Shown here in pieces: positions 1 to 64,000 of a DNA stretch of 64,000 bases. A model generated the notes under the pieces. That model worked only from the letters and a program-made list of their open reading frames with translations, searched no databases and was not told where the DNA came from. The translations under genes and the position numbers were made by a program. Source of the DNA: Roseofilum capinflatum BLCC-M114. Its GTDB lineage: Bacteria > Cyanobacteriota > Cyanobacteriia > Cyanobacteriales > Desertifilaceae. How positions within the stretch are numbered: the stretch's first letter is position 1; every line of letters begins with the position of its first letter. Location: NCBI RefSeq assembly GCF_030068505.1, contig NZ_JAQOSO010000082.1:62001-126000 (forward strand). The letters are read 5' to 3'.

Positions 1-763
1 GGGGTACGCCTAGGTAACTGACGGCGTTCATGGGTGGGAGGAGGGAGTCTTCTGGAAAGAGGGCTTGGAGATTATCGCCATACCAACAGGGTTTACCCTG
101 CTCGATTACGACTTGGCAGGGAGTGGCAGCGAGGGGATACTCGATGTTATTTTGCAGTTGCCCGTCCATCCACAGGGCTAAGGTTTGCAAATTTTGCTCG
201 ATTTTTTGGCCAATCCCCACATAATGGACATTGAGGGCAGTGGCTAAATGCTCAACTAAGGCGGGGAAAAATTGCTCCCCGGTAGCGGCGGCGGTTCCGG
301 TGACAATACTGCTTAAAATGTCTTCGGTGCGCTGGCGCTCTTGAATTTCTTGTTGCAATTCTCGATTGACGGCTTCGAGTTCTTCTGGGGTTTTCAGGGA
401 CAGGAACTGGGGCAGCAGAACCACCATGTGAGCGGCTGTCCAACAGGAGACTAGGGCGGTAATTGCGTCTTCGATACCAGAGAGCCAATAGGCGGGATGC
501 CAGAGCGTCCAAATTTCAAGTAAATGGCCGATGCCGCAGCAAACGATAAAGGCTCCAAACAGGTAAAATACGCCCATGAAGGGCATACGGCGTTGGCGGA
601 CGAAGTAAATGAGGAGGGCGGGAATGGAAAAATAGGCGATCGCAATCAACCCATCGCTCACTACATGCAGCCAAATTAACGGAGTTTGCCACAAATAACA
701 CGAGCCATGGGGCATGTATTGGCTCGGAGAGAAAACATTTTGTAAAAAATTCCAGATAGACAT
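1..763 (-). CDS. Ethylene-receptor-like sensor protein, N-terminal part (runs off left edge)
   Basis: I translated this frame by hand; it is open from the ATG at 763 to the window edge (254 codons). The N-terminus has three hydrophobic segments and matches the ETR1-type ethylene-binding domain: MPHGSCYLW, then FGAFIVCCGIGHLLEIW, which holds the Cys-x3-His pair that coordinates Cu(I) in plant and cyanobacterial ethylene receptors. A coiled linker (ELEAVNRELQQEIQERQ) leads into what looks like a GAF domain. In cyanobacteria such proteins usually end in a histidine kinase, which would lie outside the window. It is a membrane sensor, divergent from the monooxygenase at 857. Ligand and output cannot be read from the visible part. 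Confidence 0.88.
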   Translation of the reverse strand, partial: MSIWNFLQNVFSPSQYMPHGSCYLWQTPLIWLHVVSDGLIAIAYFSIPALLIYFVRQRRMPFMGVFYLFGAFIVCCGIGHLLEIWTLWHPAYWLSGIEDAITALVSCWTAAHMVVLLPQFLSLKTPEELEAVNRELQQEIQERQRTEDILSSIVTGTAAATGEQFFPALVEHLATALNVHYVGIGQKIEQNLQTLALWMDGQLQNNIEYPLAATPCQVVIEQGKPCWYGDNLQALFPEDSLLPPMNAVSYLGVP

Positions 764-823
764 TATTATTGGGAGCGAAGAAACAGAGAAACCGCCTAAT
801 TGATGTATTTTATCCAAAAACCG

Positions 824-845
824 TCTATTCTTACTAGAGAATAGA
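824..845. promoter_or_regulatory. Perfect 8-bp inverted repeat in the sensor/FMO divergent region
   Basis: TCTATTCT and AGAATAGA are separated by six bases, ending 11 bases before the monooxygenase ATG. The position suits an operator or a 5' leader hairpin. No regulator is identified. Confidence 0.35.
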
Positions 846-856
846 GCCTAATTGCT

Positions 857-2170
857 ATGTCCCACACCTGTGAGAAATACTTAATCCTTGGGGCCGGTTT
901 TATTGGTCTGGGGATCGCCCAAGCCCTGAAATCTGCCCAAATTCCCTACGATCAAGTCGATGCCAGCGATGATATTGGCGGCAATTGGTATCACGGCGTT
1001 TATGAAACTGCCCATATTATTTCTTCTCGAAAAGTCACCCAATTTCCCCAGTTTCCCATGCCCGATGACTATCCCGACTTCCCCAGTGCCGCCCAAATGT
1101 TAGCCTATCTGCGTAATTTTGCCGAGCATTTTCAATTACGAAAAAATATCGAACTCAACCGCACCGTCACCGCCGTTCATCCCACTAAAAATAATCTCTG
1201 GCGCGTCATTTTTGCCAACGGAGAAGAGCGAATTTACAAAGGAATATTACTCTGCAATGGTCATCACTGGTGCAAGCGCTTTCCAGAATTTCAGGGAAAA
1301 TTCAACGGAGATATTATCCATTCTAAAGATTATAAACATCCCGACCAACTGCGCGGTAAACGAGTCCTTGTCATTGGCGGGGGGAACTCCGGTTGTGATA
1401 TTGCCGCCGAAGCCGCACGAGTGGCCGAAAAGTCCTTTTTGAGCTTGCGCGAGTCCGTTTGGTTTATCCCCAAAACCTTTGCCGGAATTCCGGTTGTTAA
1501 TCTCGTTCAATGGTGGATGCCGGAATGGTTACAGCGAGCCATGGCTCACACCATTATTAACTTTACCTTTGGCCCCCATAAACGCTATGGCTTACCGAAA
1601 CCCAACCATCGCCTATTTACCAAACATCCTACCATTAATAATGAAGTTCCCTATTATATTAAACAAGGGAAAATAACACCCAAGCCCGGTATTGATCGCT
1701 TACAGAATTCTACCGTAGAGTTTGTCGATGGTAGTTCTGCTGATGTAGATTTGATCGTCTGTGCAACCGGCTATCATCTTGCCTATCCCTTTTTATCCGA
1801 TGAACTGCAACGGATTAAAGGGGCAACTGTTCAATGTTATGCGGGCACTGTTTTAGACGATTATAAAGGCATTTACTATATTGGCTGGGGGCAAGCGCGA
1901 GGCGGTGTTGGTTCAATTATTGGCGCTTACGGCCAATTTTTAGTCAACTGTTTGCGCCTACAAGAAGAAATTAAAATCCCCATCGGCTTAGTGTTCAAAA
2001 AGCTGGGGCAAGACTTACCCACAACCCATTTATCCGATCCTCAAGCTGTGTTTAGACAGTTAACTTTAGCCAAAACTGCTTTTCCCTTAATTCGCAAGTT
2101 TGCCTATTATTTAGATGCCCAGTATCCTGAATTTGAGAATAAAATTTTACTCGGAAAAGTGGTTGTTTAG
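857..2170 (+). CDS. Flavin-containing monooxygenase (FMO / Baeyer-Villiger type)
   Basis: 437 residues, cytosolic. Residues 12-17 (GAGFIG) form the FAD-binding GxGxxG. LCNGHHWCKRFPEFQG followed by HSKDYKHP is close to the FMO fingerprint. VIGGGNSG (172-179) is the NADPH Rossmann turn, and CATGYH is the conserved ATG motif of the family. These enzymes use NADPH and O2 to oxygenate N or S atoms or to insert oxygen beside ketones; the substrate here is unknown. It stands alone, divergent from the sensor gene. Length and motifs look complete. Confidence 0.88.
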   Translation: MSHTCEKYLILGAGFIGLGIAQALKSAQIPYDQVDASDDIGGNWYHGVYETAHIISSRKVTQFPQFPMPDDYPDFPSAAQMLAYLRNFAEHFQLRKNIELNRTVTAVHPTKNNLWRVIFANGEERIYKGILLCNGHHWCKRFPEFQGKFNGDIIHSKDYKHPDQLRGKRVLVIGGGNSGCDIAAEAARVAEKSFLSLRESVWFIPKTFAGIPVVNLVQWWMPEWLQRAMAHTIINFTFGPHKRYGLPKPNHRLFTKHPTINNEVPYYIKQGKITPKPGIDRLQNSTVEFVDGSSADVDLIVCATGYHLAYPFLSDELQRIKGATVQCYAGTVLDDYKGIYYIGWGQARGGVGSIIGAYGQFLVNCLRLQEEIKIPIGLVFKKLGQDLPTTHLSDPQAVFRQLTLAKTAFPLIRKFAYYLDAQYPEFENKILLGKVVV

Positions 2171-2257
2171 GAGAATAACGAACTGATGATGATTGCTCTG
2201 CGGATTAAGTATTGTGATGCTTCTGGCGATTGCCGCGACAATTACAAACTTGAAGCA

Positions 2258-2806
2258 CTACAATGGTGCGATCGCAACTCCAGTTAAGTTGCTCCGATAG
2301 CTCACCATTTCTTGACTTGCCCCAAAATGCTCTCCAATTTCAGCTACATTCATCTTTTTCTGGGTTGCCCACAGCAAGCCACGACGGGGAATTTGCAAAC
2401 AACTGCCTAAATACGTGGCTTCTTCTTCAAATTTTTGTTCTCGTTGGGGCAAACCCGTTTCAGGATTGAAACAAACCATCGGATGTTTGAGTAGAATATG
2501 AGCGCATTCGTGCATCAAATCGGATTCTTGTCTAGGAGGTGAATGTTGAGAATTGTGAACAATACATAATGGATCGATGCAGATAATAGCAGCCGACCAT
2601 TGACCTTGAGATAGCAGATGTCTAACCTGTTCGGGATCGGCATTGGGAACGGTTTCTGGAGTCCATAACGTTGCGCCTAATTTGGCGGCTAAATTTCGTG
2701 CAGGAAGTGGCTCGAAGGCCCGCAAATCCAATAAACTACGCTGTTCGGTGGCGATCGCCTCACATCGTTGCCGAAATTCAGGCGATAAACTTTCTAAGCT
2801 CGACAT
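2258..2806 (-). CDS. ImmA/IrrE-family zinc metallopeptidase
   Basis: 182 residues. HECAH at 99-103 is the HExxH zinc motif, and the downstream EEEATYLGSCLQIP (from about 127) supplies the third, acidic ligand, as in ImmA of ICEBs1 and IrrE of Deinococcus. These proteases cleave a partner XRE repressor when activated. The partner is the gene just upstream on the same strand (3 bases between them), so the two are co-transcribed. The pair diverges from the pPIWI-RE operon. A toxin-antitoxin role is an alternative, since many XRE/ImmA pairs are annotated that way. Confidence 0.88.
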   Translation of the reverse strand: MSSLESLSPEFRQRCEAIATEQRSLLDLRAFEPLPARNLAAKLGATLWTPETVPNADPEQVRHLLSQGQWSAAIICIDPLCIVHNSQHSPPRQESDLMHECAHILLKHPMVCFNPETGLPQREQKFEEEATYLGSCLQIPRRGLLWATQKKMNVAEIGEHFGASQEMVSYRSNLTGVAIAPL

Positions 2807-2809
2807 GCT

Positions 2810-3187
2810 TTATTCAGGCTCCTGTTCTGATTGATTACTCTGTGCCAGATCTCGATAAGCTGCTTTAACCAAAGCTGCTAAAGCATTGGCTGTTGCTGGA
2901 TCGAGGTTTTTATCGGCTCGAAGTTGGATGGCGATCGCCTCGGATGCATCCATATCCGTAGAGACTTGTGGTTCTTCACTATTCTCGATCAGTTCGGCTG
3001 GCGGCACTTGCAGCCAATCGCACAATAACAAAAAGGTCTCCATATCAGGCATTTTGCCGTTCTCGACGCGAGAGAGAGTCGAAGGACTCACCTTCCCAAT
3101 TTGGCGAGCCGTTTCTCGCAGTCCTTTATTACCGCGCTTAGTCCGCACGAGCGTTGCTAACCGACTCATGTTCAGAGAGCTACCCAT
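2810..3187 (-). CDS. XRE-family helix-turn-helix transcriptional regulator
   Basis: 125 residues. Residues about 7-65 form a Cro/CI-type HTH (LRETARQIGKVSPSTLSRVE, then NGKMPDMETFLLLCDWL). The C-terminal half is acidic and helical. Either the ATG at 3187 or the Met at codon 7 (MSRLATL) could be the start. By family precedent it represses its own promoter and is cleaved or inactivated by the co-transcribed ImmA-like protease. It faces the pPIWI-RE operon across about 190 bases, so it may also control that operon; this is inference. Confidence 0.85.
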   Translation of the reverse strand: MGSSLNMSRLATLVRTKRGNKGLRETARQIGKVSPSTLSRVENGKMPDMETFLLLCDWLQVPPAELIENSEEPQVSTDMDASEAIAIQLRADKNLDPATANALAALVKAAYRDLAQSNQSEQEPE

Positions 3188-3244
3188 AACCGTTTCCTCT
3201 TCCTTGACAGATTGACTGCGCCAGTGTTGCTCATAAGAAAAAAG

Positions 3245-3289
3245 TGTCTCTTGCTTGACACGATCAGAGAAAGTGCGCTACTGTATGAT
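3245..3289 (+). promoter_or_regulatory. Candidate sigma70-type promoter and operator for the pPIWI-RE operon
   Basis: TTGACA at 3255-3260 is a perfect -35. TACTGT at 3279-3284 is a fair -10 with 18-base spacing. The -35 overlaps a short palindrome, TGTCTCTTGCTTGACA (3245-3260), and a second CTTGACA lies at 3203-3209 towards the XRE gene. An XRE protein bound here could control both directions. Sequence inspection only. Confidence 0.45.
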
Positions 3290-3376
3290 TAATAAACCAA
3301 TTGTATCTCATGTCGAACACAACAGAACGGTTCGCGCGATATTGACTCCCGTAATTTACCAGTTAGAGGGGGAACT

Positions 3377-4546
3377 ATGCCGAAATTTGAAACCTTTAGT
3401 TATCTGGTCATCGGTTTGCATGAATTTTGCCAAGAAGAGCAAAAACATGGTAGAGAGAAGTCCAAATATCCTTATCCAGATATATTTCATCTTGCCTGCA
3501 ATGAATTAGCTCTAAAGATGCCCTACGGAACCTATCCACGCACTCAAACAGGTCTTTTCAAACTATTCGAGCAACCGGTTGAAAATTGGTGGCCGAATGG
3601 GTTGGAGATCCCTGAAGAGTTCGATCGCAGCTCAGGCTTATTGTATGATGGAAAACCAAGCGAAGAAACCTTTGATTATCTTGATGCACTGTTTGAGGGA
3701 GAGTTGGATGTAGATAAAATTCCGAATGCGGTAAATATCCAAATTATTGTCGAAAATAAACAGTTTCGGGATTTATTTCTGCGATTAAACGAAGAATATC
3801 TCAGTGGAGACAGCGATCGCGCCCAAGACGAATACATTAAATTGCGTTCTTTCCTCATCGATCGCCCTTACACCACAACCAGTAAATTACGGGAAGAATT
3901 TACAAGAACCCACTATATTACTAACAAAGAAGTAGGGGATCTGTACGAGGATTGCGATCGAGGACGCACGTACTGGAATTGCGATCGCTGTGGGCCTTTA
4001 GTTGAGAAACATGGACGATTACAAGGGATTAAACCCGAAGCCTGCCGAGATCATCGTCAGGAACTCGATTACGTTCGAGAAGTCCCTTGGGAACAGGAAT
4101 TGCGTCGTCTCAAGTCTGGAATTCACAGCCGGGTTTGTTTACCCGGAATACCGGAAATGGATCTTTGGCGATCGCTGGAAAAATTGCAAGAAAGATATCC
4201 AGAACAACTTGTTGATACTCGTTTGTGGCCGGGACTCGATAGCTACGATATGCAACTTCGTTTTAGCGATAATTCGGTTTGGGCTGTGGATGTCAAAGAC
4301 TATCGCAATCCTCATCGATTGGGTCAAAAACTGAAAAACATTCCGGGAATTACTGAAGATTTACGTTATACAGAAGCATTCTATGTTTTTCCCAATCGTC
4401 GCTTCAAATGGCGAGAAAATTATATCCAAATTGTTCGCAGTAGCGCCACAAATTTATCTCAAGCAACCCATCTTCTGAGTATTCCCAGCTTTGAGGAACG
4501 TATCGAGCAAAAAATTCAATCTTTAGCCCAGGAGAAAAAGAAATGA
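3377..4546 (+). CDS. pPIWI-RE-associated PD-(D/E)XK nuclease with Cys4 cluster
   Basis: 389 residues, first gene of a three-gene operon (AGAGGGGGA ribosome site before the ATG). Cys193, Cys202, Cys205 and Cys223 form a probable zinc ribbon. The C-terminal third has the restriction-endonuclease fold signature: GLDSYD (Asp288/Asp291) followed by VWAVDVKDY, where Asp305-x-Lys307 completes PD-(D/E)XK. Three-gene pPIWI-RE islands described by Burroughs, Iyer and Aravind carry just such a nuclease with a DinG-type helicase and the pPIWI-RE protein. Its stop overlaps the next start (ATGA), implying coupled translation. Predicted role is cleavage of invading DNA; specificity unknown. Confidence 0.82.
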   Translation: MPKFETFSYLVIGLHEFCQEEQKHGREKSKYPYPDIFHLACNELALKMPYGTYPRTQTGLFKLFEQPVENWWPNGLEIPEEFDRSSGLLYDGKPSEETFDYLDALFEGELDVDKIPNAVNIQIIVENKQFRDLFLRLNEEYLSGDSDRAQDEYIKLRSFLIDRPYTTTSKLREEFTRTHYITNKEVGDLYEDCDRGRTYWNCDRCGPLVEKHGRLQGIKPEACRDHRQELDYVREVPWEQELRRLKSGIHSRVCLPGIPEMDLWRSLEKLQERYPEQLVDTRLWPGLDSYDMQLRFSDNSVWAVDVKDYRNPHRLGQKLKNIPGITEDLRYTEAFYVFPNRRFKWRENYIQIVRSSATNLSQATHLLSIPSFEERIEQKIQSLAQEKKK

Positions 4547-7500
4547 GACATAGTAGTTTATTCGCTCCACCTCAATCCTATCAAGAGCGTCTGTCAGCAC
4601 TCAGAGAAAGATTGAACCAGAATGCAGCCATATTACTTAACGTCGAACTCGGTTTTGCCTTGATGGAATACCTAAAACTTGATGGCGAACCCGTGACGGC
4701 AGTTTGGGTAATTTTAAGCGGGATGCCTTTGCGCTATCCTACCTTACAAAACTTGACTCCAGAGCAACGAAGAGCGATCGCCAATGCTCGTCAAATTATT
4801 CCCTTATCCAGTCGTTCGGCTTGGGAAAATGCCTTGCGAGTTTACTTTCGAGACATTCCCGAACACGAGCGAAATTATACTGTAGAAAACCCAGGGAATT
4901 TCGATGAAATCATTATCGATGCTTGCAAACGAATTCGACATAAAAATCATCAGCATTTATACAGAACCTGGTTGGGTGAAACATTGTGTTTTCGAGAGAT
5001 CCAGCAAATAAACATAGAACCAGGTGAAGAACCCGATCAATCCTATCAGTTTGATGCTCGTACTTTCGATGAAATTGTTAATGTACAAGTAAAATTTGAG
5101 AACGAACATTTAGAGATCCGATCGCAGTTTCGCGGTGACTGGTTCGATCGCGCTCAGAATCGTACTCCTTTCTCTCTGAATCTTATCGAATTGGAGAAAA
5201 TTGCCCAATTTCTTGACGATCACGAAGATCGTCTAGCCACTCAGTATAATTGGCAAAACGAGCAGAAAGGAAACTGGCTCAAGCGTTATCGAAAAATTCA
5301 CTTTCACCCAGTCGTAGGCGATCAATTGAGTGCCGATGATGCACCCAACTTAGAACTTGATGGTTTCACCCATATTGCTGGGATGGTTGCTTCGGGAAAA
5401 TCGACCTTATCCCTTCTGCTTGCGGCTTATCTCATCAGACAAGAGAGCGATCGCCGTATGACTTTGGTCGTAGGTGACGTACAATCTGCGCTCAAATTAG
5501 CCAATTTGATTAACTGGTGGTTTCGCAGCGATCCAGAATCGGATAATCCCGTTGCTGTGCCGTTATTGGGTCACAGTCGGCGCGATCGCCACCTGCGAGA
5601 ATTTCACGGCTCTCGCGATTATTTAGAACATCAAGAACGCGGACAAACTCACTGGGGAGAACGTTGGTTGCGCGTTGAATGTCCATTGCAAGCTTTAATT
5701 CCAGATAAGGATCTGGCTCAAAAATTGAGTAATAAACCTATTATTCCTGGAGAAGAACCCTGTCACTCTCTCAAACAAGTTCCATCCCAATCCCAACGAA
5801 ATGCTCGCAGTTATTCTTATCTCTGTCCTTTGTTTCATATTTGTCCTTCTCATCAACTCTATCGAGATTTACCCACAGCACAAATCTGGATTACCACTCC
5901 CGGTGCAATGGCAATGGGAAGAATGCCGCGTCAGCTTGAATCTCGACCCATTAGAGTTGGTGAATTGGTTTACGAACAATCCGATATCGTGATTTTCGAT
6001 GAAGCCGATACAATTGTGAAGTGGTTTGATGATGTTTATGCCGAAGAGGTATTACTAACCAATGGAAAAGATGGGGTTTTTGATACCGTTGGCTTGGCTA
6101 CAGAACGCCACATGATACAGGATCGAACTCCCAATCAACAAATAACGCAACGATGGGTGGGAGCGCAACGAGCAGCGCAACAAGCTATCACCGTAACGTT
6201 AACGTTATTGTCAGAAAATGAAATTCTGCGACAATGGGTCAAGAAGAGTTATTTTACACCCAATGCCTTGTTTTACAAGCTATCTCGTCGCCTTTCTGGG
6301 TTAGAAGAGTTCGATCCTGACGATACTCCTGAAGAGTCTTGTAAAGAAAATGAGCAATTAACCGCAGAAACCGTATCCATTTTCGATCGCCTCTTTATTA
6401 ATGAAACAGATCCTTTACGACCACAAAGGCTTCGGCAATCTGACAATCGAGTTGAATATTCAGCGTTTCGACTGGCTTCACTCCTACAAGAAATCAATAG
6501 TGCGGGTGAGAGTGCTTTTGATGACGATATTTTGGCTAATTGTCAAGCATGGATTCTGGAATTTTTCCCTGATATCGAACAAAAATTAGCACGTTTGCAA
6601 AATGCGATCGATGCACGTAACGCTCAACAACCCAAAAAGAGAGGACGCAAACGCAAAAATAATGAGGATGGCGATCGCGCGGACACCCTAGAAACTTTAG
6701 CACGTCGGTTGCAATTTGCCCTAACTGCGGCGTTGTTGGATCGGCATACTCATATTGTTTTTTATGAATGGTACAGTCGTCCAAACTCCATCGAAGGAGA
6801 ACAACCTCACCGGAGGATGCCAAGTGCAATGTTGAATATTCTTCCCTTACCTCCTACAGGAAGGCAATTTGGGACATACTATTCACGAGGAAATGAGGAC
6901 GATAACAACAACTTATCGATATTTTCCTACACCAATATCGGTCGCTGTTATGTGTTAAATTCCCATCGCTTGCTAACCGATCTTGACGGTCTGCGCGGCC
7001 CTAATGTTTTAGCACTTTCTGGAACGTCCTATTTGCCAGATTCAACAAAGTTTCACGTTGGCGATCCTCAAGGAGTATTGATGCCAGAGGAAACAGCACG
7101 CAATGCGATCGCAGAAAGTCGTTTTGCATTTATCCCTCAGTACGATCTTGATGGTAAACCGATCCGTATTTCTGGAGTGGCAGAACATAAAAAAATGAGT
7201 GCGTTTAAGGAACTTGCTACAAAACTGGTTGGCAATCGAGGAACGGGATTATTGAGTCGAGAGATTGAGGAATTAAAAGACCTTGGAGAAAACGATGAAA
7301 AATGGAGGGATCGCGATCGCTTGCTTATTTTAGTCAACTCCTACGATCAGTCAAAATGGGTCGCCGATCAAATTCGCCAAAAATGGTCAAGTCAGAGCAG
7401 TAAAATTTTTCATCTGCGACGCGGTGGTGTTACCGATGATAGCGAACTGGGTTCTTATTTTAAGGAAAGGGATGAGGCGGATGGGTTAGCGCGAGCCAAT

Positions 7501-8124
7501 ATCGAAACCTTTGCTCAAACTGAAGGAAAAATTCTCGTTGCTCCCATGCACGCCATAGGACGGGGGTTTAATATTCTCAACGATCGAGGAAAAGCGGCTT
7601 TTGGTGCAGTGTATTTTCTCACTCGTCCTTATCCCCATCCTCATGATACGCAGGCGATCGCCCAAGAAGTCAACCGCCGTGCGTTAGACTGGGCAAACGA
7701 TCCCGATTTTATCGCCTGGCTGCAAGGTGACGGGATATTGCAAAGGGCGCGAGAAGTGCGAAAACTCGCTGCTGAGTATTGGCGATCGGTCGAGCAAAGG
7801 TCTTACTATAGTACATTGCGCGATGATGAAAAATTACGCGCTCGTCCTCGCCGAGATTTAGCCGCAACAACAGCCGGATACATCATTCAAGCCGTCGGAC
7901 GATTACTTAGAGGAGGTGTACCTTTTCATGCTTATTTTGTGGATTCTGCATGGGCCCCTGAGAACGCCAATCCAGATTCCGAAAAACCAGACACGGAGAA
8001 AACCAGTTTGCTCGTTGCCATGATTCTTTGTTTAGACGACTATGCTTGCGACGAAAATACAGTCGGTTCTGCACTGTATAAACCATTAATTGATGCATTG
8101 GAAAATATGGAGTTAAATTGGTAA
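4543..8124 (+). CDS. DinG/XPD-type Fe-S superfamily 2 helicase of the pPIWI-RE island
   Basis: 1193 residues. Walker A is GMVASGKST (280-288) and the Walker B box is DEAD (486-489). Between them lie four cysteines, Cys380, Cys407, Cys428 and Cys434, placed like the 4Fe-4S cluster of XPD/DinG helicases. QAVGRLLRGG (from residue 1116) is motif VI with its arginine fingers. A basic stretch near residue 700 (KKRGRKRK) may bind nucleic acid. The N-terminal 270 residues are not recognised and may be the island-specific domain. It overlaps the nuclease gene by 4 bases. Presumed to unwind DNA or an R-loop for the nuclease and pPIWI partners. Confidence 0.85.
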   Translation: MRHSSLFAPPQSYQERLSALRERLNQNAAILLNVELGFALMEYLKLDGEPVTAVWVILSGMPLRYPTLQNLTPEQRRAIANARQIIPLSSRSAWENALRVYFRDIPEHERNYTVENPGNFDEIIIDACKRIRHKNHQHLYRTWLGETLCFREIQQINIEPGEEPDQSYQFDARTFDEIVNVQVKFENEHLEIRSQFRGDWFDRAQNRTPFSLNLIELEKIAQFLDDHEDRLATQYNWQNEQKGNWLKRYRKIHFHPVVGDQLSADDAPNLELDGFTHIAGMVASGKSTLSLLLAAYLIRQESDRRMTLVVGDVQSALKLANLINWWFRSDPESDNPVAVPLLGHSRRDRHLREFHGSRDYLEHQERGQTHWGERWLRVECPLQALIPDKDLAQKLSNKPIIPGEEPCHSLKQVPSQSQRNARSYSYLCPLFHICPSHQLYRDLPTAQIWITTPGAMAMGRMPRQLESRPIRVGELVYEQSDIVIFDEADTIVKWFDDVYAEEVLLTNGKDGVFDTVGLATERHMIQDRTPNQQITQRWVGAQRAAQQAITVTLTLLSENEILRQWVKKSYFTPNALFYKLSRRLSGLEEFDPDDTPEESCKENEQLTAETVSIFDRLFINETDPLRPQRLRQSDNRVEYSAFRLASLLQEINSAGESAFDDDILANCQAWILEFFPDIEQKLARLQNAIDARNAQQPKKRGRKRKNNEDGDRADTLETLARRLQFALTAALLDRHTHIVFYEWYSRPNSIEGEQPHRRMPSAMLNILPLPPTGRQFGTYYSRGNEDDNNNLSIFSYTNIGRCYVLNSHRLLTDLDGLRGPNVLALSGTSYLPDSTKFHVGDPQGVLMPEETARNAIAESRFAFIPQYDLDGKPIRISGVAEHKKMSAFKELATKLVGNRGTGLLSREIEELKDLGENDEKWRDRDRLLILVNSYDQSKWVADQIRQKWSSQSSKIFHLRRGGVTDDSELGSYFKERDEADGLARANIETFAQTEGKILVAPMHAIGRGFNILNDRGKAAFGAVYFLTRPYPHPHDTQAIAQEVNRRALDWANDPDFIAWLQGDGILQRAREVRKLAAEYWRSVEQRSYYSTLRDDEKLRARPRRDLAATTAGYIIQAVGRLLRGGVPFHAYFVDSAWAPENANPDSEKPDTEKTSLLVAMILCLDDYACDENTVGSALYKPLIDALENMELNW

Positions 8125-8154
8125 CTCATTTTTGAGATTTAGGAGACAGAAAAA

Positions 8155-11118
8155 ATGCCTACACGATCCAATTCTTTACCGGTAGTTTTACCCGCTCGCA
8201 TGAGTTTAAATGAAAACCCATTTGACGATCTAGAGATTGCTGTTTTTGATTTCCCTTTTCAGGATGCGATCGATCGTTTCACACAACAACTTAAAGGTTT
8301 ATTAAATAAAAAAAGATTAGAGTGGTGGCAATATCCACCTTATCGATTGCTCAATAATGCTATCGTTGCCTGTTCTCCAACCGTCGTACATGGATTTGAA
8401 AAATATGGCGTAAAGAACGAACAAATCCGCAGGATGTTGGCAATTGGCAAAATCGAACGCAATTCTAAAGGAGAAATAATCAGTTCTTCTTTAACACATC
8501 CTACTGAGGAGCAAATTACTGAACTTATTCTAATTTGGATTCAAATTTGGGGACGACAACCGTGGCTCAAAGAAATCATTACAGGACAAGGAAAAATAAT
8601 TTGGGAGGAGTTGTTAACAGCTTTACAGGATAAGCCTCAAACCCAATGGTATAATATTAGCCCAAAAACTTTTCTTAACGATCTTTATGCAGAGAAAGGT
8701 TTAGCTTTTAATGCAGTTCCCAGTTTATTGTCAACTTTACTACACGGTCAAACCTCCACAATCGCCGATAGAGAAGTATATTGGCGTAAGGCACAAAATA
8801 GCTCGAATCGACTTTGCGTAGTGAGCCAGCCTCTCCCCATATCTTTTATGCGAAAGAGCGGTTTTAAGGAATCAGCAGAAGAAGGCTTCTTTTCCTATAA
8901 ACTTGAGTTCCAAGTTCAGACACAAGCGGGACGCGATCAACCTTGGATTTATGCTTTTCTACATTGTCAGCGCTATGCAGAGAAAAAATTAACGCGCAAT
9001 CAAAGATGGAACGATATTACGATTTTATTGGGAATGAATCGGCAAAGGATGGATGGATGGGAAATTGATTCAACTTTAGTTAGCTTGAAAGCTAAAGCTA
9101 ATGTAAAAAAAGGAGATTGGTTAGATAAACTTCCTCAGTTACTTGAAGAGTTTGGAGCGCGTTCTCTGGTTTCTCCTGTTGAAATTTACGCAAATCCTCA
9201 AAATTTTTGGAAGACTAATAATTTGGATGATGAGTATTATGTTATTCATACAGAAGGATATAAATATGGTCGCAGTACGCATAAAGTACAAACAGGTTTT
9301 GGTTTAGCCGAACAGAGTGAAATTATCGATCGCACTTGTTGCAATCTGCTGCAAGGTGTTTTGCAACCCGATCGTGCGCTTGAACCCGATCTACAGATAT
9401 TTCCTCTAAAGCCTCTTCCTCTTGCTTTATGGACATTTGAGAATCTTTCTGAAAGTCCTCCCTTAATGAGCGCACAAAAGGCTAAAACACAAGGATTGAC
9501 AGACGAGCAACGCTATGAAGTGCGCGATCGCGAAACTCGTCAAAAGAAGCGAGAACAGCAATATATTCCTGCGGAAGCTGTAAAAAGAGCATTACGAGGA
9601 AAATCTCTAACCATTTTGATTATTTATCAAGAACAAGATACTTGTGATGCGATTTACAAACAATTGCGAGAAACATTTTTGTTGAATGAGGAAGATTCTT
9701 TTCCTGAAAATCTTACCATTATTAAAACACCTATTCTCGATCTTCAACTTGGTCAACACTTAGAGGTTGGAGACCTTAAACCTGAAATGCGATATAAATC
9801 TCCCTCATCTCGACAGAAAGGCTTTGAAGATCAATGGAATAAGGCAATTAAGAAAGCACATCGTGAAAAACGAGAGGCTTGGCGAAATTTCTTGAAAAAA
9901 ATCAAAACTGAAGAGGAGATTAGACAAGATTCTTTTTGTGTAGCTATCATTGAGCGATTGGAAGAACCCACTTTGTGGGAAAAGTTTCATCCAGACCAAG
10001 GAATTAAAGGAAGCATTCGGGAAGCGTGCGATCGCGAAGGAATCCTCTCTCAAATGATACGCGGTGTACAATGGAAAACAGATGAGGAGACTAAAGAACG
10101 AACCTTAAGACCAGCCGATAAAGGTCGCACTCACAATGCTGTGCAAGACCTAATTATCCGTCAACTCGGTGTATTATACGATCCCCCGAATACAATTTAT
10201 CAAGAAATCGGGATTCCAGAACAACAGGCACGAGAATTAGATGTGGTTGCTTTTGCTTTAATTAAAAAACAAATTGGCGTTACATACGCACTAGCCGTTC
10301 GTCTGCGAGCATCTGGAGAAGTGGATGTATTACTCCCGGAAGCAAAAGACTGGATACCTTATGCTGAAGCTGGATATCAATTAGGACAGATATTTGCTGA
10401 GGCAAGATCGTATTTTAACAATGGGAAGATGCAAAAAGACCGTCCCGTTAGTCTAAACTCTAAGACTCTGGTGAAATTTGTTGAAGATACGTTAACTCAG
10501 AAGTTAGATCGCCCAACGATTGCCATTGTAGAAGCAGAAAACTGGCGCAACCAAGGTGCGTGGGGACAATTGAAAAACGATCGATTATCTGAAGCCTTAG
10601 ATAGACTGGAACTGGGGGAAGTATACGAACGAGACGATTCTGAACTGAGTCATCTTCTTGGGGTTATTCGACTTCGGACTGGGGATGAAACTCCTCAATA
10701 TATTACCAATCGAGAAACCTGGCAGAAAGATGGCGATCGCCTCTCGCGTGATTTATACGAGCTTTCTGGCTTTGTCGAGCGATCGCATAACGAAGTTTTT
10801 CATTACTTCTCGATTGGAAGACTTCCAAGCACGATTAAAGGAGATCAGCGTACTAAAGGTCGTGAAGATCCTTACAAAATTGCAGACGCGGGTGGAATTC
10901 CTTTTAAACATTCACAAGCAATTGAAATGCTGCCGTTCTTTGTTTATCCAGATTTTCAAGGTAATGAGGAGCGCAAGGTACTTTGTCGAGTTCCCCATTA
11001 TTTACGCTTCTCTCCTGCATGGACAATGGGTAATATTGTCTTACCTTATCCCATGCACTTAGGGGAACAATTAATTCAAGATCGACTGTGTATCCTTGGA
11101 GTTACGGAAAAATTTTAA
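8155..11118 (+). CDS. pPIWI-RE protein (Argonaute/PIWI-like RNase H-fold module)
   Basis: 987 residues, last gene of the operon; AGGAGA precedes the ATG. Features fitting pPIWI-RE proteins are the size, a long N-terminal region (about 1-620), and a C-terminal module (about 660-985). The module holds AIVEAENWRNQGAW, VIRLRTGDETPQY (Arg839, Arg841), NEVFHYFSIGRLPS (Glu880) and the closing HYLRFSPAW, LPYPMHLGEQL. The family name refers to a conserved Arg and Glu in the PIWI domain; I cannot say with certainty which residues these are here. Proposed role is guide-directed recognition of foreign nucleic acid with the helicase and nuclease. Identification rests on context plus remembered family motifs, not a search. 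Confidence 0.8.
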   Translation: MPTRSNSLPVVLPARMSLNENPFDDLEIAVFDFPFQDAIDRFTQQLKGLLNKKRLEWWQYPPYRLLNNAIVACSPTVVHGFEKYGVKNEQIRRMLAIGKIERNSKGEIISSSLTHPTEEQITELILIWIQIWGRQPWLKEIITGQGKIIWEELLTALQDKPQTQWYNISPKTFLNDLYAEKGLAFNAVPSLLSTLLHGQTSTIADREVYWRKAQNSSNRLCVVSQPLPISFMRKSGFKESAEEGFFSYKLEFQVQTQAGRDQPWIYAFLHCQRYAEKKLTRNQRWNDITILLGMNRQRMDGWEIDSTLVSLKAKANVKKGDWLDKLPQLLEEFGARSLVSPVEIYANPQNFWKTNNLDDEYYVIHTEGYKYGRSTHKVQTGFGLAEQSEIIDRTCCNLLQGVLQPDRALEPDLQIFPLKPLPLALWTFENLSESPPLMSAQKAKTQGLTDEQRYEVRDRETRQKKREQQYIPAEAVKRALRGKSLTILIIYQEQDTCDAIYKQLRETFLLNEEDSFPENLTIIKTPILDLQLGQHLEVGDLKPEMRYKSPSSRQKGFEDQWNKAIKKAHREKREAWRNFLKKIKTEEEIRQDSFCVAIIERLEEPTLWEKFHPDQGIKGSIREACDREGILSQMIRGVQWKTDEETKERTLRPADKGRTHNAVQDLIIRQLGVLYDPPNTIYQEIGIPEQQARELDVVAFALIKKQIGVTYALAVRLRASGEVDVLLPEAKDWIPYAEAGYQLGQIFAEARSYFNNGKMQKDRPVSLNSKTLVKFVEDTLTQKLDRPTIAIVEAENWRNQGAWGQLKNDRLSEALDRLELGEVYERDDSELSHLLGVIRLRTGDETPQYITNRETWQKDGDRLSRDLYELSGFVERSHNEVFHYFSIGRLPSTIKGDQRTKGREDPYKIADAGGIPFKHSQAIEMLPFFVYPDFQGNEERKVLCRVPHYLRFSPAWTMGNIVLPYPMHLGEQLIQDRLCILGVTEKF

Positions 11119-11127
11119 TGCAACACA

Positions 11128-11151
11128 GGGGCTTTCCGGCGGGAAAGCCCC
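11128..11151 (+). terminator. GC-rich hairpin after the pPIWI-RE operon
   Basis: GGGGCTTTCC, a four-base loop, then GGAAAGCCCC, 9 bases after the stop codon. The arms are perfect. There is no clean T-run, so it may terminate weakly or protect the 3' end. Confidence 0.6.
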
Positions 11152-11190
11152 TACAGTTGTCTTAACTTTAATTAGAATTGCTCGATCTTC

Positions 11191-11322
11191 CTAATCTTCA
11201 TGATCTTCAAAGGGATCGTCAAGGACTTCCGAGGGCGGGCCAAACGATGTATATAACGAAACACCTGTTAGGGCCAGGACGATCGCCACAATGCCGATAT
11301 TAAGAACCGTTGCAGTTTCCAT
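11191..11322 (-). CDS. psbN: Photosystem II assembly protein PsbN
   Basis: 43 residues, translated by hand: METATVLNIGIVAIVLALTG, then VSLYTSFGPPSEVLDDPFED and HED. It has one membrane span and the typical C-terminal FGPPS...DPFEDHED. PsbN helps early assembly of the photosystem II reaction centre in the thylakoid membrane. It lies divergent from psbH, the arrangement conserved in cyanobacteria and chloroplasts. Confidence 0.97.
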   Translation of the reverse strand: METATVLNIGIVAIVLALTGVSLYTSFGPPSEVLDDPFEDHED

Positions 11323-11340
11323 AGGTTTCTGAACTAAGAT

Positions 11341-11362
11341 ATACTATCCTTAAATATAGTAT
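11341..11362. promoter_or_regulatory. Inverted repeat in the psbN-psbH intergenic region
   Basis: ATACTAT and ATAGTAT arms lie in the psbN/psbH divergent spacer, followed at about 11382-11400 by two touching HIP1 octamers (GCGATCGC). The AT-rich palindrome could be part of the psbN or psbH promoter. Function not shown. Confidence 0.3.
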
Positions 11363-11478
11363 TACAAAAATTTACATTTGGTGGCGATCGCGGCGATCGC
11401 GATTCCTTCCGGATTCGCAGTTCTGCCAGACCCAGACCAGTGTAAAATCAGAAAATTGAAACGGAATATAGGAGACCC

Positions 11479-11682
11479 ATGGCACAACGTACCCGTTTAG
11501 GAGACATCCTCAGACCCCTGAACTCGGAATATGGTAAGGTAGCCCCCGGCTGGGGAACCACCCCATTAATGGGAGTGTTTATGCTACTGTTCTTAGTCTT
11601 CCTGCTGATTATTCTCCAAATCTACAACTCCTCCCTCCTGCTGGAAGGATTAGACGTAGACTGGACGACTCTCGGTCGGTAG
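11479..11682 (+). CDS. psbH: Photosystem II reaction centre protein H
   Basis: 67 residues, single membrane span ([20 protein letters not shown]). [20 protein letters not shown] and VAPGWGTTP are diagnostic of PsbH. The phosphoprotein-type subunit stabilises CP47 and the QB site in photosystem II. AGGAGACCC precedes the ATG. A hairpin terminator follows, so it is probably monocistronic. Confidence 0.98.
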
Positions 11683-11740
11683 GATACGGCAATCATATTA
11701 CAGTTACCCACGTTTACTGAGAACGTTTACTGATTCCTGA

Positions 11741-11773
11741 AAACTCGGTTTAGTCCATAAACCGGGTTTTTTT
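11741..11773 (+). terminator. Rho-independent terminator after psbH
   Basis: Stem AACTCGGTTTA (11742-11752) pairs with TAAACCGGGTT (11758-11768) with one mismatch, followed by a run of T. It separates psbH from tatA. Confidence 0.8.
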
Positions 11774-11820
11774 AAGTTGATCCCCTCTAGAGTACGGTTA
11801 ATTTAGGAGAACAGAAGAAC

Positions 11821-12114
11821 ATGAATATTTTTGGCATTGGTTTACCGGAAATGGCTGTGATCATGATTGTGGCTCTGTTGATCTTTGGGCCGAAGAAATT
11901 ACCGGAGATGGGTAAGGCGATCGCCAAAACTATCCGTAGTTTCCAGCAAGCCTCGAAAGAATTTGAACAGGAATTTAAGCGGGAAGCCTCTCAACTCGAA
12001 GCCTCAGTAAAAGAGCAACCTAGCTTAGAATCGAAGGTTGAAGTCAGTCACACCTCCGAAGACGAACCCCAAGACAGTACAACAGTAAGTAATAATTCGA
12101 CACCTACCAGCTAA
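11821..12114 (+). CDS. tatA: Twin-arginine translocase subunit TatA/TatE
   Basis: 97 residues. An N-terminal membrane helix (PEMAVIMIVALLIFGPKKLP) leads into the amphipathic helix with the hallmark FGPKKLPEMG, then a charged and Ser/Thr-rich tail. TatA forms the pore for folded Tat substrates in the plasma and thylakoid membranes. It sits 9 bases before pth and could be co-transcribed with it. Confidence 0.93.
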   Translation: MNIFGIGLPEMAVIMIVALLIFGPKKLPEMGKAIAKTIRSFQQASKEFEQEFKREASQLEASVKEQPSLESKVEVSHTSEDEPQDSTTVSNNSTPTS

Positions 12115-12123
12115 CCCAGATCC

Positions 12124-12783
12124 ATGAATAGCGAGCGATCGCCCAATCCCAAAGAGCAACCCGCTCTCGTCATTCCCCAACTCATTGTCGGTTTAGGCAA
12201 CCCTGGCAGTAAATATGATGGCACTCGCCATAACATCGGCTTTGATATTGTCGATGAACTCGCCCGGCGCTGGAATGCCTCCGGGAGTGCCCACAAAAAA
12301 TTTCATGGATGGTTCGCGGAAGCGCCCTTTGCTAACGGGCAGAAACTGCGCCTGCTCAAACCCTCCACCTATATGAACCGCTCCGGGCAATCCATTCGTG
12401 CAGTTCTCGATTGGTATAAACTGCCACAGAATTCTGTCCTAATTGTCTACGATGATATGGATCTACCCGTAGGACGGATACGGCTGCGCTTATCCGGTTC
12501 GGCTGGAGGTCATAACGGCATGAAAAGTGCGATCGCCCACTTAGGAACCCAAGACTTCCCCCGTCTGCGAGTCGGTATCGGCTCCTCCAAATCTCCAGAC
12601 ACCGGCAGCAAAGACACCGTATCCCACGTTTTAGGCAAATTTTCCCCATCGGAAGCCAAAATCATTAACGACGTGATTCCAGGGGCAACCGATGCCGTAG
12701 AAACCAGCCTCAAACAAGGAGTAGAACAAGCCATGAACCTGTACAACAACCGACTCTTTGCAGCATTGGAACAGCGATCGTGA
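12124..12783 (+). CDS. pth: Peptidyl-tRNA hydrolase
   Basis: 219 residues. LIVGLGNPGSKYDGTRHNIG holds the family's first signature with the catalytic His; LLKPSTYMNRSGQSI and YDDMDLPVGRIRLR, then GGHNGMKS, complete it. The enzyme recycles peptidyl-tRNAs dropped from ribosomes. The first about 20 residues (MNSERSPNPKEQPALVIPQ) extend beyond the usual start; no better start exists before LIVGLG. Confidence 0.96.
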   Translation: MNSERSPNPKEQPALVIPQLIVGLGNPGSKYDGTRHNIGFDIVDELARRWNASGSAHKKFHGWFAEAPFANGQKLRLLKPSTYMNRSGQSIRAVLDWYKLPQNSVLIVYDDMDLPVGRIRLRLSGSAGGHNGMKSAIAHLGTQDFPRLRVGIGSSKSPDTGSKDTVSHVLGKFSPSEAKIINDVIPGATDAVETSLKQGVEQAMNLYNNRLFAALEQRS

Positions 12784-12795
12784 TTTTTAATTGAT

Positions 12796-13059
12796 ATGAG
12801 TTCTCAGCGCCTACCCGAAACCACCGTTTACGTCCGCGTATTGCGCCACTCCTGGCAACAAGGCAAACTCGAAGGAGAAGTCTTAGCCAACGAATATCAA
12901 TGGGAATTTCAATGGCTCTTTCGCCATGGACAACTCCTCGTCAAACCCTCCCTAGGACGCGCCCTCATTCAAGAACCCCTAGGGCGATTCTTAGAACAAC
13001 GAGATTATCAACTCGAACCCGGCGGTGATTACACCTTCACCGTCCGCGCCCAATTCTAA
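12796..13059 (+). CDS. Small conserved cyanobacterial protein (DUF3146-like)
   Basis: 87 residues, no signal peptide or membrane span. LPETTVYVRVLRHSWQQGKL, EYQWEFQWLFRHG and PLGRFLEQRDYQLEPGGDY resemble the cyanobacterial DUF3146 family as I remember it. Function unknown. It lies 12 bases after pth on the same strand and probably belongs to the same transcript. Confidence 0.7.
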   Translation: MSSQRLPETTVYVRVLRHSWQQGKLEGEVLANEYQWEFQWLFRHGQLLVKPSLGRALIQEPLGRFLEQRDYQLEPGGDYTFTVRAQF

Positions 13060-13113
13060 CCCCGTCTTACCCTCATTCATTATTAATTGTTAATTATTAA
13101 TTGTTAATTGATT

Positions 13114-13983
13114 ATGTCTTTTAGCGTCTTCGATATCATCCTCCTGATCCTCCTCTTCATCTCACTACAACCCGCTTGGCAACAACGGAAAATCATTCAA
13201 CGACGCATCCAAACCCTAAAAGCCTTTGAACAAAAACGGGGCAGTCGCGTTATCCTCCTCATCCATCGCCAAGAATCCATCAATTTACTCGGCGTTCCCC
13301 TATCTCGCTATATCAGTATCGAAGACTCAGAACAAATTCTGCGAGCCATTCGGTTAACCCCTCCCGATGTTCCCATCGACCTCATATTACATACCCCAGG
13401 AGGCTTAGTATTAGCCACCGAACAAATCGCCCGCGCCCTCATTCGTCATCAAGCCAAAGTTACCGTTTTTATTCCCCACTATGCCATGAGTGGCGGAACC
13501 ATGTTAGCCCTCGCTTCCGATGAAATTGTCATGGATGAAAACGCCGTTTTAGGCCCCGTCGATCCGCAATTGGGTAATTTTCCCGCCGCCAGTATTCTCA
13601 AAGTCGTTGAGGATAAACCCCTGCGCGATATAGACGATCAAACCTTAATTATGGCCGACTTATCCCGTAAAGCCATTGAACAAGTTAAACGGTTTGTGCG
13701 CGAGTTATTAGAAGATGATATTCCCCAGCAAAAAATCGCTCCAGAAAACATGGATCGAATTATTGAAGAGTTAACTACGGGCAAAGTTACCCATGATTAT
13801 CCCATTCCTCCAGAGGAAGCAAAAGCGTTAGGGTTACCCATCGTTACAGGCTTACCGAAAGAAATTTATGGATTAATGGATTTGTATCCTCAACCGACCA
13901 ATCGCCGGCCCAGTGTACAGTATATTCCCATGCCCTACGAACGTACCCCCACATTACCTATCCCCAAAAATACAGAAAAGTAG
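13114..13983 (+). CDS. Clp-fold serine proteinase of the SDH/SppA-like family, membrane anchored
   Basis: 290 residues from the ATG at 13114; an in-frame TTG two codons earlier is less likely. An N-terminal membrane helix (FDIILLILLFISLQPAW) is followed by a ClpP/crotonase-like fold. LILHTPGGLVLATEQIARAL forms the oxyanion loop and PHYAMSGGTMLALASDEIVM carries the probable nucleophile Ser (Ser-Gly-Gly). Relatives are annotated as serine dehydrogenase proteinases and probably cut membrane or periplasmic proteins. A run of TTAATTGT repeats (13080-13110) lies just upstream. Confidence 0.8.
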   Translation: MSFSVFDIILLILLFISLQPAWQQRKIIQRRIQTLKAFEQKRGSRVILLIHRQESINLLGVPLSRYISIEDSEQILRAIRLTPPDVPIDLILHTPGGLVLATEQIARALIRHQAKVTVFIPHYAMSGGTMLALASDEIVMDENAVLGPVDPQLGNFPAASILKVVEDKPLRDIDDQTLIMADLSRKAIEQVKRFVRELLEDDIPQQKIAPENMDRIIEELTTGKVTHDYPIPPEEAKALGLPIVTGLPKEIYGLMDLYPQPTNRRPSVQYIPMPYERTPTLPIPKNTEK

Positions 13984-14059
13984 CTTGGCTCACATGGGAA
14001 ACTTAGCAACTCAACCGATCCCCATTGTTCATTGTTCATTGTTCATTGATACTAAATTC

Positions 14060-14212
14060 TCAAATCTCCTCTAACCAAGTTTGAATGGCAGATAACAGAT
14101 TGGGTTGATTCGGGGGAAAGCCTTTTAATGGCGCGTCTAGGGGTGCGTCGGAGAGGAAGGCAACGGCAATGACTCCGGTGAGTTTTTCACAGATGCTTGG
14201 ATTTAACGCAAC
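14060..14212 (-). pseudogene. Possible C-terminal remnant downstream of the 69-residue ORF
   Basis: The frame stays open after the stop of the neighbouring 69-residue gene and reads VALNPSICEKLTGVIAVAFL..., ending NLLSAIQTWLEEI. It has no start codon and reads like protein rather than noise. The parent gene is not recognised. Confidence 0.3.
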
Positions 14213-14422
14213 CTAAGACATTTCCAGAACTTTTTGTAGAGGAGGGGATAGTTCAATCGGCATAAAATAGGAGTGAGGATAGAGGTAATCTTCCCCTGAT
14301 TCATCAATTATCCGCAGCATTTGATGGCTATTCGCTTTTGAGTCCGGTAAAACTTGATAAATCTTGCGAACTTCTAGGGAAGCTGTATAGTCTGTGTTTT
14401 TAATGCAAACAACAAATTCCAT
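14213..14422 (-). CDS. Small conserved hypothetical protein
   Basis: 69 residues: MEFVVCIKNTDYTASLEVRK... IDESGEDYLYPHSYFMPIEL. Such proteins recur in cyanobacterial genomes, often beside a second small gene whose remnant lies just upstream here. It has no membrane span or known catalytic motif. A small beta-barrel or toxin-antitoxin-like component is possible, but no function can be assigned. Confidence 0.65.
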   Translation of the reverse strand: MEFVVCIKNTDYTASLEVRKIYQVLPDSKANSHQMLRIIDESGEDYLYPHSYFMPIELSPPLQKVLEMS

Positions 14423-14427
14423 AGGTT

Positions 14428-14517
14428 TTACTCCAGTAGGTATTTAATCTTGAATTCTTTGCGTCCAATGCCGTGGGCTTCATACCAATGAATTTCGGCT
14501 TCACCGACAGTTGAGTT
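14428..14517 (-). pseudogene. 3' remnant of a small gene (EIHWYEAHGIGRKEFKIK tail)
   Basis: A 28-codon open stretch ends at the TAA at 14428-14430, 6 bases before the 69-residue gene, and begins after an in-frame stop with no start codon. Its text, EAEIHWYEAHGIGRKEFKIK, resembles the end of small cyanobacterial proteins paired with the downstream gene. Probably the surviving end of a truncated partner. Confidence 0.4.
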
Positions 14518-14531
14518 TCACTCCCCAGTTT

Positions 14532-14795
14532 TTACTCTTTCTGGATTTCCAATTTGGCGAAGTGTTCTTGCACCAGGCGATGGATGAAGCGGTAGCGATC
14601 GCCGTCTTTTCCCTCCGTTAAGGCATCGATCGCGTTAGCTGTATTCCCTGCTGCAACACTCGCTAAAGTAGCTGCCAACACAGTTCCCCAAGCAATCCCT
14701 TCCCCAGCAAGCAATAGGGGAAATACGGTGCTACCAACCACACAGCCGCCACCAATGGTTAATTTTAGGAGAGAGAACCTGACATCCATCATCAT
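14532..14795 (-). CDS. Small membrane protein of unknown function
   Basis: 87 residues. Two hydrophobic segments (LTIGGGCVVGSTVFPLLLAG and IAWGTVLAATLASVAAG) precede a charged tail (ALTEGKDGDRYRFIHRLVQE). It may be a free small protein or the N-terminal stub of a larger membrane-linked protein. No family recognised. Confidence 0.45.
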   Translation of the reverse strand: MMMDVRFSLLKLTIGGGCVVGSTVFPLLLAGEGIAWGTVLAATLASVAAGNTANAIDALTEGKDGDRYRFIHRLVQEHFAKLEIQKE

Positions 14796-14927
14796 TCCCT
14801 GAACGCTGTCATTATTCTAGCTGAGGTAGAATTATCATTGGGATGGTGATTAGCGAGATGATCGAGATTGCTTCACTTCACTGCGTTCCGTTCGCAATGA
14901 CTTCTTCTCACCTTCTCCTGCGGGGCC

Positions 14928-15992
14928 TTACCTCTTCTTCTTTTGCATAATCGATTTGACCATCTTGCCAAACTGCTTATCTCTTTTTCGTTTTTCAAGA
15001 TACGACATTTGATTGAATTCCGATTCTTTTTTCATCTTCAGATAATTTTGATAGCGTTGTTCGGACAAATCTCCAACTTCTATCGCAGCAAGAATCCCAC
15101 AACCTTTTTCATGAGTATGAGAACAATTAGAAAATTTGCAGCTTTGCGAAAGCTCAACAATGTCTGAGAAAGTTTCATCCAGACCTTCATCTATCGACAG
15201 ACTACCCAGCTCTCTCATTCCTGGAGTATCTATGATCATCGCTCCATTTTCTAAGCAAACTAGCTGACGGCTTGTTGTCGTGTGTCGGCCTTTGCTCTGT
15301 ATTTTACTTACGGGTTGAGTTTCATATTTTTCATGACCGATGATGTGGTTCAGTAAAGTGGTTTTACCCACACCAGAAGACCCTAGCAAGCAGTATGAAA
15401 ATTCTGGCTTTAACAAGCCAATAACTGAGACAAGATTCTCCTGGTTTAAGTTGCTAAACTGCATCACCAAAGTATGAGGAGCAATACTCAGAATTTTTTT
15501 CTTGATTTCATCGATCTCTTCCTTGGAGATCAGATCGCATTTACTCAGAAGAATAATCGGCTCAATTCCGCTTTCATTGACCATAACAAGATAGCGCTCT
15601 AGCCTTCGTAGATTAAAATTTTCATTCAAAGATTGAATAATGAAGGCAACATCAATATTGGCGGCTATTAACTGAAAATCTACCACCTTTCCAGCCGTTT
15701 TTCTCTGTAGTAGAGTCTTTCTTGGGAAAACACCATAGATAATTGCATGGGTATCATCATCGAAGAAATCGGCATATACCCAGTCACCTGTAGTCGGAAG
15801 ATCGTATGCTGACTCGGTGCGGTAAAGAAGATTTCCTGATAATTCAGCAAATATTTCTTTCCCTCCCTTGGTGACAGTGTAGCTGTCTTTATGCACAGAA
15901 ACTACCCGTGCAATGTCGTGAGCAGCAATCATTTGATCATCGACTCGACTCTTAAACCAGTCATCATACCCCAGGCTTTTCAGATCGTCCAT
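14928..15992 (-). CDS. rsgA: Ribosome small-subunit-dependent GTPase A
   Basis: 354 residues in the circularly permuted order typical of RsgA/YjeQ: an N-terminal OB-fold (to about 100), G4 as SKCD (150-153), G1 as GSSGVGKTT (204-212), G3 as DTPG (255-258), then the zinc cluster Cys285/Cys290/His/Cys298. RsgA checks late 30S maturation and releases assembly factors. The C-terminal tail is Lys-rich. It stands alone on the minus strand. Confidence 0.93.
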   Translation of the reverse strand: MDDLKSLGYDDWFKSRVDDQMIAAHDIARVVSVHKDSYTVTKGGKEIFAELSGNLLYRTESAYDLPTTGDWVYADFFDDDTHAIIYGVFPRKTLLQRKTAGKVVDFQLIAANIDVAFIIQSLNENFNLRRLERYLVMVNESGIEPIILLSKCDLISKEEIDEIKKKILSIAPHTLVMQFSNLNQENLVSVIGLLKPEFSYCLLGSSGVGKTTLLNHIIGHEKYETQPVSKIQSKGRHTTTSRQLVCLENGAMIIDTPGMRELGSLSIDEGLDETFSDIVELSQSCKFSNCSHTHEKGCGILAAIEVGDLSEQRYQNYLKMKKESEFNQMSYLEKRKRDKQFGKMVKSIMQKKKR

Positions 15993-16153
15993 GATGAACG
16001 TTAGATCTTATTTTTTATGCTGTACCTAACTATGAATTCTATCATGTCCGGTTAAAAGGTTGATGGGGGCGAAGGTTGTTTGGCTGTTATGGGGGGTTAT
16101 GCTTTTAATTATCAGTAAACTAGAAAGTAGGGTTTATCAATCGCCAGAAGTTT

Positions 16154-16821
16154 ATGAATAAACGACTATGGGATAAGGGTTTGAGGGTAGCCGTTGCCCT
16201 GGGTATAGGTTTAATCATGGGTGGAGCAGAGAGTAGTGGACCGGCAAGCTTAAAATCATGGGTAAGCTATGTGCTACAATTTACTAATGGAATAAATTAC
16301 AGCGATCGCGTTGCCCACAAAATTAAGCTTGCCGGTCCAGTAGTATCGCCCAGGAAGTGCAAGGATGTTTTATGGTGGATTCTTCTGGACGCTCGATTCC
16401 TTTGAGTGGAGTCTGTGAGGGGACTTCGGCTCCCCGTTCTCGTCCAGTGAACCCAGGGGTGTTTCAAGCGCAGATTAAGCGCCGGTTGGGTGGAATTCCG
16501 GTGATTGAGGTGATGTTTAATGACCAGTATTCCTTTGAGATGATTGTGGATACGGGCGCGAGTGGGACTCTGATTACTCAGGAGATGGCGGAGGTGTTGG
16601 AAGTGGAACCCGTAGATTCTGTCACCAGTGTGGTGGCTGATGGGTCTAAGGTGACGTTTGCCTTGGGTTATATCCAATCAATGGCTGTCAATGGTGCTGT
16701 AGTCAGGGATATTCCGGTGGCGATCGCCCCTAGAATGGCGATCGGCTTACTCGGCCATGACTTCTTTGGCAACTATGATGTGCAAATCAAGCAAGATGTG
16801 GTCGAGTTTCGACCGCGTTAA
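16154..16821 (+). pseudogene. Retropepsin-like aspartic protease gene interrupted by a MITE
   Basis: The first 28 codons encode a signal-peptide-like start (MNKRLWDKGLRVAVALGIGL...). A 101-bp palindromic element then enters with a 6-bp target duplication. The +107-base change shifts the frame, so the N-terminal frame stops at 16403-16405. Removing the element and one AGTAGT restores ...GGAESS joined to IAQEVQGCFMVDSSGRSIPL in frame. Downstream is the retropepsin core: FEMIVDTGASGTLITQEMAE with the catalytic DTGAS, and GLLGHDFFGNYDV. A GTG at 16357 could still give a cytoplasmic 154-residue protein without its export signal. Confidence 0.85.
16238..16338. mobile_element. MITE copy 1, 101 bp, inside the retropepsin gene
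   Basis: Terminal inverted repeats GGACCGGCAAGCTTAA and TTAAGCTTGCCGGTCC bound an AT-rich core that codes for nothing. The flanks repeat AGTAGT (16232-16237 and 16339-16344). If the ends are drawn one base wider (TGGACC...GGTCCA), the duplication is GTAG, matching the CTAC at copy 2. No transposase is present, so it must be mobilised in trans. Confidence 0.85.
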
Positions 16822-16864
16822 TAGGATAGGGGATAGGGTAACTACCCATTACCCATTACCCCAT

Positions 16865-17368
16865 CTATTCATGTTCCATCCAGCGCAGATCCAGATCGTC
16901 CTCGTGCAGATGCTGCATCGGGAACCAAGGGGTATCGATCTGTTCTAAGAGCCAACCTTCCCAGTCAGAGAGCCGATATTTAAGAACCGTGGGATCGGGA
17001 CGCACTTCCAGTTTCTGCTTCCAACCTTCATGAATTTCTGTATGCCAATCTACTGTTAACAGTCGGATTTTAAGCTGCTTAATGGTGGTCATGATTTCCG
17101 AAAATCCATAGGTTTCGGCCGTATTCTCCTCTCCCTCTCCCTGTCCACTGGCAGTTCCCCATTCGTGGATAAAGGCAACCAGTTGCCCGATGGAGCCAGG
17201 TTCCCGGAAAACAACAATGAAGGTATAACGAGTGATGGAGTGGTCTTGTCTCTTGATTCTAAAGAGTTTGATTAAATGAGGGCGATAGTCAAACAAGAGC
17301 CGGATAATGACATTAATCCCCATGGTTGAACCGGCAGCACTCGCTGGAATCACTCTAATTGCGGTCAC
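16865..17368 (-). CDS. Hypothetical protein
   Basis: 167 residues from a GTG at 17368, supported by a strong AGGAGG five bases upstream. No membrane span or known motif; the text is mixed alpha/beta with Trp-rich C-terminal segments (DWHTEIHEGWKQKL, YRLSDWEGWLLEQI). It lies on the opposite strand to the CHAT-CHASE2 gene and the spacer between them holds a tandem repeat. No family recognised. Confidence 0.6.
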   Translation of the reverse strand: MTAIRVIPASAAGSTMGINVIIRLLFDYRPHLIKLFRIKRQDHSITRYTFIVVFREPGSIGQLVAFIHEWGTASGQGEGEENTAETYGFSEIMTTIKQLKIRLLTVDWHTEIHEGWKQKLEVRPDPTVLKYRLSDWEGWLLEQIDTPWFPMQHLHEDDLDLRWMEHE

Positions 17369-17606
17369 GTTTTCCTCCTACAGATCGGTTGATAAGGTTA
17401 AGTTGTGTACGTTGACTGGGCGATGAATTGGTCTGGTCTGAGGTTTGGGGAACCTCTGTATGGGTCTGTATCCGGTTTGTGGACAAGGGTCTCTAGAGAG
17501 CTAATCCCACCAGAGCTGAATGCACAAATGATTCTAACTTTAGCTGTACCAAGTTGCAATCCATCCTTGTTGGCTCTAGAAGGCGATAATGCTACCCATC
17601 CCTGGC

Positions 17607-17744
17607 GCGATGAAACTCCGTTTCGCTCCGCGATGAAACTCCGTTTCGCTCCGCGATGAAACTCCGTTTCACTTCGCGATAAAACTCCGTTTCGCTTCGC
17701 GATAAAACTCCGTTTCGCTTCGCGATAAAACTCCGTTTCGCTCC
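17607..17744. repeat. Six tandem 23-bp repeats
   Basis: Six head-to-tail units of GCGATGAAACTCCGTTTCGC + TCC with 1-4 substitutions each; units 4-6 use GCGATAAAAC. Each unit holds the small hairpin GAAAC-TCC-GTTTC or its variant. The array sits 160 bases before the CHAT-CHASE2 start. The rest of the 17369-17903 spacer shows no gene. There are no spacers, so it is not a CRISPR. Confidence 0.95.
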
Positions 17745-17903
17745 GCGATCGCCCCCCACAATCTTGCCTTAATTGTAAATTTTTGTAAAGTTTGCATAAA
17801 ATTGCCCCCTAAAATCTGAGAACCCTATAGGGGGGTTATCTCTCTATTTCCCTGCCATTGAGGACGAGCAAAGGTGAGATTAGGCAATCAGGAGGCGACA
17901 GAC

Positions 17904-20195
17904 GTGGGTAAATTGGTAGTTTTGGAGCTTGAAGGCAGTTTAAGCACCGAGGGCTTTCGGGTCAGATTACAAATGGGGGAAGACGGAAAGCGCCCCGATC
18001 TGGATATATCCGGATACTTACCCTCAGAACCCGATCTAGCCCAATTGCTAGAAAGTCATTGGATCGACAAGTATCGCCCTTTGGGACTGCCTAATACACG
18101 GGGGTTAAAACCCAAAGCGATTAAATATGATGGAGTTCTGAATCGGATCAAAGAGTGTAAAGAATCCGGCGATCGCCTGTGCGATCGCCTCAATCAATGG
18201 CTCAGTTCTCCGGATTTTCGGGCGATCGACACTCAGATCCGCGAGAGGCTTAATTATAGCGATCGTATTCGCTTCATTGTCCGTACCAAATGTAATGACT
18301 TGCCAAAACTACCTTGGCACAGTTGGCAACTCCTATCCCGATACACCCATGCTGAAATCTCCTTCAGCCATCCCCACTTTAGGCGCTCCGATCCCCTCAG
18401 CACCACCCCACCCGGAAAAGTCAGAATCTTAGCCATCCTAGGACATAAAGAAGGCATCGACACCGACAAAGACCAGGAAATCCTCGACTCCCTACCCAAT
18501 GCAGAAGTCACCTTTCTCATCGAACCCAAAAGAGCAGACATCAACGACTCAATATGGGAACAACCCTGGGATATCCTCTTCTTTGCCGGCCACAGCGAAA
18601 CCGACGGCGACACCGGCAAAATTTACATCAATCCCAACGAATATTTAGCCATTGAGGACATCTGGTATGGTCTGCGAAAAGCCGTCGCCCAAGGACTAAA
18701 ACTCGCCATCTTCAACTCCTGTGACGGACTAGGACTCGCCCGCAGACTCGACGATCCCCACATTCCCCAAATGATCGTCATGCGCGACTACGTTCCCGAT
18801 CTCGTCGCCCAAAAATTCCTCAAATCATTCCTCCTCAACTTTTCCCAAGGATACTCCTTTGAAGTCGCAGTACGGGAGGCACGAGAAAAGCTCCAGGGAC
18901 TCGAAGATCAAATTCCCTGCGCCACCTGGTTACCCGTCATCTGGCAGCATCCTGACTACATCTCCCCCACCTGGGACGAGTTAGTAGGACAATCTCCCCC
19001 TCCCCATTTCTCTTGGCAAAAAGCCTTAACAACCACCCTCTGCATCTCTCTAGCAGTAACCACTGTAGTCATGGGAGTGCGATATTCTGGCCTCCTGGAG
19101 TCCATGGAACTAAAAGCCTTCGATCGCTTAATGGAACAACGCCCTCCAGAAATCATTGATTCATCCATTTTAGTCATCGAAGCCACAGACTCTGACACCA
19201 ATGATTACGGTTATCCTTTAAGTGACAGTATCTTAGCCGAAACCCTTACCAAAATCATCCCCCATAATCCTAAAGTCATTGGACTACACATGCATCGCGG
19301 CCAACCCAGGGATGAAGGTTATCCATCTTTAATCAACTTATTTAACCAACACCCTAACTTGATTAGCTTATGCTCCCATAATAGTTCAGACAAAATCTAC
19401 TCCCCGCCTCTAGGATTATCTCAAAACAAAATTCAGCAACAAATTGGATTCAGTGATTTGTATGGCACGAAAAGTCATGATGGCGTGATTCGTCGCCAGA
19501 TACTTTCATCCAATCCTCAGTTATCCTCAAAAAACGCTCAATGTATTACCTCATGGAGCTTTAGTACACAACTAGCCCTAAAATTTCTAGAACTTGATTC
19601 TTTAGAACCCCTTCAGTACCCAAGGCTATCCCAACGAGTTGGAGGCTATCAAACCCTTGATGGTCAAAGCAATCAAATTTTAATCAACTATCGTTCTCCT
19701 TGGGGCAATCAAGGCATTACTAAAAAAATCACTCTGACTGAAGTTCTCCAAGGAAAATTTGATCCGAGTATCATCCAAAATAAAATCGTCTTAATCAGTG
19801 TAACTGCCGGAATTGGAAAAGATTATTATCCAACTCCCTACGGTGAAATGGCAGGAGTTTTGATTCATGCCCATATGGTCAGTCAAATTGTTCATTCTAT
19901 CCAAGACGATCGCCCTTTAATCTGGGTTTTACCACAATGGAAAGAGGTTCAATGGGGAGATGCACTCTGGATTTTTTCCTGGTCTTTGATCGGCGGAGCG
20001 ATTGTCTGCTTTTGCCCTCGAAAGCTGTGGATATTAACCCTAATCAATATAGCTATAATCTTTGGCTTATATCAACTGTGTCTACAACTCTTAATACTGG
20101 GCGGATGGATGCCATTGATTCCTTCCCTATTATCCATGCTAATCACTGAATATATGGTTGTTGTTTACCCACAGAAATCAAATGTTAAATCCTAA
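17904..20195 (+). CDS. CHAT-CHASE2 membrane protein
   Basis: 763 residues from the GTG at 17904, chosen because GGAGG lies 8 bases upstream; a frame-open GTG at 17874 has no such site. The N-terminal half is a CHAT caspase-like peptidase with His230 in FFAGHSE and Cys273 in FNSCDGLGLA. A membrane helix near residues 372-392 leads to a CHASE2 sensor domain (about 395-660), and two or three membrane helices close the protein. CHASE2 usually faces the periplasm, so the protein could couple an external signal to a cytoplasmic protease. The DUF928 gene follows with a 14-base overlap. Confidence 0.85.
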   Translation: MGKLVVLELEGSLSTEGFRVRLQMGEDGKRPDLDISGYLPSEPDLAQLLESHWIDKYRPLGLPNTRGLKPKAIKYDGVLNRIKECKESGDRLCDRLNQWLSSPDFRAIDTQIRERLNYSDRIRFIVRTKCNDLPKLPWHSWQLLSRYTHAEISFSHPHFRRSDPLSTTPPGKVRILAILGHKEGIDTDKDQEILDSLPNAEVTFLIEPKRADINDSIWEQPWDILFFAGHSETDGDTGKIYINPNEYLAIEDIWYGLRKAVAQGLKLAIFNSCDGLGLARRLDDPHIPQMIVMRDYVPDLVAQKFLKSFLLNFSQGYSFEVAVREAREKLQGLEDQIPCATWLPVIWQHPDYISPTWDELVGQSPPPHFSWQKALTTTLCISLAVTTVVMGVRYSGLLESMELKAFDRLMEQRPPEIIDSSILVIEATDSDTNDYGYPLSDSILAETLTKIIPHNPKVIGLHMHRGQPRDEGYPSLINLFNQHPNLISLCSHNSSDKIYSPPLGLSQNKIQQQIGFSDLYGTKSHDGVIRRQILSSNPQLSSKNAQCITSWSFSTQLALKFLELDSLEPLQYPRLSQRVGGYQTLDGQSNQILINYRSPWGNQGITKKITLTEVLQGKFDPSIIQNKIVLISVTAGIGKDYYPTPYGEMAGVLIHAHMVSQIVHSIQDDRPLIWVLPQWKEVQWGDALWIFSWSLIGGAIVCFCPRKLWILTLINIAIIFGLYQLCLQLLILGGWMPLIPSLLSMLITEYMVVVYPQKSNVKS

Positions 20196-20901
20196 ACTAA
20201 TCCTTTTCTTAGTCCTACTCCTCATGAACTCTGGCTCATCCCTGGTGACCCAATCCGTCTCTTTAGCCTCAAGTCCTAATCCTATATTAAGTACATCTAA
20301 TCCTCCTCCAGACGATGAAGGAGTACCCGGAGGGCCACTCGATCCTCGTAATTCTTCTTGCCCCCAAACACCCGAAACATTAACCGCATTAATCCCCAAA
20401 AACAATCAAAATCGTCAAACCATTCAAGCTCATCCTACCGTTTGGTTTTATGTTCCTTATTCATCAGAAACCATTGAATTTGGTGAATTTTCGCTGCTAA
20501 CGAGAGATGGTAAGCAGCGAATTTATCGAACTCAGTTTACTCTGCCCAATACCCCTGGAATTGTCAGTATTACCATTCCGGAACAAGCATCCGAGCCTCT
20601 AGAAAATAATCAATATTATCGGTGGTATATCGAACTCTTTTGCTCACCGGCTCAAAACTCTCCTGACATAGATATTAATGGTTGGCTTCAGCGAGTTGCT
20701 AGAACTCCAGAAACTGAACAGTCCATTGAGTCAGGTCTACCGGATATTTGGTATGATAGTTTAACCAATTTAGGGTATCGTATTCTCAATACCCCTGGAG
20801 ATCAAGTAATCAAGAACCAGTGGAATCAGCTTTTGCAACAATCTCGTTATCCAAATATTAGTTCTAAACCCATCATTGGCCCAGTTCAATTAATAGAATA
20901 A
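20182..20901 (+). CDS. DUF928 family secreted protein
   Basis: 239 residues from the ATG at 20182, which gives a clear signal peptide (MLNPKLILFLVLLLMNSG...). The mature part has PDDEGVPGGPLDPRNSSCPQ, then ALIPKNN...HPTVWFYVPYS and YYRWYIELFC, the pattern of cyanobacterial DUF928 proteins. Function unknown; exported to the periplasm or beyond. It overlaps the CHAT-CHASE2 gene, implying co-translation. Confidence 0.85.
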   Translation: MLNPKLILFLVLLLMNSGSSLVTQSVSLASSPNPILSTSNPPPDDEGVPGGPLDPRNSSCPQTPETLTALIPKNNQNRQTIQAHPTVWFYVPYSSETIEFGEFSLLTRDGKQRIYRTQFTLPNTPGIVSITIPEQASEPLENNQYYRWYIELFCSPAQNSPDIDINGWLQRVARTPETEQSIESGLPDIWYDSLTNLGYRILNTPGDQVIKNQWNQLLQQSRYPNISSKPIIGPVQLIE

Positions 20902-20930
20902 GAGGTACGGTGGGCATTGCCCACCCTACT

Positions 20931-21057
20931 GGACCGGCAAGCTTAAAACTGTAGGTTGGGTTGAACGAAGTGAAACCCAACTTTCGTCAGACGGGTGTTG
21001 GGTTTCGTTCCTCAACCCAACCTACACTCTTACCCCCAATTTTAAGCTTGCCGGTCC
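20931..21057. mobile_element. MITE copy 2, 127 bp, with nested repeat
   Basis: Ends GGACCGGCAAGCTTAAAA and TTTTAAGCTTGCCGGTCC match copy 1. With the outer T/A included, the flanks are CTAC on both sides (left ...CCCTAC, right CTACAAA). The core differs from copy 1 and is taken up by a second palindromic repeat. It lies between the convergent DUF928 and TPR-CHAT genes. Confidence 0.82.
20951..21025. repeat. GTAGGTTGGGTT palindromic repeat nested in MITE copy 2
   Basis: GTAGGTTGGGTTGAACGAAG at one end and CTCAACCCAACCTAC at the other form long inverted arms. A second copy lies at 55846-55911. This family is common between genes in cyanobacteria. Confidence 0.85.
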
Positions 21058-21085
21058 ACTACAAATTGACTATACTGTAGCAGAT

Positions 21086-23986
21086 TTAAAGCCAGTTACC
21101 CAGAAAAACATACGTTCCCCAAAAATGGGGTTCTTGATGTTGTTCAAAGAGCATCTTTTGGGCTTTTTGAAAAGCTTTTGCTCTGGTGGTATTGGGTTTT
21201 AAGAGTTCAGTGTAAAAATATTCCATTAGTTCTGTGTTGCGTTCATCTCTGGCAACCCATAAACTGGAAATAATACTGCCAGCACCAGAGCGAACGGCCA
21301 TTCCTGCTAACCCTAGGGTTGCTCGGTTGTCACCTTGAGCGGTTTCACAAGCACTTAAAACCAGTAATTTAATGTTGTCCTCATCAGTTGGATTACTTTG
21401 TTGAAGATAGGAGCCTAATTCTTCACTGTTGACTAAATCGTTATAGGCAACAATAAAGGTTTTTTCTGGATCGGAACTAAATTGTCCGTGAGTCTTAAAA
21501 TGAATAATATCTAAGTCGGCAGCAGAGATTTTATCTTTGATCGCTTCAGGCGTAAACTGTTCATCAATTAGGGGTTGTTCAGTTTTCAGTATTTCTGAAA
21601 CCGTATTTAGCTCTAGCTCTAGTTCTTTGATTGCTTCAAAATCAAACTCACCAATTTTTTGGGGAATTCCGACTCCTCCTGTGAATGCCTGCATCAGATT
21701 TTGATTCCCTAATTGCCAGGGTTGAGCTTGAATGAGTTGTAATCCCAAAGATAAAACGATGGTGTAATCTTTTTCTAGAAAATATTCTTGGTTGGATTTA
21801 TCGTAGAGAACTCCAAGAGGAATATTTTGTAAGGGGCGATCGAGAACAAAGACTAAAGTCTTAATTTTTTCTTCTTCAGCAAGTCGTTTTTCTAAGGGTT
21901 CAATAATCCAAGGATAAAGTTTTTTTGCTGCTTGAAGCACTTCGTCTGGAAAAATGGGGCGATCGCTGACATATCTTCTCAATTGTTGAATTTCGCCTTG
22001 CAGTGTTGTATGCTGAACTTGAGCCGGATAGTATTCTAATGGCTGTTGAGGAAGCTTGATAATTGAAGCTACGCGATCTTCTAGGATGATTTCGTAGATA
22101 AAAGCGGTTTCTGAATCAGCATTATCTAAAATTGTATCAATTTGTTCGGGTTTGGCGGTAATGCAGGCATCGTTGAAGAAGTCGTCTAATTCAGCGAGTT
22201 GCAAGGCTTCGATGACGTTGCGGGCTTCTTTTAAGTTGTCTTGACTGGGATTATTTTGGAGTAATAAATCAACGTATTTTCGATAGACGGGTTCGACTTC
22301 ATCGCGGAAGGAGAATTGTAAGTCGCGGTTGGAGGAAACTAGCTCTTGGCGGAGGGATTGCAGGGTGTTGAAGGCGGCTTTGTAGGCGGATAGGGTTTCG
22401 CTGCTGTGGGGGGGGGATTGGGTTTTTTCGAGGATTCTGCCGAGTTGCCATTGCCATTGATAGGCGAGTTCGGGGGCGTTTAAGTCGAGGGATTGGGCGA
22501 TGGATAAGGCTTTTTGGGTGTGGGTTTTGGCGGTTTGAAGGTATTCCTTAGAGTCTTGGGCATGTTGTTCGTAGAGTCTGCCTAAATATCCGAGGGCATA
22601 GGATTGGGTTTTGAGGTCTTTTCTTTGTTGGGAAACATCGATAATGGTTTGCAAATTTTGGGCGATATTCTGCCAGGGGATGGTGCTGATACAAGTGGCG
22701 GTTTGCAGAGTGTTGAGGATGAGGTTATTTCCCGATTGGGTGTTGAATAAGTTGAGATTTTGGGCTTCTTCTAAAGGGTTGAAGTCAAGGATATTCTGAT
22801 TTAGAGCAACTTGTAGGTTAAGTTTATTGAGGTTAGCTTGCAGTTTGAGTAAAGGGTTATTTTGAGAAACGTTTTGATAGTGTTTTAAGGCTAAATTGTA
22901 CTCTTCTTGATTTTCTAATATGGGACAAAATTCAAAGTTAAATTGAATGGTGGAGGTGGCAGATTGAGCAATTGCCCATTGCCGATCGCCTTTTGCCCTC
23001 AGCGTATTCCCCATACTCAACTGCATCCTATCTAACATTTCTTGATCGGTTTCAGCCATCGCTAAACCCCGCTTCAGCACAGCTTCTGAAACCTCCATAT
23101 CGCCCATCAACCGCAAAACATCGCCTAATGCTTGCAAGTGCAACACCGTCAGGCGATCGCCGGAAACCCTACCCAAACTTTTTTGTAAACTTTCTTGCTC
23201 TACTCCAGCACAAAACGAGACATTCTCATCAATTCGAGCGCCGATCGCCTCACAAGCAGACTGAAATAAACCCAACTCCTGCATCGCTTGCACCTGATTG
23301 AGTCGATTGCGATCTTCAGCCTCAGTTAACCCTAGCTGCTGATAGAGTTTTCCCGCTTCTTGCCAACTGACAAGCGCTGCCGAAAAATCACCCACAGAAA
23401 AGCTCAACTTACCCTGAATATCCAGAGATTGAGCCAAAATCTGATCCCGTTCTTTCGTTGTTGATAACTGCTCTAAGATCTGAATGCCTTGAGTGCTGCT
23501 TTCTCTCGCTTGCTCCCATTCCCCTCGCTCTTGCAGCGCTAGAGAAAGATTACCCAAAGCTACCGCTTGATTGACAAAATCACCGTTTTGTGCATATTCA
23601 TCAGCTTCCTGTCGCCAAAATTCCGGGGAGCGATCGGAATGCTCTGAGGAGACTTGAGCCATGATAGGGGGAGACTCCAGAGAAAACCCAGGCAAGATCA
23701 CCGTTAAACTCGCCACAAATACCGCCAGAATTACCCAAATCAGATGGCGATTAGATCGTTTCCAGATGTTAGAAAGTATGGTCGAAAGATCCCCCCTAGC
23801 CCCCCTTAAAAAGGGGGGAATCAAGAAAGTCCCCCTTTTTAAGGGGGATTTTCTGCAAGCGGATATGAAAGGGGGATCGACTCTATCTCTCATAGCAGAG
23901 GAAATCGCTGTAACTCCCCATTTTTTAACCTTGCTTAGAAAAACAAGCGGGTTTGGATAGTAAAATATAAACCGTTTTCTTGCCAT
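21086..23986 (-). CDS. TPR-CHAT protein (caspase-like peptidase domain)
   Basis: 966 residues. A membrane helix near residues 84-102 (HLIWVILAVFVASLTVILPG) precedes a long TPR region (about 125-560). The C-terminal CHAT peptidase has catalytic His833 in HFKTHGQFS and Cys880 in LSACETAQGDNRATLGLAG. Such proteins are common beside TpsB genes in cyanobacteria. Residues about 35-68 are encoded by a dispersed palindromic repeat, so the true start or the N-terminus is uncertain. The start overlaps the end of the TpsB gene by 52 bases. The substrate is unknown. Confidence 0.87.
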   Translation of the reverse strand: MARKRFIFYYPNPLVFLSKVKKWGVTAISSAMRDRVDPPFISACRKSPLKRGTFLIPPFLRGARGDLSTILSNIWKRSNRHLIWVILAVFVASLTVILPGFSLESPPIMAQVSSEHSDRSPEFWRQEADEYAQNGDFVNQAVALGNLSLALQERGEWEQARESSTQGIQILEQLSTTKERDQILAQSLDIQGKLSFSVGDFSAALVSWQEAGKLYQQLGLTEAEDRNRLNQVQAMQELGLFQSACEAIGARIDENVSFCAGVEQESLQKSLGRVSGDRLTVLHLQALGDVLRLMGDMEVSEAVLKRGLAMAETDQEMLDRMQLSMGNTLRAKGDRQWAIAQSATSTIQFNFEFCPILENQEEYNLALKHYQNVSQNNPLLKLQANLNKLNLQVALNQNILDFNPLEEAQNLNLFNTQSGNNLILNTLQTATCISTIPWQNIAQNLQTIIDVSQQRKDLKTQSYALGYLGRLYEQHAQDSKEYLQTAKTHTQKALSIAQSLDLNAPELAYQWQWQLGRILEKTQSPPHSSETLSAYKAAFNTLQSLRQELVSSNRDLQFSFRDEVEPVYRKYVDLLLQNNPSQDNLKEARNVIEALQLAELDDFFNDACITAKPEQIDTILDNADSETAFIYEIILEDRVASIIKLPQQPLEYYPAQVQHTTLQGEIQQLRRYVSDRPIFPDEVLQAAKKLYPWIIEPLEKRLAEEEKIKTLVFVLDRPLQNIPLGVLYDKSNQEYFLEKDYTIVLSLGLQLIQAQPWQLGNQNLMQAFTGGVGIPQKIGEFDFEAIKELELELNTVSEILKTEQPLIDEQFTPEAIKDKISAADLDIIHFKTHGQFSSDPEKTFIVAYNDLVNSEELGSYLQQSNPTDEDNIKLLVLSACETAQGDNRATLGLAGMAVRSGAGSIISSLWVARDERNTELMEYFYTELLKPNTTRAKAFQKAQKMLFEQHQEPHFWGTYVFLGNWL
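23788..23878. repeat. GATCCCCC-bounded palindromic repeat inside the TPR-CHAT reading frame
   Basis: It begins GATCCCCCCTAGCCCCCCTT and ends GAAAGGGGGATC, with further internal pairing CCCCCCTTAAAAAGGGGGG. This is a familiar cyanobacterial intergenic repeat, here lying within the 5' part of a gene and kept in frame. Confidence 0.8.
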
Positions 23987-25632
23987 GTGCGATCGCTCGA
24001 CTCCACATCAACCAAAGGAATACCCCAATATAAACTAGCACTAGAATCATTTCCCTGTTGCCAGCGCAAGCCCAAACCGCCAGAAGCCAAAGTTTGGGGC
24101 TGTAAATTCTGGCGATCGCTACTATTCCAAGCTGTGCCAAAATCTAGGAATGGGGCAAGTTGTAACACCCCCCAGCGCTCTTGAGAATTACCCATCAAAG
24201 GATAGCGAAACTCTACCGAGCCAAACATCCCATTATCCGTTAATCGGGTATCTTGACGATAACCCCGTACACTTTCCCAACCGCCTAAACTAAACTGTTC
24301 TAAGGGCACTAGGGCGCGAGTTGCCCATTGTACATCCCCGCGCAATAATAGGATTTGATCCGGTGCAAATCGCTGTACCCATTGCCCTTGTCCCCGCCAA
24401 GCAAAAAAGCGCCCATCGGGAGCCTCAGATCGGACAGTAGCATCAAATAAATCTAAACCTAAACTGAACTGGGAATAGAAGGCCAAAATCCGATCGTTTC
24501 CCCGCCATAACCCATCCTGATAAAATCGGATGACTGATAATCGGGTTTTGCCGCGACTGCTGCCACCTTCGGCTAGGGGAAAGGGTTCATCCAAAATATA
24601 AGTATCGCTTTCTCGCCGAGAAAAGACCAATCCTAACGCAAATTCTTTTTCGGGTTCTTGCCAAATGGGTTGACGGAAATTTACATCAAAATAGCGGGAA
24701 TCTCCCCTTAAATTAATCGCGTCAAAGGGTTCTTCAATCACTCGGTTGGAGCTGGTTCCATAGGAAACACTTAAGGTTCCGTTGCGGGCATTTATAGGGA
24801 TCGTATAATCGGCAAAAAAGGTATCGCTACCATCAGTATTGGCATATCCGAGGCGAAAACTATCCCCCAATCCCAATAGGTTGGCTTGTCTGAGCTGGAC
24901 TTGACGGCGAAAACTGCCTACACTAGGGGCACGACCATTATCTCCACCGATCTCTAGGCTGAGGGTTTTGGCTTCTTGAAAGCGAACTTTCAGGTTATTT
25001 TGCTCGATGGTTGCTCCAGGAACGACTTCTGCGGAGATATTAGCGATTAAGGGATCGAGTTGCAACAGTCGCAGTCCATTGAGGAGGTTATCTAAATTTA
25101 GGGGCGTAGCGGCGATCGCCAATCGACTGCAAATATAATTAGGATTCAGCCTTCCCCTACCCTCTCTCGTCAGGAAAATTGTCCCCAACCCTCCCTCAAT
25201 AACGGCAATTTTCACCACCCCATCGTCTATTTTCTGCGGATAGGGAACCGCATAGGAGTTAATATAACCCTCCTGATTATAGAGTCCCGTAATCCGAGAA
25301 ACCGCTTCCATGAGTTCGGTAAACGTAATCTCTGGCTCTGTAAACTCCGCAATCTCTTCCTGTAACCGATCCTGAGAAAAAACCGTAGCCCCGACAAACT
25401 CGAAGCGACTCACCTGCAAGCGCTCTAAACTTTCCCCACTCTGGGATTCAGTCGCAGGAGAAACGGCCAAATCTTGGGCATTTTTCCCCGTATTTACTGC
25501 ACATTCAAAGGTTTCCCCATCACTTTCTCTGCTAATTGGGGGTGTTTCCCCTCTTCCCATTTCAGGTAATAAAATGGATAATAGGAGCAGTAGAATCAGG
25601 GATAAATACGATCGCCTCGAAAAACCCAGCAT
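23935..25632 (-). CDS. TpsB outer-membrane transporter (ShlB/FhaC/HecB family)
   Basis: 565 residues. A signal peptide (SYLSLILLLLLSILLPEMGR) is followed by a POTRA domain (FVGATVFSQDRLQEEIAEF) and a 16-strand barrel with GGWESVRGYRQDTR and the closing LDFGTAWNS and WQENGLYFTIQTRLFF. TpsB proteins export large TpsA adhesins or haemagglutinins in two-partner secretion. No TpsA is visible in the window. The downstream TPR-CHAT gene overlaps its 3' end. Confidence 0.9.
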   Translation of the reverse strand: MLGFSRRSYLSLILLLLLSILLPEMGRGETPPISRESDGETFECAVNTGKNAQDLAVSPATESQSGESLERLQVSRFEFVGATVFSQDRLQEEIAEFTEPEITFTELMEAVSRITGLYNQEGYINSYAVPYPQKIDDGVVKIAVIEGGLGTIFLTREGRGRLNPNYICSRLAIAATPLNLDNLLNGLRLLQLDPLIANISAEVVPGATIEQNNLKVRFQEAKTLSLEIGGDNGRAPSVGSFRRQVQLRQANLLGLGDSFRLGYANTDGSDTFFADYTIPINARNGTLSVSYGTSSNRVIEEPFDAINLRGDSRYFDVNFRQPIWQEPEKEFALGLVFSRRESDTYILDEPFPLAEGGSSRGKTRLSVIRFYQDGLWRGNDRILAFYSQFSLGLDLFDATVRSEAPDGRFFAWRGQGQWVQRFAPDQILLLRGDVQWATRALVPLEQFSLGGWESVRGYRQDTRLTDNGMFGSVEFRYPLMGNSQERWGVLQLAPFLDFGTAWNSSDRQNLQPQTLASGGLGLRWQQGNDSSASLYWGIPLVDVESSDRTWQENGLYFTIQTRLFF

Positions 25633-25757
25633 TAGATTAGCATTCAGGCACAGCCCGTAATTCTTTCACGGCTAATTATGCCCTACTCTTCACCAATAAT
25701 CAAATTTTTCCTACAGCAGTTTCTGTTACTATCCCCTGCATCAATTCCCTGAGAACC

Positions 25758-25790
25758 AGAAACCCGGTTTCTTGGAGAAACCGGGTTTCT
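25758..25790. repeat. Hairpin repeat AGAAACCCGGTTTCT
   Basis: AGAAACCCGGTTTCT and AGAAACCGGGTTTCT are separated by TGG. The same motif with a longer loop recurs at 30844-30905. It lies in the 429-base spacer upstream of the TpsB gene, whose only other content is the PBP tail copy. Confidence 0.75.
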
Positions 25791-25801
25791 AATCCCCACC
25801 C

Positions 25802-25996
25802 CTAATTGATCAAATCCTTCATGTAATCCCCCCAAACCTGAGCCGCTTGAGCGCTACTGCCATAAGTCGGTGTGTTATCATCATTTCCTAACCAAATTCC
25901 CGTCACCAAACTGCAACTAGGGAGATATCCCACAAACCACAAATCTACCCCATCATTAGTCGTTCCCATTTTTCCCGCTTCTCCCCATCCTAAATA
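25802..25996 (-). pseudogene. Duplicated 3' end of the FHA-PBP1 gene
   Basis: From 25809 to 25996 the sequence matches 27332-27519 at a constant offset of 1523, with only a few substitutions. It encodes the last about 60 residues (GDYMKDLIN, then stop). The penicillin-binding KTG box has become KMG, and there is no start. With the intact copy it forms direct repeats flanking the GNAT gene. Confidence 0.92.
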
Positions 25997-26061
25997 CTAG
26001 ATTTGAGTGATTTGGGGTTGACTGAAGTACCAGAGGCGATCGCTCCCCTAAATCCCAACTC

Positions 26062-27012
26062 CTAATTCCCAAGCGCTTTGCCATAAATTAAATTGGTATG
26101 CAGGAGTTGAAATCCGACGGATTCATAAAGTTGCAATGCTCCATTAGGATTGGTAGAATCGACTCCCAGTTTTGCAACCTTCATTCCAGCTTTTTGTAAA
26201 CTGTGTAAACCCGTCAGAAGTATGGCGCGACCGAGTCCTTGGCGACGAAAACCCCGGCGAGTCCCCAGTAAATTGACCCAGCCTTCTTGACAGTTACGTT
26301 GGCGATTATCTTCCTTATCGATATTACAGTAACAAAAAGCGGCGAGTTGACCATTGGGAGAAACTGCAACCCAGTCCATATCTGCTTGATAATCGGGGGC
26401 TTGTATGTAATAGAGTTGCTCTTCTAAGGTGCAAGGATTAAAGTTCCAATGGTCGATAAAGGATTGGTTAAACATCTCTACCCAAGCTTCTGCTTCTGAC
26501 TCTCCCTTATATAATCTAATGCTAAATCCATCGGGAACAGAGGGTTCTGGGATGGGGAGATGAAGCGATCGCTCCATAGAAAAGAATCGACGATGAAGTT
26601 GATAGCCGTTTGTTTCGAGAAAGTGTTGGCGATCGCGATTCGTATTGCGGGTAGATGTGCGAATTAAGGATTTTCCTATCTCCACTACACGACGTTCTCC
26701 CCAAGCCAGCATATCCTCTTCTAACCCTTGGTTTCTGAGGTTGGGATGAACCACAAAACGAAAAAAAACATCCTCTACTTCCTCAGTACTCCCTTTCTGA
26801 CAGTGGCTATAGCCAACGATTTGACCTGTCTCATTTTCCCAGAGTCGTACGTTATCTTTCGGATCGCCCTTGGGTGCATTAAACCAACTTCGTAAGTCCT
26901 GAACTGAAGTCGTATAGTCAATTTGGTCTACTTTCCTGCAAAGATTTAACAGATCGGCCAGGGGAGGTAGATCCGTTTCTCCCTGATAGGGACGCATGGT
27001 CAATGTGAGCAT
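26062..27012 (-). CDS. GNAT-family N-acetyltransferase, two GNAT modules
   Basis: 316 residues from the ATG at 27012; upstream in-frame ATGs exist but add an atypical N-terminus. The C-terminal module has RRQGLGRAILLTGL (acetyl-CoA P-loop, R/QxxGxG) and NPNGALQLYESVGFQ. The N-terminal module is degenerate (HPNLRNQGLEEDML). Substrate unknown. It lies between direct repeats derived from the neighbouring PBP gene, and an 8+8 palindrome lies upstream. Confidence 0.82.
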   Translation of the reverse strand: MLTLTMRPYQGETDLPPLADLLNLCRKVDQIDYTTSVQDLRSWFNAPKGDPKDNVRLWENETGQIVGYSHCQKGSTEEVEDVFFRFVVHPNLRNQGLEEDMLAWGERRVVEIGKSLIRTSTRNTNRDRQHFLETNGYQLHRRFFSMERSLHLPIPEPSVPDGFSIRLYKGESEAEAWVEMFNQSFIDHWNFNPCTLEEQLYYIQAPDYQADMDWVAVSPNGQLAAFCYCNIDKEDNRQRNCQEGWVNLLGTRRGFRRQGLGRAILLTGLHSLQKAGMKVAKLGVDSTNPNGALQLYESVGFQLLHTNLIYGKALGN

Positions 27013-27052
27013 AGTCAAGCTGAAACCCATTGAGCATGGGCTGATTACGAAA

Positions 27053-27072
27053 TATGCTACATTTGTAGCATA
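27053..27072. promoter_or_regulatory. Perfect palindrome upstream of the GNAT gene
   Basis: TATGCTAC-ATTT-GTAGCATA, 41 bases before the chosen start. Shape and position suit the operator of a dimeric repressor. Confidence 0.4.
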
Positions 27073-27119
27073 CACATATTTCAACAGCAATGAGTAGAAT
27101 TACTTATTAAAAGAGCGTG

Positions 27120-27248
27120 ATATCAAGTCCGGTTAATTTGTTAAGAAGCGGGCAAGATGCCCGCACTCCTCGAATTCTTTGATATGACTGGAGTGGGAGC
27201 ATCTTGCTCCCTGGATTTTTAATTAGGGTATTTAAGCGAACTTGATAT
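27120..27248. repeat. Palindromic element with ATATCAAGT/ACTTGATAT ends
   Basis: The outer arms ATATCAAGT and ACTTGATAT enclose GGCAAGATGCCCGCACTCC, paired with GGAGTGGGAGCATCTTGCTC. It fills most of the spacer between the GNAT and PBP genes and looks like a non-autonomous dispersed element. Confidence 0.65.
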
Positions 27249-27324
27249 GACTGCCGAAAAAGGTCGCTATAGCGACAACTTGTTACCAATGCCTATTCCC
27301 CATTACCTCGCGCAAAGTGCTGTA

Positions 27325-29571
27325 TTACTCAATCAAATCCTTCATGTAATCCCCCCAAACCTGAGCCGCTTGAGCGCTACTGCCATAAGTCGGTGTATTA
27401 TCGTCATTTCCTAACCAAATTCCCGTCACCAAACTGCGACTAGGGAGATATCCCACAAACCACAAATCTACCCCATCATTAGTCGTTCCTGTTTTTCCCG
27501 CTTCTCCCCATCCTAAATAGGCATTGCCACCCGTTCCCTGACTGATTGCTCCTTGTAATAAAGAAGTCATGGTTTGCGCCACATCTGGTGAAAGTACGGT
27601 GCGATTGGCCTTCGGATCTTGGGCATAATCATAAATGACTCGACAGGTATCCGGCTGATCCGGTACAGCGCAGTCGCTGCTGTCGAGAATGCGGCGAATG
27701 GCATGGGGGCGATGGTAAACCCCCGCATTGGCAAACACTGCAAAAGCGCCGGTCATTTCTAGGGGAGTAACTTCACTTTGACCGAGGATTAAACCGGGGA
27801 CTGGCTTTAAGTCTGCATTGATACCCAACAGCCGCGCCATCCGTACCACATCACTTAAGCCCGCGTCTTGAGCGATACGCAGAGCTACGGAGTTTTCGGA
27901 TTGAGCCATGGCTACCCCCATATCGATCGCCCCCCCACTGCGCTCGCAGCCGCTATAGGATTGCCCTTGCCAAGTTAAGGGGGCACAGGAATAGGTTTTC
28001 CAGGGGGAAATGCCCTCAGCGAGAGCCGCAGCATAGGCGAATACCTTAAACGTCGATCCGGGTTGACGATAGGCTTGCACGGCGCGATTAAATTGGCTCT
28101 CGCGATAGTTTTTACCGCCGGATAGGGCTAAAATTTCCCCGGTTTGACTGTCCAGAGTGACGACGGCTCCCTGGTCAAAATTAAAACCGGCTCCGGTGGT
28201 GGCGATCGCCTGTTCTAAACTCTGTTCCGCCGTTGCTTGCATCTGGGGATTGAGTCCAGTTTCAATAATAAAATTACCCTCTCGCGCCAAACCAATGCCT
28301 AACAATTCCTCCAATTCCATAAACACATAATCATGGAAATAGGGCGCAATGGAGCGATTAAACTGTTCGATCGCTTTCGGGTTCACTTCAATGCGCGATC
28401 GCCTGGCTCGGTTGGCTTCCTCTGCGGAAATCATCCCCAATTTTTCCATCCGATACAACACCCCATCCCGTTGACGAATGGCCGCATCGTAATCTCGAAT
28501 CGGATTAAAACTATTGGGAGCCGGTAAAATGCCCACTAACGTTGCAGCTTCGGCGATCGTTAACTCTGTGGCGGGCTTACCCAAATAATACCGCGCCGCA
28601 TCCTCAAATCCATAGTTAGCACTGCCCAAATAAATCCGATTCAGATAGGTGAGCAACAAGAGATCCTTACTATAAAAGGTCTCCAATTTCAGAGCCACGA
28701 TCGCCTCCCGCAGCTTCCGACCGGCTGTATCCGATGTGCCCACATACTCCCGAAACAAACTGCGAGCCACCTGTTGGGTAATCGTGCTGCCTCCTTGTTG
28801 AATGCCTCCCCCTCTCAGGTTCACCAAAATAGCTCTAAGCGTACCAATGGGATCGACACCAAAATGCCAATAAAACCGGGTATCTTCAGAGGCAATTAGA
28901 GCTTGAGCCAGATGGGGCGGAAAATCAGATAGACTCGCTCGCTCTAAGTGCGCTTGATTGGTGGGAGGCACTAAAGGCGTTTCATTATCCCTGGCATAGA
29001 CGACCACAGGGCCTTGAATATTGCGCGGTAGGGGAGAGATATTAAATTTTTGCCATTCGATTAAAATGGCGATCGTCAGCAAAGCCGTTAGACCACCAAA
29101 TCCATAGGCACTATAACGGAGCGCTTGAATCGGCCATGAGGGAGGATTGGTATAGCGCAGAGTAACCGAAGCTTGCAGTTCTGGGGGGCCCAGCGTCAGG
29201 CGATCGCCGTGAGCTAGGCGCATTTCCCGCACCTTCTGCCGTCCTCGATAGATACCATTGGTCGCCCCCTCATCTTTAATCGTAAACCCTTGTTTCGTGT
29301 CGCGAATCAGGGAACAATGGATCTGGCTCACCACCGGATTACGGATGACAATATCGCAGGATTTTGAAGAACGTCCAATCAGGATGCGATCGCCCAATAG
29401 GGGATATTCTTGGGGCCCTTGTCCTTCCGTTTCCTCCACCATCAGTTTCGCCACCCTAGCCTTTGGTTTCAGCGCCAGTTGGGTGAGCTTAACTTTCGCT
29501 TGGATGGTTTGCGCCACTTGAGTGAGCGTACCCATCAGGGTTTTCGGAGGGCCAGGAGGTTGAGAACTCAT
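27325..29571 (-). CDS. Class A penicillin-binding protein with N-terminal FHA domain
   Basis: 748 residues. The FHA domain spans about 55-140 (DRILIGRSSKSCDIVIRNPV, SQIHCSL, GATNGIY). A membrane helix (residues about 152-172) is followed by the GT51 transglycosylase (EDTRFYWHFGVDPIG, GGSTITQQVARSLF). The transpeptidase has SxxK in GSTFK, SEN in AQSENS and KTGTT. It polymerises and crosslinks peptidoglycan outside the membrane. The FHA part should bind phosphothreonine, suggesting control by a Ser/Thr kinase. Its last 60 codons are duplicated at 25802-25996. Confidence 0.93.
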   Translation of the reverse strand: MSSQPPGPPKTLMGTLTQVAQTIQAKVKLTQLALKPKARVAKLMVEETEGQGPQEYPLLGDRILIGRSSKSCDIVIRNPVVSQIHCSLIRDTKQGFTIKDEGATNGIYRGRQKVREMRLAHGDRLTLGPPELQASVTLRYTNPPSWPIQALRYSAYGFGGLTALLTIAILIEWQKFNISPLPRNIQGPVVVYARDNETPLVPPTNQAHLERASLSDFPPHLAQALIASEDTRFYWHFGVDPIGTLRAILVNLRGGGIQQGGSTITQQVARSLFREYVGTSDTAGRKLREAIVALKLETFYSKDLLLLTYLNRIYLGSANYGFEDAARYYLGKPATELTIAEAATLVGILPAPNSFNPIRDYDAAIRQRDGVLYRMEKLGMISAEEANRARRSRIEVNPKAIEQFNRSIAPYFHDYVFMELEELLGIGLAREGNFIIETGLNPQMQATAEQSLEQAIATTGAGFNFDQGAVVTLDSQTGEILALSGGKNYRESQFNRAVQAYRQPGSTFKVFAYAAALAEGISPWKTYSCAPLTWQGQSYSGCERSGGAIDMGVAMAQSENSVALRIAQDAGLSDVVRMARLLGINADLKPVPGLILGQSEVTPLEMTGAFAVFANAGVYHRPHAIRRILDSSDCAVPDQPDTCRVIYDYAQDPKANRTVLSPDVAQTMTSLLQGAISQGTGGNAYLGWGEAGKTGTTNDGVDLWFVGYLPSRSLVTGIWLGNDDNTPTYGSSAQAAQVWGDYMKDLIE

Positions 29572-29650
29572 AGGTTAGCTTAGTTAACTTGTGCAATCAA
29601 TCAGGAAGAGGGACAAACTTATAGCGAGTCTCAATGAGTTGTGCAACAGG

Positions 29651-29760
29651 AAAGTCCCTCTCCCTCAATCCCTCTCCCACGGGAGAGGGACTTTCCCCTT
29701 CTCCCTTCGACTTCGCTCAGGGCAGCGCCTGCGGGAGAAGGGGGTAGGGGGATGAGGGGC
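29651..29760. repeat. GGGAGAGGGACTTT dispersed palindromic repeats
   Basis: AAAGTCCCTCTCCC (29651-29664) pairs perfectly with GGGAGAGGGACTTT (29681-29694). A second pair, CTTCTCCC with GGGAGAAG, follows. A related cluster lies at 31390-31550. Nothing else is visible in the 29572-29941 spacer. Confidence 0.8.
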
Positions 29761-29941
29761 AGTCGTTTATAACTCATTTAAGTTTGCTATATCTTTAATT
29801 TAACTGATGTTGATCTCCAACTAAAAGTTCTCTCTTATAGCGCTTCGCGCTAGGGAATAGGGAATAGGGTCACAATCCCCTAAAATAGGCACGATAAACC
29901 CGTTAACAACTTTAAAAAACTAGCACCTTTAAGAGGAGAGT

Positions 29942-30373
29942 ATGAATCGCCTGATCAAAATCATGAAAAGGTTTTTAGAGACCTTTGAACGCATCATTGC
30001 TTTGTTTTTGTTGTTAATGCTGGTGATTGTGGTTCTTTTGGGCACAATTGAATTGGGCTATATCTTATTTGAGCAAATGCAGGACACCCCTCACTTTTTG
30101 TTGCTCAACATTGAAGAAGTCCTGAAGATCTTTGACTACTTTTTATTGATTATCATTGGCTTAGAGCTGATCGAAGCCACCAAAGTCTATCTCGAAGAAG
30201 AAGTTATCCACGTGGAAATCATCTTCCTCGTGGCCATGGTGGCGATCGCCCGGAAAGTGATTATCCTAGATGTGACCAAATATCATCCCCTCGTCCTCTT
30301 CGGCATTTCCTCGATTATCCTCGCTCTCACCATCGGCTTCTACTTTCTGATCAAAACTCTGAAACCTAAATAA
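29942..30373 (+). CDS. PsiE-family membrane protein
   Basis: 143 residues with four membrane helices (IIALFLLLMLVIVVLLGTIE, FDYFLLIIIGLELIEA, VEIIFLVAMVAIARKVIIL, FGISSIILALTIGFYFLI). LELIEATKVYLEEEVIHVE and AIARKVIILD are typical of phosphate-starvation-inducible PsiE proteins. Function is poorly known. AAGAGGAGAGT before the ATG is a strong ribosome site. Confidence 0.85.
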   Translation: MNRLIKIMKRFLETFERIIALFLLLMLVIVVLLGTIELGYILFEQMQDTPHFLLLNIEEVLKIFDYFLLIIIGLELIEATKVYLEEEVIHVEIIFLVAMVAIARKVIILDVTKYHPLVLFGISSIILALTIGFYFLIKTLKPK

Positions 30374-30410
30374 GTTTAGGGGCAAGCCATTATGCCCCTA
30401 CCATCAAGGT

Positions 30411-30812
30411 TTACCCCATCAAAATCACCGTATCAATCACATGGATAATCCCATTCGTAGCTTCAATATCTGGGGCTAAAACTGTGGCATTTTTCACTTC
30501 AAAAATGTCACCACAACGAATGGGAATAGGAGAACCTTCCAGAGAAGTTACACTCTCTAGATCCTTTAATTCTGCCGTGGTATAGCGTCCGGCAGCCACA
30601 TGATAGGTGAGGATACGTTGGAGTTGAGGCACATTCTGCACCAAACTCTCCACCGTTCCCGGTAACAACTTGGCAAAGGCATCATCATTGGGGGCAAAAA
30701 CGGTTAGGGGGCCAGGTTGTTGCAAGGCCTCGACTAACCCCGCCACTTTAACCGCAGTGACAAGAGTCGAGAAGGCTTCATTACCAACGGCAATTTCAAC
30801 AATATTAGGCAT
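30411..30812 (-). CDS. cupS: Fasciclin-domain protein, probable CupS of the NDH-1MS CO2-uptake complex
   Basis: 133 residues, one FAS1 domain ([49 protein letters not shown]), no signal peptide. In cyanobacteria the operon ndhF3-ndhD3-cupA-cupS encodes the inducible CO2-hydrating NDH-1 complex, and CupS is a FAS1 protein. The order ndhD3, cupA, cupS on this strand supports the call. The gene looks intact, though its partners are damaged. Confidence 0.82.
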
Positions 30813-30843
30813 AGTGTCTGAGGGAATAGGGAATGGGGAATGG

Positions 30844-30905
30844 AGAAACCGGGTTTTTGCCCATGAATTAGGATGACTTACTCAAGGATGAAAAACCCGG
30901 TTTCT
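30844..30905. repeat. 15-bp inverted repeat between cupA and cupS
   Basis: AGAAACCGGGTTTTT (30844-30858) and AAAAACCCGGTTTCT (30891-30905) are perfect arms around a 32-base loop; same family as 25758-25790. It sits between the two cup genes and might act as a processing or attenuation hairpin. Confidence 0.7.
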
Positions 30906-30919
30906 AGGGATTCACAAAA

Positions 30920-31342
30920 TCAACGATAATCTTGGCTTTGGATATCAGATAAACGGGCTTCTGGACGCAGGAATCTGTCCATTTGGGCTTCAAAGAATTG
31001 GCGATTTTTTAAGGGGTGAGCGCTGGCTTCTCCCTTTTGCCAAACCCGAAAATCTGCGGTGTCTCCAGCGTAATGATTGGGCAGGTCTAAATATTCTTGG
31101 GGTAAGAAGTATTTAAAGAAGGGTAAAGGGTCTAGAAACACCCGCTCGGCAATGTAGAGCAAATCCCGCCAATAGAAATCCATGGGTACGGCATAGGCTT
31201 TATAAATGCCGATAATTTGCATCAGGTTTTCGGGGGTGTCCGGCAACATGGAGCCACCGGCTTCTAGGCGATGGATGACTTCGGCGTATTTGTGGGTTGA
31301 AGGAGGGATTTTTGTGGTTGATGAATCTAGAGTTGTAGTCAT
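30920..31342 (-). CDS. cupA: CupA (CO2 hydration protein), apparently internally deleted
   Basis: 140 residues, while CupA/ChpX-type proteins are about 430. The first about 106 residues (HRLEAGGSMLPDTPENLMQI, AVPMDFYWRDLLYIAE, FFKYFLPQEYLDLPNHYAGD) read as the CupA N-terminus. The last about 33 (KNRQFFEAQMDRFLRPEARL, then IQSQDYR) read as its C-terminus. The middle is missing and the join, near 31008-31018 (AHP|LKNRQ), keeps the frame. The protein should lack most of the presumed carbonic-anhydrase-like core. The C-terminal match relies on memory of family sequences. Confidence 0.75.
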   Translation of the reverse strand: MTTTLDSSTTKIPPSTHKYAEVIHRLEAGGSMLPDTPENLMQIIGIYKAYAVPMDFYWRDLLYIAERVFLDPLPFFKYFLPQEYLDLPNHYAGDTADFRVWQKGEASAHPLKNRQFFEAQMDRFLRPEARLSDIQSQDYR

Positions 31343-31369
31343 GGTTTTTTATAGGGAATGGGTAATTAG

Positions 31370-31560
31370 GGAATAGGGAATGGGGAATGCCCTCTCCCTT
31401 TCATGTCCGCTTTGCGGAAAATCCCTCTCCCAGGGGAGAGGGACTTTTGATCCCTCTTCTCTCATGGAAGAAGGGGTTAGGGACTTCTACTCCCCTTCTC
31501 CTGCGGGAGAAGGCTTGCCCTGAGCGAAGCCGAAGGGGGTTGGGGGATGAGGGGCAAATG
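31370..31560. repeat. Cluster of dispersed palindromic repeats between cupA and ndhD3
   Basis: It contains GGGAATAGGGAATGGGGAAT, CCCTCTCCC...GGGGAGAGGG and CTTCTCCTGCGGGAGAAG with CCTGAGCGAAGCCGAAGG. The last part is read through by the ndhD3 frame and supplies its odd C-terminus (TPFGFAQGKPSPAGEGE). Confidence 0.75.
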
Positions 31561-32167
31561 CTAGTGTAACTTGGGGTTGATGCAACTCAGCGACAATGCG
31601 GTTGGTGGTGGGTTCCATCCAGCGCAGGAGGAAGTTGGGTTGAATGCCTAAAAAGAGGATAATGGCCGTTAGCACTAGGGCTGGCCATTGTTCATTCAGG
31701 GTAACGCGGGCATAATAGGCTTTCTGGTTGTCTAACTTGCCGAAACAGGTGCGGTTAATCAAGATGACGAAATAGACTGCTGTTAATCCTGAAGAGAGGA
31801 TACAGATGAGGGTGGGAATGGGGAAGGTGGCAAAACTGCCTTGGAAGACGACAAATTCAGCAGCAAAGCCGACTAAGCCGGGGATACCGGCGCTGGCCAT
31901 TCCGGCTAAAATCAGGAGGGCACTGGTGAGGGGTAGGCCGCGAATGGGGTTCATTAAGCCGTTGAGGACATCAAGATCGCGGGTTCCGGTGGTTTGTTCG
32001 ACGATACCGACGAGGAAGAAGAGCAGAGCCAGAATGAGGCCGTGGGCGATCATTTGGGCGATCGCCCCCAATACACTCAATTCAGTCCCCGCAGCCGCCG
32101 CCACGAGGATATACCCCATGTGACCAATGGAACTATAGGCGACCATGCGCTGGCTCATCAAATTGTT
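31487..32167 (-). pseudogene. ndhD3: ndhD3 fragment, C-terminal part only
   Basis: About 226 codons matching the C-terminal half of NdhD3 (NNLMSQRMVAYSSIGHMGYI, AHGLILALLFFLVGIVE, NGLMNPIRGLPLTSALLILA, GLVGFAAEFVVFQGSF). A full NdhD is about 500 residues with 14 helices, so the N-terminal half is absent. Homology stops at the CAAATTGTT of 32159-32167, which is also the first sequence of the GT61 fragment on the other strand. ndhF3, expected upstream, is absent from the window. A GTG at 32176 would start a truncated product, but it is unlikely to work. Confidence 0.85.
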
Positions 32168-32419
32168 GCTCCCCACGGAGCCGGACTCAGTAACTTAGTA
32201 TTCTGTTCGCCCGGTACTCAAGTGATTGAGTTATTTTCCCCCAACTATGTAGAGACTCATTACTGGGTTCTGAGTCAGGAATTGGATCTAGATTATTATT
32301 ACTTGATGGGAGAAGGGAAACAACCCAAGGAATATCAAGATCCGCACTGGATATGGGATAATGTAGATGTTAATATTGAACAGTTTTTTCAGTTGATAAA
32401 TCTACCTCAGAAGTTGTAA
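32159..32419 (+). pseudogene. GT61 glycosyltransferase fragment, C-terminal part
   Basis: The plus frame from the junction reads QIVAPHGAGLSNLVFCSPGT, VIELFSPNYV, then YYYLMGEGKQPKEYQDPHWI and ends ...LINLPQKL. It matches the ends of the intact GT61 genes at 52559-53779 and 62136-63383. The first about 320 residues are missing; the frame runs back only into antisense ndhD3 sequence. Confidence 0.88.
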
Positions 32420-32436
32420 CTAGAGTTCTATAAATT

Positions 32437-33024
32437 ATGATATCTAAAGATTCCAAAGATAAACTAAAAAGAATTGCAAAGTATGACTTAACTTTATGGT
32501 CTAAAGTGGTCATGTTGAAAGAATGCTTTAACTTCATTGAATCGCTTGATCCTTCTACATTAAATGCTTTAGAAATATCAGGAAACACCTTAGAAAATAT
32601 AACATTCAAATCTTATACAAAATTTGACTGTCCAGAATATGACATTTGTAAAGATTGTTTAGACCAAGGCTTCGATTTAATTATGGCCGATCAAGTATTT
32701 GAACATTTACTGTGGCCTTAAAGAGCAGGTCAAAATGTCTATAAAATGCTCAATGAAGGAGGATATTTTATTATTAGCACCCCATTTTTAGTTCGTATTC
32801 ATAACGACCCCATTGATTGTTCTAGATGGACAGAAACGGGTTTGAAGTATCTATTAGCAGAATGTGGTTTTGAACTCGATAAAATTAAAACAGGATCATG
32901 GGTAAATCGTGCTTGCATTAATGCCAATTTCAGAAAATGGTCAGCACGAGGATGGGGTATTTTTACTAAACTCCATAACGAGGAAAATTTTCCGATTACG
33001 GTTTGGGCGATTGCTCGTAAATAA
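32437..33024 (+). pseudogene. Class I SAM-dependent methyltransferase with in-frame stop
   Basis: 196 codons in one frame: MISKDSKDKLKRIAKYDLTL, ALEISGN, FDLIMADQVFEHLLWP, stop (TAA, 32719-32721), then RAGQNVYKMLNEGGYFIIST and CSRWTETGLKYLLAECGF. The text either side is continuous methyltransferase, so one base change (TAT or TAC to TAA) explains it. Both pieces are typical of methyltransferases in polysaccharide loci. Confidence 0.85.
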
Positions 33025-33050
33025 CTACCTAATTAAGGATTATCTAAACT

Positions 33051-33365
33051 ATGAAGATAAATGATGAATGGCTTAACATGAGAATAGGCTTACTTAAGCA
33101 TCCACAGTTTTATAGAAACCCTATCATGGCCTTGTGGCGAAGATTAGTTTGGAAGCTCTATGCTGAACGTCAGCCTTTGTTGAGATTTGAAACCGAATAT
33201 GGATTTGAGATAGAAGCTCAACCGCAAGATATAAGTGTCGGCTCACTCTTTTATAGGGGACAATATGAATGGGCTGAGTTGAAGTGGTGGAAAAAACTGC
33301 TTGATAGGGATGATATGGCGATCTTGGATGTTGGCGCAAATGGAGAAAGTGGAAGGTTGGTCTAA
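33051..33365 (+). pseudogene. FkbM-type methyltransferase, N-terminal fragment
   Basis: 104 codons ending MAILDVGANGESGRLV. The glycine-rich SAM motif ILDVGAN begins as in FkbM proteins, where it should continue GxxG with another 150 or more residues. Here the frame stops at once and the convergent GT4 gene begins 15 bases on. Truncation is inferred from the family's usual 230-310 residues. Confidence 0.75.
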
Positions 33366-33379
33366 TATCCTTGCTCAAC

Positions 33380-34849
33380 TTAGTCATTAAGTTGGTTCTG
33401 AATTAGAGAACAATCGACATCAGCCAGCCGTTCTGCAATGGCTGGCCAAGAATAGCACTGTTTAACTAAAGTTTGAGCATTGTGACTCAGTTTTTGCTTC
33501 TCCGATGTCAGTAACTGAGCAATTGCACTGGCTACAGATTCTCTATTACCCTCTACAATTAACCCAGCGTTTGCCTGCTTAATTTCTGGGGCAATTTGTA
33601 CTTCTGGGGTAATAATTACGGGTAAACCAGCAGCCATGGCTTCTACAACGGCAATCCCAAAGTTTTCGGAAAAGGAAGGAAGGACAAAAAGATCTGAGCC
33701 TTGCAGGACTAAATCTTTGTCTTCGCCAGTCACAAATCCGGTAAATCGGGTGCAATGGTGTAAGTCTAACTGATGGAGTAATTGTTTTAATTGTTCAATA
33801 TATTCAGAATCTCCAGAACCAGCAAGCAGGAGATAAAGATTAGGACGTTTAGATTGAACTTGATGGAGTGCTTCGATTAACAGATCTGGGCGCTTTTTAT
33901 AATGCAGGCGCGAGAGAAATAAGATAATTGTCGCGTCTAAAGGAATATCATATTTTGCTCGTAGTTTAGCTTTAGCATCCGGTTGGATTTCTGGAATGTC
34001 CACGCCTAGGGGAATGGTATTGTAGTGGTCACACAATTCTTCATCGGGAATAAAACCGGCTAGGGTGACGTACTTTTGTAGATTCAGTTGTTGAATTAGG
34101 GTTTCCACGCGGGGACGGTCATCCCCTTTGCCGACAATCAGATAATGAAGGTTGGGAACCTGTGGGAGGATGGTGGGCAGGGCTTCTAGAATGCGATCGT
34201 AGCCTTTATATTGTTCTTGGCTATCTAAGCGGCAAACGGTTAATAGGATTTTCGTTTCTGGAGAAAAACCATAGCGTTGCAGTAGGTAAGGCGGTTTGGG
34301 GGCAATGGTAAAGCGATCGCTATCAAAGGTATTGGGAAGGAGTAACACTTGTTCTGGATTCAAGTCTTGCTCTTTGAGGAGACGATCGCGGGTATAGTGA
34401 CTTACGGCGAGAATGCGATCGGCATGACCCAGAGCCGTTTTCAGTAGGGGACGCTCGATGTTCCAGGCTTCTACTCCGTGGGCGATCGTCCAATAGGGAA
34501 TACCTCTCAACTGCTTCAGCCAGTAGGCGATCGGTGTAAAATTCAAATGACTGGTTATCACTAACTCTGGAGAATGCCATAGTCCCCCTAGCATAATCTG
34601 AGCCGCAAAAGCCGGCGTTCTCAAGGATAGAGGGATCTTACCTGTAAAATGGAAATCTGTTTGATGCCAATCACCTAGATCGGGGGAAGATTGACTATCA
34701 TGTTTAAGGTATACCTGATAATGAACATCATGATAAAAATTCTGTAAAGCTTTCAGTAAAAAGGCAGAATAAACTTGAATACCGCCCTTAAACCCAAACA
34801 TATTGGGAAACCACAAATGACAAGAACTAGCACTTTTAGACTGATACAT
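33380..34849 (-). CDS. Chimeric GT4 glycosyltransferase (two enzymes fused in frame)
   Basis: 489 residues from the Met at 34849; an upstream ATG at 34930 would overlap the next gene. The first about 285 residues are a GT4 N-domain and half of a C-domain (NMFGFKGGIQVYSAFLL, ILLTVCRLDSQEQYKGYDRI, FIPDEELCDHYN). At about 34025 the text jumps to the inter-domain linker of a second GT4 (TIPLGVDIPEIQPDAKAKLR) followed by its complete C-domain, with SENFGIAVVEAMAAGLPVI carrying the ExxxxxxxE motif. One protein thus holds one and a half nucleotide-binding domains. Activity is uncertain. Confidence 0.8.
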   Translation of the reverse strand: MYQSKSASSCHLWFPNMFGFKGGIQVYSAFLLKALQNFYHDVHYQVYLKHDSQSSPDLGDWHQTDFHFTGKIPLSLRTPAFAAQIMLGGLWHSPELVITSHLNFTPIAYWLKQLRGIPYWTIAHGVEAWNIERPLLKTALGHADRILAVSHYTRDRLLKEQDLNPEQVLLLPNTFDSDRFTIAPKPPYLLQRYGFSPETKILLTVCRLDSQEQYKGYDRILEALPTILPQVPNLHYLIVGKGDDRPRVETLIQQLNLQKYVTLAGFIPDEELCDHYNTIPLGVDIPEIQPDAKAKLRAKYDIPLDATIILFLSRLHYKKRPDLLIEALHQVQSKRPNLYLLLAGSGDSEYIEQLKQLLHQLDLHHCTRFTGFVTGEDKDLVLQGSDLFVLPSFSENFGIAVVEAMAAGLPVIITPEVQIAPEIKQANAGLIVEGNRESVASAIAQLLTSEKQKLSHNAQTLVKQCYSWPAIAERLADVDCSLIQNQLND

Positions 34850-34907
34850 CAATAATTTATCTTTCCTCTTGCTAGTCAAGATTACAAAGTTTTTCACTAC
34901 GTTCAAT

Positions 34908-35576
34908 TCAGTTGGGTTTAATTCCTTCAATACAAATTGACCCTATATGAACTTCCTCAACTTCAACCAATGCAAATCTTGGATCTAACCAATCTCCATA
35001 CTTACACTGACGAACTTGAGTTAAACCTTGATTAGAAAACGCTTTTTTCAATGAGGGAATATCCCACATCCACTGATGCCTGTAATTCGAGAAAATCTCC
35101 TTAATTCTATGATCAAACCGACTACGACTTCCCTGATGTCCAACAAAGGAATGGTACATAAAGTCAAAAGCTGCCTGATCTTCTTGTTGGCTGTCCGAGC
35201 GATTTTCCAGGTATCTTTGTATATATACTTCTAAATCAGGAACAATGATGCGGAGAATACCGCCAGGCTTCAAGTATTTATAAACATTATCTAAGGCTTG
35301 AAAAAAATCCTTATAACTCAAGTGTTCAAAAACATGAGCGGAATAAATCAGATCACAGCTATTATTCGGAATATTCAGTCCTTTGAGAATATCTCCACAC
35401 TGAGCTGATGTTGGCCAATCTGGAGCGCCTACTAATTGACAAATACTACGGCCAACAAAGGGAACTTTAGACAGCCGCAGACTAGGCGAGCTATCTATAT
35501 TTTTCCATCCTTCGACAGCTCTGAGTCCACAGCCTATATGCAAGCAAATTTCTAACTGATGTATATTTTGAGTCAT
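34908..35576 (-). CDS. SAM-dependent methyltransferase of the polysaccharide locus
   Basis: 222 residues. ICLHIGCGLRAVEGWKNID is the SAM-binding loop of a type 11 methyltransferase; CDLIYSAHVFEHL and YLKPGGILRIIVPDLE follow. Probably methylates a sugar or glycolipid of the surface glycan. It lies upstream of the chimeric GT4 on the same strand. Confidence 0.82.
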   Translation of the reverse strand: MTQNIHQLEICLHIGCGLRAVEGWKNIDSSPSLRLSKVPFVGRSICQLVGAPDWPTSAQCGDILKGLNIPNNSCDLIYSAHVFEHLSYKDFFQALDNVYKYLKPGGILRIIVPDLEVYIQRYLENRSDSQQEDQAAFDFMYHSFVGHQGSRSRFDHRIKEIFSNYRHQWMWDIPSLKKAFSNQGLTQVRQCKYGDWLDPRFALVEVEEVHIGSICIEGIKPN

Positions 35577-35678
35577 ATTTTTATTTTTCTAACGGTTCAA
35601 TTATTATAGCAATTTTCAATGGTTTGTAGCAAGATACAGCGTTTCTTAAAGGAAGAAACGCTATAATCGAAATACTGT

Positions 35679-37214
35679 TTATTCCTCCTTTTCAATCCTT
35701 TCAAAAATGTAAGGCTTGAGAGGATCATTAGGAAACTTGATAGTATGTCCAAATAATTTAAGCTGTGGTATCACCAATTCCTCATCAGTTACATTTCTAA
35801 AACCAGAGAGTCTATCAGCAGTATCGATAAAATATAAGGTCATTGCAGAAACAACTATGATATCAGGATTCCAAGGTTTCAGCGATTGAGTTTCAGCATT
35901 GAAAAGTACATCGAGAGTTTTAGGCGATGTTGCAGCATAGTAAGTTTCCCATAAGTTGGTATGAAATATTTCGTAATTAATAGTCTTTTTATCTCTATAT
36001 AATATGGGAAAAAAATAGCTGTCAATCGCTGCAATCTTATGCGGTTCTATGGATATATTTTCTACTATTTTATAAGATTCAGAAGGGTTACTAGCTAGTA
36101 ACAAAAATTCATTTTTATGAAAGTAAAAATTAATCATTGTGAACAAAACTAGAAGCCCTATAGCTATAAAGCGGATTGGTTGACGAAATGATACTAATAC
36201 ACCCTGCAAAATAGGACGAGCAATGAAATTAAAATGATAGATCATTAGCAAAGGCATTTTACTTAGGAAAAACCAGGTTGTAAAACCCCCTAAATAAGAC
36301 AGTGATACTTGCACGAAAATATTTCTCAGCGAACAACGATACCAATATAAACCAACTCCTAGAGGCGTAAGTATTACCAATCCTAGAGGAACTATAATAA
36401 AGGCCAAACCGTATGATAGAGGAGGTAAGACTATTTGATTTAGATCTTGACCTCGATTCGCTAAATTCACTATAAACTGTTCTGGGCCGAACATCCAAGC
36501 ATTTTGCCAGGTAAAAACAACAGCCCAGATACTTAATATTGTTAATGTCGTAATGCTTATTATAAATATTAATCCTTTCAATTTTTCAGACAAACACAAG
36601 CTAGGAGAAACCAAATAAAAAGTAATGATTGTTGCAGTAGAACTAATACCAAAAGGTAGCGAGATCAAAATGGCAACTCCCATGAGAATGGCGCTGTACA
36701 TCAGACTAGGAAGCTTAAACTCTTTAGGGATTATTATCCAAGCTATAGCACTTATAAGTAGTGCAGTTAAATCAGGTCGTCCGTGATTAAACATCGGGAA
36801 AGTAGAAATTAAGACTAATGAAGCAGCTAGTTTTGTGCAGTAAAATCGTTTTCGCATTAGAAGCCATAGCGCACACAAATATAGCATATGAATGAGATTC
36901 GTATAGGCCAGCAAGGAGCGAATACTAAATCCAAAAAGTTTGATCCAACCAGCTACTACTAGAGCGTAACCTGGTGGATAGAAGTAAATACCCTTTGTAT
37001 AGGTAAGGTCTAAATGCTGAGAACCTGGGCCAGAAATAACGCCATGTCTAGCAAGCATCAACGCTGGTTCAGTATAAAAGTTGAGATCAATGTGGGAAAT
37101 TGGTAAATACTTCCACCATAAGAATAAGTGAATAATGGCAAGTATTACAATAACGCTGGCCAGTTCCTTAATTGAAATATTGTTCTGCTGTCTTCTTGTA
37201 ATCATTTTGTTCAT
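35679..37214 (-). CDS. Multi-spanning membrane glycosyltransferase-like protein (GT39/ArnT type)
   Basis: 511 residues with about ten membrane helices. The first periplasmic loop has HIDLNFYTEPALMLARHGVI, the acidic loop typical of GT-C enzymes (PMT/ArnT/GT39), then GIYFYPPGYALVVAGW. Such enzymes transfer sugars from polyprenyl phosphate donors on the outer face of the membrane. It follows the GtrA and GT2 genes, which would make and flip that donor. The family call is by topology and motif only. Confidence 0.65.
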   Translation of the reverse strand: MNKMITRRQQNNISIKELASVIVILAIIHLFLWWKYLPISHIDLNFYTEPALMLARHGVISGPGSQHLDLTYTKGIYFYPPGYALVVAGWIKLFGFSIRSLLAYTNLIHMLYLCALWLLMRKRFYCTKLAASLVLISTFPMFNHGRPDLTALLISAIAWIIIPKEFKLPSLMYSAILMGVAILISLPFGISSTATIITFYLVSPSLCLSEKLKGLIFIISITTLTILSIWAVVFTWQNAWMFGPEQFIVNLANRGQDLNQIVLPPLSYGLAFIIVPLGLVILTPLGVGLYWYRCSLRNIFVQVSLSYLGGFTTWFFLSKMPLLMIYHFNFIARPILQGVLVSFRQPIRFIAIGLLVLFTMINFYFHKNEFLLLASNPSESYKIVENISIEPHKIAAIDSYFFPILYRDKKTINYEIFHTNLWETYYAATSPKTLDVLFNAETQSLKPWNPDIIVVSAMTLYFIDTADRLSGFRNVTDEELVIPQLKLFGHTIKFPNDPLKPYIFERIEKEE

Positions 37215-37230
37215 CTCATTTCCTCTAGAA

Positions 37231-37692
37231 TTACTTAAACACTATTTGCTGATTTAATATATAAGTTATAAATGAGACCAAGAAACTAGAGAACCCAAAG
37301 GCTAGTGTTTTGCTATTTTGCCAATGAAAGGGCAGTAAGTTCATCAGGCTAACCAATGTTACCGACAAGATAATCGCTAAAATCATTCCTGTTGATTGAT
37401 TCGCAAAAAATAGTCCTAGTTGTTTTACTTCTTGCCTTATAGATAGCTTATGGGGATTAGGAAAAGTGATTTTCTTATGAGCAACAAAACTTACCAAAAT
37501 TCCAATCGAAGAAGACATAACCATGGAAGCCACATAAGCCAAGCTACCTTGATCATCTAAGCTAAGACCAATAATATACCGCAATCCAATTGTGAACAGT
37601 GTATTGAAGACACCGACCATAAAATAAACAGGGTAGTTAGAGAAGTTGCCCATTAACCAAGTTACTTTTTTTTTGAAACCAGAGTAGAGCAT
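37231..37692 (-). CDS. GtrA-family membrane protein
   Basis: 153 residues, four membrane helices (YFMVGVFNTLFTIGLRYIIG, YVASMVMSSSIGILVSFVAH, QSTGMILAIILSVTLVSLMN, FGFSSFLVSFITYILNQQIV). GVFNTL and NKKxxF-like HKKITF are typical of GtrA, which flips or helps deliver polyprenyl-linked sugars. It overlaps the GT2 gene by 31 bases if the first ATG is used; the ATG at 37653 avoids this. Confidence 0.85.
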   Translation of the reverse strand: MLYSGFKKKVTWLMGNFSNYPVYFMVGVFNTLFTIGLRYIIGLSLDDQGSLAYVASMVMSSSIGILVSFVAHKKITFPNPHKLSIRQEVKQLGLFFANQSTGMILAIILSVTLVSLMNLLPFHWQNSKTLAFGFSSFLVSFITYILNQQIVFK

Positions 37693-38693
37693 TTGAGAAC
37701 AAAGTATTTATAATCTCGATTAGGTAAAAAATTAAAATTGTTTCTATTTGATAAAACTAAGATACTCAAAATTAAAGAAAATACGACAGCCTGCATGATA
37801 ATAATGAAAAATATGCCTACCATAGATGAAGCCCATCCAGGTATAGCTAGATTAGTTGCTAACCGCATAAAGACGATTATAGCAATTGCTATCATGCTGA
37901 ACAATGTAATTGCAGAGGTTGAAATTAATAATCTTGTACCCACAACTTCAGCATATACTGAAATAGAGCTTAATCCATGAGTGACTAATGACACTAAATT
38001 CATTTGAGGTTTTCCAGCCAGACGGTGACCTCTAGTAGTATATATTTCCGCATAGGGAATTCTAGATTTTAAGACTCCAGAAGCGTAATGATTCCAAATT
38101 TCAGAAACAACAACTAATCGAGACAATATTTTACGAGGGACAATACTGAAGTTTCCAAATTGAATTCGTTGACCTGTTAAAATTCTATATAATAGCTTGT
38201 ATATTCCATAAAAGAATTTAAAAGACTGCTGTTCGGAACGTTTTCTACGATGAGCAAATATGATCTTTTTATGTTCTTCTTGTTGATATTTTTCAATTAA
38301 GCTTGCAATATCCTTTGGATCATCTTCTCCATCACCATCCATAATTAAAACAGCTTGACAGGGTAAATTTTCTTCAACGTAGGCTAAACCGAGCGCGATC
38401 GCCCTTTGGTGTCCCATATTACGACGAAGCTCTAAAAGATAAATGTTATAAATATAGCCCAACTCTTCAGAATTGATATTATCGGTAAATTCTGATACAG
38501 AAGCATCATCAACAATAATAATATCTACTCTCTTGTGATCTGGGGACAAGTTAACTAGAGTATGGTCAATATAGTGTAGTAATCGTTTTAAAGCTTCCCA
38601 ATCATTAAACACGGGAATCAAGATCACAATTGGATCATATCTTGAGGTTTTACCATAGTCTAACCCATGGGTATTCATGACATTATTTGACAT
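37662..38693 (-). CDS. GT2 polyprenyl-phosphate glycosyltransferase (DPM1/GtrB-like)
   Basis: 343 residues. VILIPVFNDWEALKRLLHYI opens a GT-A fold; IIIVDDAS and VLIMDGDGEDDPKDIASLIE hold the acidic metal- and sugar-binding motifs of dolichyl-phosphate mannosyltransferase-like enzymes. Two C-terminal membrane helices (about 250-330) are as in GtrB. With GtrA and the GT39-like gene it forms a donor synthesis, flipping and transfer trio. Confidence 0.87.
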   Translation of the reverse strand: MSNNVMNTHGLDYGKTSRYDPIVILIPVFNDWEALKRLLHYIDHTLVNLSPDHKRVDIIIVDDASVSEFTDNINSEELGYIYNIYLLELRRNMGHQRAIALGLAYVEENLPCQAVLIMDGDGEDDPKDIASLIEKYQQEEHKKIIFAHRRKRSEQQSFKFFYGIYKLLYRILTGQRIQFGNFSIVPRKILSRLVVVSEIWNHYASGVLKSRIPYAEIYTTRGHRLAGKPQMNLVSLVTHGLSSISVYAEVVGTRLLISTSAITLFSMIAIAIIVFMRLATNLAIPGWASSMVGIFFIIIMQAVVFSLILSILVLSNRNNFNFLPNRDYKYFVLKCSTLVSKKK

Positions 38694-39942
38694 TTTTGAA
38701 TAAACTATGAATGTGTTTTTGTAGCCCTTTTCGATATTGAAACCAAGTGAGTTGTTCTGCCTTTTTCCTCGCTGCTTTTCCCATCTGAGCTAACTCTAAA
38801 GGATGGTGGTAGCACCAGTCGAGTTTTTCTTGGATACCTCCAACATCCCGAATGGGTACAAGAAATCCTTCAACTCCATCTGTAATTATATCAGGCCCTG
38901 CCGTATTGGGTGTAGTAATCACAGGGATACCGCAGGCCATAGCTTCCAGTAAGACTAAGCCAAATCCATCGACCAAGGAAGGAAAGACAAAAACACTAGC
39001 TGAACTGTAATATTGGTTCAGAGAATAGTGGGGAAGGGGGGAAATATATCGAAACAGGTCTTGATATTGATCCAGCCAGCCAGAAGGAAATTCATTGATC
39101 CCGATTAAGCATAATTCTGCATCAGAGAGATTTAAATTTTTCCAAGCGCTTAAAAGATAGTGAATCCCTTTTCGAGGTTCTACCCTACCCACATAGAGGG
39201 CGCGGAAACAAGTATCTTGTTTAGGTTGGGGATGAAAATAATCTAGAGGAGCGCCATAGGGAATGACGCTTATTTTTTCTGGATTTACACCAAAATTGAG
39301 TAGGGATTTACGGGTAATGGAGGAAGCTACAAAAATCTGGTCAGCTAGTTCAATTTCTTGTTCTTTACGTCTCAGTTTCCATTCGGGTTCTTTAGCCGCT
39401 TGTAAGGCAGGAGCAAGATCGGGAAAAAGTTCAGCTTCTTCGGCTTGAATCTGCCGACTCATCTGATAAAAGAGGATCGGCAGATCGTATAAACAGAGAA
39501 TTCCTTGTGATTTAGCGGCTTGAAATGTGCTAGCAGCTCCGTCTTCATAAGCATACACTGCATCAAGTCCGTTCAGGTGAGATTGGGCAACATGACGATC
39601 TATCGAGGTATAGATCCAATCGGTTAATCGCTGATTGTTAATCCCTAAACGGCGGGGTAAACCACTGCGAACTAGGGCAACTCGGAGAATTTCTTGCCAC
39701 ACATGAGTGCGAATTGGAGTTGCCCCTGGCATCACCCAACTTCGCCTCTTCAATTCATCAGTAATTCGTTTCTTAAGACCTGTGGGCAGTCTATTTAAGA
39801 GTTTCCAATTATTAGATGAGGGATTATAGGCTATAGTGGTTATGACTTCATGCAAAAATTCAGCTTCTTCTAACGCTAATGCCGATTGACGAGAATTAGG
39901 ATTCCCCATAGGATGAATCAGAGAAATACGAAAATTGATCAT
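38683..39942 (-). CDS. GT4 glycosyltransferase
   Basis: 419 residues from the Met at 39942. FRALYVGRVEPRKGIHYLLS begins the C-domain; VDGFGLVLLEAMACGIPVI holds the EX7E-type retaining GT4 site, and TPNTAGPDIITDGVEGFLVP follows. It overlaps the polymerase gene upstream by about 47 bases, implying coupled expression. Donor and acceptor unknown. Confidence 0.88.
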   Translation of the reverse strand: MINFRISLIHPMGNPNSRQSALALEEAEFLHEVITTIAYNPSSNNWKLLNRLPTGLKKRITDELKRRSWVMPGATPIRTHVWQEILRVALVRSGLPRRLGINNQRLTDWIYTSIDRHVAQSHLNGLDAVYAYEDGAASTFQAAKSQGILCLYDLPILFYQMSRQIQAEEAELFPDLAPALQAAKEPEWKLRRKEQEIELADQIFVASSITRKSLLNFGVNPEKISVIPYGAPLDYFHPQPKQDTCFRALYVGRVEPRKGIHYLLSAWKNLNLSDAELCLIGINEFPSGWLDQYQDLFRYISPLPHYSLNQYYSSASVFVFPSLVDGFGLVLLEAMACGIPVITTPNTAGPDIITDGVEGFLVPIRDVGGIQEKLDWCYHHPLELAQMGKAARKKAEQLTWFQYRKGLQKHIHSLFKNVK

Positions 39943-41317
39943 ATTGATGCAATAGATAGTGTTGTTTTCGCCAGTTTTCAACCCGTTCTAAATAAGGTAA
40001 TAAAAAGATAAACCCACTCAGGAACCAATAATAAAGCGAGAAGGTATTATTAAAAACTAATTGTCCAGGTAGCCAAATCAAGTGAATCAAGAAAGCTGAT
40101 AGAGCTAAATCCCGTAGCAAGGGCCGTTTCAACTTCCACACTAACACTAACAGGGCTATCATAATTCCAATTCTCAATCCATACCAAAAAATAAATCCTA
40201 TGGGCCCGATTTCTAGAATAATTCTGCCCATTTCTGACTCATAGCCTACCGGAATCACTTCACCAGTTGGTAATCGCAGAACGGATCGTAAAATTCCAGT
40301 TGCTTGGTGAGTGGAACCTGGGCCAAAACCATCTAATACTTTAATTCCTATATTATGAATTGGTTCTTGAAAAAGTAAGGATAACCTAAGCACTACATCA
40401 TTAGTTAATAATATTCTGTCCAAGATTTGATTAATTCTTTCATAAAATATCATGGATACAATTACCAAGAAAATCAAACCTGGAGGTGCAATCCATTTCA
40501 GAAGTCGTAGGATGCTTGAAAACTGATTAATTCCTTTTATAAAGACATAGCCAATAACAAATAAAAATGAACCGAAAATTATGGTACGAGAACCAGTCAT
40601 AAACGAATTTATAACTACCAGAAGCATCTCAATTATTAATATTTTGTACTGTTTTTTTTCTAGTTTTTGCGAGAGCAAAGAAATCAATAAAGCAAAACAT
40701 ACTAATAAATAGGGTACATAGTTATTGATATAGGAAAATGTCCCAGTAATTCGGGCAGTACCAGAAACACCGAATGTAGCAATACCTGTTGACGCTTCTT
40801 GTCCAGGAGCGTATACATTGAGTGGACTGGAAGCTGGACTAAAAAATTGTGCAATTCCTAAAAGTCCAACTGGAATAACTAGAAGCAGATGAGATCGCAG
40901 AAAATTGTATAGTTCTTCTTCAGATGGGAACAAATTGGGCATCATCCATATCAATGGAAGATAATAAAAATAGTTTCTCAAGCCCCACAGTCCTATTATA
41001 GGAGACCCTAAACTAGGATTAAAAGTATGAAACAGACACCAACTAAATATCAGAAAAAGAAAAATATGAACAAAGGGTTGCTTAATGATGGGAAATTTAT
41101 TACTTGATTTGGATAAGGCATAGTATTGAATGTAAGCTCCAAATAATACAATGTCTTTGAGAAAGTAAATAAGCTCGCTGGCTTGGGGCAATACCCATTT
41201 TCGTAATGCTCCTTCAATTACGACTAAGAGCAATACGGTTTTGACAGAACGCCGCCAGTCAAGACAGGATAGATATACAATAACTAAAACAACAATTAAA
41301 GCAATAATGAGTGTCAC
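39896..41317 (-). CDS. O-antigen polymerase/ligase-like membrane protein (Wzy type)
   Basis: 473 residues, about eleven membrane helices. LLDGFGPGSTHQA-like text (KVLDGFGPGSTHQATGIL) and TGSRT (NSFMTGSRTIIFG) in and beside large loops are typical of the Wzy/WaaL superfamily. Such proteins polymerise lipid-linked repeat units in the periplasm. With two ABC exporters also present, the locus may make more than one glycan, or this may act as a ligase. Confidence 0.78.
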   Translation of the reverse strand: MTLIIALIVVLVIVYLSCLDWRRSVKTVLLLVVIEGALRKWVLPQASELIYFLKDIVLFGAYIQYYALSKSSNKFPIIKQPFVHIFLFLIFSWCLFHTFNPSLGSPIIGLWGLRNYFYYLPLIWMMPNLFPSEEELYNFLRSHLLLVIPVGLLGIAQFFSPASSPLNVYAPGQEASTGIATFGVSGTARITGTFSYINNYVPYLLVCFALLISLLSQKLEKKQYKILIIEMLLVVINSFMTGSRTIIFGSFLFVIGYVFIKGINQFSSILRLLKWIAPPGLIFLVIVSMIFYERINQILDRILLTNDVVLRLSLLFQEPIHNIGIKVLDGFGPGSTHQATGILRSVLRLPTGEVIPVGYESEMGRIILEIGPIGFIFWYGLRIGIMIALLVLVWKLKRPLLRDLALSAFLIHLIWLPGQLVFNNTFSLYYWFLSGFIFLLPYLERVENWRKQHYLLHQYDQFSYFSDSSYGES

Positions 41318-42321
41318 GTTACTACCCTCTCTAGTATTTCTAAGTATGCTTTTGCCACGGCGGTGCTAGTATGACGAGACAAATGGAATATAGCATTTTC
41401 CCGATATTTTGAGAGTGGAGTTTTACCTGTCAAGAGTTCTATCAATATTTCGGTTAAGGCTTGTACATTTCCATTGGGGAAAGTCAAACCGCAAGAACCA
41501 ATAGCCTCTTTTAATCCTCCTCCATCTGACCCGACAACAACACAACCGCAAGCAATACCTTCTAGTGCTACAATCCCAAATGGTTCTTCCCAGCGAGAGG
41601 GAACAATAAGAATTTGATGGGTATTTAATGCTTGAGCGAGTTCTCGATCCAATTTGACCCCAGCAAACTCGACTTGATGGTTTATATCTAATTGTTTGAC
41701 TTGTTGACGTAAGTTTGCTTCTTCAGGGCCGCTACCAATGATGGTTAATTTAGGAGTGAGTCCGAAGGGTTTAAGGTTAGCTATTGCATCCAGGAGTAAA
41801 TCTGCTCCTTTATCTGAGACTAAGCGTCCTAAAAAAACAAGTTCTTTATCTCGTGTAATTTCTGGTATTTCATAAAATATATCTTGGCGATAAGGATTGG
41901 GAATAACGGTTGAAGGGCTTGTTATTCGCTCTGCTAAGGCATGACTAGCACAAATGTTGGTGGAAAAGCGAGTTACCAGGTTTTTCAAATGATCTTGCCA
42001 GCTTAAGGTTCCATTCAAACGCTGATACCAACTCTGATGAGTAACCACCAAAGGTTTGTGTATAAGTAATAAGGGCCAAATTCCCTTAAGGCTAATATTT
42101 CCTTGAAAAAATACATCGCACCAACGAGTTAAGTGCAAGAATTGGTGGGGTAAAGGTTGTCTAATGACTTCAAAGGGGAACTGTTTTGTGTCTGTTGCTG
42201 GTGTAGGGGATACAACTTTGACTTGATGGCCGTTACTGAAAAATTCATGGGCGAGGGTAGAGATGACATTCTCTAGTCCGCCTAGGCTAGGGTAAAATGG
42301 GGAATACATGAGGATTTTCAT
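41314..42321 (-). CDS. GT4 glycosyltransferase
   Basis: 335 residues from MKILMYSPFYPSLGGLENVI, the standard GT4 N-terminus with the Gly-Gly loop; an ATG 15 bases upstream is less likely. ELVFLGRLVSDKGADLLLDA and WEEPFGIVALEGIACGCVVV (EX7E) are clear. It overlaps the polymerase gene by 4 bases. Confidence 0.9.
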   Translation of the reverse strand: MKILMYSPFYPSLGGLENVISTLAHEFFSNGHQVKVVSPTPATDTKQFPFEVIRQPLPHQFLHLTRWCDVFFQGNISLKGIWPLLLIHKPLVVTHQSWYQRLNGTLSWQDHLKNLVTRFSTNICASHALAERITSPSTVIPNPYRQDIFYEIPEITRDKELVFLGRLVSDKGADLLLDAIANLKPFGLTPKLTIIGSGPEEANLRQQVKQLDINHQVEFAGVKLDRELAQALNTHQILIVPSRWEEPFGIVALEGIACGCVVVGSDGGGLKEAIGSCGLTFPNGNVQALTEILIELLTGKTPLSKYRENAIFHLSRHTSTAVAKAYLEILERVVT

Positions 42322-42347
42322 CAGAGTTTGAATCAATTACTATCCTG

Positions 42348-43556
42348 TTAGTTTTTCCTAGCGTTAATTAGAGTGTCTACGGCTTTGACTAATCCTTCCA
42401 CATTCTGCTGGGGAGACCAAGTTTCCATCCGTTTCCTGGCGTTCATTCCCATTTGTTTAAGGGTTTGAGGTTGGGTTAAGAGATCCTTGAAGATACGACT
42501 TAAAGCGTTGATATCGCCACAGGGGTAAACTAAGCCTGTTACGTTGGATTCTACCAGATCGTAACGAGCGCCGATACGATCGCTGACAACGGCCGGTATA
42601 CCACAAATCATGGCTTCGTTGACGGGTAAACCATAGGGTTCGTGTTCTGAGGGAAATACTAGCAAGTCACTAGCTGCATACACTTCTGGTAAGTAGGAAT
42701 ATTTAACCATGCCGATAAATCGGACTTTTTCATCGATTCCTAACTGTTTAACTTGGTTTCTTAAGGATTCGCTTAGAGGCCCGTCCCCGACCATAACTAA
42801 GTAACTGTTGGGAACATTGGCGGCAGCGAAGGCTTGAATAGCGTCTTGGGGACGTTTGCGAGGTAGAAATTTGGCGCAAAAGACGACAATAAGTGCTTCT
42901 GGGGGAATTTGCCAGGCTTCTCGGAGTTTCAGGCGATCGCTCTTTTGCGCGATTTCGGCAATATAATGATTATCGACCACATACGGTGTGATCGTAATCT
43001 GTTCTTCTGGAACACCTAGGGAATGAAGAAACCGTTTTGATGCCGTAGAGGGGACTAATACCCGATCGGCAATTTGATTGTATAAGTAAGGGAGAAGTCT
43101 TTTTTTAAACGGTTTTTTCCAATTTCCCCCTTCTGGAGTTTCCAGATAAGTGGCATCAGTAGTTAAGAGCAGTGGTTTGCGAGCGGTTTTAGCCGCTAGG
43201 ATTGCCATCCAAAAGCTCACGTAATTATGACCGTAAATTACACAACAGTCAAATTCCCTCACCAATTGAGTTAATCCTGGGTTAATGAGACCAAAAGGAT
43301 TATTTAAATTAGGTCGAGGAGACTTGTTCGGCACGTACACCCAGGGATAGCCTTCTAACAAGGGAAGATCAAAAACATCTTTGGTCAGGTATTCAGGATT
43401 TTGAGCCAGAGAACTCGCGTGTAATTTGTCTTCTGGTAAACTACAGTAGGCGACTAGAATTTCTAACTGGGGATGTACGGCCATCAATCGCAGGGATGCT
43501 GGATTTTGGATGGGTTGTGAAGATACAAGCAGAACGCGGTATTTGGATGGAGTCAT
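42348..43556 (-). CDS. GT4 glycosyltransferase
   Basis: 402 residues from the ATG at 43556, which overlaps the upstream TGA (ATGA) and is preferred to an earlier in-frame ATG. VVFCAKFLPRKRPQDAIQAF and SEHEPYGLPVNEAMICGIPA hold the C-domain and EX7E motif. The N-domain begins YRVLLVSSQPIQNP. Confidence 0.9.
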   Translation of the reverse strand: MTPSKYRVLLVSSQPIQNPASLRLMAVHPQLEILVAYCSLPEDKLHASSLAQNPEYLTKDVFDLPLLEGYPWVYVPNKSPRPNLNNPFGLINPGLTQLVREFDCCVIYGHNYVSFWMAILAAKTARKPLLLTTDATYLETPEGGNWKKPFKKRLLPYLYNQIADRVLVPSTASKRFLHSLGVPEEQITITPYVVDNHYIAEIAQKSDRLKLREAWQIPPEALIVVFCAKFLPRKRPQDAIQAFAAANVPNSYLVMVGDGPLSESLRNQVKQLGIDEKVRFIGMVKYSYLPEVYAASDLLVFPSEHEPYGLPVNEAMICGIPAVVSDRIGARYDLVESNVTGLVYPCGDINALSRIFKDLLTQPQTLKQMGMNARKRMETWSPQQNVEGLVKAVDTLINARKN

Positions 43557-44668
43557 AGGTTTAATTCTTCTATAAAACGTTTGGCAATAGCATCCCAAGC
43601 AAAGTGTTTTTTATAGATATTTAAACTTCGTTGCTGAAGCTCTAAGCGCAGTTTGTCATCCTTGAGAACTTGGATCAGGGCACTGGCTAAAGCCTCTTTA
43701 TCGTCTTCAGGTACGAGCAAAACTCCCGCTTCTGGAATGGGATATCCTGTTTCTGTCCCTGCATAAGCAACGATCGGGAGTCCACAAGCTAGTCCGGCGA
43801 TCGCTGTAGTTCTGCGAGTGGAGATATCTCCTCTAACATACAATTGCACATCTGATGTAACCAAGGTTTGGACAATTTGTTCTGGCTCCAGCAATCCTAG
43901 CACCAAAATCTCCACATGAGTATCCTTTAGTGCTTTTCTCAGTTCGGGTTCAGCTTCTTTTGAGCCTCGTCCTAGAGTCACCAGACGTAAGAAATCAATG
44001 TGTTTAGCAGTTTGGACAATCGTAGCCGAGAGCGCCTCTACTTCGTCTCTTGTAATGTCTACACTGGTCATCCCAAATACTACCACGGTCTTTGTCTTGC
44101 TCTGAGAATAGTCTCCCTTAGACTTCACTGCCATTAAGTCCGGTTCCGGCATATTGGAACCCACAGGGATAAATGTTGCTTGACATGAGGCAATGGGGAG
44201 CCAGGTTAATTGCTCTAGATCGACATTAAAAATTGAGCGATCGGCTAATTTCATGGCTGTGCGAATTGTCCACAGTTGTACCCAGCGCCGGATTTTGTAT
44301 TTTAGCCGTTCTCCTGAATACCCTTGAACTTCATGGAACATGATGGCGGTTTTGACTCCTCTGATTTTGAGCAATCCCACCACGACAACAAACATCACGG
44401 GTAACGCTAACTTTGACCAAGCGGATGCTGTAAATTGGGCAATCACCCAGCGATCGCGCCATTGTCCACTTTCTACCCACAGCCATTGTAGCGCCTTCAA
44501 CCATCCCCATTCGCGCCACTGCATGGGAATGCGATCGCATTCAACCCCTTTTTGAGCCAAACTTTGCTCTAGCTTTTCCGTATAGTCAAACACGCCATCA
44601 GCCAATGCTTGTTGCTGGCCGAGGAGTATAATGATTCGGGTATTTTGGCGATCGCTCTGATTATCCAT
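43553..44668 (-). CDS. GT4-like glycosyltransferase
   Basis: 371 residues. IIILLGQQQALADGVFDYTE at the N-terminus and TTAIAGLACGLPIVAYAGTE, GYPIPEAGVLLVPEDD in the C-domain fit a GT-B enzyme, although the EX7E motif is degenerate (RRTTAIAGLACG). It may be inactive, or recognise an unusual donor. Overlaps the GT2 gene upstream by 8 bases. Confidence 0.75.
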   Translation of the reverse strand: MDNQSDRQNTRIIILLGQQQALADGVFDYTEKLEQSLAQKGVECDRIPMQWREWGWLKALQWLWVESGQWRDRWVIAQFTASAWSKLALPVMFVVVVGLLKIRGVKTAIMFHEVQGYSGERLKYKIRRWVQLWTIRTAMKLADRSIFNVDLEQLTWLPIASCQATFIPVGSNMPEPDLMAVKSKGDYSQSKTKTVVVFGMTSVDITRDEVEALSATIVQTAKHIDFLRLVTLGRGSKEAEPELRKALKDTHVEILVLGLLEPEQIVQTLVTSDVQLYVRGDISTRRTTAIAGLACGLPIVAYAGTETGYPIPEAGVLLVPEDDKEALASALIQVLKDDKLRLELQQRSLNIYKKHFAWDAIAKRFIEELNL

Positions 44669-45659
44669 GACGCGAAAGTTTAGATTTTAGGGTTCTCAGT
44701 CCATTAATCATCGGGGTGGGCAGAGTCCGATTCAAAACATTGTAAGTCTGAATCAGCTTAAACAGCTCTGGATCTTGGCTAAAATTGTGCCATAAATAGT
44801 GCCATATATCTATGATATCACTGACAGACTTTTCTCCAAGCTGTTCTTTAATAGAGGCGATCGACACTTTCGTTTTCAACGCATACAGGGCAATGATTTC
44901 TGGATCGAATGCCTCTGCTTCTAACGTCTGTAACACTGCTTCCATGCTGGATTGACTGCGTTTGAGTTTGGCGATCGCCTTTTCTGATTTTGCCTCACCA
45001 ACAGAAAAGTTACTTCCATGAATTCGCCACAGGGAAAGGGGTTCGTCAATAAAATAGCAATATTTATCCTGGAGAGCAAAGAGAACCAAATGCTCATCAA
45101 TATACATATCAACCGCTTCAGGAATCGGTATTTTCTTGGCAATTTCGGTACGAGTCGCAAACGTCGATCCTCCACCAAACAAGATTTGATGCCGATAGAA
45201 ATATCTCAGCAACTCTTTTCCACTCAGTTTGGTATTCTTCATCCACTCTGGAATTGGCTCGCCTTCTTTAGTATTATTATTGACATCCCAGTAAATAGCA
45301 GGATGAGAGACATGGACGAGATCGCGATCGGATTCAAAGCAATTAACTACTTTTTCCAGTTTTTCTGGCAAGAACAAATCATCAGCATCTAAGTTAAACA
45401 GATACTTTCCCGTGGCGCGATCGATACCTACTTTAGTAGCTTTTGCTTTACCACTATTTTTTTGTTGGATATAGATAATCTCATCTGGGTAAGCTCTAAT
45501 TGTATCTACCGTATCATCAGTTGAACCGTCATCAATGATAATAATTTCTAATTCTTCTTTAGACAAGCTAGATGAGAAAACACTATCAAGAGCTTCACCA
45601 ATAAATCCACTATAATTATAGGTAGGAATAATGACCGTAACCAGGGGTTTACTATTCAT
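44661..45659 (-). CDS. GT2 glycosyltransferase
   Basis: 332 residues. VTVIIPTYNYSGFIGEALDS, IIIDDGSTDDTVDTIRAYPD and YLFNLDADDLFLPEKLEKVV show the GT-A nucleotide-binding site and DxD-like motif (DADD). Inverting transferase, cytosolic or membrane-associated. Last of a block of tightly overlapping genes. Confidence 0.92.
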   Translation of the reverse strand: MNSKPLVTVIIPTYNYSGFIGEALDSVFSSSLSKEELEIIIIDDGSTDDTVDTIRAYPDEIIYIQQKNSGKAKATKVGIDRATGKYLFNLDADDLFLPEKLEKVVNCFESDRDLVHVSHPAIYWDVNNNTKEGEPIPEWMKNTKLSGKELLRYFYRHQILFGGGSTFATRTEIAKKIPIPEAVDMYIDEHLVLFALQDKYCYFIDEPLSLWRIHGSNFSVGEAKSEKAIAKLKRSQSSMEAVLQTLEAEAFDPEIIALYALKTKVSIASIKEQLGEKSVSDIIDIWHYLWHNFSQDPELFKLIQTYNVLNRTLPTPMINGLRTLKSKLSRHG

Positions 45660-45667
45660 TTTCCATA

Positions 45668-46402
45668 CTATTCAGGTAACGTCAAAATTCCAATTCCTCC
45701 CCAGCCTTGATTATAGTCAGTAACAATTTCTTGGCTGGGATATTGCTGTCGGAGTTGATTCCATAATACATCCACTTGACAACTTTTAACCGTTTTATGA
45801 GGAAGGATATCATGAAAAAGAATATGGCCTCCAGGTTTAACTAAAGACCTCCATAACTCAAAGTCACGAGTTACCCCTTCAATTCGATGATCTCCATCAA
45901 TAAATAGAATATCAATTCTCCGACCAGAAAGAATACTTTCTACTTTTTGTCTGGTCTCATCTTTTTGACTATCATCTTGAATTAATTCAACCTGAACTCC
46001 TTCGCGTCCTGCAACCAACTCTTTATAAAGACGCTGTTTTTGTGGAAAATATCCACCCCCATGAATTCCATCTTCTAAATCTACAGAAATTACCATCTCT
46101 TGAGCAATTCGGCACCAAGCTAATAGAGTCCCTCCTTGAGCAGTACCGATTTCCATCACAATTTTCGGCTGTCGATCCCTAGCCCAATCAATCAGGTTAG
46201 TTAACTCTTGTTCGTCTTGAAAGACGCATAGTCGCTTATACCATCCCTGACCCTTATAAGAGTTAATAATATGCATAATATCATTGGTACTAGCACTGGG
46301 ATATCGTGATATCAACTCATAGAACTCTCGTTTTGATGCTGGCCAAAAGTAAGCATCTCCAACATTCTTGACAACTTTTCTTACATTTTTTGAGAACGAC
46401 AT
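45668..46402 (-). CDS. CmcI-like class I SAM methyltransferase
   Basis: 244 residues from the ATG at 46402; an in-frame TTG lies 8 codons upstream. IVMEIGTAQGGTLLAWCRIA is the SAM loop, VISVDLEDGIHGG follows, and IDILFIDGDHRIEGVTRDFE with ILFHDI are the CmcI / rhamnosyl O-methyltransferase signature. Likely an O-methyltransferase for a sugar hydroxyl. Confidence 0.82.
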   Translation of the reverse strand: MSFSKNVRKVVKNVGDAYFWPASKREFYELISRYPSASTNDIMHIINSYKGQGWYKRLCVFQDEQELTNLIDWARDRQPKIVMEIGTAQGGTLLAWCRIAQEMVISVDLEDGIHGGGYFPQKQRLYKELVAGREGVQVELIQDDSQKDETRQKVESILSGRRIDILFIDGDHRIEGVTRDFELWRSLVKPGGHILFHDILPHKTVKSCQVDVLWNQLRQQYPSQEIVTDYNQGWGGIGILTLPE

Positions 46403-46428
46403 AATATTTGACCTCACATTAATCAAAG

Positions 46429-47316
46429 CTAAATAATTTCAGAATACCTGCCATCTTCAAAGAGTTGTTTGTACATTATCCCCTTATTTAAAACGTTAAC
46501 AAAATCCATGATTCCAAACTGATAGTCTTTAATTTTGATCGACGTTAATATAGACCGAGAGAAGAAATAAAGTAAGCACTCGATTTCTTTGATTTTATCT
46601 TTTAAGTAACAAGCATAAGTTAAATAAGCAAGAAGGAATGAACCCTTATGAATCAAATATTCATACCTAGCAGATCGCTTGGAGTCATCTGTGGGAAGAT
46701 GGATTACATAAGTATTTGGGGTATAGCGAATTCGATATCCTAATGCTTTTAATCTAGGGCCAAATTCTAAATCGCAAACATATCCAAAGGCTTCTAAAAA
46801 AAGATGAGTATCGAAAATCTTTCTGGGGATAATTGCTGAACCGCCACTGATCGCAAAACAGTCATCAAAATTAGTAATGGGTTTGTGAAATCCTCGCGGT
46901 TGAACTTCCCCTGGGAGATGTAAGTGAGAGTGGGGATTGGGATATTCATAATATTCACCTAAAATCCAAACGCTTTCCGGGTCTGATTTAACAGTATCAT
47001 AAATAACTCCAAAGTGATTTTCTGGAAAAATATGATCGTCGTTGACAATCCGAACATGAGTACCTCGACAGTCTACAGCAGCATTATTTAAATTAGCTTG
47101 TAACCCTCGACGTGGCCCTTTAATATACTGACAGTCCCATTTGAGAGCAATAACTTCATTTTTTGGTGCAATGTCTGGACTTGAATCATCCGAAACAATG
47201 ATTTCATAAGGCTGAACACTTTGAGAGCGAATACTATCTAAGCACCGATCTAAGTAATCTGGAAGATTGCAAGTCACGAGAGCAACACTAATAGTAACTT
47301 CTTGAGGACTATCCAT
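46429..47316 (-). CDS. GT2 glycosyltransferase
   Basis: 295 residues from the ATG at 47316, chosen because AAGGAGA lies 6 bases upstream. ISVALVTCNLPDYLDRCLDS, EIIVSDDSSPDIAP and HVRIVNDDHIFPE give the GT-A fold with an NDD in place of DxD. The frame overlaps the FkbM gene by 8 bases. Confidence 0.88.
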   Translation of the reverse strand: MDSPQEVTISVALVTCNLPDYLDRCLDSIRSQSVQPYEIIVSDDSSPDIAPKNEVIALKWDCQYIKGPRRGLQANLNNAAVDCRGTHVRIVNDDHIFPENHFGVIYDTVKSDPESVWILGEYYEYPNPHSHLHLPGEVQPRGFHKPITNFDDCFAISGGSAIIPRKIFDTHLFLEAFGYVCDLEFGPRLKALGYRIRYTPNTYVIHLPTDDSKRSARYEYLIHKGSFLLAYLTYACYLKDKIKEIECLLYFFSRSILTSIKIKDYQFGIMDFVNVLNKGIMYKQLFEDGRYSEII

Positions 47317-48073
47317 AATTAGTCTCCTTTTGATTTTGATGATTTCTAGCCCAAAATTCACCAGCTTTACCATCTGGAAATTTCAACCATTGTTCTATTG
47401 TAAATCCCTTTTCTTTCAGTAACTCCAGTCCATACTCAGGATTACCCTGTTCGCAAGTGTGAAATTCTCCAACAACATTCTCGACGCAGTTAAAGCTAGG
47501 AGATTCAATGATTTCATATTCAGATCCTTCACAATCAAGTTTCAGGAGTTCTATCTTGCCATTCATGTGGTCAACGATCTCCTGAAAAGAGATCATATCA
47601 CATACTTGAGATGAACTAAAAGAACTGCTATCATTCTTAGCAACATAACATGCGGTTAAATCTCCTTCAACACTTAAATTTACTTTACCAGCGTGTTGAC
47701 CAACAGCATAAGGATAGATTTGAATATTGAAAGAACCCACATTCTTCTTCAAGTTAGAAAATGTTTCACTGCAAGGTTCATAAGCAAGAATTTTTGCCTC
47801 TGGAAATAAGGTGGCTGCATAGATGGAAAAAATACCAATATTTGCTCCAATATCTACGATATTCTCTAGATTCTGAAACCGCTTCAACCCGTAGGTATCA
47901 TTGAGAACTATACCAATCAGCATTACTAAAGTATCTGGCCCTGAGAGATTGATTTTATCACCATTAACATAGTAGTCACAACTATAAGGGATTTGGTTAG
48001 CTCTATAGTAACGTCTAGTCAATCGATTAACCGCATAAGCTGTCCTCATTCTTTGAAGTATCGAAGCGCTCAT
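47309..48073 (-). CDS. FkbM-family methyltransferase
   Basis: 254 residues; GGAGG precedes the ATG. NIVDIGANIGIFSIYAATLF is the SAM loop, KILAYEPCSETFSNLKKNV and LLKLDCEGSEYEII complete the FkbM signature. Likely O-methylates a sugar of the surface glycan. Confidence 0.9.
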   Translation of the reverse strand: MSASILQRMRTAYAVNRLTRRYYRANQIPYSCDYYVNGDKINLSGPDTLVMLIGIVLNDTYGLKRFQNLENIVDIGANIGIFSIYAATLFPEAKILAYEPCSETFSNLKKNVGSFNIQIYPYAVGQHAGKVNLSVEGDLTACYVAKNDSSSFSSSQVCDMISFQEIVDHMNGKIELLKLDCEGSEYEIIESPSFNCVENVVGEFHTCEQGNPEYGLELLKEKGFTIEQWLKFPDGKAGEFWARNHQNQKETNYG

Positions 48074-48089
48074 AGTATCCTCCTGATTT

Positions 48090-49265
48090 CTAATTTAAGT
48101 GGGTACAGTATTTAGAATAAAGTTGTATTTGGTCGGCAGCAATTTTTGGCCAAGAAAATGTTTTGGTAACTTCTAAGCATTGTTGAGACAATTTTTCGTA
48201 ATCACCTCTCTCAAGTGTCAGTATGCTAACCAAATTTTCTACAAAAGCATTAACATCACCTACTGGAACCATCAGAGAAGGATCTACATACTTAAGCATT
48301 TCACGAGGCCCCGGAATATCATAAGTGACTGTAGGTAAACCACAAGCTATTTTTTCTAACACTGCAAATCCAAATCCCTCCATGTAACTGGGAAATGCAC
48401 CAACTGTAGCCCCAGACAAAAGCGATGGCAGTTCATCACTATCATACTTAGGAATAACTTCTATCCAATCAGAAGGGGGTAAGTTAAGATCTTTCAAAAC
48501 CTCTTCAGCGCTCAAACCTGTTCCCAGAAACTTAAATTTCACATCTGGTATTTTCGTTTTTGTACGCTGTAATATTTCTCCCCAATCTCTAGATCCTTTA
48601 CGTTGCATCCAATATCCAATAAATGCTACTTGTTTATTATTTAGGCGCGTGCTAGTTGATTCGATTGCTTGAGTAAATAACTGTTGTCGTTTTTCTGATA
48701 ATCCAAAGGGAAAGACGGTACATTTATCACCGAGACCCCAATGTTCTTGTACATAAATTTTTTCGTCTTCATTGGGAAGATTGATTAAGTCACAAGTCTC
48801 TAAGCTGCGAAGGTAGTAAGGACTTTCTTGTTTTTGTCGCCAAGAGCGCAGGGTATTAGCAATGAGATTGCCTTTTTTTGTCTGGGGCCACTTCTGTTGT
48901 TCAAGTCTAGCATATTCTTCACAAAAAGCGTATAACCCCACTGATCGCGCAACAAGCAATCCCTTAAAGTTTAATTCTTCTTTAGTAAAGGGTAAATTGC
49001 CTTGATGAGCATCAATAATATCAAAGCGATGACCATTAGCTAGGATGAAATCTTTGGCTTTACTTGAGAAACTAGGACGAGTGAATTCAGACCATCGTGA
49101 AGATTGACCATTAGGAAACGCATCATTAATATCAAACTTGGCCACATGATGACCCATTTTGTGGAATTCATCAGCTAACTCTAGCTGTACCCTCGGTCCT
49201 CCCAGATTACGATCCCAAGGCATGTGAAGTATCATTAAAATTCTCAGGGATTGCTTCATAGTCAA
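48090..49265 (-). CDS. GT4 glycosyltransferase
   Basis: 391 residues. LRILMILHMPWDRNLGGPRV (N-terminal Gly-Gly loop), VAFIGYWMQRKGSRDWGEIL and MEGFGFAVLEKIACGLPTVT (EX7E). Its start overlaps the upstream gene's stop by 4 bases (ATGA). Confidence 0.9.
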   Translation of the reverse strand: MTMKQSLRILMILHMPWDRNLGGPRVQLELADEFHKMGHHVAKFDINDAFPNGQSSRWSEFTRPSFSSKAKDFILANGHRFDIIDAHQGNLPFTKEELNFKGLLVARSVGLYAFCEEYARLEQQKWPQTKKGNLIANTLRSWRQKQESPYYLRSLETCDLINLPNEDEKIYVQEHWGLGDKCTVFPFGLSEKRQQLFTQAIESTSTRLNNKQVAFIGYWMQRKGSRDWGEILQRTKTKIPDVKFKFLGTGLSAEEVLKDLNLPPSDWIEVIPKYDSDELPSLLSGATVGAFPSYMEGFGFAVLEKIACGLPTVTYDIPGPREMLKYVDPSLMVPVGDVNAFVENLVSILTLERGDYEKLSQQCLEVTKTFSWPKIAADQIQLYSKYCTHLN

Positions 49266-50368
49266 TTGCTAAGACCTTGGTAAAGTTCTAAGTGTTTTTT
49301 GACAACTATCGACCAACTAAAGTTATTTTCAATCCATTCTGAACAGTGGTTTTGATATTCTTCATAATTCTGGGGCAATAATTGGATAAAGTGCCGCAGA
49401 GCCTCTGCTATTGCCTGACCAGAATTTTGATCCACAATTAATCCAGTTTTACCATTATTCACAAACTCATGCATTGCTCCTGCATCCGTACATATAACAG
49501 GTGTACCACACGCTTGAGATTCCAACAGCGTAAATCCCATCAATTCCGGAATTGGAGTATAGTCACCATACCACGTAGTATGCACTGAGGGCAATACTGT
49601 TACAGTTGCACTCCGATATTCATGCAGTAAGCGTTGCTCATCTGCATCCTGAACAAATTCCACTGACAGACCTTTCGCCAATTCTTTAAGATCATTGTAA
49701 AACCTTTGACTATAATCGCCCTTTACCTGACCAAGGATAGTCAGCTTATAACCCGAGGCTCCCAAGAGTTTAAATCCATCAATTAAATAGTTAATCCCTT
49801 TATGAGGAAGCATTCGCCCAACAAATAGGATCTTTTTTTCTTTCTCAACTGTAGATGTGGGATAAAACCAGTTAGTATCAACCCCACCTTTAATAACAAC
49901 TGATTTTTGACTCAATTGATCCGGGATAGTCCCCAGGGTATATTCAGATTGAGCGACTAGGTTTGTATAACAACGGAACAACGGCAGCTTGTGATTAATA
50001 ACTAGAGAACCTCCTCCACCATGATCGGTGACAAAAACGCGTTTACCAAGAGTATATCCGATCAAGCAACTTATATCAGAAACGAGAGTATAAATCTGAT
50101 GAACATGAATAACAGTTGCATTGAGTAAGGAACTGATATAGCGAAGATTGATCGCATTCATCATACTTCCGTGGATAGGAGCTTTGACCGGAAAGATTTC
50201 AATATTTAGGTTTCCTTCCTGATAACTTTGGCGCTGTGAACCGAAACTAACCAACGTTGTATCTACTTGATTGGCCATAAGGGAAGCTAGGGTACTGGCG
50301 TATCGCTCTGCTCCACCAATTAAGGATTTATTACTAAAGTATGTAGGAGTAATATAAACTGTCTTCAT
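49262..50368 (-). CDS. GT4 glycosyltransferase
   Basis: 368 residues from MKTVYITPTYFSNKSLIGGA (Met at 50368). KKILFVGRMLPHKGINYLID and PELMGFTLLESQACGTPVIC hold the C-domain and EX7E. First of the 33-50 kb minus block. The 257-base spacer upstream has only a CAGCGCTTCGCGCTG palindrome and no gene. Confidence 0.9.
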   Translation of the reverse strand: MKTVYITPTYFSNKSLIGGAERYASTLASLMANQVDTTLVSFGSQRQSYQEGNLNIEIFPVKAPIHGSMMNAINLRYISSLLNATVIHVHQIYTLVSDISCLIGYTLGKRVFVTDHGGGGSLVINHKLPLFRCYTNLVAQSEYTLGTIPDQLSQKSVVIKGGVDTNWFYPTSTVEKEKKILFVGRMLPHKGINYLIDGFKLLGASGYKLTILGQVKGDYSQRFYNDLKELAKGLSVEFVQDADEQRLLHEYRSATVTVLPSVHTTWYGDYTPIPELMGFTLLESQACGTPVICTDAGAMHEFVNNGKTGLIVDQNSGQAIAEALRHFIQLLPQNYEEYQNHCSEWIENNFSWSIVVKKHLELYQGLSN

Positions 50369-50658
50369 AGAAGAAAATACAACATTGGTTTTTATGTTCA
50401 ATAATTTAACTTTAAGAGCTGATTCCTAAAGGAAATCTTAAAAAGACTGGAATCCTTACAGCGCTTCGCGCTGTCATGAAGTACGCGATCAGCCCGCCAT
50501 CGCTGGAACTGCTGGATTGATGTTGTACCTCATAGCAGAGGAAAGTGCTGTATATATCAATGGTTTTAGCCTTCATTGGAACAACTTAGTATTTTAGTGA
50601 ACCTCTTGCTGTTAGGCACTTTCAGCGACTTCGGGAATTAGCTCTAAATCACAATCTA

Positions 50659-51549
50659 TTACAATCTATAGTTACGGAGCTGTGACCAACTCAAAATCTT
50701 GGTATTTAGCCATGGCATATATTCAGAAGTCCCAGCAAAATGAAGAAAATAGTTATTAATAAATGCACTTGCTAAACAAACTATTGCCATCTTCTTAGGT
50801 GGTAGAATAGAAGTTCCTCTTGTAAAACGCTTCCAAGCCCTTATTACTTTATTGTCTGGAGCTTCAGCAGGTAGGAGGAAGGGATAATCTTTGAGAAGGC
50901 ATTCAGACCACAATCGATTGAATCTATAATCTAACCAGTGTACACAATTATTTTTGACAATTTCATAGGACAGATGTTGCATCTCGCCACCATGTTCTAC
51001 TGAATCTTCGTGATGGTAATAAGCTTCCTCTAAAATAGATTGGTGATGTTGAGGAGATAATACCATGACACCACTCTGAATCATCTTATCAAATTGATCT
51101 GGTAGTCCAGAGATGGCGTAAAATTCTTGGCTCGATCGAAAAGTATTTTTCCAGCCCCAGAACTCTATGGCTCTATCTTGTAGAATTTCTATTTTTCCAG
51201 GCTCACTCCCTGGGAAATACTCACTTAGACTAGAAAACATTTCGACCGCACCTACTTTTTCTTCTGGAACCCCCTCTACTATGCAGGGAGAATTGGGATT
51301 GATCAAAATATCTGAGTCTAACCAAACTACGCGATCGTACTTTTTGACTCTTTTATCACCCAGAATTAAACATTTTTGCCAGCAAGGAGAGCGCGACTTT
51401 CCACGTGAATATTTATCTAGGGGACTATTAATACATATTAGGTCGTAGCCCTGCAACTCAGCATATCTTTGCCAATTGGTATAGCATAGTCTGTACCAGC
51501 GTTCCAGATAAGACTGACCTATTGCTAAAGTGACAATTACTTTTTTCAT
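50659..51549 (-). CDS. GT34-like (GMA12/MNN10-type) glycosyltransferase
   Basis: 296 residues from MKKVIVTLAIGQSYLERWYR. LCYTNWQRYAELQGYDLICI, SPCWQKCLILGDK and DRVVWLDSDILINPNSPCI, with the DSD metal motif, resemble GT34 galactosyl/xylosyltransferases and related nucleotide-diphospho-sugar transferases. A conserved-His segment (HHEDSVEHGGEMQHLSYEIV) follows. The family is tentative. It overlaps the FkbM gene by 4 bases. Confidence 0.7.
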   Translation of the reverse strand: MKKVIVTLAIGQSYLERWYRLCYTNWQRYAELQGYDLICINSPLDKYSRGKSRSPCWQKCLILGDKRVKKYDRVVWLDSDILINPNSPCIVEGVPEEKVGAVEMFSSLSEYFPGSEPGKIEILQDRAIEFWGWKNTFRSSQEFYAISGLPDQFDKMIQSGVMVLSPQHHQSILEEAYYHHEDSVEHGGEMQHLSYEIVKNNCVHWLDYRFNRLWSECLLKDYPFLLPAEAPDNKVIRAWKRFTRGTSILPPKKMAIVCLASAFINNYFLHFAGTSEYMPWLNTKILSWSQLRNYRL

Positions 51550-52481
51550 GTTTCCAAACAATATGGTTTTAGTACACTGTTTTCATCATTCAAATCATTT
51601 ATCAGTGTTTTTTTATCATACGGTATAGCTAAAACATTTAAAGGTGATTCCCCTCCAATAATATAAAGTTCATACTTCCTATTAATTAAAAATTCAGCTA
51701 AATCTTTGCAGGTAGATCCAAAATAGTTCTGTGTTTGCTCGTTAAATTCTGTAATTATTATTGGACTATTTTTACTGGAAAACAGCAAATTACCACCCTT
51801 TAATGCATCGATTTCATGACCCTCAATATCAATTTTTAAAAAATCAACCTCTTCAACTTTATTTTGATGGATATAGGAGTCAATGGTAGTACATTTTACT
51901 TCACAATTTACATCTGAGTAAGTATAGGGGGTTGAGAGAGAACTAGCACCAGTACAATGACTTGATGCAAAATACAAGTGTCTAATTCCCTCCTGACTAG
52001 ACAAGGCAAGTTGGTTAAGATAAACATTGGCAAGATTGTTGAGTTGAACACTTTTCGAAAGTAACTTAAATGTTTCAGGATCTGGCTCAAAGCTATGGAC
52101 TTGACCAGTTTCACCTACAGATCTACTGGCAATTAAAGTATATTGTCCACAATGAGCACCTGCATCCATAAAAATATCACCAGGTTTTAGCAGTTGGCTA
52201 ATTATCTGTACTGTGTTTTTCTCATATACGCCATTGTGATAAATTTTAAAGCCAACTCCTAAATCATTCCAGTCCACTTTTATTCTCATATTATTGAATA
52301 ATTTGGTTTGGATAGGAAAGCGATAATTCAATCTGTCTGCAACCCAGACCAATCCTGGATGTGGCGACCACCCAAACACTAAGTGTATTTTGACCCAAAT
52401 TGTAATAATCAATTTACCCACTTTGGGGTATTGGCTACAAATCCAATACAATATAGATAGTCCTTTTTTTCCAATAGTCAT
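51546..52481 (-). CDS. FkbM-family methyltransferase
   Basis: 311 residues. GDIFMDAGAHCGQYTLIASR is the SAM loop and QVHSFEPDPETFKLLSKSVQ plus VDFLKIDIEGHEIDALKGG are the FkbM signature. The N-terminal about 75 residues include a hydrophobic stretch (LIITIWVKIHLVFGW). Predicted sugar O-methyltransferase. Confidence 0.88.
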   Translation of the reverse strand: MTIGKKGLSILYWICSQYPKVGKLIITIWVKIHLVFGWSPHPGLVWVADRLNYRFPIQTKLFNNMRIKVDWNDLGVGFKIYHNGVYEKNTVQIISQLLKPGDIFMDAGAHCGQYTLIASRSVGETGQVHSFEPDPETFKLLSKSVQLNNLANVYLNQLALSSQEGIRHLYFASSHCTGASSLSTPYTYSDVNCEVKCTTIDSYIHQNKVEEVDFLKIDIEGHEIDALKGGNLLFSSKNSPIIITEFNEQTQNYFGSTCKDLAEFLINRKYELYIIGGESPLNVLAIPYDKKTLINDLNDENSVLKPYCLET

Positions 52482-52558
52482 TTTTTTCTCCTGTTGTTTT
52501 ACTCAAAATTCGAGTGAGCTATTAAATATTCGAGATCTCGATCTATTTATGACTGCTA

Positions 52559-53779
52559 TTAGTTTATATTTGCTATACTCAAAAGCTTTGATAAACTCTC
52601 TAGATCCACCATAATATCTTCTCTTACATGATCAGGATCGAGGTATTCAGGTGGCCTCTCACCTTTACCAATTAAGTAGTAGTATTCTAATCCTACCTGA
52701 TTTGCCAGTGTCCAGAAAAACACTCTTACGTAATTCGGAGAGTACAATTCAATTATTTTGCATCCCCTTTGACAAAATACTATATTACTCAATCCAGCAC
52801 CATGAGGACTAACAACAATTTCAACGTCTGAAAAAACTCTGACTTGTTCAGATACGGTCATTGTTTCTAAAATTAAACTCTCAAAGCCAAGTTTTTTGAT
52901 AAATTCAATCACTTCTGCTTCATTAATCACCTGGCGATAACTAGCTTTAGCGCGACTGATGTAGATGCGCCTTGAACTTATCGATCGGTTCCCATTGCTT
53001 GTGTTCAAAAACGCTTTTCTTAAAAACTCACACGCCCATAAAGGTGGATTACCTGTTACTCCCACTAAAGACGGTACAAATAGTTCTTCAGCTTTTATAT
53101 GAGGATACCTATAGCTCTCTAAAAGTTTTCTCTCTGGAATTCCTAATATCAATAGCATTTCTTTATGATAAGACTGTTCAAAGGTGTTTACTAAAAAATA
53201 ATCAATCTCACTTATATCCACTCCTGCACAGTTGAGAATATGAATTCGTGGCACTACATCAAACATAAAATGATAGTAGTTATGACCAGCCGTAGCTGTT
53301 AACACAGCAACTTTTCCTGGGATTTTTCTTAATGGTGGAAACTTGAGTTGATTTAAAGCTGAGTGGCATTTTAAGTTTGGGATAAATTCTACAGACACAT
53401 CGGCTAAGAGACTATCGTCTGGAGCGATCACTGAGCCACTAAAACTGTAGCATCTTCCTTCAGGAATTAAGACAAAAAATGTTTTTGGAGAATCGAATTG
53501 ATACTCTTTCCTAAATTCCCAATGAATATTATTATCTAATCCTATAGGTCTCTTTCTAAAAATTCTATGCTGTGGATAAAGTGCTTTATATATTAGTGTT
53601 TTTTTGGAGTGTTTATTTTGCAAATATTTAGACAAATTTTCTACCCAATCTGAAGTTGTTTGATACACTCTTTTAGGAGAACCCAAAAATTCAGAGCTGA
53701 CAGGCAATAATTTCAGGACTTTGATAATCAAAGTTCGCCAAAAGTAAGACTTAGTTAGTTTGATTAATACTGGAAACAT
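52559..53779 (-). CDS. GT61 (DUF563) glycosyltransferase
   Basis: 406 residues. KVAVLTATAGHNYYHFMFDV, RRIYISRAKASYRQVINEAE and VVSPHGAGLSNIVFCQRGCK, VIELYSPNYV-like text (IIELYSPNYVRVFFW) are the GT61 core. Paralogous along its whole length to 62136-63383 and, in its last 85 residues, to the fragment at 32159. The recurrence at breakpoints suggests the gene moves or recombines. Intact. Confidence 0.9.
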   Translation of the reverse strand: MFPVLIKLTKSYFWRTLIIKVLKLLPVSSEFLGSPKRVYQTTSDWVENLSKYLQNKHSKKTLIYKALYPQHRIFRKRPIGLDNNIHWEFRKEYQFDSPKTFFVLIPEGRCYSFSGSVIAPDDSLLADVSVEFIPNLKCHSALNQLKFPPLRKIPGKVAVLTATAGHNYYHFMFDVVPRIHILNCAGVDISEIDYFLVNTFEQSYHKEMLLILGIPERKLLESYRYPHIKAEELFVPSLVGVTGNPPLWACEFLRKAFLNTSNGNRSISSRRIYISRAKASYRQVINEAEVIEFIKKLGFESLILETMTVSEQVRVFSDVEIVVSPHGAGLSNIVFCQRGCKIIELYSPNYVRVFFWTLANQVGLEYYYLIGKGERPPEYLDPDHVREDIMVDLESLSKLLSIANIN

Positions 53780-53990
53780 TTGTTATTCGATCGTTTTTTT
53801 ACGTAGACGGGGACTTAACACTCCAAGAATAGACGGGCTTCAGCTATAACCATTGAAATTTAATCTGTTTTACCACCTAGTTGAGCTGACCATTGTTGAG
53901 ACATTAATCTTAGTACCATAAGAACGATTATGATAACTACTGTTCTTAGTTCTAATCATAGTAGCATTAAATTACATTTATTTTGTTTAC

Positions 53991-55226
53991 TTACTTAACA
54001 ATCTTAAAATCAAGCTTTACAAATCCCCTAACTTCTTTTGGATAAGGAACTATCTTATTTATATCACAAGCCCTAACATTAATTGTTAATAAATCTAAGA
54101 AATCTTTATATATTTCATCAGCACGAATATATAAACCCATTCGGTAACTTCCTTCGATTAAATAAAACGATTTTATTTTAATAGTTGTTTGATTAATTTC
54201 TGATACTATGTATTTAGTATCAGGTTGTCTAAGATCTAAAATTGCTACCCTAGTCCCTAAACATGAGTAGATAAGTACAGCAACTTCTTCTATTTGAGTC
54301 AGTTCAACTGCTTCAAATACTAACTTAATTTCTAATTCTGATCCACTGACGACAGGATTAGGCGAACAACTTAATTGTTTAAGAAATAAGTTTTTGCCCA
54401 ATTTAACACGGTTATTTTCGTTGATCTCCATTTTATCTTGATAAAGCATCATATATCGTTCAATGTTATTTCCGACGGAACCTTTCCCAATAACTTGGCC
54501 AGAACTTAAATGTAAAGCACTAGTACATAACCCAGAAATTGCTGCCATATTATGACTAACAAATATTACCGTTCTGCCTTCTTTTTGAGCTACATCTTCC
54601 ATTTTCCCTAAACATTTCTCCTGGAACTGCAAATCACCGACTGCAAGGACTTCATCAACAATTAGAATTTCTGGTTCCAAATGTGCAGCAACTGAGAATG
54701 CTAACCTGACATACATTCCAGATGAGTAACGCTTCACTGGGGTATCTAGAAACTTTTCAACTTCTGCAAAAGCTACAATTTCATCAAACTTTTTCTTAAT
54801 CTCTACCTTACTCATCCCTAAAATTGCGCCATTGAGGTAGATATTTTCTCTGCCCGTAAGCTCTGGATGAAAGCCAGTACCAACTTCTAATAAACTGGCA
54901 ACTCTACCTTTAATATTAATTCTACCTGTTGTTGGTTCAGTGATACGGCTTAAAATTTTTAGTAAAGTTGATTTTCCTGCACCATTCCGACCAATTATAC
55001 CAACTCGATCGCCTCTATTAATCTCAAACGAGACATCTTTCAAAGCCCAGAAATCCTCCCGTGAGGGGCTTTCCAGCTTTTGAACTCCTCCTTTTACTAG
55101 AGTACGTCCCAAAGATTTAACGCCGTTGGTAATTACATCTCTCAGAGCAGCATAGGGTTCTTGTTGCTGATGACGAATTAAGTATTTTTTACCTAAGTTC
55201 TCAACTCGGATTATCGGTTCAGACAC
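53991..55226 (-). CDS. wzt: ABC exporter ATP-binding protein, Wzt copy 1
   Basis: 411 residues from a GTG with AGGAGGG upstream. Walker A GRNGAGKST (79-87), signature YSSGMYVRLAFSVAAH, Walker B EILIVDEVLAVGD. Residues to about 210 are almost identical to Wzt copy 2 (59727). The C-terminal about 150 residues (from FLKQLSCSPNPVVSGSELEI) form a Wzt-C-type beta-sandwich that differs from copy 2. In O-antigen exporters this domain binds the glycan's end group and sets specificity. Its adjacent permease gene is broken, so it may use the intact Wzm at 61019. Confidence 0.93.
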   Translation of the reverse strand: MSEPIIRVENLGKKYLIRHQQQEPYAALRDVITNGVKSLGRTLVKGGVQKLESPSREDFWALKDVSFEINRGDRVGIIGRNGAGKSTLLKILSRITEPTTGRINIKGRVASLLEVGTGFHPELTGRENIYLNGAILGMSKVEIKKKFDEIVAFAEVEKFLDTPVKRYSSGMYVRLAFSVAAHLEPEILIVDEVLAVGDLQFQEKCLGKMEDVAQKEGRTVIFVSHNMAAISGLCTSALHLSSGQVIGKGSVGNNIERYMMLYQDKMEINENNRVKLGKNLFLKQLSCSPNPVVSGSELEIKLVFEAVELTQIEEVAVLIYSCLGTRVAILDLRQPDTKYIVSEINQTTIKIKSFYLIEGSYRMGLYIRADEIYKDFLDLLTINVRACDINKIVPYPKEVRGFVKLDFKIVK

Positions 55227-55253
55227 GCTTGTAAATCCCTCCTTTATTAAATA

Positions 55254-55599
55254 TTAAATTACATCAGCAAAAGTTACGTTCCATCTTGCGGAAATACCAG
55301 ACACCGCCTATACACAGGTATCCTACTAAAATTACGGACAATACGAAGCCAGGTAGGTAAAGTTGAGCATTGCCTAAGATAGCCCAGCGAAATCCGTAGA
55401 CTATAGTAAAAACAACCATGGTTAAAAAGGGTCGAATTAAGGCCCAAGAAACACCGATCGCCGTTTGCTTGTACCGAACCAGGATATCTCGCCATGCCAA
55501 GAAGTAGAATAACTCGCGGTAGCGCCACAGGTTTTTCCAATATTCCCGCTCTGTCCTTCCGACTTCTATTACAATTTCCGTTTGACTGGAATAACTCAT
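55254..55599 (-). pseudogene. wzm: Wzm permease copy, 486-bp internal deletion plus frameshift
   Basis: Residues 1-69 (to FTIVYG) match intact Wzm 61019-61849 and then join directly to FRWAILGNAQLYLPGFVLSV, residue 232 of the intact protein: 162 codons lost in frame. An extra A in CGTAACTTTT near the end (intact: CGTACTTTC) shifts the last codons so the frame stops at RNFC instead of RTFADVI. Most of the membrane domain is gone. The intact counterpart shows what is missing. Confidence 0.95.
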
Positions 55600-55797
55600 A
55601 TGATCGCCTATGACTCTAGAAAAAGAAAACGCTAACCTGGGAAGATATCAATAACTATTAACCGTAGACCTTAGCACAACTTGAGGAAAATTTCCAAACT
55701 GTGTAATCCGGTTACATCTGCTTGCCATCTGTATACAGTGGTGGAACCTCCATTTCCAGATTACCCTCAAAAAAAGTTGATCTTAACTTCTAATACT

Positions 55798-56166
55798 GAT
55801 CCGGATTACCCCTTTTACCATTTACAATACGTTCGCCATTTTCCCGTAGGTTGGGTTGAACGAAGTGAAACCAAACGCATTCGTTGGGTTTCGTTCCTCA
55901 ACCCAACCTACGAATCAAGGCATTTTTGGTTTTGGCGAAGGTATTGCATTTATAAATGCTTTGCCCTGACAATCAGTCGCGGGAGAAATACCCACAACAC
56001 TAATCTCTGGGTGAGCGTTAAGCATGATGGATGGCATCATGGGAGTGGGAGAAGCCCTACCTTTTCCATGGGAGGCAAAAGCCAGACAACTGGAGTGATT
56101 GTAGCAGCTTTGGAGCAAATTGTACCGATTCTCCAAATACTAAAGGTGAAACTGGGCAGTCCCGAT
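55798..56166 (+). pseudogene. Decayed copy of the dipeptide epimerase 5' region
   Basis: It matches 63520-63990 in order: ATTACCCCTTTTAC, GCTTTGCCCTGA, ATTAGTCGCGGGAG-like text, GGAGGCAAAAGCCAGACAAC, GTAGCAGCTTTGGAGCAAAT. The start codon is lost, a palindromic repeat is inserted at 55846-55911, and a large piece is missing between CTCCAA and CTAAAGGTGAAACTGG. The frame ends ...LKVKLGSPD, stop. Confidence 0.85.
55846..55911. repeat. GTAGGTTGGGTT palindromic repeat
   Basis: GTAGGTTGGGTTGAACGAAG and CTCAACCCAACCTAC arms, same family as the repeat nested in MITE copy 2 (20951-21025). It lies within the epimerase remnant. Confidence 0.85.
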
Positions 56167-56549
56167 TGAAGCCAATCGTGCGTGCGATCACCCAGATCCA
56201 AACCCTCACCGGACTTCCCTATACCGACTCCATCCGCTATAATACTGATGGACTCCTAGATGGCGTTCCATAACTCAACATCTGGATGATTAATCCTTCA
56301 TTGTTCCCAAGGCCAATTTTATCTCTCTTCTGTTAAACTGGGAAATTCTGACGAATTTCCGCCATTACAGCCCGCGATCACGAACGAAAGAATCAGGGTT
56401 TCACCCCCCTTTTTCCGAAAGTGATAGAAGAGGGATATTCTAGGAGCTATCCTGTTCACCCTCTGTGCTTTTGGCTATTGGACAAACAAACTCTCCAATA
56501 TCATCACTCGTAATTCATTTTATCTTACAGTCTTGGTTTATTAGCTGCA
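56167..56549. other. Spacer without a clear gene
   Basis: The plus frame ending at 56273 reads PIVRAITQIQTLTGLPYTDS, then IRYNTDGLLDGVP, which resembles a real protein tail, but it has no start of its own and its parent is not recognised. Nothing further is seen up to the GT2 start at 56550. Confidence 0.4.
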
Positions 56550-57542
56550 ATGAAGAACTTCTTTTCTCAGATTTATCAAAGATGGTTGAAGTCGAGAATT
56601 CGCATTTATACTTCTCGATTACAATCGAAACACAAAACGATCTTACAGAAAGAAATTAATCAGATGAGAGGTTGTAAACAACACACTTGTTACACAAATC
56701 ATCCCAAATTGTCAATCATCGTACAGTTTTTTAACAACAGGCAGAATATAGATAGTATTATCAAATCTCTGCGATTAACAACGGCAGAAGAAATTATTGT
56801 AATTGATGATGGCTCTATAGATGGATCTTATCAAGATTGGCTCAAACACCTAGATAGACCCAATGATTTTTTATTACGTTGTAATGATTTGTTTGAGGTT
56901 AGAACTTATGACCGTGCTATAAGTATGGCTCGAGGAGAATTTGTTTGTTTGTTACAAGATGATGATATGCTACCAGATAATAATAAATGGATAGAAGATG
57001 CGTTAACTTTATTTGAAATTTATCCAGATTTGATTATGCTTGGAGGACGAGATGGTATAGATACTATGATGGCTGAACCTAATGATTCTTACGAAGAACA
57101 GGAGTATAGACAGATTGGAAATATAATTGAATGTCCTGGTTTGCATAAATTGCGTATTTATTCCAAACCTTGCTATAGAGAACCAGTCTCTGGTATTCCA
57201 TTCATGTTTACAATGTCTGTTAATAGAGCGCCAACATTTCTGAGAAGAACTGAATTTCTAAAAATTGGTGGAATTAATCAAAAATATGCTCCTTTTCAAT
57301 TTGATGATGATGAGGCAGGTATAAGAGCTTGGTTGTCTGGGTACAAAGTTGGCTTTTATGCTTGCCCATTTATTAGAGGTTTTGAAGTTGGAGGAATGAG
57401 TTTATATAACCGTAATAAAATCAAAGAGCAATCAGTGATTAATATCAAACAGCTTTACCGGGATTACTGCGAACACATTGCTAATGGGCATCTGCAAAAC
57501 CTTGTTGATACTGCCAATAGAGTGTTAATTTCTGATCAATAA
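56550..57542 (+). CDS. GT2 glycosyltransferase (plus strand)
   Basis: 330 residues. LSIIVQFFNNRQNIDSIIKS, EEIIVIDDGSIDGSYQDWLK and FVCLLQDDDMLPDNNKWIED give the GT-A fold with a DDD metal motif. It is the only intact plus-strand gene in the 33-63 kb glycan locus and has no obvious partner, which suggests a separate insertion. Sugar unknown. Confidence 0.85.
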   Translation: MKNFFSQIYQRWLKSRIRIYTSRLQSKHKTILQKEINQMRGCKQHTCYTNHPKLSIIVQFFNNRQNIDSIIKSLRLTTAEEIIVIDDGSIDGSYQDWLKHLDRPNDFLLRCNDLFEVRTYDRAISMARGEFVCLLQDDDMLPDNNKWIEDALTLFEIYPDLIMLGGRDGIDTMMAEPNDSYEEQEYRQIGNIIECPGLHKLRIYSKPCYREPVSGIPFMFTMSVNRAPTFLRRTEFLKIGGINQKYAPFQFDDDEAGIRAWLSGYKVGFYACPFIRGFEVGGMSLYNRNKIKEQSVINIKQLYRDYCEHIANGHLQNLVDTANRVLISDQ

Positions 57543-57552
57543 TAGCCATTAA

Positions 57553-58644
57553 TTACTTGCTAACTGAACGATAAACATCAATAGTTTGTGCTGTGGTTTT
57601 ATCCCAACTAAAAATTTTAGTCCTTTGATGGCCTTTTTCAATCAGACGATCGCGTTCTCCAGGACTCTCAAGCAGCATAATGAGCATATCCGCTAATTCA
57701 CCAATCTCTTTAGGATTAAAGAGCAATCCGGCATCCCCGACAACTTCAGGAATGCTAGAGCAGTTGCAGGCTATGACAGGGGTTCCACAGGACATGGCCT
57801 CCAGAGGAGGAATACCAAAACCTTCGTATAATGACGGATATACAAAGGCTATACTGCAACGGTAGAGTTTTGCCAGATGGTAATCGCTCACTTGTCCATA
57901 ATGATAGATGCGATGGCTCAGGTTTAGCTCCGCTATCTTTTTTTCCTCTGTTTTGTCAAAAGGTAAACCAACCACACAAAGTACAATCTCTGGTTTGACA
58001 GAGACAGCTTTAGCGAATGCGGATAACAAGCCATCAAAATTTTTATAGCAAGCACGGCTCCCTACATATAAATAATACGGTTTTTCAGGTACGGGTTCAG
58101 AGCCAAACGCAAGACTAGCATCTATCTGGGAAGCCAAATAAGTTACTGTTACCTTACTTTCATCTGTAGAATAGCGATTAAGTAAATCATTCTTTGTATT
58201 TTCAGAAATACATATAATGGCATCCGCAGCCTTAACTGCTTTTTGTTTTTCTTGGGCATACTGACCACTAGAATCCATTTGCTCAAAGAAAATTTCATGA
58301 ATCATATCCCATACCGTAACAACAACAGGATATTCATAATCCTTAATTTCTTTTCTGGTAAGTAATGAGTAATAAGTAGGATGGGCTATATCAAACTTTT
58401 CTAATTGATTAATTACCCGAAAATAATGTTTTTCAATCCAGTAAGATAACCGACCAGGACGAAATATTTGATAATACCAATTTTTGAGATTTGGATGAAC
58501 TGGAAGATTTTTTTTCTTAGACACACAACTAGTCATTGTTGGACTAAAATCTTCTGGTAATCTTGTAATCAAATTATTAAAATATCTACTTATACCACCT
58601 GCGGTTTGCATTCGATAAACCTGACCATCATAAAGAATCTTCAT
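57553..58644 (-). CDS. GT4 glycosyltransferase (mannosyltransferase type)
   Basis: 363 residues. MKILYDGQVYRMQTAGGISR, YLYVGSRACYKNFDGLLSAF and YEGFGIPPLEAMSCGTPVIA (EX7E) with GDAGLLFNPKEI are typical of WbdA/MtfB-like mannosyltransferases. Convergent with the GT2 gene, 10 bases apart. Intact. Confidence 0.92.
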   Translation of the reverse strand: MKILYDGQVYRMQTAGGISRYFNNLITRLPEDFSPTMTSCVSKKKNLPVHPNLKNWYYQIFRPGRLSYWIEKHYFRVINQLEKFDIAHPTYYSLLTRKEIKDYEYPVVVTVWDMIHEIFFEQMDSSGQYAQEKQKAVKAADAIICISENTKNDLLNRYSTDESKVTVTYLASQIDASLAFGSEPVPEKPYYLYVGSRACYKNFDGLLSAFAKAVSVKPEIVLCVVGLPFDKTEEKKIAELNLSHRIYHYGQVSDYHLAKLYRCSIAFVYPSLYEGFGIPPLEAMSCGTPVIACNCSSIPEVVGDAGLLFNPKEIGELADMLIMLLESPGERDRLIEKGHQRTKIFSWDKTTAQTIDVYRSVSK

Positions 58645-58651
58645 TTCTTAA

Positions 58652-59545
58652 TTACTTAATCATTTCTAAAGTGACAATTGCACGGGCTGCTGCGGCAAAG
58701 TCTTCATCATAATCTAGTGAAGAATTCTTGTCAAAATATTTAGTTTTGTGAATATTAAAGTATTGACAATTTTTACATTTTTCTCTTGTTGATATATTCC
58801 AACCACCGTCAGCATATTTATAATATAGCTCAATCAATGAAGTAGGATTAAAAGCATCCTTGATAGACTCTACCATATCTGAATTAAACTGTTGCTGAAA
58901 TTCATCATGTTGATATTGACCAAACGGGACAGTAACAAGACATTTTCCACCAGGTTTTAAAACTCTTTTGAGTTCTTTAACTGCTTGGATAAAATCATAT
59001 TTTGAATCTTGTTTATATATAGGATCTGAACTATATAATAGAGTATTATCCATGCCAATATGCTCCAAAGTTGAAACGGAGACAACGGCATCAAATAAGT
59101 TATTCTTAAACGGTAATTCTCTAATATCCGCAAATACATAAGATATACCTAGATGCCAAAAACAATTTTCTTCCGGGGCTAAAGTCAATAATGTTAGTTT
59201 CTTATTTTTCAAAGCTTCATGTTTGACTATCAACTCATTATTTAAGGTTGAACCAGCATCTAAAATATTTCCTTGATATTGATCAATTCTTGACAATAAC
59301 AAAGGATATTCAACAATGCGCTCATCTATAAATTCACCATACTTTTCTGGTAGAGGCAAACTATTATGAAATTTTGACAAAATTTGTGGATCTGCTATAG
59401 CTTCCCGAATTAGGTTCAATTTGAAAACTCCATATCCGGGCGACCAAGGTTTACGACCATTTTTGATGTATTCTCTAACTAACTTAGAATTATAGTTATC
59501 TAAACGCCGTTGGTACCAATTAATTATTAGCTGCTTTAATCGCAT
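58652..59545 (-). CDS. SAM-dependent methyltransferase
   Basis: 297 residues. GNILDAGSTLNNELIVKHEA replaces the usual glycine-rich loop; FADIRELPFKNNLFDAVVSV, STLEHIGMDN and LKRVLKPGGKCLVTVPFG are type 11 methyltransferase motifs. It lies 7 bases upstream of the GT4 gene and is likely co-transcribed. The DAGSTLNN loop is less regular than usual, so the substrate class is unclear. Confidence 0.82.
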   Translation of the reverse strand: MRLKQLIINWYQRRLDNYNSKLVREYIKNGRKPWSPGYGVFKLNLIREAIADPQILSKFHNSLPLPEKYGEFIDERIVEYPLLLSRIDQYQGNILDAGSTLNNELIVKHEALKNKKLTLLTLAPEENCFWHLGISYVFADIRELPFKNNLFDAVVSVSTLEHIGMDNTLLYSSDPIYKQDSKYDFIQAVKELKRVLKPGGKCLVTVPFGQYQHDEFQQQFNSDMVESIKDAFNPTSLIELYYKYADGGWNISTREKCKNCQYFNIHKTKYFDKNSSLDYDEDFAAAARAIVTLEMIK

Positions 59546-59726
59546 AATCTTTAGCCTCTATCAGTTATTCGTTGTCAATAATGATTATCACTTGCTTGAT
59601 ATTTTTCCCGACTTTTTCCAAATTTACTTAATTCGGGAAATAATCTAGATGAATAGCAGAGAGTGCATTAAATTGCTACTCTAGTTAATTGTCTGCTTCT
59701 TCACTTCTTACTACAAATGTTTCAAT

Positions 59727-60998
59727 CTATTGAAATTCCCATTGACAATTTACCAACACACACCCATAGTCTACATCTCCGTACATGGAGAGTTCATTAC
59801 CACAATCATTGATCTTGAATAAGCATACATCATCTACTTTATCTATAAATTGTACATTTGGTATATGTAATGCAATGGTAAAACAATAAATTCCTGGGGC
59901 AAGTAGATTACCTGGAAGTTTTATAAAACTTGTTATTAGATGAGTTGGGTCATTGTTTTTAAAAATATCATCTAACAACTTCTGTGTTGTAAAAATTTTT
60001 CTGCCTCTCACATCTTTGGTTGTAATTCCTATCATTACTCCCTTAATAAATTCTTGTATCTTACACTCAACTTTTACAGTTATTGATTCAGTATGCATGA
60101 TTTCAGATATAGGTTGGCCAGATGTGTTATATATCCCAATTTCTGATATCCACATACTTTTAGTTCGGTTTGAATTCAATTCAATACCTTTGTATGTATT
60201 TGATTTTTTATCTGTCAAACTATTTATATAGCTAGAAATTATTTTTTCAACACTACCTTCTTTCGATATTTTTCCCTTTTCAAGTATTAACGCTTTGCTA
60301 CAAAGCTGAGAAATCATACCCATCTGATGACTAACAAATAAAACCGTTCGCCCATCTTTTCCAACATCTTCCATTTTCCCTAAACATTTCTCCTGGAACT
60401 GCAAATCACCGACTGCAAGGACTTCATCAACAATTAGAATTTCTGGTTCCAAATGTGCAGCAACTGAGAATGCTAACCTGACATACATTCCAGATGAGTA
60501 ACGCTTCACTGGGGTATCTAGAAACTTTTCAACTTCTGCAAAAGCTACAATTTCATCAAACTTTTTCTTAATCTCTACCTTACTCATCCCTAAAATTGCG
60601 CCATTGAGGTAGATATTTTCTCTGCCCGTAAGCTCTGGATGAAAGCCAGTACCAACTTCTAATAAACTGGCAACTCTACCTTTAATATTAATTCTACCTG
60701 TTGTTGGTTCAGTGATACGGCTTAAAATTTTTAGTAAAGTTGATTTTCCTGCACCATTCCGACCGATTATACCAACCCGATCGCCTCTATTAATCTCAAA
60801 CGAGACATCTTTCAAAGCCCAGAACTCTTCTCTTGAGGGGCTTTCCAGCTTTTTTCTTCCTCCTTTTACTAGAGTACATCCCAAAGATTTAACGCCGTTG
60901 GTAATTACATCTCTCAGAGCAGTATAGGGTTCTTGTTGCTGATGGCGGATCAAGTATTTTTTACCTAAGTTTTCAACTCGGATGATTGGTTCAGACAC
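59727..60998 (-). CDS. wzt: ABC exporter ATP-binding protein, Wzt copy 2
   Basis: 423 residues from the GTG at 60998, equivalent to the start of copy 1; an ATG at 61022 overlapping the Wzm stop is possible. The ATPase half (Walker A GRNGAGKST; YSSGMYVRLAFSVAAH; EILIVDEVLAVGD) matches copy 1 almost perfectly up to about residue 210. The C-terminal domain (KSMWISEIGIYNTSGQPISE ... FTIALHIPNVQFIDKVDDVC) is different. It pairs with the intact Wzm immediately upstream to export a glycan across the inner membrane. Confidence 0.94.
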   Translation of the reverse strand: MSEPIIRVENLGKKYLIRHQQQEPYTALRDVITNGVKSLGCTLVKGGRKKLESPSREEFWALKDVSFEINRGDRVGIIGRNGAGKSTLLKILSRITEPTTGRINIKGRVASLLEVGTGFHPELTGRENIYLNGAILGMSKVEIKKKFDEIVAFAEVEKFLDTPVKRYSSGMYVRLAFSVAAHLEPEILIVDEVLAVGDLQFQEKCLGKMEDVGKDGRTVLFVSHQMGMISQLCSKALILEKGKISKEGSVEKIISSYINSLTDKKSNTYKGIELNSNRTKSMWISEIGIYNTSGQPISEIMHTESITVKVECKIQEFIKGVMIGITTKDVRGRKIFTTQKLLDDIFKNNDPTHLITSFIKLPGNLLAPGIYCFTIALHIPNVQFIDKVDDVCLFKINDCGNELSMYGDVDYGCVLVNCQWEFQ

Positions 60999-61018
60999 GC
61001 TTGCAAATCCCTCCCTCA

Positions 61019-61849
61019 TCAAATGACATCAGCGAAAGTACGTTCCATCTTGCGGAAATACCAGACACCGCCTATACACAGATATCCTACTAGAATTACG
61101 GACAATACGAAGCCGGGTAGGTAAAGTTGAGCATTTCCTAAGATAGCCCAGCGAAATCCGTCGATGACTCCCACCATTGGGTTTAAGGAATAGATTAAAC
61201 GCCATTGGTCAGGCACAACGTTACTGCTAAAACCTACAGGAGAGATGTATAACCCGAATTGGACAAGAAAGGGCACTACATAGCGAAAATCTCTGTATTG
61301 AACGTTTAAAGAAGCTAACCACAAACCTGCGCCCATCGCCGCAGCGAAGGCGATGAATATAAAGAAAGGTAATAATAAAATTTTCCAGGTAGGAATGAAG
61401 TTGTACCAAGCCATGAGTCCTAGTAAAATTATTCCAGAAATCAAGAAATCGACAAAGCTGACAATAACTGCACTGGTGGGGACAATCAGGCGAGGAAAAT
61501 AAATTTTGGAGATTAAATTGGCGTTCCCAATGAGGCTATTACTGCATTCAGAAAGGGCGCTGGCGAAGAATTGCCAGGGAAGCATAGCTGAAAATACAAG
61601 TATGGGGTAAGGCGCTCCGTCTGAAGGGAGTCCGGCTAATTTACCAAAGACTATGGTAAACACGACCATGGTTAGAAAGGGGCGAATTAATGCCCAGGAA
61701 ACCCCGATCGCCGTTTGCTTGTACCGAACCAGAATATCGCGCCAGGCCAAGAAGTAGAATAACTCTCGGTAGCGCCACAAGTCTTTCCAATATTCCCGCT
61801 CCGTCCTTCCGGCTTCTATTACAATTTCCGTTTGACTGGAATAACTCAT
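61019..61849 (-). CDS. wzm: ABC exporter permease Wzm
   Basis: 276 residues, six membrane helices. RYRELFYFLAWRDILVRYKQ, then AIGVSWALIRPFLTMVVFTI and GLYISPVGFSSNVVPDQWRL, YSLNPMVGVIDGFRWAIL are the ABC-2 polysaccharide exporter signature. It forms the channel for Wzt copy 2 and perhaps copy 1. The partial duplicate at 55254 is a pseudogene. Confidence 0.95.
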   Translation of the reverse strand: MSYSSQTEIVIEAGRTEREYWKDLWRYRELFYFLAWRDILVRYKQTAIGVSWALIRPFLTMVVFTIVFGKLAGLPSDGAPYPILVFSAMLPWQFFASALSECSNSLIGNANLISKIYFPRLIVPTSAVIVSFVDFLISGIILLGLMAWYNFIPTWKILLLPFFIFIAFAAAMGAGLWLASLNVQYRDFRYVVPFLVQFGLYISPVGFSSNVVPDQWRLIYSLNPMVGVIDGFRWAILGNAQLYLPGFVLSVILVGYLCIGGVWYFRKMERTFADVI

Positions 61850-62001
61850 ATGATCGCCTATGACTCTAGAAAAAGAAAACGCTAACCTGTGAAGATATCA
61901 ATAACTATTAACCGTAGACCCTAGCATAACTGGGGCAAAATCCCTAAATTGTGTAATTCTGTCTGCTCTATATACAGCTCTATATACACTATACACTAGT
62001 T

Positions 62002-62055
62002 AAATCTCCATTTCCAGATTGATTAATCTCAAAAAAGTTGCTTGTACTCACTGAT
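62002..62055. repeat. Left direct repeat flanking the GT61 gene
   Basis: AAATCTCCATTTCCAGATT, CTCAAAAAA.GTTG and CACTGAT recur in the same order at 63468-63518 and, more diverged, at about 55747-55800. It is a copy of the leader of the epimerase gene. The 62056-62135 stretch holds nothing else. Confidence 0.8.
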
Positions 62056-62135
62056 ACATATCTAAACCGCCCCTCTTTCGTCACTTTTGGGGATTCTGAG
62101 GGAATTCACCTCCTTGCGACAGTTAAGTTTTAGAG

Positions 62136-63383
62136 TTACACTTGTGCGATTTTCAATATTTTTATTAATGATTCTATATTTACCATAATATCTTCTGTGA
62201 TTTTATTAGGGTCTACATAAGGTTCTGGAGCTTCTCCTTCACCCATTATGTAATAGTATTCGAGATTTGAAATATTTGCAAGACTCCAATAGAAAGGTTT
62301 AACATAATTTGGAGAAAAAATTTCTATGACCTTAGTGCCTGGATGACAAAATATTATATTGCTCAAGCCAGCACCATGAGGAGCTACAACCACATCTGCT
62401 GAACTAAAAAGTAAAGCTTGATCAGTTACTGACATTAACTCTAGGGTGACTAACTCAAACTTAAAATTTTCTAAAACTTCGAGAACTTGATCTTGATTTT
62501 TTACCTTGCGGATGTTTGCTTGTTCGCGATTTATATAGATACGGTTATTTTTACGGACAACTTGATCGTACAAGCTATAGTCGATATCACCCAAAATTTT
62601 CTGGGAAAGGTAGTCCCTAACCCAAGACGGCTTAGTTATAATATTTCCTGTCAGTGAGGGTACAATTAGTTGGTCTACTTTAACATGAGGATTAGTTTCA
62701 CTTTCAATGATTTTTTCTTTGCAAATTCCTAACTTATCTAATATCTCTTGATGAAATTTTTTTTGATAGCTATTCACTATAAAATAGTCTATTTCAGTAT
62801 AGCTTATTTTGGCACACTCTATTAGCTTAAGGCGTGGGACAACATCCAAAAGGAAGTGATAAAAACCTTCTCCACCTGTAGCTGATAAAACGGCTGCTGT
62901 ACCTTCTAATTTCCTAATCGATGGAAATTTCATCTTATTCCAACTGCTATGACACTTTAAGTTCGGAATAAACTCTCGAGAAACATCTGCTAATATCTTA
63001 TCATCAGCCACGATAACTGTTCCACTGTATCCCCATACCCTAGCATTAGGTACATGTGCAACAAATGTTTCTGGCATTGGATCATTGTAGAAAGATTTGA
63101 ATTCCCAATGTTCCTCTTGATCTAAGCTAATTGGCTTCCTCATTTCTTGATCTGACTCAAAGTAAACTGGTTGATACCTATATTCATCACCAATTAAGTT
63201 AGGAGATTGACTAGAAATAAAGTCTGATGTTGATTGGTAAAAACCTTTAATAGGCCCTAACATTTCTGAGCTAACTGGCAATATTCTTAGAAGATTAGCT
63301 ATGATATTATTTAGCTTTATAGAGATGAATCGAGTAAGGTTATTGATTGACTGAGTTGTTTTTGACAACAAATTATAATTCAC
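62136..63383 (-). CDS. GT61 (DUF563) glycosyltransferase
   Basis: 415 residues. AAVLSATGGEGFYHFLLDVV, NRIYINREQANIRKVKNQDQ and VVVAPHGAGLSNIIFCHPGT, VIEIFSPNYVKPFYWSLANI. Closest relative in the window is 52559-53779. It lies between two copies of the epimerase leader, so it appears to have been inserted as a unit between Wzm and the epimerase. Intact. Confidence 0.9.
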   Translation of the reverse strand: MNYNLLSKTTQSINNLTRFISIKLNNIIANLLRILPVSSEMLGPIKGFYQSTSDFISSQSPNLIGDEYRYQPVYFESDQEMRKPISLDQEEHWEFKSFYNDPMPETFVAHVPNARVWGYSGTVIVADDKILADVSREFIPNLKCHSSWNKMKFPSIRKLEGTAAVLSATGGEGFYHFLLDVVPRLKLIECAKISYTEIDYFIVNSYQKKFHQEILDKLGICKEKIIESETNPHVKVDQLIVPSLTGNIITKPSWVRDYLSQKILGDIDYSLYDQVVRKNNRIYINREQANIRKVKNQDQVLEVLENFKFELVTLELMSVTDQALLFSSADVVVAPHGAGLSNIIFCHPGTKVIEIFSPNYVKPFYWSLANISNLEYYYIMGEGEAPEPYVDPNKITEDIMVNIESLIKILKIAQV

Positions 63384-63467
63384 TCTGCCTCCCCTAGCAT
63401 TCTAACTTATTAAAATTGGGAAAAGTTTCCAAACCCTCTTTAAATACAGTGGTGAAATACAGTGGTG

Positions 63468-63518
63468 AAATCTCCATTTCCAGATTACCCTCAAAAAAAG
63501 TTGAGTGTACCCACTGAT
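63468..63518. repeat. Right direct repeat flanking the GT61 gene
   Basis: Second copy of the leader sequence, ending at the epimerase start codon. A 13-bp tandem ATACAGTGGTGAA pair lies just upstream (63443-63468). Confidence 0.8.
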
Positions 63519-64000
63519 GCAGATCCAGATTACCCCTTTTACTGTCCATAAGCGCTTTGCCCTGAAAATTAGTCGCGGGAGCAATACCCATAACACTAAT
63601 ATCTGGGTGAGCGTGGAATACCGTGGAATCACGGGATGGGGAGAAGCCACGCCCTTTTCCACGGGAGGCAAAAGCCAGACAACTGGAGAGATTGTAGCAG
63701 CTTTGGAGCAAATTGCACCGGTTCTCCAACCCTTCAGTCCCCTAGAGCGGCAGAAGTGCCAACTGACTCTAGCTAAATCTGGTACTGTACTGCCTTCTGC
63801 GGTGCAAGCAGCTCTAGATATGGCGTTGTATGATTGGTTGGGAAAATCGGTTAACCTTCCCCTGTGGCAACTGTGGGGATTAGACCATAAGAAAACCCCG
63901 CCGACCTCCGTTACCATCGGCATTAGTACGCCAGAAGCGGCTCAAGAACGGTTGCGCCATTGGTTAGAGGTAACCCCTGTGCAATATCTGAAGGTCAAAT
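63517..64000 (+). CDS. Dipeptide epimerase (enolase superfamily), 5' part
   Basis: Hand-translated from the ATG at 63517 to the window edge (161 codons). MQIQITPFTVHKRFALKISR, VSVEYRGITGWGEATPFSTG, then SAVQAALDMALYDWLGKSVN and LWQLWGLDHKKTPPTSVTIG are the N-terminal domain of L-Ala-D/L-Glu epimerases of the mandelate racemase superfamily. The barrel's KxK begins at the edge (QYLKVK). It recycles murein peptides. A decayed partial duplicate is at 55798-56166. Confidence 0.88.
   Translation, partial: MQIQITPFTVHKRFALKISRGSNTHNTNIWVSVEYRGITGWGEATPFSTGGKSQTTGEIVAALEQIAPVLQPFSPLERQKCQLTLAKSGTVLPSAVQAALDMALYDWLGKSVNLPLWQLWGLDHKKTPPTSVTIGISTPEAAQERLRHWLEVTPVQYLKVK

Follow-up and report, generated by a model that had tools for sequence, protein, structure and literature searches.

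The window, a 64,000-nucleotide stretch of Roseofilum capinflatum BLCC-M114 DNA, carries a three-gene pPIWI-RE operon (3377–11118) that faces an XRE repressor gene and an ImmA-like protease gene. The open reading frames lie where the preliminary description placed them, and the shared region, given there as 190 bases, measures 189 bp. The locus consists of the following features:

2258–2806, minus strand: ImmA-like protease gene, 182 aa
2810–3187, minus strand: XRE repressor gene, 125 aa
3188–3376: intergenic gap between the XRE and REase genes, 189 bp
3377–4546, plus strand: REase gene, 389 aa
4543–8124, plus strand: DinG-type helicase gene, 1193 aa, overlapping the REase gene by 4 bp
8155–11118, plus strand: pPIWI-RE gene, 987 aa

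The operon encodes a REase, an Fe-S DinG-type helicase and a 987-residue PIWI protein, all with Pfam matches above the curated cut-offs: pPIWI_RE_REase in the REase (1.2e-26), pPIWI_RE_Z in the helicase (9.6e-25), and RNaseH_pPIWI_RE (4.5e-25), pPIWI_RE_X (5.2e-18) and MID_pPIWI_RE (1.3e-12) in the PIWI protein, whose proposed family membership thus holds against three profiles. PADLOC assigns PprDinG (6e-127), PprPIWI (1.6e-56) and PprRE (1.8e-19). Judged from the sequence, the catalytic and metal motifs are intact. The PD-(D/E)XK REase contains D288/D291, D305-x-K307 and a zinc ribbon formed by C202, C205, C223 and H226; the helicase combines its pPIWI_RE_Z domain with a Walker A motif near residue 285, four invariant Fe-S cysteines (Cys380/407/428/434) and a DE box at 486–487. 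The order REase-DinG-PIWI is that of the pPIWI-RE three-gene system (Burroughs et al. 2013, PMC3702460; PADLOC PprRE-PprDinG-PprPIWI), with which the locus also shares the Z, X, MID and RNaseH_pPIWI_RE domains, the zinc ribbon and the Fe-S cysteines. It differs from that system in a weakly recognisable Y domain in the REase (Pfam E 0.04, below the cut-off) and in a dedicated divergent XRE and ImmA pair, where the 2013 survey records an occasional HTH fused to the REase.

In the PIWI protein, composed of X, MID and RNase H/PIWI domains, residues D696, E793, H968, R839, R841, E845 and E924 are invariant in the clade. R839, R841 and E845 occur in all 21 aligned sequences, and the invariant Arg and Glu residues are candidate counterparts of R639/E718 in PsPIWI-RE of Pseudomonas stutzeri, a member of the same family (PMC10991935). 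The catalytic D525 of that protein probably corresponds to D696, and its second catalytic residue, D610, probably to E793. Among the DEDX-type residues, D696 and H968 are therefore accompanied by a Glu where the second catalytic Asp is expected, which makes slicing uncertain; complete sets are reported in only a subset of the family. The 50 best PDB matches of the AlphaFold model are all Argonaute/PIWI structures or complexes, with a mean pLDDT of 65.8 that is too low for active-site geometry. An Rfam search returned the psbN 5'UTR element as its sole match and no guide-RNA family.

The two divergent genes encode the components of a predicted proteolytic switch. The ImmA protein matches Peptidase_M78 (1e-15) and the XRE protein HTH_3 (1.4e-8), both above the curated cut-offs. 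Within this CapP/PprI-like ImmA/IrrE (M78) metalloprotease, the HExxH motif (H99-E100-H103), E127, E129 and R92 are invariant in 28 of 28 sequences. A sequence search against the PDB gave no match, and relatives there were found by fold search only: Foldseek places the AlphaFold model (pLDDT 90.7) with IrrE (3dti), CapP (7t5t) and ssDNA-bound PprI (8sln). Comparison with Roseofilum halophilum shows purifying selection on each of the five genes (dN/dS 0.09–0.35), and the value for ImmA, 0.086, is the lowest; together with the invariant active site, this indicates that protease activity is selected. The CapH/DdrO-like XRE protein contains an HTH at residues 18–66 and a conserved C-terminal domain, in which I87-x-L89-R90-A91, invariant in 27 of 27 sequences, forms the predicted cleavage loop.

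The IrrE/PprI-DdrO system of Deinococcus provides a guide to these motifs. It shares the ImmA fold, the HExxH motif with an Arg 7 residues upstream, the DdrO-type HTH and a repressor C-terminal domain containing an L-R-(G/A) loop; it differs in governing a dispersed DNA-repair regulon and in an extra GAF-like domain of PprI, absent here (PMC10904395). R92 of ImmA precedes the HExxH His by the same spacing as the ssDNA-site Arg85 of PprI, and the cleaved loop of DdrO is E-L-R-G, the Arg of which contacts ssDNA (PMC10904395). From R92 and the I-x-L-R-A motif, we infer that repressor cleavage may be stimulated by ssDNA. The IrrE/PprI/CapP fold, the invariant HExxH and the invariant repressor motif support proteolytic switching of the operon as the probable mode of control.

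The gap between the divergent genes contains operator-like dyads positioned over promoter-like elements:

3225–3242, plus strand: predicted operator O1, TGTTTC-N6-GAAACA with 2 mismatches
3245–3262, plus strand: predicted operator O2, 3 mismatches, including a -35-like TTGACA at 3255–3260
3282–3299, plus strand: weak operator-like site O3, clearer in relatives, overlapping a -10-like TATGAT at 3284–3289
3302–3319, plus strand: predicted operator O4, 3 mismatches

Phased tandem TGTTTC-N6-GAAACA dyads lie over a conserved promoter in 26 intergenic regions; because the consensus was built from that very set, the p-values obtained by shuffling err on the optimistic side. The predicted operators of the window itself deviate from the consensus by 2–3 mismatches, and a promoter scan of the 189-bp gap gave no sigma-70 match.

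The preliminary description had proposed the XRE/ImmA linkage as its own inference, and comparison among relatives upholds it. The pair is kept beside every related operon with a sequenced upstream side: XRE adjoins all such full-length clade PIWI genes, with ImmA wherever the contig reaches. One locus that at first seemed to lack ImmA is no exception: XRE is intact there, and the contig stops a short way into ImmA. Conversely, all 28 loci with a full-length ImmA relative of at least 55% identity adjoin a pPIWI-RE operon or its remnant. In 15 other pPIWI-RE islands from cyanobacteria, profile searching to E = 1 detected no such pair. The linked PIWIs, which come from eight cyanobacterial families, group as a single clade with support 100/100; on the PIWI tree the linkage label switches a single time, and pairwise distances of ImmA, XRE, REase and PIWI correlate (r 0.74–0.94). 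The linkage is a single ancestral acquisition that was retained, not a set of independent ones; because the tree shows one acquisition, the Fisher comparison of 27/0 with 0/15 is not taken as a p-value.

The system occurs patchily (12 of 386 genomes). Among relatives the operon is frequently lost or broken, in some with XRE/ImmA intact beside broken effectors, and plasmid-borne relatives exist. The five-gene survey covers cyanobacteria; a genome-contig scan matched R. halophilum only. Relatives of P0005 were absent from plasmid and phage collections and IMG/VR, as were relatives of P0004 from IMG/VR. More distant XRE/ImmA pairs lie opposite ubiquitin-like, E1 or E1-E2-JAB operons. One relative has an XRE fused to a MazE-like tail and a MazF-like gene inside the pair. 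The locus had also been called a defence island, a term that fits the three-gene operon itself and not its surroundings, since the flanking genes tested are non-defence: an FMO-like oxidoreductase on the left, and TatA, peptidyl-tRNA hydrolase, DUF3146 and SDH protease on the right, with psbN/psbH in between.

An M78/IrrE-fold HExxH metallopeptidase adjoining an XRE-type repressor, conserved beside a predicted immune operon, places the pair with CapH + CapP (Lau et al. 2022, via PMC13373217), likewise an HTH repressor and M78 peptidase next to an immune operon. The ImmA sequence is divergent and matches the PADLOC capP model weakly (E 1.2e-4), whereas its model matches the CapP structure. The partners named in PMC13373217 are BREX, Pycsar, CBASS, DISARM and Bub, and pPIWI-RE is not among them. 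No XRE/ImmA is reported for PsPIWI-RE (PMC10991935). On pS15H of Bradyrhizobium elkanii, a WYL-domain gene diverges from the pPIWI-RE operon, with no XRE/ImmA in that place, a parallel solution resembling CapW/BrxR (WYL) control with a different sensor protein.

These features suggest that the operon is kept off until DNA damage or infection destroys the repressor. In the likely mechanism, XRE bound to the tandem dyads over the divergent promoter would hold the REase-helicase-PIWI operon low. Phage replication or DNA damage would generate ssDNA that activates the ImmA-type protease, as with PprI and CapP, and the protease would cleave the C-terminal domain of XRE, with the invariant L89-R90 as the likeliest site, thereby releasing the promoter. 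A PIWI loaded with a nucleic-acid guide would then mark nucleic acid of the invader, which the 2013 proposal takes to be RNA-DNA hybrids or R-loops, whereupon the DinG-type helicase would unwind the target and the REase cut it.

The same controller could instead serve DNA repair or replication stress, with damage derepressing a complex of helicase, nuclease and PIWI whose task would be to resolve R-loops or stalled forks. R-loops are substrates of DinG-type helicases, IrrE/PprI controllers drive the DNA-damage regulon in Deinococcus, and the sole published pPIWI-RE deletion phenotype is ciprofloxacin sensitivity with altered cell division (PMC10991935). However, the patchiness, the frequent loss and breakage and the plasmid-borne relatives fit defence better than housekeeping, as do relatives of this controller opposite operons of recognised immune types, so that a main role in repair is unlikely.

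A considerably less plausible view treats XRE/ImmA as a separate regulator, of the stress or mobile-element type, that neighbours the operon without controlling it. ICEs and prophages are also under XRE/ImmA control (PMC10233336), and the pair outlasts decaying effectors in some genomes; yet every full-length clade ImmA sits beside the operon or what remains of it, the divergent arrangement is strict with dyads on the shared promoter, and no integrase or phage gene is present among the tested flanking genes (FMO, psbN/psbH, tatA, pth), unlike the prophage/ICE ImmR-ImmA setting. An antitoxin-like lock, in which toxic effectors are freed by XRE loss (post-segregational or turnover-based) rather than by proteolysis, would accord with the MazE-like fusion and with the lack of loci combining intact effectors and a broken XRE. 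Effector toxicity is not deducible from that missing class, since XRE accounts for just some 4% of the length of the locus and this small target size explains the absence; with the ImmA active site and its low dN/dS also against it, such a lock is very improbable.

In conclusion, the best reading is a five-gene pPIWI-RE subtype that has a CapH/CapP-type controller, probably ssDNA-triggered, as a constant component. Operon type and controller type are each known; the literature searched appears to contain no description of their fixed combination, of the operators or of the cleavage site. We lean towards damage-inducible, Argonaute-like RNA/DNA-guided restriction, in which ssDNA would act through this switch, an L89-R90 cut and four phased operators, while other pPIWI-RE lineages would use WYL or fused HTH regulators to the same end. 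The prediction that pPIWI-RE proteins are restriction systems dates from 2013, and the literature searched demonstrates anti-phage or anti-plasmid function for none of them; the P. stutzeri system, the sole one studied, has a growth and ciprofloxacin phenotype, without a phage test (PMC10991935). Should a cleavable repressor indeed keep this subtype silent, knocking out that repressor or damaging DNA would activate the system directly for testing, with residue pair L89-R90 and the four predicted operator sites as testable points. An Argonaute-like effector would then join the operons under ssDNA-sensing proteolytic controllers.

The five ORFs of the locus lie exactly where the preliminary description had placed them, and Pfam and PADLOC bear out its naming of the effectors as a REase, a DinG-type helicase and a pPIWI-RE protein:

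2258-2806, minus strand, ImmA (Peptidase_M78)
2810-3187, minus strand, XRE (HTH_3)
3377-4546, plus strand, REase (pPIWI_RE_REase)
4543-8124, plus strand, helicase (pPIWI_RE_Z / PprDinG)
8155-11118, plus strand, PIWI (RNaseH_pPIWI_RE, X and MID)

The REase and helicase genes overlap by 4 bp, the helicase and PIWI genes are spaced by 30 bp, and a 189-bp gap separates the divergent XRE and REase genes. The counterparts in Roseofilum halophilum BLCC-M91 share 85-96% protein identity, and dN/dS against them (ImmA 0.086, XRE 0.17, REase 0.27, helicase 0.25, PIWI 0.35) indicates that all five are maintained proteins.

The suggestion that the XRE/ImmA pair belongs to the pPIWI-RE system is upheld by ImmA-first and PIWI-first searches. 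Among 386 cyanobacterial genomes, ImmA yields four matches, all adjoining a divergent XRE and the operon (the island of genome G024 is spread over two contigs); many more come from a larger sample of 391 genomes at order level and from 53 genomes of a single genus. All 28 full-length clade ImmA ORFs in the fetched loci (about 55% identity or more) have beside them XRE, complete or truncated, and some or all of the operon, while isolated ImmA/XRE pieces are remains of decayed copies. In the same 391 genomes, full-length clade PIWI occurs only where the genome also has the pair. Genome G619, a candidate exception lacking ImmA, was ruled out, as its XRE is intact and its contig breaks off a short way into ImmA. 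At 15 other cyanobacterial pPIWI-RE islands, no XRE or ImmA of this type turned up in profile searches to E = 1. The XRE/ImmA label switches once on the PIWI tree (support 100/100), and the linked clade covers eight family labels. The linkage is a single acquisition, afterwards retained, and tests treating loci as independent were therefore left unused. Any two of the distance matrices for ImmA, XRE, REase and PIWI are correlated (r = 0.74-0.94, Mantel p 0.0005), consistent with co-inheritance.

A repeated dyad, TGTTTC-N6-GAAACA, emerges when the sequence upstream of XRE is aligned across 27 loci; it is exact in several relatives (two perfect sites 74 bp apart in locus L091) and paired at 20-bp spacing in many. 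In many loci, the second site of the first pair includes TTGACA and the first site of the second pair includes a -10-like TATGnT, with 17 bp between these elements in relatives such as L097. The window carries the following sites:

3225-3242, predicted operator dyad, 2-3 mismatches
3245-3262, predicted operator dyad, 2-3 mismatches
3282-3299, weak operator-like dyad
3302-3319, predicted operator dyad, 2-3 mismatches

Across the whole 64 kb, matches at up to 3 mismatches are no commoner than in shuffled sequence (43 versus 42.1), so that about 0.13 would be expected in the 189-bp gap, where three predicted dyads are observed; per-locus shuffle p-values are merely indicative because the consensus came from relatives. 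A promoter scan of this gap gives no sigma-70 match, and the window's own promoter is weak or shifted.

The HExxH motif (H99, E100, H103), E127, E129, R92 and R171 are invariant in 28/28 ImmA sequences. Sequence search found no PDB relative of ImmA; its AlphaFold model (pLDDT 90.7) matches IrrE (3dti, 3dte), CapP (7t5t) and ssDNA-bound PprI (8sln) in Foldseek with probability 1.00. R92 precedes H99 by 7 residues, the same offset as that of PprI Arg85, which contributes to an ssDNA/sulfate site, from its first HExxH histidine (PMC10904395). In DdrO the cut falls within an E-L-R-G loop of the C-terminal part, and a model backed by mutants places the Arg of this loop in contact with ssDNA (PMC10904395). 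Downstream of its HTH domain, XRE has I87-x-L89-R90-A91, with I, L, R and A invariant in 27/27; its L-R resembles the DdrO loop in position and motif only, and the profile alignment with DdrO spans just the HTH domain.

The REase retains a zinc ribbon (C202/C205/C223/H226) and nuclease motif (D288/D291...D305-x-K307), and the helicase a Walker A, a DE box and four invariant cysteines (380, 407, 428, 434). Argonaute/PIWI proteins, or complexes that contain them, account for all of the best 50 PDB matches of the modest PIWI model (pLDDT 65.8). D696 and H968 are invariant; residue 793, where the catalytic D610 of Pseudomonas stutzeri PsPIWI-RE probably falls, is Glu, with Asp at this alignment column in other family members.

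The neighbours of the operon in the window are:

857-2170, FMO-like oxidoreductase, adjoining the operon
11190-11682, psbH, directly downstream, and an inferred psbN on the opposite strand
11520-11580, Plastid-psbN 5'UTR (Rfam)

The window and R. halophilum have a common right flank (psbN, psbH, tatA, pth) and different left flanks. R. halophilum has the homologue of the FMO-like gene at a different place, and in the other Roseofilum genomes it is on other contigs or distant from the site, so the left flank was rearranged in the window. At the same site in Roseofilum genome G213, the left flank is that of R. halophilum and is followed by a 77-bp PIWI scrap and then psbN, which shows that the operon of this genome was deleted; the scar (L036:9735-9935) also holds roughly 130 bp resembling window 27117-27243. 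Several relatives have broken effector genes and intact XRE/ImmA, which is no proof of lethal repressor loss since effectors form most of the target. Four genomes (L089:3247-5949, L112:8360-11059, L115:9947-10942, L101) share a loss that runs from the N-terminal half of XRE through the promoter and REase into the helicase, most of which is gone; the junctions are alike, near XRE residue 58 and helicase residue 843. A PLD + SNF2-type helicase gene (best PADLOC match, HKD+Snf2 candidate) replaces the missing part in the three of these that were read; L115 has an intact PIWI and a truncated insert. Short pieces of the PIWI C terminus (roughly residues 912/934/954-985) stand alone in several genomes (L158-L162, L165), which suggests that deletions recurred with comparable end points. 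The operon's patchy occurrence and its frequent breakage suit a costly defence system. In L095:2511-3902 (G608), the tail of XRE at its C terminus is MazE-like, and a MazF-like ORF (3071-3433) lies between XRE and ImmA. Both were recognised by eye rather than by profile, and together they look like a toxin-antitoxin unit that was inserted into the controller.

In the best-supported sequence of events, XRE would repress the operon through the tandem dyads until ssDNA activates ImmA; XRE would then be cut near L89-R90 and the operon induced, whereupon PIWI would target guide-matched nucleic acid and the helicase and REase would finish its destruction. The data presented here underlie this scheme as far as the operator-like sites and the fold of the protease; CapH/CapP, PprI/DdrO and the pPIWI-RE proposal of 2013 are the models from which repression, cleavage, trigger and defence are extrapolated. 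The three-gene operon (2013) and CapH/CapP-type controllers (2022) were already known, and a full-text literature search of incomplete coverage returned no report of an XRE/ImmA-type pair fixed to pPIWI-RE.

Distant XRE/ImmA pairs (30-44% identity) lie opposite multiubiquitin/E1 operons in cyanobacteria and an E2-E1-JAB operon in Abditibacteriota. These multiubiquitin or E1 (ThiF)-JAB operons (L103, L104, L106, L127, L128, L121-L123; PglZ is also near in L121) resemble Bub/Bil immune operons. CapH+CapP is reported from this kind of neighbourhood, and CBASS, BREX, Pycsar, DISARM and Bub are among its known partners (PMC13373217). In Bradyrhizobium (B. elkanii pS15H, L174:3422-8844), a WYL-domain gene, possibly a CapW/BrxR-type controller, instead faces the pPIWI-RE operon, which has an unusually long gene (9.3 kb) for its RNaseH-domain protein. 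One cyanobacterial operon has a REase with a weak MerR-like N-terminus, and the 2013 survey recorded LexA, TetR and MerR fusions (PMC3702460). Regulators thus appear to differ among pPIWI-RE lineages.
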